Positions 1-20,232 of a stretch of 20,232 nt of DNA are shown here, piece after piece. Positions within the stretch are counted from its first letter, which is position 1. Every line of letters begins with the position of its first letter. Location: positions 1 through 20,232 of the IMG/VR virus record IMGVR_UViG_3300027704_000219; one strand, written 5' to 3'. Source of the DNA: a virus. A program made the translations under genes and the position numbers. The notes below the pieces were generated by a model that saw only the letters and a list, made by a program, of their open reading frames with translations, had not been told where the DNA came from and made no database searches.

Positions 1-481
1 CAAACGGCTGCGACGTGTCGATCTGGTGCTGCGCCCAGATTTCGCGCTTCAGCGCCTTGCGCCAGAACTCGCGCTGGAACTTCGTGAGGCCGTGGCCCGG
101 GCCTGCCAGCTCGCGGTGCATCAGCGCACGGATGGGCGTGAGGTGGTCGCCGATGTGCTGCGACACCTTGGCCAGCTTTGCCGCGACAGCCCTTGCTGCC
201 TCCGGGTTGACGGGCGGCGCAGGCAGCTCCTTGTGCTTGGGCAGCAGCGCTTTGCGGCACAGCTCGCGGAACTGCAACACTGTCGGCGGTTGGTCGATTG
301 GCAGGTGCTGCAGCGCGTGCTTGATGGACTCAGGATGCTGCTCCATGCCGTCCAGCTCGTGCGCCCAATCAGCCTTGACGGCCTCGATGCTGACGCCAGA
401 CCAGCGGCCCGTGAAGTGCGAGCCATAGACGAGCTGCAGCTTCTCGAAAATGCGATCAATCCATGCCGATGGCATTGCCAT
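1..481 (-). CDS. Putative phage replication protein, lambda P-like (partial, runs off window edge)
   Basis: An open frame of 160 codons runs from ATG at 481 off the left edge with no stop. It begins MAMPSAWIDRIFEKL and contains the stretch HLPIDQPPTVLQF, which resembles P-type replication proteins of betaproteobacterial phages (helicase loader role in lambda). A strong Shine-Dalgarno (GGAGG, 6 bases upstream) fixes the start, although a second ATG lies at 475. It overlaps the end of the O-like replication gene by 26 bases, so the two are probably translationally coupled in an O-P order as in lambda. The family assignment comes from recalled similarity and position; no catalytic motif is visible. 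It could also be an unrelated conserved phage protein. The C-terminus lies outside the window. Confidence 0.7.
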   Translation of the reverse strand, partial: MAMPSAWIDRIFEKLQLVYGSHFTGRWSGVSIEAVKADWAHELDGMEQHPESIKHALQHLPIDQPPTVLQFRELCRKALLPKHKELPAPPVNPEAARAVAAKLAKVSQHIGDHLTPIRALMHRELAGPGHGLTKFQREFWRKALKREIWAQHQIDTSQPF

Positions 482-1412
482 GAGTGGCCTCCATGTCGAT
501 GAAATCGCCAGCGGCGACGGTGGGTGTTTGGGTGGCCATGACCCCCAGGTGCGCCTCGACACGAGCCCTCGCGTCGGGGTCCATGATTCCGGGCGAAGCG
601 CGGTACACGCGAAGCTCGGCCGGGGTCGGTGGACGCGGTGCTGCAGGCCTTGGCGTGATGGCCTGGCGTGCTGTGTCCTGGGCTGCCTTGACCTGGCGGC
701 GCTTGAGGCTCTGAGCCAAGGCGTTCTCCCAGGCGGCCTGCGTGCGCAGCTCGCCGGGTCGGGTCAGCCAGTACGCCGTGAACTCGGCAAGCCCCTCGGC
801 CATGGCGCCAGAGTCGAGCACGGGCAGACCCATGAGCTTTGCTTGGACGGAGAACGCGGCAGATGGCTCCCAGCCCTCCCGAACCGGGAACACCTCGCAG
901 TCGGGCTCGTGCGCCCGCGCTGTTGTTGTTGTTGGTGTATTACTGGTTCCGGTTCCGGTTCCGGTTCCGGTGTCGTTCTTAACCGTTACCCCATCCGTTG
1001 GTAACGCGTTACCGTCACGTTGCTCACGCCTTGCTGCTTTGTGCTTCGCAACGCGCTCCGCCGTCTTGCGGCGATAGTCCAGCATCTCCAACACGCGAGC
1101 GGTGATGGTCAGGTGGTACATGAGGCCGTCGTCGGCCTGCCACCAGCCGCGCATCAGCACCTTGCGGTATTTGGCCCAGGTCTTGTCGTTGACGCCGATC
1201 AGTGCCGCGATGACCTCCTCATCAGCTGGGAGCGAGCCGCAGGGCTCCTGGCGCCAGGAAACAAGCCACTGCATCAGCAGCAAGGGTCGGGCCTCCTGTC
1301 CAGCCTTGGCGGCCAGCGCCCATGTTCCGGACTGTTCGATGCGCTCGTAATCGAGCTCAAAGCGCCAGCCCTTTGCTTTGGTGTCGGCGGGGTACGGGGC
1401 TGGTTTGGTCAC
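456..1412 (-). CDS. Phage replication protein, O-like (DUF1376/YdaU-type N-terminus)
   Basis: This 318-residue protein has an N-terminal winged-helix-like region (about residues 14-120). Its WLVSWRQEPCGSLPADEEVIAALIGV stretch, here split as WLVSWRQEPC and GSLPADEEVIAALIGV, is typical of the DUF1376/YdaU group of phage replication proteins. A low-complexity linker with Gly-Thr repeats and a Thr run (about residues 148-165) separates it from an alanine/arginine-rich C-terminal half. Start is GTG at 1412, overlapping the upstream HNH gene stop as GTGA. The role inferred is origin recognition or helicase recruitment during phage replication, by family and by its place upstream of a P-like gene. 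The linker-coding DNA carries repeats and a palindrome that may be the origin. Confidence 0.75.
   Translation of the reverse strand: MTKPAPYPADTKAKGWRFELDYERIEQSGTWALAAKAGQEARPLLLMQWLVSWRQEPCGSLPADEEVIAALIGVNDKTWAKYRKVLMRGWWQADDGLMYHLTITARVLEMLDYRRKTAERVAKHKAARREQRDGNALPTDGVTVKNDTGTGTGTGTSNTPTTTTARAHEPDCEVFPVREGWEPSAAFSVQAKLMGLPVLDSGAMAEGLAEFTAYWLTRPGELRTQAAWENALAQSLKRRQVKAAQDTARQAITPRPAAPRPPTPAELRVYRASPGIMDPDARARVEAHLGVMATQTPTVAAGDFIDMEATHGNAIGMD
945..1013. repeat. Repeat cluster and palindrome inside the O-like gene (candidate replication origin)
   Basis: GGTTCC is repeated in tandem at 945-950, 951-956, 957-962 and 963-968, with a partial copy after it. The heptamer CGTTACC occurs at 984-990 and 1007-1013, with its complement GGTAACG at 1000-1006, forming a perfect 14-bp palindrome at 1000-1013. 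In lambda the origin iterons lie inside gene O between its two domains. The same position in this gene makes an origin plausible, but the hexamers could simply be a coding microsatellite for the Gly-Thr linker. Confidence 0.4.
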
Positions 1413-1951
1413 GCAGCAGCCCCCATCGCAAAGATGCTGGAAGCGGCCACCGACTCACGCCAGGCCTCACCGCGGCGGATGCGCGTGACCAGCGAGTGGT
1501 GGACGCCATAAAGCGCCGCCACCTTGATGCCCGGCAGAGTGCTGGCGCGAATCTCGCGGGCCTGGGTCATCGTCAGCTTGCCCGCCTTGCGCTTGGCATT
1601 GGTGATGGCCGCGATGCTCGACGGCGTGCGCTTGTAGGCGTCTTGGGTGACTAGGTAGGCGGCCATCTGTGCCCGGCTACCTGCTCGCAAGTGGGCGGGG
1701 TTGACGCAACGGTGGTTGCAGCAGGTGCGCCAAACGGCCTTGCCTGCGGCTGGCTTGCCGGTGTGCGCCTCCCATGCCAGGGCCGTGACCGTGACGCGGC
1801 GGGCGCGCACGCCGGGCTGTTTGGGGTGCATGGTCGGGATGCAGGCGCAGGGGATGCCGTTGCCACCGATGGCGCCTGTCCACTCCCAGCACTCGCCTAC
1901 CTCAATGCAGCGAGCGTGGATGTCTGCCAGGGATGCGACAGCGTGACTCAT
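1409..1951 (-). CDS. HNH endonuclease-like protein with C-terminal helix-turn-helix
   Basis: This 180-residue protein has an early CWEWTG motif (residues 21-26) and the block CCNHRCVNPAHL (77-88), which together are characteristic of HNH nucleases of the phage/homing type, with histidine and asparagine metal and catalytic positions and paired cysteines for zinc. The C-terminal third (TMTQAREIRAST through YGVHHSLVTRIRRGEAW) looks like a DNA-binding helix-turn-helix, as in NUMOD-bearing homing endonucleases. ATG at 1951 overlaps the previous gene by ATGA, and the end overlaps the O-like gene. It may be a free-standing homing endonuclease or a nicking enzyme used by the phage. Its full integration into the operon argues it is not a recent insertion. 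Confidence 0.8.
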   Translation of the reverse strand: MSHAVASLADIHARCIEVGECWEWTGAIGGNGIPCACIPTMHPKQPGVRARRVTVTALAWEAHTGKPAAGKAVWRTCCNHRCVNPAHLRAGSRAQMAAYLVTQDAYKRTPSSIAAITNAKRKAGKLTMTQAREIRASTLPGIKVAALYGVHHSLVTRIRRGEAWRESVAASSIFAMGAAA

Positions 1952-2298
1952 GCGTTACCCCCCACCTTCCGCCAAAGCGCCACGGGGTGCGCCCGGGTGC
2001 CTGGGCTGTGCGCCTTGCGGTATTGATCGGTGCGGGCCATGGGCAGGCCTTCGCGCAGCATCACGCGGGGCAGAGAGCCCCAGACGTAGTGCGTGTGGGG
2101 GTTTGGCAAGCCCTGGGCCTCGCAATGTGCGCGCACGTCTTCCATGGCGAACAGGGCGCCATCCGGCAGGCTGTCGATGTACTGGCGAGCCACTTCAATG
2201 AAGCGCTCGACCCAGGATGCCGGCTCGTTGAACAGCGCGAGCGCCTGGCCGGCTGCCTTGAGGTCTTGGCCGGTGGGGGTGTGGGCGCTGGGGGTCAT
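1948..2298 (-). CDS. Conserved hypothetical phage protein
   Basis: This 116-residue protein starts at ATG 2298, coupled by ATGA to the gene before and after it. The sequence has a helical N-terminus (ALALFNEPASWVERFIEVAR), then FAMEDVRAHCEAQGLPNPHTHYVWGSLPRVM and a basic C-terminus. It resembles small winged-helix-like proteins common just upstream of replication genes in betaproteobacterial phages, where DNA binding has been presumed. I recognise no catalytic residues. Its position inside the replication operon suggests a role in early DNA metabolism, but this is an inference. Confidence 0.7.
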   Translation of the reverse strand: MTPSAHTPTGQDLKAAGQALALFNEPASWVERFIEVARQYIDSLPDGALFAMEDVRAHCEAQGLPNPHTHYVWGSLPRVMLREGLPMARTDQYRKAHSPGTRAHPVALWRKVGGNA

Positions 2299-2663
2299 GA
2301 AACCAGCTCAACCACTTCCACATCGAGCCAGCCAGCCTTGCGGGCCAGGTCGGCGCACTGCGTCGCGGCAGACCGGATCACGTAGGGCTTGGCGACGCGC
2401 CGCTTTTTAGTGTTGGTGCGCCACTCGTTTTCATCGAACGGCTTGGGTGCGGCGCCGCCAGCCTTCTCAGCCATAGCGACGACGCGCGCGTGGTCGGCAC
2501 GGGCCGCCTCAAGGGTGCCGGGCGGGTAGCCCGACACTGCGAAGCCCTTGTGCTGGGGCTCCTTCTCGGTGATCGCCTTGGGGCGGCGCTGCTGCTTTGC
2601 CGTCTCCTGCATGCGGTGCTCGGTCAGCAATTCGCCGCGCACGTTCACAAACTGCAATGACAT
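2295..2663 (-). CDS. Small basic phage protein, function unknown
   Basis: This 122-residue protein begins MSLQFVNVRGELLTEHRM. The ATG at 2663 is chosen over the upstream ATG at 2711 because it has a good Shine-Dalgarno (GAGGAG) and follows the preceding gene's stop by two bases. The protein is rich in lysine and arginine, with a KKRRVAKPYVIRSAATQCADLARKAGW segment (split KKRRVAKPYVIR / SAATQCADLARKAGW) near the C-terminus. It is coupled by ATGA to the next gene. The basic character fits nucleic-acid binding, but no family is recognised with certainty. Confidence 0.65.
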   Translation of the reverse strand: MSLQFVNVRGELLTEHRMQETAKQQRRPKAITEKEPQHKGFAVSGYPPGTLEAARADHARVVAMAEKAGGAAPKPFDENEWRTNTKKRRVAKPYVIRSAATQCADLARKAGWLDVEVVELVS

Positions 2664-2665
2664 GG

Positions 2666-2860
2666 TCAGAACTCCTCGTGTGTTGGGGCGTCTTCTTCTG
2701 GCGCAGCCCACGCCATGGCCTCGTTGAACTTGATCGAGGCGAATTGAAGGCCTGCGTCGAGCAGGTAGTCGGAAACGGCTTGCTTGATGGCTTCGTGCGC
2801 ATCAATCGGAGTGAGGCCGATGGCGCCCTGCAGCTTCCCGGCGAGTTGGGCTTCGGTCAT
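2666..2860 (-). CDS. Small hypothetical phage protein (64 aa)
   Basis: This 64-residue acidic protein (MTEAQLAGKLQGAIGLTPID start, EEDAPTHEEF end) is predicted largely helical. ATG at 2860 overlaps the upstream stop by ATGA and the end is two bases from the next start, so it sits inside a continuous operon. No motif or family is recognised. Its reality rests on the overlaps and on the absence of any competing frame with a better ribosome site. Confidence 0.55.
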   Translation of the reverse strand: MTEAQLAGKLQGAIGLTPIDAHEAIKQAVSDYLLDAGLQFASIKFNEAMAWAAPEEDAPTHEEF

Positions 2861-3024
2861 GCAACCCTCCCCGTCAGTGCCTCAACCACGGCTTGGTGCT
2901 TCACACGCAGGGTTGCGAGTTCTTCGCGCGCCAGGCGCAGCACCTTCTCGGTTTCGCTTTCCTGCTTGCGCAGGCTGATCCGCCGCGCAGCCAGGCGTGC
3001 GGCCGTGGCGCTGGCCGCGGCCAA
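2857..3024 (-). CDS. Possible small basic coiled-coil protein, start uncertain
   Basis: The frame ending at 2857 encodes a helical, charged segment (SLRKQESETEKVLRLAREEL and following) and overlaps the next gene by ATGA, which argues that it is translated. The frame stays open upstream through the tRNA gene, but the tRNA makes starts there implausible. No ATG or GTG lies between the tRNA and the coiled-coil part; the TTG at 3024 is the only common start codon and lacks a clear Shine-Dalgarno. It would give 55 residues. Treat the start as unresolved. Confidence 0.4.
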   Translation of the reverse strand: MAAASATAARLAARRISLRKQESETEKVLRLAREELATLRVKHQAVVEALTGRVA

Positions 3025-3047
3025 GCTGCTTGGGGTGTGGGAGTGAC

Positions 3048-3123
3048 TGGAGCGGCCAACGGGAGTCGAACCCGCAACCACGGATGTGGAAGAACCGTGC
3101 TCTGCCAGTTGAGCTACAGCCGC
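3048..3123 (-). tRNA. tRNA-Gly (anticodon UCC), phage-borne
   Basis: The minus strand folds into a full 76-nt cloverleaf with an encoded CCA (3050-3048). The acceptor stem is GCGGCTG with TGGCCGC (two G-U pairs), the D-stem is GCTC/GAGC, and the T-arm is GCGGG-TTCGACT-CCCGT. The anticodon loop CTTCCAC gives UCC, which reads GGA. Discriminator U73 and the G1-C72, C2-G71, G3-C70 pairs are the known bacterial tRNA-Gly identity elements, so charging with glycine is expected. The anticodon stem CGGTT/ATCCG has one T-T mismatch but extends with A26-T44 and C25-G45. It lies 6 nt downstream of a structured RNA ending in a U-tract, on the same strand as the replication operon. Confidence 0.88.
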
Positions 3124-3128
3124 AGAAA

Positions 3129-3258
3129 GAAAAAGCCCGCGCGCCCCACCTTGAAAAGCATCCGTCGCTGTCATCACGAGCGGATCGCTGCCCAGGGAGG
3201 AAAAGCAGCCGGCCACGACATCTGGCCGAGACGACAAGGTGGTTGTGGCACGCGGGCT
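3129..3258 (-). ncRNA. Highly structured RNA element ending in a U-tract (candidate novel sRNA or regulatory terminator)
   Basis: On the minus strand, 3258-3247 pairs with 3145-3134 (12 bp; the single non-Watson-Crick pair is a U-G wobble on this strand but A-C on the other). 3242-3235 pairs perfectly with 3153-3146 (8 bp), with a 4-nt ACAA bulge between the two helices. Inside the closing stem are three hairpins: CGGCCA/TGGCCG with a 7-nt loop, GCTGC/GCAGC with a loop holding CCTCCC, and ATCCG-C-TCG/CGA-CGGAT with a 9-nt loop. The outer stem is followed by five U residues (3134-3130). No convincing gene lies in it. It could be an independent sRNA, or a cis-acting terminator/antiterminator between the cro-like gene and the replication genes. 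Confidence 0.55.
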
Positions 3259-3328
3259 GGAAATGGCGGCCCCGCCCTGCGGCTTACGATGGGTGTTCTT
3301 CACGCAACCATCACCGAAGGACGGGACC

Positions 3329-3607
3329 ATGGAAAGCTCGAATCTGGATGTCATCGCCATCGCCGACGCCCTCAACCAGACTCTTGCGAGGGTGATGGCT
3401 CAGGACTGCGCGATACAAGCGCTAACCGCCCTTCTGAGTCCAGAGCAAGGAAAGGCATTCGCGCAAGATTTGCGGCAGCGTGTGGCCCGATCAATGCAGA
3501 TGCACGCTCACCACAGCACTCCGGCAATGGACGAGGCAATGACGTTGCAGCTGAATGCGTTCCTCGAATCCGCAGGGCACGCGCCACCGCGACCACCAGG
3601 CGATTGA
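3329..3607 (+). CDS. Hypothetical phage protein (92 aa) opposite the leftward transcript
   Basis: The ATG at 3329 (Shine-Dalgarno-like GAAGG) is preferred to the longer frame beginning at 3239, whose extra N-terminus overlaps the structured RNA. The product is helical (NLDVIAIADALNQTLARVMA, then SPEQGKAFAQDLRQRVARSM) and ends in a proline-rich tail. I recall similar small proteins next to repressors in Comamonadaceae prophages but know no function. It converges with the cro-like gene with only 5 bases between the stops, so leftward transcription from the cro-like promoter runs antisense to it. Confidence 0.6.
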   Translation: MESSNLDVIAIADALNQTLARVMAQDCAIQALTALLSPEQGKAFAQDLRQRVARSMQMHAHHSTPAMDEAMTLQLNAFLESAGHAPPRPPGD

Positions 3608-3612
3608 AGCGC

Positions 3613-3873
3613 TCACCCATGGCTCACCTCGCTGGTGGAGGGCTGGGGTTTGCGGCGCGGCGGGCGGCATGCAAGGAGCGCATCGCGCGAGACCTTGCCG
3701 CCTGTCAGTCGCTGAATGGCGCTGCTGTAGTCGGTTTCGCCGGTCCATTCGGTTCGCGGCAGGTGCCCGACACACTCCCACTTGCGGATGGCTTGGCCGC
3801 TGACTTGAAGCCCCGCGGCAAGGACGCCGAGGCCAACCGATTCGATGGCCAGGGTGATCAGATTGGTGCTCAT
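3613..3873 (-). CDS. Cro/YdaS-like helix-turn-helix repressor
   Basis: This 86-residue protein carries a short helix-turn-helix (about residues 16-36, GVLAAGLQVSGQAIRKWECV), followed by the HLPRTEW and AIQRLTGGKVSRDAL blocks that mark YdaS/Cro-like phage regulators. It is the first gene of the leftward transcript, and its start lies 7 bases from a perfect operator palindrome, so it probably acts as Cro by repressing the CI promoter and itself. The likely promoter (TTGTCA, 16 bases, TAGACT) puts the transcription start almost on the ATG, implying a leaderless or nearly leaderless message. The C-terminal RRKPQPSTSEVSHG tail is probably disordered. Confidence 0.78.
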   Translation of the reverse strand: MSTNLITLAIESVGLGVLAAGLQVSGQAIRKWECVGHLPRTEWTGETDYSSAIQRLTGGKVSRDALLACRPPRRKPQPSTSEVSHG

Positions 3874-3880
3874 GCCCGCA

Positions 3881-3901
3881 AGTCTAACCGATTGTTAGAC
3901 T
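3881..3901. promoter_or_regulatory. Operator palindrome, OR-like
   Basis: A perfect inverted repeat AGTCTAAC-CGATT-GTTAGACT lies between the divergent cro-like and CI-like genes and overlaps the -10 and spacer of the probable cro-like promoter. Related CTAAC-N5-GTTAG sites recur at 4162-4178 and 4217-4231 on the other side of the CI-like gene, as expected for OR/OL sites bound by a shared repressor. Confidence 0.75.
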
Positions 3902-3908
3902 TTGACAA
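3881..3908 (-). promoter_or_regulatory. Probable leftward early promoter (PR-like)
   Basis: On the minus strand TTGTCA (3908-3903) and TAGACT (3886-3881) are separated by 16 bases and match the sigma-70 -35 and -10 consensus at 5/6 and 4/6. The operator palindrome covers the spacer and the -10, so a bound repressor would block it. Transcription would start close to the cro-like ATG. A TTGACA on the opposite strand (3902-3907) could be the -35 of the divergent CI promoter, but no good -10 follows it. Confidence 0.5.
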
Positions 3909-3946
3909 GAACTAATTGGTAGGGCCGAAAAATGTACTTTTGGCCG

Positions 3947-4177
3947 ATGGACAAGCAATCAACAAAACCTGATGCGAAGTCGGACGTTCTGTCCGGTTTT
4001 GCGCAGCGCATGCATGAACTTTGCGACGACTGGAAGATGCCGGGGCACGGCCGCCAGACGCACCTAGGAGCAAAGTTCAAGGTGACGCCCAGGCCGGCAG
4101 GCAACTGCCGAAAGTCGCCAAGCCCGCCGCGTGCAGGCTTTTTTGCGCCCAAACGGCAGGCTCTAACCAATAGTTAA
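3947..4177 (+). pseudogene. Truncated CI-like repressor (N-terminal DNA-binding part only)
   Basis: The frame (ATG at 3947, or 3932 with five extra residues) starts like phage CI repressors: DVLSGFAQRMHELCDDWKM, then GRQTHLGAKFKVTP, which is helix 2 and the turn of the helix-turn-helix. After the next few residues the similarity stops. The remaining residues are proline-rich nonsense, and the coding stretch overlaps two RNA hairpins, the second ending in six T. Typical CI proteins are about 200-240 residues with dimerisation and self-cleavage domains; only 76 remain. The operators on both sides are intact. Either the gene lost its 3' part by deletion or this is a minimal repressor without a C-terminal domain. 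Confidence 0.6.
4095..4144 (+). terminator. Two hairpins with T-tract within or after the truncated CI gene
   Basis: CGGCAG-GCAA-CTGCCG (4095-4110) is a perfect 6-bp hairpin with a GNRA tetraloop. It is followed by AAGCC (4120-4124) pairing with GGCTT (4136-4140), with two more internal GC pairs, and then a run of T to 4144. The second hairpin looks like an intrinsic terminator for the rightward CI transcript, placed before the OL-like operators. Confidence 0.5.
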
Positions 4178-4178
4178 A
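4162..4178. promoter_or_regulatory. Operator site, OL-like 1
   Basis: TCTAAC-CAATA-GTTAAA matches the OR-like palindrome in 11 of 12 half-site bases. A further single half-site TCTAAC lies at 4192-4197. Confidence 0.6.
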
Positions 4179-4216
4179 ACCAATCAACAAATCTAACTTT
4201 CAGCGCGCACGCATCA

Positions 4217-4231
4217 CTAACTTTCGGTTAG
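4217..4231. promoter_or_regulatory. Operator site, OL-like 2
   Basis: CTAAC-TTTCG-GTTAG is a perfect 5-bp inverted repeat with the same 5-bp spacing as the OR-like site, 41 bases upstream of the first gene of the rightward operon. A TAGGAT (4229-4234) overlapping it could be a -10 box, though I see no clear -35. It would let the repressor shut off the rightward early operon. Confidence 0.6.
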
Positions 4232-4272
4232 GATTCATCCATCGACAACACGCACCCAACCGGAGAGCGACG

Positions 4273-4872
4273 ATGGAGCAAGTAGAGCAAGAGGCCCAGG
4301 TCATCACGACCTACAAAGGCTTCGACAGCAACTGGCAATGCCGGGGCTTTCAGTACGAGGTCGGCAAGACCTACACCCATGACGGCGAGGTCATGGCCTG
4401 CGGCTCCGGCTTCCATGCCTGCGAGCATCCGCTGAACGTCTTTGAGTACTACCCACCATCAGGCTCCAAGTTCGCCATTGTTGAACAGTCTGGCGACTTG
4501 AGCCGCCATGGCGATGACTCGAAGGTGGCGAGCCGTCGCATCACCATCAAGGCCGAGCTGTCGATTGCTGGCCTTGTGTCTGCCGCGATTGAGTACGTCA
4601 CCAGCCGATGCGAGCCGATCAATCCTGAGTCGCCAGCGTCTGCCACGGGCTACCAGGGCGCTGCATCGGCCACGGGACCTAAATCTGTGGCCCTTTCGGC
4701 TGGCTACGAGGGCCGCGCAATGGGCATTGATGGTGGGGCCATCTTCCTTGTGCGGCGCGACACCAGCGACAACATCAAGCACGTATTTGCTTCGCTCGTT
4801 GGGCAAAACGGCATCAAGCCGAATGCCTGTTACTCGCTTGGCGACGATGGTCAACCTGTGGAGGTGGCGTGA
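4273..4872 (+). CDS. DUF7666-like phage protein with SATG repeats
   Basis: This 199-residue protein begins with YKGFDSNWQCRGFQYEVGKT and continues with CGSGFHACEHPLNVFEYY, the signature of a phage protein family (DUF7666 type) of unknown function. A middle section carries short degenerate repeats of the form SATGYQGAASATG (residues about 121-133), which in longer relatives expand into many copies and may form a beta-solenoid. Here only two or three copies remain. It is the first gene of the rightward early operon, with a good Shine-Dalgarno (GGAGAG), directly downstream of the OL-like operators. That position, like lambda N, makes an early regulatory or anti-host role possible but unproven. 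Confidence 0.75.
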   Translation: MEQVEQEAQVITTYKGFDSNWQCRGFQYEVGKTYTHDGEVMACGSGFHACEHPLNVFEYYPPSGSKFAIVEQSGDLSRHGDDSKVASRRITIKAELSIAGLVSAAIEYVTSRCEPINPESPASATGYQGAASATGPKSVALSAGYEGRAMGIDGGAIFLVRRDTSDNIKHVFASLVGQNGIKPNACYSLGDDGQPVEVA

Positions 4873-5246
4873 TGGACAGAGCACCTTGCTACAACACGCT
4901 GACCCAGCGCCAGCACCAGCGCACGATTGACGCTGCAGCCGCCCGCGGTGACGCGCACGCACTGCTGCAACAAGAGCTGCAGATCACCTTCCTGGCGGCG
5001 ATGCAGGGCATCACCAACAAGGTGCCCGGCTACATGATCAAGCAGGCCGGCCCCTACGTCGAGACGGAGCGCCCGTTTGTCGATGAGCTGGCCGACGCGC
5101 TGGAACACGCCGAGGCCTTCGAGCAGCTGTTGCTGGTGATGAAGGACAGCGAGTGCCCCATGGTGGCCGAGCTACGCCGCCGCGTGGCTGCCGTGTACGT
5201 GCGCACCACGGTGGGTGGCGTCGAGATGGCGCGGGGTGTGGCATGA
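4872..5246 (+). CDS. Hypothetical phage protein (124 aa)
   Basis: ATG at 4872 overlaps the upstream stop as TGATG; a GTG one codon earlier is possible but less likely. The product is helical and mostly soluble, with TLTQRQHQRTIDAAAARGDA and a segment KDSECPMVAELRRRVAAVYV. No catalytic motif or known family is recognised. It is coupled to the genes on both sides and so belongs to the rightward early operon. Confidence 0.65.
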   Translation: MDRAPCYNTLTQRQHQRTIDAAAARGDAHALLQQELQITFLAAMQGITNKVPGYMIKQAGPYVETERPFVDELADALEHAEAFEQLLLVMKDSECPMVAELRRRVAAVYVRTTVGGVEMARGVA

Positions 5247-5341
5247 GCCCCCTGCTGATCCTCGAAGCCCGCACAGCCTGCCTGCTGGCAGCTTGGGACG
5301 CGCACACCTCAGACATCCCCATGACCTGGCTGTGCGCATGA
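5243..5341 (+). CDS. Predicted microprotein (32 aa)
   Basis: An ATGA overlap starts a 32-codon frame (MSPLLILEARTACLLAAWDA, ending PMTWLCA). Its only support is translational coupling and the lack of any other gene in the interval before 5382. It is short, weakly hydrophobic and unassigned. Confidence 0.35.
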   Translation: MSPLLILEARTACLLAAWDAHTSDIPMTWLCA

Positions 5342-5381
5342 CGCCAGCCGCCACGAACCACCACCAAACCACGAGCCCAAC

Positions 5382-6497
5382 ATGAACGCACCCGAACAAC
5401 TGCCCATGGCCGATGGCCAAATTGCCGCCTACAGCCCTGTCGCTGCTGGCCTGGCTGAACTGCGCCACCGCTTCGATGGCGTCGTCTTTGATGTCTCCAC
5501 CACGAAGGGCGACAAGGAGGCGCGTGGCTTCCGCAAGGAGTTGGTGACGCTGCGCACCACGCTGGAATCCAAGCGCAAGGAACTCAAGGCCCCGGCGCTG
5601 GCCTATGCCAAGCGCATCGACGACGAAGCCAAGACCATCACGCTGGAAATCCTGGGGCTCGAAGAACCCATCGACGCGCAGATCAAGGCCGAGGAAGCAC
5701 GCAAGGAAGCCGAGCGGGCAGCCAAGGCTGAAGCCGAGCGCGTGCGGGTCGAAAAGCATCAGGCCGTGATTCAGTACCTGCGCAGCATCCCTGCGGGCGT
5801 GGCATCAGCCCCGGCAGACAAGGTGCTGGCCGCGCTGAATGAGCTTGACGCGCTCGACATCACAACGGCCCTCGAAGAATTTCAAGGACAGGCCCAAGTC
5901 GCCAAGGATGAATCCCTGGACAAGCTGCGCGAGATGCACGCCGCCGCTGTGGCTCACGAAGCCGATCAAGCCCGCATCAAGGCCGAGCAGGAAGCCGAAG
6001 CCGCACGCATTGCCGCTGAGCGCGCCGAACTGGCCCGCCTGCGCGCTGAGTCTGAAGCCCGCGAACGTGAAGCCGCAGCAGCCCGAGCCGAGCAAGAGCG
6101 CAAAGACCGCGAGGCCCTCGAAGCCGCCGAACGTGAGCAAGCCGCAAGGCTGGCCGCTGAACGTGCGGCACAGGCCGAAGAACTGCGCAAGCAACGCGAA
6201 GCCCAAGAAGCCGAACTCCGCGCCCAGCGTGAAGCGCAAGCCAAGGCAGACGCCGAAGCAGCCGCCGCGCGCCGCGCCGAAGAATCGCGCCTGGCTGCTG
6301 AACGCGCAGAGCTTCGCCGCCAACAGGACGAAGCGGAAGCCAAGCGCCGCGCCGAATTGGAAGCCAAGCACGCGGCCGACATGAAGGCCCGCGACGCTGC
6401 GCCCGTGATGCTGACCGCGCTGCGCCAGATCGCCGAACTTAGCACCGAAGCCAAGGTGAAGAAGATCGCAAAAACCGCCATCTCGGAGGCCGCATGA
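5382..6497 (+). CDS. Large alanine/glutamate-rich coiled-coil phage protein near recombination genes
   Basis: The 371-residue protein has an N-terminal domain (residues 1-100) with FDVSTTKGDKEARGFRKELV and LRTTLESKRKELKAPALAYA, seen in phage proteins encoded beside single-strand annealing proteins. A very long charged coiled coil of AEAERARKE-type heptads (about 105-345) follows, and then a short C-terminal helix. The length and composition recall TolA-like repeats but no signal or membrane segment is present, so it should be cytoplasmic. It is coupled by ATGA to the next gene. Its partner may be the downstream ATPase or SSB, inferred only from context. Confidence 0.75.
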   Translation: MNAPEQLPMADGQIAAYSPVAAGLAELRHRFDGVVFDVSTTKGDKEARGFRKELVTLRTTLESKRKELKAPALAYAKRIDDEAKTITLEILGLEEPIDAQIKAEEARKEAERAAKAEAERVRVEKHQAVIQYLRSIPAGVASAPADKVLAALNELDALDITTALEEFQGQAQVAKDESLDKLREMHAAAVAHEADQARIKAEQEAEAARIAAERAELARLRAESEAREREAAAARAEQERKDREALEAAEREQAARLAAERAAQAEELRKQREAQEAELRAQREAQAKADAEAAAARRAEESRLAAERAELRRQQDEAEAKRRAELEAKHAADMKARDAAPVMLTALRQIAELSTEAKVKKIAKTAISEAA

Positions 6498-6796
6498 CCA
6501 CCGTCATCGAACACTGCGACGCGCAGTGCAGCAAGTGCCCGATTGGGTGCCTGAGCCAACAACAGCTTGACGCCATGGAGGAGACGGCCGAATGGTCGGC
6601 ACGCTCTGCCAACCCGCTGCGCACCTCAAGCGTGGGCCTGCTGCCCCGTGAGCACCGTGAGCCGATCCCCACCCAGCCCTTCGCGCCTGGCGTGATCGAG
6701 CGGCACGAGCGCCGCAAGGCCACCCGCCTCCTCTTGTCCATCGTGGGCGCGTCCGCGTGCCTCGTGATGTGGGTGGGCTGGAGGTGGATGCGATGA
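6494..6796 (+). CDS. Small cysteine-cluster protein with C-terminal membrane segment
   Basis: This 100-residue protein starts with four cysteines in CDAQCSKCPIGC (residues 8-19), able to bind zinc or an iron-sulphur cluster. It ends with a hydrophobic helix LLLSIVGASACLVMWVGW (about residues 79-96) and a basic tip, consistent with a C-terminal tail anchor. ATG at 6494 overlaps the upstream stop as ATGA. The combination of a metal-binding head and a tail anchor is unusual in an early operon and no family is recognised. Confidence 0.65.
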   Translation: MTTVIEHCDAQCSKCPIGCLSQQQLDAMEETAEWSARSANPLRTSSVGLLPREHREPIPTQPFAPGVIERHERRKATRLLLSIVGASACLVMWVGWRWMR

Positions 6797-6996
6797 GCCG
6801 GACCAAAGCCATGGTCTGGGATGACCTCGAAGCACAAGAACTGAACGAACAACCGAGTTTTGGAGAATCACATGAGCACAGCGGTAATGATCATCGGCGA
6901 GTCGGGGACGGGCAAATCCACCAGCCTGCGCAACCTCGACCCAGCGCAAACCCTGCTGATTCAGGCGGTGCGCAAGCCCCTGCCCTTCCGTTCTAA
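6793..6996 (+). CDS. Possible small overlapping gene (67 aa)
   Basis: An ATGA overlap at 6793 opens a frame beginning MSRTKAMVWDDLEAQELNEQ. The first 26 codons lie ahead of the next gene and look protein-like. The rest overlaps the ATPase gene by 125 bases in another frame and becomes proline and histidine rich, which is typical of a shadow. It may act only as a coupling leader. Confidence 0.3.
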   Translation: MSRTKAMVWDDLEAQELNEQPSFGESHEHSGNDHRRVGDGQIHQPAQPRPSANPADSGGAQAPALPF

Positions 6997-7537
6997 GGAA
7001 TGGAAGCCCGCCACGAAGGAGAACCCCCAGGGCTCCATCTTCGTGAGCGACCAGAGCGGAACCATTGTTGAAGCGATGCGGCGCACCACCCGCGACATCA
7101 TCGTGCTGGACGACTTCCAGTACGTGATGGCGAACGAGTTCATGCGCCGCGTGACGGACGTGGAAGTGGGTAACGCAGCCTTCGCCAAGTACAACGAGAT
7201 TGCCCGCAGCGCGTGGGACATCCTGACGGCTGCATCCAGCCTGGCCGACACCAAGCGCGTGTACCTGCTGAGTCACACCAGCACCGACGAATTCGGCAAG
7301 ACCAAGATCAAGACGATTGGAAAGCTCCTTGACGAAAAGATCGTCATGGAAGGGCTTGTGTCCATCGTCCTGCGCACCGCCGTGGTCAACGACCAATATC
7401 TGTTTCGCACTCGGAACAACGGCAGCGACACCGTCAAGAGCCCCATCGGCCTGTTTGACCACGAAATGATCCCCAACGACCTGGCCGCAGTCGATGCCGC
7501 CGTTTCCGAGTTCTACGGCATCGCCGCGAACACCTGA
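6872..7537 (+). CDS. Sak4-like / AAA_24 phage P-loop ATPase (putative recombinase)
   Basis: The 221-residue protein starts at ATG 6872 (GGAG Shine-Dalgarno). It has a Walker A GESGTGKST (residues 9-17) at its very N-terminus and a Walker B IIVLDD (76-81). Phage nucleotide-binding proteins of this type belong to the RecA-like Sak4/AAA_24 group. Sak4 proteins pair with an SSB for single-strand annealing recombination, and here the next gene has an SSB-type C-terminal tip. The exact family cannot be fixed by eye, so an alternative role as a helicase-loading ATPase remains. A TTG start 4 codons earlier exists but lacks support. Confidence 0.75.
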   Translation: MSTAVMIIGESGTGKSTSLRNLDPAQTLLIQAVRKPLPFRSKEWKPATKENPQGSIFVSDQSGTIVEAMRRTTRDIIVLDDFQYVMANEFMRRVTDVEVGNAAFAKYNEIARSAWDILTAASSLADTKRVYLLSHTSTDEFGKTKIKTIGKLLDEKIVMEGLVSIVLRTAVVNDQYLFRTRNNGSDTVKSPIGLFDHEMIPNDLAAVDAAVSEFYGIAANT

Positions 7538-7563
7538 CCACCCCTGAACCACCAAGGACCACC

Positions 7564-8205
7564 ATGAGCTACACACTCGACGCCACCCAAGCCAAAGCAG
7601 CCGACAGCCTGGGCAGCAGCATCCGCGAAACCGGCAAGTACATCGGCACCATCACCCGCGCCGAGGCCATCACCTCGACCAAGGGCACCAAGGGCCTTGG
7701 CTTGTCGTTCAAGGCCGCAGACGGCGCCACCGCCGACTACCTCGACCTGTGGACCCACAACAAGGACGGCGAAGACCTGTCCTCACTCAAGACGGTCAAC
7801 GCCATCCTGGCCTGCTTGAAGCTGCGCGGCATCACCGAGGGCGCGATTGCCTTCGAGAAGTGGAACAAGGACAAGAAGGCCCGCGAGACCGTGCAGGGCA
7901 AGGGCTACCCCGACCTCATGGGCAAGCGCATCGGCTTCCTGCTGCGCAAGGAACTGGAAACCGACGACAAGGGCGAAGACCGCGACCGCCTGGCCATCTA
8001 TGCGGTGTTTCAGGCTGACACCGAACTGACCGCCTCCGAGGTGCTGGGCCAGCAGACCAAGCCCGAGCGCCTGGGCAAGATGTTCGACGCCCTGATGGCC
8101 AAGCCGGTGAACGACAAGCGCAAGGCCCCGGGCTCGTCTGCACGCCCTGCTGCCAGCTCGTCAGATTCCGGCGACTGGACCCAAGACCCAGACATCCCGT
8201 TTTGA
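7564..8205 (+). CDS. SSB-like single-strand DNA binding protein (DUF669-like)
   Basis: This 213-residue protein has an N-terminal region SSIRETGKYIGTITRAEAIT followed by GTKGLGLSFKAADG, consistent with an OB-fold-like domain of phage DUF669-type proteins. The C-terminus is a serine/alanine-rich linker ending in DWTQDPDIPF, an acidic tip of the DDDIPF type that bacterial and phage SSBs use to recruit partners. It sits 26 bases after the Sak4-like gene with an AAGGA Shine-Dalgarno. The role inferred is coating ssDNA during phage recombination and replication. Confidence 0.75.
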   Translation: MSYTLDATQAKAADSLGSSIRETGKYIGTITRAEAITSTKGTKGLGLSFKAADGATADYLDLWTHNKDGEDLSSLKTVNAILACLKLRGITEGAIAFEKWNKDKKARETVQGKGYPDLMGKRIGFLLRKELETDDKGEDRDRLAIYAVFQADTELTASEVLGQQTKPERLGKMFDALMAKPVNDKRKAPGSSARPAASSSDSGDWTQDPDIPF

Positions 8206-8215
8206 GGTCTGAACC

Positions 8216-8653
8216 ATGAGCGTCATCGAAGCCGCCGCAGTGTCAGTCAAGACCATGGCCGACAACACCCTACGCCTGACTGTGGACATCGAACCCCGGC
8301 ACGCCAAGGCAGCGTTCGCCCTGTTTGGTGAGCGTGGCACGGCGGTGGCTTTGGCAGCGCTCAAGGCTGACCCGGAGCCCGAGCAAGAGCCGCAGTCCGA
8401 GTCCGCGACCCTCAAAGGTGGCGAGCTGTCCAAGTGGGCCGCACTGCGCTGCCAAGACCCGGCGTTTCGCGCGTGGCTGCGCAACCAAGGGCCAGCCCGT
8501 CAGGACTGGAACACCACGGACGGCGCGGCCGACACGATCCGGGCCATCTGCCACATCACCAGCCGGGCCGAGCTCGACCACAACAAGGCCGCCGCCGCCA
8601 TCTTCAACGAACGCATCCGCCGCGCCTGGCAAGAGCACACGGAAGGACACTGA
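8216..8653 (+). CDS. Conserved hypothetical phage protein
   Basis: This 145-residue protein starts at ATG 8216, 10 bases after the SSB-like gene. The N-terminal 50 residues (NTLRLTVDIEPRHAKAAFAL, then FGERGTAVALAAL) form a recognisable phage segment also seen in early operons. The C-terminal part (WAALRCQDPAFRAWLRNQGP, then AADTIRAICHITSRAELD) is helical and resembles a conserved domain of unknown function seen next to exonucleases. No catalytic residues can be assigned. It is one base from the exonuclease gene. Confidence 0.7.
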   Translation: MSVIEAAAVSVKTMADNTLRLTVDIEPRHAKAAFALFGERGTAVALAALKADPEPEQEPQSESATLKGGELSKWAALRCQDPAFRAWLRNQGPARQDWNTTDGAADTIRAICHITSRAELDHNKAAAAIFNERIRRAWQEHTEGH

Positions 8654-8654
8654 C

Positions 8655-9398
8655 ATGGAAACCCACCTGTATTTGGACATCGAAACCATCCCGGCACAGC
8701 GCCCGGACATCCTGGCAGACATCCGCGCCAGCAAGCAGCAGGAACTCGAACAAGCCATCGCAGCCGTGCGCGCACCTGGCAACTACGGCGCCGAAGCTGC
8801 GGCCAAGTGGATGGCCGAGAAGGGTGCGGCACAGATTGCCGACCTGCGCGCGGGCTTCGACGCTGATGTCGATGACGCCTACCGCAAGACCAGCTTTGAT
8901 GGTGCCTTCGGCCAAATCTGCGTGATCGGCTGGGCACTGAACGACGACCAGCCGCGAACGGTGCACGGCATGAACGAGCGCGAGGTGCTGCGTGCCTTTG
9001 GCCAGTCGCTGGACGTTCCGCGCTCCGCTCAGTTCTCGACCTGCATCGTCGGCCACAACGTCGCGGCCTTTGATCTGCGCTTCCTGGCGCAGCGCCACAT
9101 CGTCAACGGCATCCGCCCGCACATCGTCATCGCCAAGGCAGCACAGGCCAAACCCTGGGAAGTCGAGAAGGTGTTCGACACGATGGTGCAGTGGTCAGGT
9201 GTGGGCTCACGCATCAGCCTGGACAAGCTGTGCAAGGCCTTGGGCATCAAGTCGCCCAAGGGTGACATTGACGGCTCAAAGGTGTGGGACGCGGTGCAGG
9301 CTGGCCGCTTGGTGGAAGTGGCCGACTACTGCGCCCGCGATGTCGAGGCGGTGCGGCAGGTTCATCTGCGCATGACCTACCAAGTCGAGGTGGCGTGA
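8655..9398 (+). CDS. DEDD-family 3'-5' exonuclease (PolB exonuclease-like)
   Basis: The 247-residue protein shows the DEDD motifs in order: Exo I YLDIET (D8, E10), Exo II GHNVAAFDLRFL (D140), and Exo III YCARD (Y225, D229), the YxxxD form. These four acidic residues bind two metal ions for 3'-5' hydrolysis. The start at 8655 follows the previous stop directly, while the longer frame starting at 8325 is a shadow of the previous gene. It most likely trims DNA ends during phage recombination with the Sak4-like and SSB-like proteins. The end overlaps the next start as TGATG. Confidence 0.85.
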   Translation: METHLYLDIETIPAQRPDILADIRASKQQELEQAIAAVRAPGNYGAEAAAKWMAEKGAAQIADLRAGFDADVDDAYRKTSFDGAFGQICVIGWALNDDQPRTVHGMNEREVLRAFGQSLDVPRSAQFSTCIVGHNVAAFDLRFLAQRHIVNGIRPHIVIAKAAQAKPWEVEKVFDTMVQWSGVGSRISLDKLCKALGIKSPKGDIDGSKVWDAVQAGRLVEVADYCARDVEAVRQVHLRMTYQVEVA

Positions 9399-9565
9399 TG
9401 GCTGGCCAGATCGTTTCCCGCGAACGCATACGCGCCGAGTTCGACCGCCTCAAGGCCAACGCCTACGAGTTCAGCGACCCCGAGTTGTGCATCCTCGTGG
9501 CGGCCAACCTGGGCCTACCTGTCGAGGCTGTGGTTGAGGTGCTGGAACACAAGGAGGCCGCTTAA
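9398..9565 (+). CDS. Small hypothetical phage protein (55 aa)
   Basis: The ATG at 9398 overlaps the exonuclease stop as TGATG. The product (MAGQIVSRERIRAEFDRLKA, then EFSDPELCILVAANLGLPVE) is compact and helical, ending VLEHKEAA. It could be a DNA- or protein-binding accessory to the exonuclease. No family is recognised. Confidence 0.6.
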   Translation: MAGQIVSRERIRAEFDRLKANAYEFSDPELCILVAANLGLPVEAVVEVLEHKEAA

Positions 9566-9585
9566 CCACCACCTGAAAGGACACC

Positions 9586-9996
9586 ATGAAAACCGCAATC
9601 ACCCTCACCATCATCGCCGTCACCCTTGCAGCTTGCAGCCGCGACGAAGTGTCGTTTGACACGCTCGAAACCGCACGCAAGCAGGCCCGCGAGAACGCCG
9701 AGTTCAACGCCCGCAAGTGGCGTGCAGACACCAAGCTCTATGCCGACTCCATCCTGATCTCTCGCGGTGACAGCACGCAGGCCCCGGCATGCCCTCAAGG
9801 CGACGGCTGGGCAACCATTGACATCGCCGATGCACAGACCGGCCAAACCCAAGCCAAGCTGAAGTGCAGCACGGTTTCTGACTCAGTGGGGTGCCGCGTT
9901 GACAACGACTTCAAGAGCAGCCCCTACGCGAACGAGGACGGCACTTGTGCGCCTCTGAACCGTGTCCCGCACCCTCTGCCGAAGATTGGCAAGTGA
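9586..9996 (+). CDS. Predicted lipoprotein in the early operon
   Basis: This 136-residue protein begins with a lipoprotein signal peptide: K2, a hydrophobic stretch TAITLTIIAVTLAAC, and an LAAC lipobox with C17 as the lipidation site. Residue +2 is serine, which predicts outer-membrane sorting. The mature part contains four cysteines (about residues 65, 89, 98, 116) that could form two disulphides. Shine-Dalgarno GAAAGGA precedes the ATG. It is expressed early, before lysis genes, so a superinfection-exclusion or envelope-altering role like that of other phage lipoproteins is plausible. The next gene is a membrane microprotein overlapping its stop. Confidence 0.75.
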   Translation: MKTAITLTIIAVTLAACSRDEVSFDTLETARKQARENAEFNARKWRADTKLYADSILISRGDSTQAPACPQGDGWATIDIADAQTGQTQAKLKCSTVSDSVGCRVDNDFKSSPYANEDGTCAPLNRVPHPLPKIGK

Positions 9997-10106
9997 TGCT
10001 GATTCTGAGCATATCCACTGTGCTCGTCTTGCTGGTTGCCAGCTTTGCTGCTGGCTACATCACCAAGGCATGGCGGGCACGCAAGGCACACAAGGAGGCC
10101 GCATGA
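9996..10106 (+). CDS. Membrane microprotein (36 aa)
   Basis: TGATG coupling to the lipoprotein gene opens a 36-codon frame: a single hydrophobic helix (MLILSISTVLVLLVASFAAG) followed by a basic tail (YITKAWRARKAHKEAA). Positive residues after the helix predict N-out/C-in topology. It overlaps the next gene as ATGA. The size is typical of phage membrane microproteins. It probably works with the lipoprotein, but this is an inference. Confidence 0.6.
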   Translation: MLILSISTVLVLLVASFAAGYITKAWRARKAHKEAA

Positions 10107-10564
10107 CCGACACCAAGCAAACAGAAAAGACGTTGTCCCTTGTGTGCAGAGATTGCGGGGTACGCGATTACTCAACGTCATACATGCAAACAAGCAAGAT
10201 CAAGCAGGAGATGGACGCATCCGGCACTTGCTTTGACTGCGCCTACTGGCGCGTCACCATCAAGACGCCGCCCGACACAGTGATTAACGGTCGAACGTAC
10301 AGCATCGGCAATGTCAAGAAGCCACCCAACAGCCCACATGCCGGCATGGCTGGGCGGCGCTTTGACATTGAGTACTTCGATGGTCGAACAGTCACGACGC
10401 ACGACTTGTGGGCAGGGTCGGAAATTCCGGAGCGGTACAGGGATCGCCTCCCCGATAACGCAAGGTTTTTGCATGGCGCTGGATTTCAGCGCATCGGAGA
10501 CGGCGGCGCGTGGAATGCCTCCACCCCTCCAAAGCAACAAGCCACCCAGGAGCAACCCAAATGA
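10103..10564 (+). CDS. Zinc-ribbon-like phage protein
   Basis: This 153-residue protein starts at ATG 10103 (ATGA overlap). It has two CxxC pairs, CRDC (15-18) and CFDC (43-46), forming a likely zinc ribbon at the N-terminus. The middle section has GRTYSIGNVKKPPNSPHAGM and GRRFDIEYFDGRTVTTHDLW, a conserved pattern in phage hypothetical proteins. A disordered Q/P/T-rich tail follows. The first 16 bases (ATGACCGACACCAAGC) are identical to the start of the next gene. Function is unknown. Confidence 0.7.
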   Translation: MTDTKQTEKTLSLVCRDCGVRDYSTSYMQTSKIKQEMDASGTCFDCAYWRVTIKTPPDTVINGRTYSIGNVKKPPNSPHAGMAGRRFDIEYFDGRTVTTHDLWAGSEIPERYRDRLPDNARFLHGAGFQRIGDGGAWNASTPPKQQATQEQPK

Positions 10565-11163
10565 CCGACACCAAGCTGAGAGAGGCGTTTGAGGCCGAGA
10601 TTCGCTGCGAAGAAAAGTGGGGGCATCGGTCCCTGCTGCGCAACAAGCAAGGCGGCTATGCCAACTGGTGCGTTGACCTCATGTGGGACGTATGGCAAGC
10701 AGCCCTTGCCGCCCCTGCGGCAGAGCCGGAGCAATCCACCCGCCTGCGCGGTGGTGTGCCGGATGTCCGCAGCGTTGACCGTGGTTTTCGCTGGGACGGC
10801 GAAGCGCAGCACCATGTCCCAACTTTGCTGATCGAGTTTGAACCCGTCCCAGCGGGGAGCCCAAACAATGCGAAGGGTTGGGAAGATCGCGACGCACTTG
10901 CATCCGCGCTCACCGCCGCCCCTCAAGCCCCAGCGCTGGATGCATGGATCAGCGTTGCGGACGAAATGCCTGACAGCGAGCCCGGATCTCCGCCCGTGCT
11001 GTTCTACAGCGATGACCTGCGCAACCCGACAAACATGATGCTCGGCATCTACCGAGACGGCAAGTGGCTGTCGGCTGGCTTTGAATTCGTCAACGTGACG
11101 CACTGGAAACCAAAGCCAGAAACTCCCGACGCAGCCATGTCAGCGCAGGGAGGTGGCAAGTGA
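10561..11163 (+). CDS. Phage protein with C-terminal DUF551 domain
   Basis: This 200-residue protein has an N-terminal module (FEAEIRCEEKWGHR, later LMWDVWQAALA) common in phage early proteins, a low-complexity APAAEPEQ and APQAPALDA linker, and a C-terminal DUF551 domain: WISVADEMPDSEPGSPPVLF with YRDGKWLSA and VTHWKPKPETP. DUF551 proteins are widespread in temperate phages, with unknown function. ATGA overlaps the previous gene, and the GTG start of the next gene overlaps its stop. A second DUF551 protein lies further down the operon. Confidence 0.75.
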   Translation: MTDTKLREAFEAEIRCEEKWGHRSLLRNKQGGYANWCVDLMWDVWQAALAAPAAEPEQSTRLRGGVPDVRSVDRGFRWDGEAQHHVPTLLIEFEPVPAGSPNNAKGWEDRDALASALTAAPQAPALDAWISVADEMPDSEPGSPPVLFYSDDLRNPTNMMLGIYRDGKWLSAGFEFVNVTHWKPKPETPDAAMSAQGGGK

Positions 11164-11417
11164 GCGACATCAAACTGCCCGAGCACTGCGCTGGCTCCAA
11201 GTTTCGCCCTGTCCACTGGCACGACATCAACACCACGCCGCCGAAGTTGATCGGATGGGGCGTCGAAGAAAAGCCCAAGGGCAAGCGGGCCTACGTCCCC
11301 CGCGCATTCCGTGGCGAGACACATCCATTCAAGACCAAGGAAGAAGCCCAGCAGGTTTGCGACGAACTGAACAAACAGAGCGCCACCCAGGCCGAGCGCG
11401 ATCAGGGAGGCAGGTGA
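11160..11417 (+). CDS. Small hypothetical phage protein (85 aa)
   Basis: The GTG at 11160 overlaps the upstream stop as GTGA; no ATG is available nearby. The product starts SDIKLPEHCAGSKFRPVHW and has the sections KGKRAYVPRAFRGETHPF and KTKEEAQQVCDELNKQSA. It is basic and soluble. No family can be assigned with certainty. The next ATG overlaps its stop as TGATG. Confidence 0.6.
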   Translation: MSDIKLPEHCAGSKFRPVHWHDINTTPPKLIGWGVEEKPKGKRAYVPRAFRGETHPFKTKEEAQQVCDELNKQSATQAERDQGGR

Positions 11418-11641
11418 TGTCGTGCGCCTCATACCGTCGTGGGCAGCTTTGCGCGGACGGCTTCCCGATGTCCTATCCCGCTAGTTCGGCATGCACAGGC
11501 TCCGTCTGTGACTGCTGCCAGCGGCCCAACGACAAGCTCCCGGCCTGCATGGACGAGGACATCAACGCGATGTGGCTGAACGATGACGGCACGCCGAAAC
11601 ACAGGCCCGCCACCCACCCCACCAAGGACACCAAGCAATGA
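11417..11641 (+). CDS. Cysteine-rich small phage protein (74 aa)
   Basis: ATG at 11417 follows by TGATG overlap. The product is rich in cysteine, with CTGSVCDCCQRPNDKLPAC spanning residues 26-44, suggesting a zinc-binding knuckle. The C-terminal PKHRPATHPTKDTKQ tail is basic. It overlaps the next gene as ATGA. Function is unknown. Confidence 0.6.
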   Translation: MSCASYRRGQLCADGFPMSYPASSACTGSVCDCCQRPNDKLPACMDEDINAMWLNDDGTPKHRPATHPTKDTKQ

Positions 11642-11793
11642 CCGAACAGCGAACAGCATTTGAAAAATGGGCCGTGCAACAGGCATGGATCAAGGACTGC
11701 CAGCGCAATGCAGACGGTTCCTATGGACATTACGAGACGCAAAAAGCGTGGGCTGCGTGGCAAGCCGCTTCGCGCAAGAAGGACACACCATGA
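11638..11793 (+). CDS. Small phage protein (51 aa), AWxAWQA module
   Basis: A 51-codon frame with ATGA overlaps at both ends. Its sequence TAFEKWAVQQAW and YGHYETQKAWAAWQAASRKK is the same helical module as the N-termini of the DUF551-containing proteins before and after it, here standing alone. That makes it a real gene despite its size. Role unknown. Confidence 0.6.
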   Translation: MTEQRTAFEKWAVQQAWIKDCQRNADGSYGHYETQKAWAAWQAASRKKDTP

Positions 11794-12011
11794 CCAACGA
11801 AGTGAAGCGACCAACCGCCACGCTCAACTGGTCCCTCTATGTTGATTGCCCGCAATGCGACAAGAGCAACGACCTCGCAGGGCCTGAGCACGACACCGAA
11901 CACCATGTTGCCCGCCACATCTTCAGCAACGCATGGGACAAGCTAAACGGCCACGAGGTGGAGTGCGAGCACTGCGGCCACGAGTTCACGATTGAGAAAG
12001 TCGAGTACTGA
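11790..12011 (+). CDS. Small zinc-ribbon phage protein (73 aa)
   Basis: ATG at 11790 overlaps the previous stop as ATGA. Two CxxC pairs, CPQC (20-23) and CEHC (59-62), separated by a helical insertion, form a classic zinc ribbon. The ending HEFTIEKVEY is typical of small phage zinc-ribbon proteins. It probably binds nucleic acid or protein partners; no exact family is assigned. Confidence 0.65.
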   Translation: MTNEVKRPTATLNWSLYVDCPQCDKSNDLAGPEHDTEHHVARHIFSNAWDKLNGHEVECEHCGHEFTIEKVEY

Positions 12012-12012
12012 C

Positions 12013-12999
12013 ATGACCACCAACACCGAACAACTGCTGCGCAAGCGTTTTGAGGCTGCGTGGCGCAAAAAGTACGGCAACCGGCTTTACTGCGAAAGCG
12101 CGTGGGAGGGCTACCAGATGGCCGCACTCACCCAGCCCGCCCAGGCCGGGGAGGCTGTTGCGTGGCTGTGCAACTGGCCAGGGCAAGGCAAGGAAACGTG
12201 GCATCACGTCTACATCAACGAGTCAGACGCGATTGATCGCAAGCGCAACTCAGGCGGCGAGATCGTTCCTCTTTACACCGCCCCACCCGCCAGCCAGGAG
12301 CAGGCCGACACGCAGGCTGTTGACAAAGCGTGGGGGCGATTTGCCATCGCTATGGGCGATGCGCCAGGGTCTCCGTACCCGGGCATGGCTAAGGCGTTCG
12401 AGGAGCACTTCGGCCAGTCTTGGGTGGACAAGGACTGGCGCAATGAGCAATCGGTGTGGGCAGCAGCTTGGCGCAAGGCATGGGACGCCCACGCACATCA
12501 GTCCGCACAACGGGCCAGCCAGGAGCAGGCGCAGCAGCCCCTCAAGAGCTTTGCACCTTTGTTTGAGCGCAACCGCGCAGGGATCGAGCAAGCCAAGGCC
12601 GAGATGGACGCAGAGGCGCAGCAGCCCAGCGGCGGGGAGGTGTCTGACGAACTGATCGACCGCATCGCTGACGACTACGAAGACGATTGCGGACGCATCC
12701 GCATGGACAAGGTTTTCGACTTTGCCCGCGCCATCCTCACCCTCGCCACCAAGCCGGAGCCGATGACGTGGCAGCCGATTGAGACGGCGCCGAAGGATGG
12801 GGCTGAGTTCCTGGGATGGCGTCACGGACGAATTGCAACGGCTCGCCTGGTTCCGCGCGACGACTGCGAAATGTGGTGCTTTGGCGGCGAATCCTTCGCT
12901 TTTGAGAGCTTCCCAGCTCTGCGCCCAACCCACTGGATGCCCCTGCCTGACGCCGCCAGCATCACCAGCACCAGCACCAGCACCAAGGGGCCGCAGTGA
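12013..12999 (+). CDS. Multidomain phage protein ending in DUF551
   Basis: This 328-residue mosaic protein contains an N-terminal module (LLRKRFEAAWRKKYG, CESAWEGYQMAAL), a middle block ending EIVPLYTAPPASQEQ that is common in phage early proteins, a second helical module (WRNEQSVWAAAWRKAWDAHA), a further helical region (ELIDRIADDYEDDCGRIRMD), and a C-terminal DUF551 domain (WQPIETAPKDGAEFLGW, PTHWMPLPDA). It ends in Ser-Thr repeats. A 17-base direct repeat encodes the same linker twice. It is modular in the same way as the 10561 gene, so these proteins probably evolve by recombination among prophages. Function is unknown. Confidence 0.75.
   Translation: MTTNTEQLLRKRFEAAWRKKYGNRLYCESAWEGYQMAALTQPAQAGEAVAWLCNWPGQGKETWHHVYINESDAIDRKRNSGGEIVPLYTAPPASQEQADTQAVDKAWGRFAIAMGDAPGSPYPGMAKAFEEHFGQSWVDKDWRNEQSVWAAAWRKAWDAHAHQSAQRASQEQAQQPLKSFAPLFERNRAGIEQAKAEMDAEAQQPSGGEVSDELIDRIADDYEDDCGRIRMDKVFDFARAILTLATKPEPMTWQPIETAPKDGAEFLGWRHGRIATARLVPRDDCEMWCFGGESFAFESFPALRPTHWMPLPDAASITSTSTSTKGPQ
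12289..12530 (+). repeat. 17-bp direct repeat within the multidomain DUF551 gene
   Basis: GCCAGCCAGGAGCAGGC occurs at 12289-12305 and 12514-12530, encoding ASQEQA both times at domain boundaries. The interval between the two copies is one modular unit, so the repeats may be points of recombination. Confidence 0.6.
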
Positions 13000-13388
13000 T
13001 GAGTGACGCCGACAAAGCTCTCGCCCTGGCTGGTCGGTACGCACGCCTGCAAGTCCGTTCCGGGCAGTGCCGGGGCCTTTGCTCTCGATTGCTCGACAAC
13101 TGCGAAAACCTGCGTCATTGGGGCGATGGTTCTGAGCCGGGCTTTTCTGGCTGCATGGAGGCATACCGCGAGTGGAAAAGCGAAGCCGCCAAGGGAAACG
13201 AAACGCGACCCAACTCTCAGCACGGGTGGGCCGCACTCCTGGAACAAGACCTGGAGTTCTGCCGTCCTTGTCTGCTGGCAATGAGGGTCTGGAGCCACCG
13301 CAAGACCATGCACCGCCGTCGCGCCTCCGTGCTCGGGGCCATCAAGCGCGTAGGGCTGCGCACCAACCAAGCAAAGGACGCCCCATGA
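12999..13388 (+). CDS. Cysteine-rich basic phage protein
   Basis: This 129-residue protein starts at ATG 12999 (TGATG overlap; a GTG lies one codon earlier). Cysteines fall in two groups, C24, C28, C35, C52 and CRPC (88-91), with a basic C-terminus RKTMHRRRASVLGAIKRVGL. The layout suggests a zinc-stabilised nucleic-acid-binding protein of a kind found just before integrase genes in such phages. No named family is recognised. It overlaps the integrase start as ATGA. Confidence 0.65.
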   Translation: MSDADKALALAGRYARLQVRSGQCRGLCSRLLDNCENLRHWGDGSEPGFSGCMEAYREWKSEAAKGNETRPNSQHGWAALLEQDLEFCRPCLLAMRVWSHRKTMHRRRASVLGAIKRVGLRTNQAKDAP

Positions 13389-14212
13389 AATTCACCCCAG
13401 AGCAAGTGATCGAGATGGCGGGCGCTGCCATCGACAAAGACAAGGCGCACGCATACGCCGGGTTTTGGACGCTCACCGAAGACGACCTCACCCGCCTCTG
13501 CACCCTCGCCGCAGACAGGGCGCTTGAGGCGGCGGCTTATGCGGCTGAAACCAACGGCGTCGATGCCATCCCGACCAAGGGCTACAAGCCCCGCAAGCGC
13601 TACGTCACCGACTCGCATCTGCGCCGCATCAAGGTGGCGGGCCTGTACGGCGACGACGGCCGCCTCAACCCGTCGGGCCTGGTGTTCTGCTGCGTGGTCG
13701 AGCTGCTGTACCTGACCGGCGCCGACGTGGGCGTGGTGGTGCGCATCCGCGAGCAGGCCGACCCAGGCGAGCCGGACGAGCCGCATGTGTGCTCCGAGGG
13801 CATCATGCTGCGCCGCGACAAGACCGACGGCACCAGCCGCCCCGTCATCGTCGAATGGACGCCCAGGCTGCGCGCTGTCTTGGCCAGGCTGCAGGCCTTG
13901 AAGGTCGAGCGGATGGCGAAGAAGCGCATGGCGCAGCGCGTCGTGACCCCGTGGCTCATCACCAAGGTGGACGGCACGCCGATGAACTACGAGGCGTTCT
14001 CCAATGCGTGGCAGAAGGCCATGAAGCGGGCCACCAAGACCGGCAAAGTGCCACCCACCATGATCCGCGACTTGCGCGCGAAGGCGGCCACGGACAAGGA
14101 AGAAAGCCATGGCATGGGGGCGGCCAGCGACCTCATGGACCACACCACGCAGACCCAGACGGCGGCCTATGTCCGGCGCAAGAAGACGCGCCGCGTGGGT
14201 GCTGTGCGCTGA
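13385..14212 (+). CDS. Tyrosine recombinase (integrase) catalytic domain, N-terminally replaced and lacking the box I Arg
   Basis: From ATG 13385 the protein is 275 residues. Residues about 68-275 match the catalytic domain of a phage integrase group (RYVTDSHLRRIKVAGLYGDD, ELLYLTGADVGVVVRIRE, MIRDLRAKAATDKEE, LMDHTTQTQTAAYVRRK). K146, R231, H253 and the nucleophile Y262 are present. The box I arginine position (LTGxR in relatives) is D114, and the HxxR histidine is Arg, as is often Lys in this group. The first 60 residues look like an unrelated small phage protein (FWTLTEDDLTRLCTLAADRA), so arm- and core-binding domains are missing. It is probably inactive or divergent. It lies beside a tRNA-Pro attachment core. 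Confidence 0.72.
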   Translation: MKFTPEQVIEMAGAAIDKDKAHAYAGFWTLTEDDLTRLCTLAADRALEAAAYAAETNGVDAIPTKGYKPRKRYVTDSHLRRIKVAGLYGDDGRLNPSGLVFCCVVELLYLTGADVGVVVRIREQADPGEPDEPHVCSEGIMLRRDKTDGTSRPVIVEWTPRLRAVLARLQALKVERMAKKRMAQRVVTPWLITKVDGTPMNYEAFSNAWQKAMKRATKTGKVPPTMIRDLRAKAATDKEESHGMGAASDLMDHTTQTQTAAYVRRKKTRRVGAVR

Positions 14213-14243
14213 TTTCCGTTAGAAGAAGCGGAAACCGTTAGAA

Positions 14244-14281
14244 AAAAGCGCCCTGACAGCCGAAGCCGAAAAGGCGCTTTT
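14244..14281 (+). terminator. Terminator after the integrase (early operon)
   Basis: AAAAGCGCC (14244-14252) pairs with GGCGCTTTT (14273-14281), a 9-bp stem with a 20-nt loop, starting 31 bases after the integrase stop. The terminal T run on both strands makes it potentially bidirectional. Confidence 0.6.
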
Positions 14282-14294
14282 CCCAGGAGAAAAA

Positions 14295-14343
14295 TGGTCG
14301 GGGCGGTGGGATTCGAACTCACGACCCTCTGCTCCCAAAGCAG
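14295..14343 (-). other. Attachment core: 3' part of a tRNA-Pro(UGG) gene (attP-like)
   Basis: On the minus strand the sequence matches tRNA-Pro from the anticodon stem to the encoded CCA: CTGC-TTTGGGA-GCAG (anticodon TGG), the variable loop, a T-arm GTGAG-TTCGAAT-CCCAC, and the acceptor strand CGCCCCG-A-CCA. The 5' half (D-arm and 5' acceptor strand) is not present; unrelated sequence follows after 14343. This is the usual form of a phage attP core that restores the host tRNA on integration. The T-stem has an A-C mismatch, and pair 27-43 is also broken, so the copy may be diverged. It lies next to the integrase. Confidence 0.75.
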
Positions 14344-14459
14344 GAAAAGACGCCAGCATTGATCGGGCTTCTGGGCTGATTCGTCTAACCTGATCGCGCC
14401 ATGTGCCCCCGCATTCCATCGGCCATCTGAGCTGTCCGTTAGAACGATTCCCCAAACGC

Positions 14460-14499
14460 AAAAAGGCCCCGCCCCACCCGGTGAGGGGTGAGACGGGGC
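14460..14499 (-). terminator. Terminator of the leftward late (lysis) operon
   Basis: On the minus strand GCCCCG (14499-14494) pairs with CGGGGC (14471-14466), followed by CTTTTT, and further pairing is possible inside the loop. It lies after the last leftward gene at 14533 and before attP, so it should stop late transcription from entering the integrase region. Confidence 0.6.
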
Positions 14500-14532
14500 A
14501 ACGCTCTGGCAAGCGAGGAGACAGGTAGACGA

Positions 14533-14775
14533 TCAGTCGGCGGGCGTGAAGTCCACGTAGAACTTGTCGCCAGGGTTGAACTTGCCGAGCAGCGCCGGAT
14601 TGGTGATTTGGATCTGCAGCGAAGCCGAGGGCGAGAACTTCGAGAAGGTGCTGTCTTCGTGCAGACCATCCTTGTCAAAGCTCGGCGGGCACACGGCATT
14701 GAAGCTCAGCTGCTCCGAGGATGGGTGGCGGGTGACGGATGCGATTTGCGGCTTGGCGCGCATGGTGGTGGACAT
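14533..14775 (-). CDS. Conserved phage structural-region hypothetical (80 aa)
   Basis: This 80-residue protein has a distinctive C-terminus, STFSKFSPSASLQIQITNPA then KFNPGDKFYVDFTPAD, shared by many small phage proteins of unknown function that often lie beside lysis or structural genes. ATG at 14775 has an AAAGG Shine-Dalgarno. It is the last gene of the leftward late operon, before the terminator. A beta-rich fold is likely. Its role is unknown. Confidence 0.75.
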   Translation of the reverse strand: MSTTMRAKPQIASVTRHPSSEQLSFNAVCPPSFDKDGLHEDSTFSKFSPSASLQIQITNPALLGKFNPGDKFYVDFTPAD

Positions 14776-14838
14776 AGAGACCTTTCAGTTGAGGGTGGTA
14801 CTGCATCAATCGCTGCAGCGGGCGAAAACCGGAAACGT

Positions 14839-15396
14839 TTATTGCGAGCGCCAGCAGGCGCGTAGGAGGGCCCGGGCCTGGGTCAGGGTGCGGCCGGTGT
14901 CGGCTGCGGACTCGGCAAGGTCGGCAAGGTTGGAAAGAGCCTGGCCATCGAGGACGACAACACCCGCTCCAGCCACGCCGGGTAGTCCGGCACCGGGCTG
15001 TCCATGACCTGAGCCGGCAGGGGCGGCAGCTCCACCGCTTGGCGCGGCGCTTGCGCAGTGCACGGGTCGGGCGATGTCGCGCAGGCGCTCAGTGAGAGCA
15101 GCAGCACGGTCAGGAGCAGTCTGGCGAGATTGGGCGAGTGCATCTTGTGCCTCCATGGCGGTCTTGGTGAGGTCGCGCACGCGGGCCTGCGCGCGCTCGG
15201 TTTCGGCTGAGATGGCATTGGCGCTGGCCAACTGCACCTGCAGAAGCTGGGTGCGGGCCTGGGCGGCATCGGCCCGGGCGTAGGCCATGCCGACATCCAG
15301 GCGCACGCACAGGGCCACCAGCACCCCCACGACGACAGCCCAGCACCAGCCGGGCACCAGGCCAGTGGCGCGGGTGATCCAGAGCAGCGCGGGCAT
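14839..15396 (-). CDS. Inner-membrane spanin (Rz-like)
   Basis: The 185-residue protein starts at ATG 15396, directly after the endolysin stop. It has an N-terminal membrane helix (WCWAVVVGVLVALCVRL, about residues 17-33) and a long periplasmic helical region with QARTQLLQVQLASANAISAE and ERAQARVRDLTKTAMEAQDA, typical of Rz. Rz spans the periplasm and with Rz1 fuses inner and outer membranes at the last step of lysis. A longer frame up to 15546 is a shadow of the endolysin gene. The Rz1 partner is encoded entirely inside it in another frame. Confidence 0.8.
   Translation of the reverse strand: MPALLWITRATGLVPGWCWAVVVGVLVALCVRLDVGMAYARADAAQARTQLLQVQLASANAISAETERAQARVRDLTKTAMEAQDALAQSRQTAPDRAAALTERLRDIARPVHCASAAPSGGAAAPAGSGHGQPGAGLPGVAGAGVVVLDGQALSNLADLAESAADTGRTLTQARALLRACWRSQ
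14883..15143 (-). CDS. Outer-membrane spanin lipoprotein (Rz1-like), nested in Rz
   Basis: In a different frame, wholly inside the Rz gene, ATG 15143 opens an 86-residue protein. It has a signal peptide (ARLLLTVLLLSLSAC) and LSAC lipobox at C21, followed by a proline-rich mature part (APRQAVELPPLPAQ and TLPTLPSPQPTPAAP). This is the classic Rz1 design, where the outer-membrane lipoprotein binds the C-terminus of Rz. The full embedding is known for lambda and other phages. The longer frame reaching 15296 has no signal peptide at its start and is rejected. Confidence 0.8.
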   Translation of the reverse strand: MHSPNLARLLLTVLLLSLSACATSPDPCTAQAPRQAVELPPLPAQVMDSPVPDYPAWLERVLSSSMARLFPTLPTLPSPQPTPAAP

Positions 15397-15398
15397 GG

Positions 15399-15911
15399 TC
15401 AGCTCCCGAACACAAAGCGGCGCGCGCGCACCCAGTGCGCCGGCCAGGTTGCCGGGTGCGGCTTGCCCGGGCGCCAGTTGCGCTCGTAGTAGGCCCAGCC
15501 GCCTTCGGTGTCGTCGGGCGTGGGCAGCGGGCGCGGGTCGGTCCACAGCAGCAGGCGCGCGAACGTGGCCGCCAGCACGTCGTCGTGCTCCAGCTCACCC
15601 CAGACGGCCGCGGCAGTCGGCGCGACACCGCGGCGGGCGCACGCCTGTGCTGCCAGCTCTTTTGTGGCCGCGTGGGTCAGCACGCCCTTGACGCCGCCGC
15701 CTTGCTCGAACTGCCACAGGCCGCGGGCTGGGCCTTTGCTGCCACCGTCGAGAACCTGCCAGCGGTGGATCAGCTTGGACTCTTGCAGGCCGATGGCCAG
15801 CTGCAGCTGCAAAGCCTCCGGGCTGTAGAGCTTGGGCGGCAGATCCGCCAGCGCCGGGAAGATGGCGCCGTCAAGCACCTCCTGCAGCAAAGGGTCACGG
15901 ACCGTGCTCAT
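15399..15911 (-). CDS. Endolysin (lysozyme/transglycosylase-like)
   Basis: This 170-residue protein has an N-terminal helical region and the sequence LQLQLAIGLQESKLIHRWQV (residues about 35-54), where E44 is the likely catalytic acid, followed by GPARGLWQFEQGGGVKGVL, a glycoside-hydrolase 23/lysozyme-like core. It cleaves glycan strands of peptidoglycan. No signal peptide is present, so export through a holin is expected, and two holin-like genes lie just upstream. It overlaps the upstream gene as ATGA and is two bases from the Rz start. The exact fold family is not settled by eye. Confidence 0.75.
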   Translation of the reverse strand: MSTVRDPLLQEVLDGAIFPALADLPPKLYSPEALQLQLAIGLQESKLIHRWQVLDGGSKGPARGLWQFEQGGGVKGVLTHAATKELAAQACARRGVAPTAAAVWGELEHDDVLAATFARLLLWTDPRPLPTPDDTEGGWAYYERNWRPGKPHPATWPAHWVRARRFVFGS

Positions 15912-16198
15912 GGATGCACCTCGTCGTCAAGGTCAGCGCCCAGCAAGTCGAGCGCTGCAAAGTGCAGCACCTTGGCCGTCGTGCCCAGGCCGAAGCACAG
16001 CAGGCCCACGGCCAGCAGCGCACACGCCGGATTGACCCACTGCGCGCGCCACACGTGCTCCAGCAACGCCAGGCACGCCAGGCCCACGCAGGCCAGGCCC
16101 ACACGCTGGGCCAGGTTGTCGCGGTAGTGGGGAGACAGCGCACCCACAACGCACAGCAGGGCCACAAGGCCCAGGGAGATGATCGATAGCGTGGCCAT
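15908..16198 (-). CDS. Holin-like membrane protein (three helices)
   Basis: The 96-residue protein has three hydrophobic helices: IISLGLVALLCVVGAL (about 6-21), VGLACVGLACLALLEHVW (about 33-50), and NPACALLAVGLLCFGLG (about 56-72), with a short acidic C-terminus. The size, membrane content and position directly before the endolysin (ATGA overlap) fit a class I holin. It could also be an antiholin partner for the neighbouring holin-like gene. Confidence 0.7.
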   Translation of the reverse strand: MATLSIISLGLVALLCVVGALSPHYRDNLAQRVGLACVGLACLALLEHVWRAQWVNPACALLAVGLLCFGLGTTAKVLHFAALDLLGADLDDEVHP

Positions 16199-16201
16199 GG
16201 C

Positions 16202-16537
16202 TCACCCCTCCCGCTTGGCAGGCAAGCCCAGCTTTGTGCGCGCCCACTCGACCAGCGCGGCCCAAAGGTCGCCAGCGGCAATCGCGGAGATGGACTCGTG
16301 CACCTTGCTGGCCACGTTCATGCCAAACAAGCCCAGTGCCCAGCCGATGAGGCCGTCGGCATTCGTGGCACCAAGCCACCCGGCCACAGGGTGCGTGCCG
16401 TAGTAGCTCAGGGTTGCGCCACCAATGACCAGCAGCAGCTTTGCCACGGTTGTGCCTTCGGTCCAGCGCAGGGCGATGAGGGCACCCAGCAGGCCGGGCG
16501 CGGCGTCTTTGGCTTCGGGCGGGATGTGCAGGGGCAT
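16202..16537 (-). CDS. Second holin-like protein
   Basis: This 111-residue protein has hydrophobic or amphipathic segments (PGLLGALIALRW, VAKLLLVIGGATLSYYG, GLIGWALGLFGMNV) separated by short loops, and a soluble C-terminus with LWAALVEWARTKLGLPAKRE. It begins the lysis cassette (GGAG Shine-Dalgarno) three bases from the next gene. It resembles small phage putative holins of the LydA kind. With the gene after it, the pair probably forms holin and antiholin; which is which cannot be told. Confidence 0.65.
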   Translation of the reverse strand: MPLHIPPEAKDAAPGLLGALIALRWTEGTTVAKLLLVIGGATLSYYGTHPVAGWLGATNADGLIGWALGLFGMNVASKVHESISAIAAGDLWAALVEWARTKLGLPAKREG

Positions 16538-16553
16538 GCGGTCTCCAGAAACG

Positions 16554-16576
16554 AAAAACCCGCCTCAAGGGCGGGT
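16554..16576 (-). terminator. Terminator between tail genes and lysis cassette
   Basis: On the minus strand ACCCGCC (16576-16570) pairs with GGCGGGT (16564-16558) around a 5-nt loop, followed by a run of five T including the stem end. It lies between the tail chaperone gene and the lysis genes, all on the same strand. Read-through, antitermination or a separate promoter is needed for lysis gene expression. Confidence 0.65.
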
Positions 16577-16597
16577 GTGGGTTGCGTCGGGTAGGCG

Positions 16598-16924
16598 TCA
16601 GGCGAGTTGCTTGCGCAGGGCCTGGATCTGAGCGTCCAGGCTGGCCAGCCAGCCGCCATCGGTGCCCAGCGCGGCCTCGCGCATGCGCCGCGGCGTCTGC
16701 TGCAGCTCGAGCAGCACGATCTGCTCGCGCACCAGCTCAGCCTGCGGGATGACCGCAGGCGCCGGGCGGGAGAACGCGCCGGCGGCGTAGGTGTCGCCCT
16801 GCTCCACGCCGCTCGGCGCCTCGACCCAGACCAGGTCGGGGTGGAACATCTCTTTGATGTCGCCGTCCGTGGTGATCAGCTCGGCCACGCGGCCAGCTTC
16901 GATGCGTGCGTAGGTCTTCATCAT
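16598..16924 (-). CDS. Tail fibre assembly / chaperone-like protein
   Basis: From ATG 16924 (ATGA overlap with the fibre gene) the protein is 108 residues. It starts MMKTYARIEAGRVAELITTD, followed by MFHPDLVWVEAPSGVEQGD, the pattern of small phage tail fibre assembly proteins encoded just after fibres. The C-terminal half is helical (ELVREQIVLLELQQTPRRMR then DAQIQALRKQLA). The inferred role is folding or capping the fibre. The longer frame reaching 17350 is a shadow of the glycine-rich fibre gene. Confidence 0.75.
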   Translation of the reverse strand: MMKTYARIEAGRVAELITTDGDIKEMFHPDLVWVEAPSGVEQGDTYAAGAFSRPAPAVIPQAELVREQIVLLELQQTPRRMREAALGTDGGWLASLDAQIQALRKQLA

Positions 16925-17811
16925 GCCAACTCCCAAACCGTGATGAGGGCGTCGCCGCCGTTGTTGCCAGCGACCGCAGCCGCTGATGCGCCGATGGCCG
17001 TGCCGTTGGCTCCGACCCCGTAATTGCCGCTCATGGACGGCCCGCCAATGCCCCGCGCGACGCCGCCAGTGGAGCCGACAGCCGGGCCGCCGATCTGGCC
17101 TGACGAGGACGCCAGCACGGTGCCGGTCGTCGACGGCGCGCCCGCAACGCCCGCCCCCTCCATGATCGTGACGGTGGACGCCGTCGGCCCGTAGTTGGCC
17201 GAACCCTTGCCGCCCGGGCAAGAGATCAAGGCGCCAAAGCTGGCCGTGCCGCCGTTGCCGCCAGTGGTGGACCCCGCGTCGCCGGCCGTGCCACCGGTCG
17301 GGATCGTCATGACCTGGCCGGCGCCGATCTGCGCCGCGGTCAGCTTGCACTTGGCGTAGGAGCCGCTGCCGGCGCCAGGAGATCCCGCGTAGCCGCCCGC
17401 ACCAGTCGCCGGGGCACCGCCGCTGCCGCCGCCGGGCGCCTGAACCTCGACGATGAAGCTGGAGGCGCCTGCAGTCGGCGTGTAGGTCTGGCCACTGTTG
17501 GCGGTCGTGAAGACGCGCACTGCCAAGAGGCGGCCAGATGAGAAGCTGCCCAGCGCGGTAGAGAGCGAGGCCGCAAAGTTCGTTGCACTCCCGTCATCGT
17601 TGACATTGGGCCCCTGTTTGGCAATGAACTGCGCCAGCCCAGCGGCAGCCGTCGTGGCCTGTCGCAACGCGGTGTTGAACTGCGCCGACGGGGCCACGCC
17701 GGCCACGAAGCCACTGGACAGCAGCGACGTCAGAGCGGCGTAAGCCGTGGGCGTGAGCGTGTTGGCCCCCGCCCCCACGGCGAAGGGCAAAAACTGATTG
17801 GTTCCTGGCAT
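16921..17811 (-). CDS. Tail fibre / receptor-binding protein with glycine-rich tip
   Basis: The 296-residue protein has an N-terminal attachment-type region (MPGTNQFLPFAVGAGANTLT and FNTALRQATTAAAGLAQFIA), then a C-terminal glycine-rich domain (about residues 115-290, e.g. QAPGGGSGGAPATGAGGYAG). Such domains form polyglycine II-like or glycine-rich adhesin folds in known phage receptor-binding tips. The function is host attachment at the baseplate end. It is coupled to the assembly gene downstream. The gene lies directly after the baseplate genes, as in Mu- and P2-like phages. The glycine-rich loops probably vary between relatives. Confidence 0.78.
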   Translation of the reverse strand: MPGTNQFLPFAVGAGANTLTPTAYAALTSLLSSGFVAGVAPSAQFNTALRQATTAAAGLAQFIAKQGPNVNDDGSATNFAASLSTALGSFSSGRLLAVRVFTTANSGQTYTPTAGASSFIVEVQAPGGGSGGAPATGAGGYAGSPGAGSGSYAKCKLTAAQIGAGQVMTIPTGGTAGDAGSTTGGNGGTASFGALISCPGGKGSANYGPTASTVTIMEGAGVAGAPSTTGTVLASSSGQIGGPAVGSTGGVARGIGGPSMSGNYGVGANGTAIGASAAAVAGNNGGDALITVWELA

Positions 17812-17823
17812 GTGGACCTCGGG

Positions 17824-18480
17824 TTAAAGAGGGGTGGCAAAAGCGCCGACGTCAAACCCGCCGATCAGCGGGCTGGAGATGTCGAAGCCGAAAAGAGGCG
17901 CGCCGATGACGCTGCTGACGAAGTAGTCCGCGATGCGCACGCCGGCTGGCTTGAGCGGCAAGGCGCCCGACTTGATCAGGCCGGACAGCAGGGCAGATGG
18001 CTGCATCCCGGCGAAATAGACGGACATGGTCATGTCCTGGTTGTCGGTGGCGAAGGCCACGGTGCCGGTCCCGGAGAACACCTGCGCCATGATCTGCTGG
18101 TAGGCCGGCAGCGTGCCGTCCCAGTGGTTCGCGCCCACTTTGGCCCGGATGAGCAGCCGGTAGGTCTCGTCATCCATGCGCGACAGACCCTCGGAAGGAT
18201 CGAAGGGGCCTTTGATCACGCCCTGGTCAAACCCCAGCCCTGGCGTGTCGAAGCTGAAATACACGCCGGTGATGGCGACCCGCGCATAGCGACTGATCCC
18301 AGCCCACTGGCCCAGGACGTCGAGCTGAGTGCCCACCGCCACGTCGAGGTCGAAGGCCTGCGAGATGGCCTCTGCCAACTGAGCCTGGGCGTCAATGCCG
18401 GAGGTCACGGCGTCAACCAGCGCAACGAACTTGGGCTTGTCGGCGTGCTGGCTGGTGATCAGGTCGGTGTACTGGCTCAT
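17824..18480 (-). CDS. DUF2612 baseplate-region protein
   Basis: This 218-residue protein begins YTDLITSQHADKPKFVALVD, with a core DLDVAVGTQLDVLGQWAGIS and YRLLIRAKVGANHWDGT, the signature of DUF2612 phage proteins. It sits between the baseplate J gene and the fibre gene, the position of gpI/gp48-type proteins in Mu- and P2-like phages. That supports a role in the outer wedge of the baseplate linking it to the fibres. ATG at 18480 overlaps the J gene as ATGA. Function is known only by context. Confidence 0.8.
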   Translation of the reverse strand: MSQYTDLITSQHADKPKFVALVDAVTSGIDAQAQLAEAISQAFDLDVAVGTQLDVLGQWAGISRYARVAITGVYFSFDTPGLGFDQGVIKGPFDPSEGLSRMDDETYRLLIRAKVGANHWDGTLPAYQQIMAQVFSGTGTVAFATDNQDMTMSVYFAGMQPSALLSGLIKSGALPLKPAGVRIADYFVSSVIGAPLFGFDISSPLIGGFDVGAFATPL

Positions 18481-19655
18481 GGCACCACCACGATGGAGAC
18501 GTCAGCAGCGGTGCAGCTGGCCAGGGCGTTGTAGGCCACGGCCACGTCAGCCGCGGCCGGCGCGCCCGGCTTGGCTGCCACCTTCACGGTCAGCACCTCA
18601 AAGGTGGTGGACTGGGCGCCTCCGCTGAGCTGCGCCGGCAGGTACAGCCGCGCCAGCATGACTGGCTGGCCGATGCCAAGGGCGTTGATGTAGGCCGCGA
18701 CGGCAGCCTGGACCTGTGCGGCCACGGCCGTGGTGTAGCCGCTAAGTGCCTTCAGGCGGACCTCCACCGCCATCGGGGCGTCTGTCAGCTGGGAGTAGCG
18801 GATGGTGTGCGGCAGTCCGATGTCGTCGTTGACGGTCACGCTCGTGCTGCCGTGGGTGTAGGTGCCCGGGGTCTTCTTGAGCATGATGGCTTGCGCGATG
18901 CTCGCCGCGTCGCCGCCCTTGGCCACCACCGCAATGGAGTGGGCCGGCTGACCGTTGGCATCGGTTGTGTCGCCGTCGTTTTCGTAGATGGTGGCTGTCA
19001 CCACACCGGTCACGGCCTGCACGGCTCCGAGGATTCCGCCCAGCACGGTGAGCGACGGCAGGGCCACCGATTGGGCCTGACGCTGGCGCAGCTGCGCGTC
19101 GGTCTCCACGGGTGCGCCCTGCGACGCTGGCGCGCTGTTGGTGACGCTCTGCCACCCCAGCGTGGGGGTGGCGATCTTGGTGACGCTGCCAGCCGGGGCA
19201 GACACCGCGCCCTTGACCGTGCACGTGGCCGTGATGTTGATCGAGCCCGACGGGGGGATCACCACGGTCGCGGGCAGCGCCCACCGGTTGCCGTTGGCGT
19301 CGGATGCGATGCCGGCGTTGATGGTCGTGCCAGCCTGCCCCACCACGGTGAGCGTGACCTGGCTGGCCGTGGCCACTGCGCGAGCGATGCCGTTGATCTT
19401 GACCCGGCTGGACAAAGCCTCGCCCTGCGCCGTGGCCGGGCCTGCGGAGTTGAACGCATCCACGATGGCCAGGTTGGCGTCGTTGATGGCCGCGGCAACG
19501 ATGCCCAGAAACTGGCCGTCCTGGCTGTCGTTGCCCAGGTAGACGTCGGCACCGAAGATGGCCCGGTACTGACCATGCAGCCAAGTCAGGATGGCGGCAT
19601 AGTCCGGCGCGGTGATGCCGCTGGCGTCGATGGTCGGAGCGGTTGGAGAGGTCAT
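18477..19655 (-). CDS. Baseplate J-like protein (gpJ/gp47 family)
   Basis: The 392-residue protein matches the baseplate J family in length and layout. It has an N-terminal region (YAAILTWLHGQYRAIFGADV then YLGNDSQDGQFLGIVAAAIN), a central beta-rich section with AVATASQVTLTVVG and AGTTINAGIASDANGNRWAL, then GWQSVTNSAPASQGAPVETD with LRQRQAQSVALPS, and a C-terminal region AAVAAYINALGIGQPVMLAR. It forms part of the baseplate wedge in contractile-tailed phages. Both ends overlap neighbours as ATGA, and it directly follows a gp25-like gene, the usual order. Its presence supports a myovirus tail. Confidence 0.88.
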   Translation of the reverse strand: MTSPTAPTIDASGITAPDYAAILTWLHGQYRAIFGADVYLGNDSQDGQFLGIVAAAINDANLAIVDAFNSAGPATAQGEALSSRVKINGIARAVATASQVTLTVVGQAGTTINAGIASDANGNRWALPATVVIPPSGSINITATCTVKGAVSAPAGSVTKIATPTLGWQSVTNSAPASQGAPVETDAQLRQRQAQSVALPSLTVLGGILGAVQAVTGVVTATIYENDGDTTDANGQPAHSIAVVAKGGDAASIAQAIMLKKTPGTYTHGSTSVTVNDDIGLPHTIRYSQLTDAPMAVEVRLKALSGYTTAVAAQVQAAVAAYINALGIGQPVMLARLYLPAQLSGGAQSTTFEVLTVKVAAKPGAPAAADVAVAYNALASCTAADVSIVVVP

Positions 19656-20002
19656 AGCGTGGTGTCAACCTGAGCTGTGCCGTAGGCCGTTGTGATGGTC
19701 GCGGTCACGGAAAAGCGCCGCGTGTTGCCGTCGAAGTTGCTGCTGTATTCCGTGATCGCCGTCACCCCGGGCGTGCCCAGAATCCGGTCCTTGATGACCG
19801 CGTCGCGCGTCAGGGCCGTGCGCTTGCCCAGAACCTCGGTGTCCCAGGGCATGCCGTCGGTGGTGTCCACGAACCACTCCCCCAGGTTGAGCGCCAGCCT
19901 GGTGCGTACCGCCTGGGCCACGGCCTCGGGTGAGTTGACGAGCCAGTCCTGGCCGCTGCCCAGCGTGTAATCGCCGGCGGCATCGAGCTTGCGGTAGCGC
20001 AT
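19652..20002 (-). CDS. gp25/W-like baseplate wedge protein (Mu gp46 type)
   Basis: This 116-residue protein has SPEAVAQAVRTRLALNLGEW then FVDTTDGMPWDTEVLGKR, typical of gp25-type lysozyme-fold wedge proteins (Mu gp46/DUF2634 region). Catalytic activity is not expected; it is structural. It overlaps the baseplate J gene as ATGA and follows the spike gene by a 9-base gap, the standard V-W-J order. Confidence 0.82.
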   Translation of the reverse strand: MRYRKLDAAGDYTLGSGQDWLVNSPEAVAQAVRTRLALNLGEWFVDTTDGMPWDTEVLGKRTALTRDAVIKDRILGTPGVTAITEYSSNFDGNTRRFSVTATITTAYGTAQVDTTL

Positions 20003-20011
20003 CGGTCAGCC

Positions 20012-20232
20012 TCAGTTGGGTGTGCCCGTGTTGGGCGAGCCGTTCGGGTGGGTGTGGGTCTTGAGCGACTTGCCGCCCGCGGTGACGTCCTGCGTCACGG
20101 TCAGCGGGCCGATGAGGCTGGACGCCGCCGAGCCGCCGCCTGCTGGCGCGCCTTGCGAGATGGCGCCGTTGATCTGCACGTTGCCGTTGATGACCAGGCC
20201 GGCGGGAGCGGTGATCGTGACGACGCCGGCCT
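20012..20232 (-). CDS. Baseplate spike protein V C-terminus (partial, runs off window edge)
   Basis: The frame is open to the window end and encodes 73 C-terminal residues: beta-strand repeats (VVTITAPAGLVINGNVQING), then LTVTQDVTAGGKSLKTHTHP and a short NGSPNTGTPN tail. The HTH (His-Thr-His) triad is the iron-binding HxH motif of the membrane-piercing spike tip in gpV and Mu gp45 proteins. The TVTQDVTAGGKSL sequence is typical of phage spikes. The N-terminal OB domain lies outside the window. It is placed before gp25-like and J-like genes in the normal order. Confidence 0.85.
   Translation of the reverse strand, partial: AGVVTITAPAGLVINGNVQINGAISQGAPAGGGSAASSLIGPLTVTQDVTAGGKSLKTHTHPNGSPNTGTPN

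What the first reader, a model, noticed from the sequence alone, without database searches (positions are those of the whole stretch)
3129..3258. Unexplained multi-hairpin RNA ending in a U-tract just before a tRNA-Gly
Seen: an outer stem of 12 bp (one U-G wobble only on the minus strand) plus an 8-bp helix separated by a 4-nt bulge, enclosing three hairpins, one with a CCTCCC loop that could pair with Shine-Dalgarno sequences, and followed by five U. A wobble that exists on one strand only, and a U-tract on that same strand, point to minus-strand transcription. It matches no RNA family I can name. Inference: either a phage sRNA or a cis-acting terminator/antiterminator (at the lambda tR1 position, or like HK022 put RNA) controlling the replication operon.
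Basis: partly seen in the sequence, partly recalled or inferred. Interest (0 to 1): 0.8.

Follow-up and report, generated by a model that had tools for sequence, protein, structure and literature searches.

The report
Clamped phage copy of host sRNA
A virus of beta-proteobacteria carries its own version of a small regulatory RNA that its bacterial hosts keep next to a haem gene; the virus has closed the RNA inside a long stem that probably also serves as its transcription stop, and related viruses preserve that arrangement by paired mutations.

Summary
The observed RNA is real: minus strand, 3130-3258, z = -4.8, no shuffle as good. It is not family-less. Its hairpins H1 (UUUUCCUCCCUGG loop) and H2 (GAUGACA loop) are homologous to the Burkholderiales chromosomal sRNA anti-hemB (Rfam RF02837; ncS04, Hfq-bound in B. 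cenocepacia). The window scores 27.4 bits (cut-off 49.5), but a host-only profile finds it at E = 7e-10, and a core model hits 242 of 301 genomes of a host family. Host copies end in a local terminator hairpin. The phage copy instead has a 12 + 8 bp clamp around three hairpins; its 3' arm abuts the U-tract. The same clamp occurs in three other phage lineages, always ahead of replication genes. One was met through protein homology alone, with a different 5' arm and a re-matched 3' arm. Fourteen of 40 pairs change on both sides among four sequences (0/500 shuffles). Most likely a trans-acting, anti-Shine-Dalgarno sRNA made as the end of the early (cro) transcript at a tR1-like site, so also an attenuator. 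Homology and clamp are shown; function is inferred. The neighbouring tRNA-Gly is particular to this phage. A new variant of a known kind.

The parts
3130..3258 (-). Whole clamped RNA (P1/P2 clamp enclosing three hairpins, ends in U-tract)
   Evidence: Fold z = -4.8; covariance model R2 finds same architecture in other phages; covariation
3247..3258 (-). P1 5' arm AGCCCGCGUGCC
   Evidence: 12 bp with 3134-3145; compensatory changes in L228
3235..3242 (-). P2 5' arm CCACCUUG, after the 4-nt ACAA bulge
3210..3228 (-). Hairpin HA CGGCCA-GAUGUCG-UGGCCG
   Evidence: Three of six pairs change on both sides among four phages; host copies also fold a hairpin just before H1
3187..3209 (-). Hairpin H1 with loop UUUUCCUCCCUGG; CCUCCC at 3195-3200; homologous to first hairpin of RF02837 anti-hemB
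3160..3185 (-). Hairpin H2 with 7-nt loop GAUGACA (3169-3175)
   Evidence: Same loop in host sRNAs and phages
3134..3153 (-). P2' (3146-3153) and P1' (3134-3145): 3' arms of the clamp, replacing the host's local terminator hairpin
   Evidence: Long-range dG -28.5 vs local -4.5 kcal/mol
3124..3134 (-). U-tract UUUUUCUUUCU between the clamp and the tRNA
   Evidence: Sequence
3048..3123 (-). tRNA-Gly(UCC); about 80% identical to the tRNA-Gly of Pseudomonas phage D3 and kin; absent beside the RNA in the other clamped-RNA phages
3613..3873 (-). Cro/YdaS-like regulator; its transcript (promoter-like site 3908-3881) would run into the RNA
   Evidence: PHROG 35 transcriptional repressor E 2e-5; Pfam YdaS E 1e-4, below cut-off; promoter scan
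3329..3607 (+). Opposite-strand small ORF between cro-like gene and RNA; no family match; a non-homologous ORF sits in the same place in L230
3284..3314 (.). Near-palindrome (+ strand CTTACGATGGGTGTTCTTCACGCAACCATC) upstream of the RNA, identical over 27 nt in L213/L230
   Evidence: weak Rfam Ms_IGR-7 match 28.7 bits
456..2860 (-). Downstream early operon: small ORF 2666-2860, 1948-2298 (58% identical to L213 homologue), HNH 1409-1951, DnaT-like replication protein 456-1412

Best explanation
The element is a phage-encoded homologue of the Burkholderiales anti-hemB sRNA (RF02837). SHOWN computationally: (1) HA-H1-H2 correspond to the hairpins of host and accessory copies, with the same H1 anti-Shine-Dalgarno loop and H2 GAUGACA loop. 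(2) The host's local terminator hairpin is replaced by a clamp, P1/P2, whose 5' arm lies before HA and whose 3' arm abuts the U-tract. (3) The clamp is conserved by paired changes in four phage lineages. (4) The gene lies ahead of the replication genes, on the cro side. INFERRED: the RNA is transcribed from the early promoter as the 3' end of the cro transcript (or from an unrecognised promoter of its own). The clamp plus U-tract terminates or pauses RNA polymerase and gives an Hfq-type 3' end; the clamp pairs both ends, giving a long-lived sRNA. Its exposed H1 loop pairs with purine-rich Shine-Dalgarno regions and blocks translation of the targets of the host sRNA, and possibly of phage mRNAs. 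Because termination uncouples cro from the replication genes, the same element attenuates the early operon, and downstream expression needs read-through.
For: Homology: Rfam anti-hemB full-length alignment 27.4 bits, E 1e-4, and 26.2 bits for L213; profile of 138 host sequences without any phage copy finds the window at E 7e-10 and L027 at 2e-10; host loci reach RF02837's cut-off at up to 65.8 bits and lie divergent from hemB; core model R1 hits 242/301 genomes of the family. Clamp: model R2 from window + L213 finds the full architecture in L228/L229, met by a protein search that used no RNA sequence (E 4e-9); 14/40 pairs with two-sided changes, 87.9% cells paired, 0/500 shuffles, slid controls 34-48% paired; long-range pairing -22 to -30 kcal/mol against local -2.6 to -12.4 in phages, the reverse on average in 113 host copies. 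Position: ahead of replication genes in all four lineages and 8 nt after cro in L228. Host ncS04 = anti-hemB is a 105-nt Northern- and RACE-verified transcript, cited there as Hfq-bound (PMC5688073). Best phage pairing for H1: -17.0 kcal/mol on the GGGGAGGG Shine-Dalgarno of ORF 2666-2860.
Against: No expression data for any phage copy. No target is known for the host sRNA; a search for a shared Shine-Dalgarno target gave only unrelated genes. Window falls below the RF02837 cut-off. A loop of about 100 nt is unusual for an intrinsic terminator. Only four distinct clamped sequences; L027 shows P1 only in its own fold, not in the model alignment. The pattern searches that collected host copies fixed the two loop sequences, so their invariance in A1 is partly by construction.
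Confidence: 0.72

Rival explanations
1. Purely cis-acting: a tR1-like terminator or attenuator (or a put-like antiterminator) of the early operon. The anti-hemB-like hairpins were captured as a ready-made terminator-proximal domain and no longer act in trans.
For: Position ahead of the replication genes in all lineages, directly after cro in L228; U-tract after the clamp; no convincing promoter of its own.
Against: A terminator does not need the conserved unpaired loops CCUCCC and GAUGACA, which are the best kept parts. No Rfam antiterminator match and no boxA-like site.
Confidence: 0.17
2. Decoy: the phage RNA competes with the host anti-hemB sRNA for Hfq or for its mRNAs, undoing host regulation rather than exerting it.
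For: Same-sense homologue with the same loops; phage RNAs that neutralise host sRNAs are known (AgvB, AsxR; PMC12197685).
Against: It would block the same sites as the host sRNA, so repression should add, not be relieved, unless the clamp hides the loops; the H1 loop is unpaired in all four folds.
Confidence: 0.1
3. 5' leader or processing element of tRNA-Gly, with RNase P making the 3' end, as for C4 RNA of P1/P7.
For: tRNA starts directly after the U-rich stretch.
Against: No tRNA beside the RNA in L027, L213/L230, L228, L229.
Confidence: 0.03
4. Chance structure or coding region.
For: A 172-codon minus ORF spans the region (2857-3375); GC-rich DNA folds easily.
Against: Spacing between the two loops varies by single bases among copies, clamp covaries, fold beats all shuffles.
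Confidence: 0.02

Closest known systems
anti-hemB sRNA (Rfam RF02837; Burkholderia RNA 7; ncS04 of B. cenocepacia)
   Same: Order H1 (UCCUCCCUG loop) then H2 then U-tract; full-length Rfam alignment; H2 GAUGACA loop shared with the Roseateles/Rhizobacter-type hemB copies; a hairpin just before H1.
   Different: Below the Rfam cut-off; in a phage early region, not beside hemB; terminator hairpin replaced by a long clamp around three hairpins.
Burkholderia double-hairpin sRNAs (RF02278, ncS03/05/27/62)
   Same: Two hairpins with CU-rich loops complementary to ribosome binding sites.
   Different: No Rfam match to RF02278 in the window; different size, clamp absent.
Neisseria sibling sRNAs NmsR (compared with double-hairpin RNAs in PMC5688073)
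   Same: CU-rich unpaired stretches aimed at Shine-Dalgarno regions.
   Different: No sequence relation tested; chromosomal tandem; no clamp described in the text consulted.
C4 RNA of phages P1/P7 (RF01695)
   Same: Phage early-region structured regulatory RNA.
   Different: No Rfam match even at E up to 5; not tied to a tRNA in the relatives.
lambda tR1 / HK022 put RNA
   Same: Position between cro and replication genes; structured RNA followed by U.
   Different: No put or nut signature found; enclosed hairpins belong to an sRNA family.
DicF and other prophage RNAs (DicF, IpeX, AgvB, AsxR, PasA-D)
   Same: Phage-borne RNAs acting on host mRNAs or sRNAs; DicF is cut from an operon transcript.
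   Different: None of those in the passages consulted is described as a clamped copy of a core host sRNA.

Membership tests
RF02837 anti-hemB | Score at or above the gathering cut-off of 49.5 bits | tested here: not met
   27.4 bits for window, 26.2 for L213; host copies reach 51.9-65.8
RF02837 anti-hemB | H1 hairpin with UCCUCCCUG loop | tested here: met
RF02837 anti-hemB | Second hairpin, and a U-tract at the 3' end | tested here: met
RF02837 anti-hemB | Local rho-independent terminator hairpin after H2 | tested here: not met
   Replaced by long-range P1/P2 clamp
RF02837 anti-hemB | Location beside hemB in the chromosome | tested here: not met
   Phage early region; hemB context only in host loci
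RF02837 anti-hemB | Detectable common ancestry of the core | tested here: met
   Host-only profile E 7e-10 in the window
RF02837 anti-hemB | Hfq binding and discrete transcript | not testable with these tools
   Reported for host ncS04 (PMC5688073), no data for phage copy
Intrinsic terminator at tR1 position | GC-rich stem then U-tract downstream of cro | tested here: met
   loop length unusual
Intrinsic terminator at tR1 position | Termination activity | not testable with these tools
   Needs transcription assay or Term-seq
HK022 put / lambda nut antiterminator | put hairpins or boxA/boxB | tested here: inconclusive
   No Rfam match; no boxA-like GCTCTTTA with at most one mismatch between cro and the RNA; boxB not searched separately and a put model may not be in Rfam
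C4 RNA RF01695 | Rfam match | tested here: not met
   Not among matches up to E 5

The most novel reading that the evidence does not exclude
The clamp is a target-sensing attenuator: because the terminator stem can close only if HA, H1 and H2 have folded and are free, pairing of H1 or H2 with a host mRNA (or binding by Hfq) during transcription opens the clamp and lets polymerase read into the replication genes, so the phage reads the state of a host sRNA network while making an sRNA of the same family.
Probability: 0.1. Interest if true: 0.9.

Novelty: new variant of a known kind. Interest (0 to 1): 0.62.

Why it matters
It shows phages taking over a core bacterial sRNA and rebuilding its 3' end while keeping its two loops. 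Since the host sRNA has no known function in the papers found here, a phage that keeps just the loops points to them as the working parts and gives a natural gain-of-expression test. The clamp is a design in which one stem would serve as both end protection and terminator, and it ties an sRNA to the early-operon switch.

Tried and rejected
Direct blastn of the RNA against phage and plasmid records found no homologue; the host core and the L027 RNA found none in phages either, and the host core one plasmid-collection replicon of Ideonella. Proteins 3329-3607 and 3613-3873 gave no viral relatives. Among 24 contigs related through the replication protein, only L011 carries a copy, with a local terminator; it lies next to a YedK-like gene, probably host flank. 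CCTCC-plus-U-tract look-alikes in L005 and L025 were not supported by R1. The Ms_IGR-7 and mir matches were set aside as the RNA's identity. Most viral pattern hits L206-L217 and L261-L268 were judged chance; only L213, L265 (= L228's contig), L229 and L266 were real. Clamp model R2 in 800 host genomes gave weak hits, those inspected being host-type copies, or nothing; its first look scores only eight candidates a genome, so this is weak evidence of absence. A common host target with CAGGGAGGAAA before ATG mostly returned the sRNA itself and unrelated genes.

Full report
CHECK OF THE OBSERVATION. The minus strand of 3130-3258 folds exactly as described: 12-bp P1 with one U-G pair, ACAA bulge, 8-bp P2, three hairpins, CCUCCC loop, U-tract. 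MFE -69.2 kcal/mol, z = -4.8, 0/200 shuffles as good. The plus strand also folds well (z = -4.1). tRNA-Gly(UCC) lies at 3048-3123 minus. At curated Rfam thresholds only the tRNA is found. The window is a 20,232-base virus record.

WHAT IT IS. With permissive thresholds the RNA aligns full length to Rfam RF02837 anti-hemB (27.4 bits, E 1e-4, cut-off 49.5). A pattern built from the two loops (TTTCCTCCCTGRGC ... GATGACA) hit at least 119 stretches of bacterial genomes, nearly all Burkholderiales (sequences). Host copies reach the RF02837 cut-off (L039 65.8 bits) and in L039, L029 and L062 sit divergent from a HemB-like gene (identification by reading the sequence). Because the pattern fixed the loops, their invariance there is partly by construction; the independent tests are as follows. 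A nucleotide profile made only from 138 host copies finds the window at E 7e-10 and L027 at 2e-10. Core model R1 hits 242 of 301 genomes of one host family, often with extra copies elsewhere (2-10 per genome among eleven genomes). The literature calls the B. cenocepacia orthologue ncS04: 105 nt, Northern and RACE verified, Hfq binding cited, no change in expression under the conditions tested, function unknown (PMC5688073).

THE CLAMP. Host copies have a hairpin just before H1, then H1, H2 and a local terminator. In the window the local terminator is missing; the 20 bases before the U-tract pair instead with bases ahead of HA. The same arrangement was found in L027, L213/L230 and, through a search with a downstream protein and not with RNA, in L228 and L229, plus L266: six records with the window, four distinct sequences. 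Model R2, built from window and L213 only, recovers L228/L229 over its whole length at E 4e-9. On the R2-fitted alignment of four sequences 14 of 40 pairs change on both sides, 87.9% of cells pair and 0/500 shuffles match; slid controls pair 34-48%. The alignment leans towards the structure because it was fitted to it, and shuffles ignore relatedness; the slid controls and the blind L228 hit guard against this. Duplex tests of the 5' flank against the terminator arm gave 46, 38, 85 and 9 of 2000 shuffles as good, for window, L213, L027 and L228. In L228 the P1 5' arm (within TTTCGCCCCCACGCC) matches the start of a separate small ORF in L230, so its 5' arm probably has another origin and the 3' arm has been re-matched to it; this last step is inference.

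WHERE IT SITS. L230 shows the full layout: a Peptidase_S24 (CI-type) repressor, a small gene in the cro position, a small ORF, an opposite-strand ORF, the clamped RNA, then replication genes. In L228 the RNA begins 8 nt after the stop of the cro-like gene. The window has a Cro/YdaS-like gene, an opposite-strand ORF, the RNA, the tRNA, then the operon with a DnaT-like replication protein. L027 has the RNA ahead of a small gene and a primase-like gene; its upstream side is cut off. Window and L213 share homologous downstream proteins (58%; 57% over 101 residues of the replication protein). The tRNA is absent from the others.

HOW IT MAY WORK. Shown: homology, clamp, loops, position. Inferred: transcription with cro, termination at the clamp, Hfq binding at the U-tract, end protection, and translational block through H1. 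In the window the strongest H1 pairing among 25 assumed starts is -17.0 kcal/mol with the GGGGAGGG Shine-Dalgarno of ORF 2666-2860 in the same operon; this is one prediction, and by inspection the first genes after the RNA in L213 and L228 lack such a long match. No shared host target was found.

COMPARISON AND NOVELTY. It works like, and descends from the same ancestor as, anti-hemB, but fails defining tests (Rfam cut-off, local terminator, hemB neighbourhood) and is therefore filed as a divergent clamped variant, not as a member. It matches no Rfam antiterminator or C4 model. Phage RNAs that act on host RNA networks are known (DicF, IpeX, AgvB, AsxR; PMC12197685; Pas sRNAs, PMC13192938). I found no report of a phage homologue of anti-hemB or of a clamp terminator; the library searched is open-access only and my searches were few, so this is not proof of absence.

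Noticed in passing
window about 3284-3314 (+ strand CTTACGATGGGTGTTCTTCACGCAACCATC); L213 4734-4747: Near-palindrome between the RNA and the opposite-strand ORF, identical over 27 nt in L213/L230 although flanks differ; resembles Rfam Ms_IGR-7 (28.7 and 26.9 bits, cut-off 45). May be an operator, a promoter element or a leader hairpin.
   Followed up: partly
window 3932-4177 +: ORF at the repressor position looks like a truncated CI-type N-terminus followed by a terminator-like sequence; the repressor may be broken or replaced. Judged by eye only.
   Followed up: no
L065, L100, L123, L139, L047, L131 and others: Extra copies of the host sRNA core lie away from hemB, some near IS, phage-like or metal-transport-like genes, up to ten in one genome record (G009), suggesting that the sRNA spreads on mobile elements.
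   Followed up: partly
window 3048-3123 -: tRNA-Gly(UCC) is about 80% identical to that of Pseudomonas phage D3 relatives, though the surrounding phage differs.
   Followed up: no
window 3329-3607 + and L230 3240-3512 -: Small ORFs without detectable similarity occupy the same opposite-strand slot between cro and the RNA.
   Followed up: partly
L031 5634-5724: Xanthine (NMT1) riboswitch match above cut-off in a host locus, unrelated to the finding.
   Followed up: no
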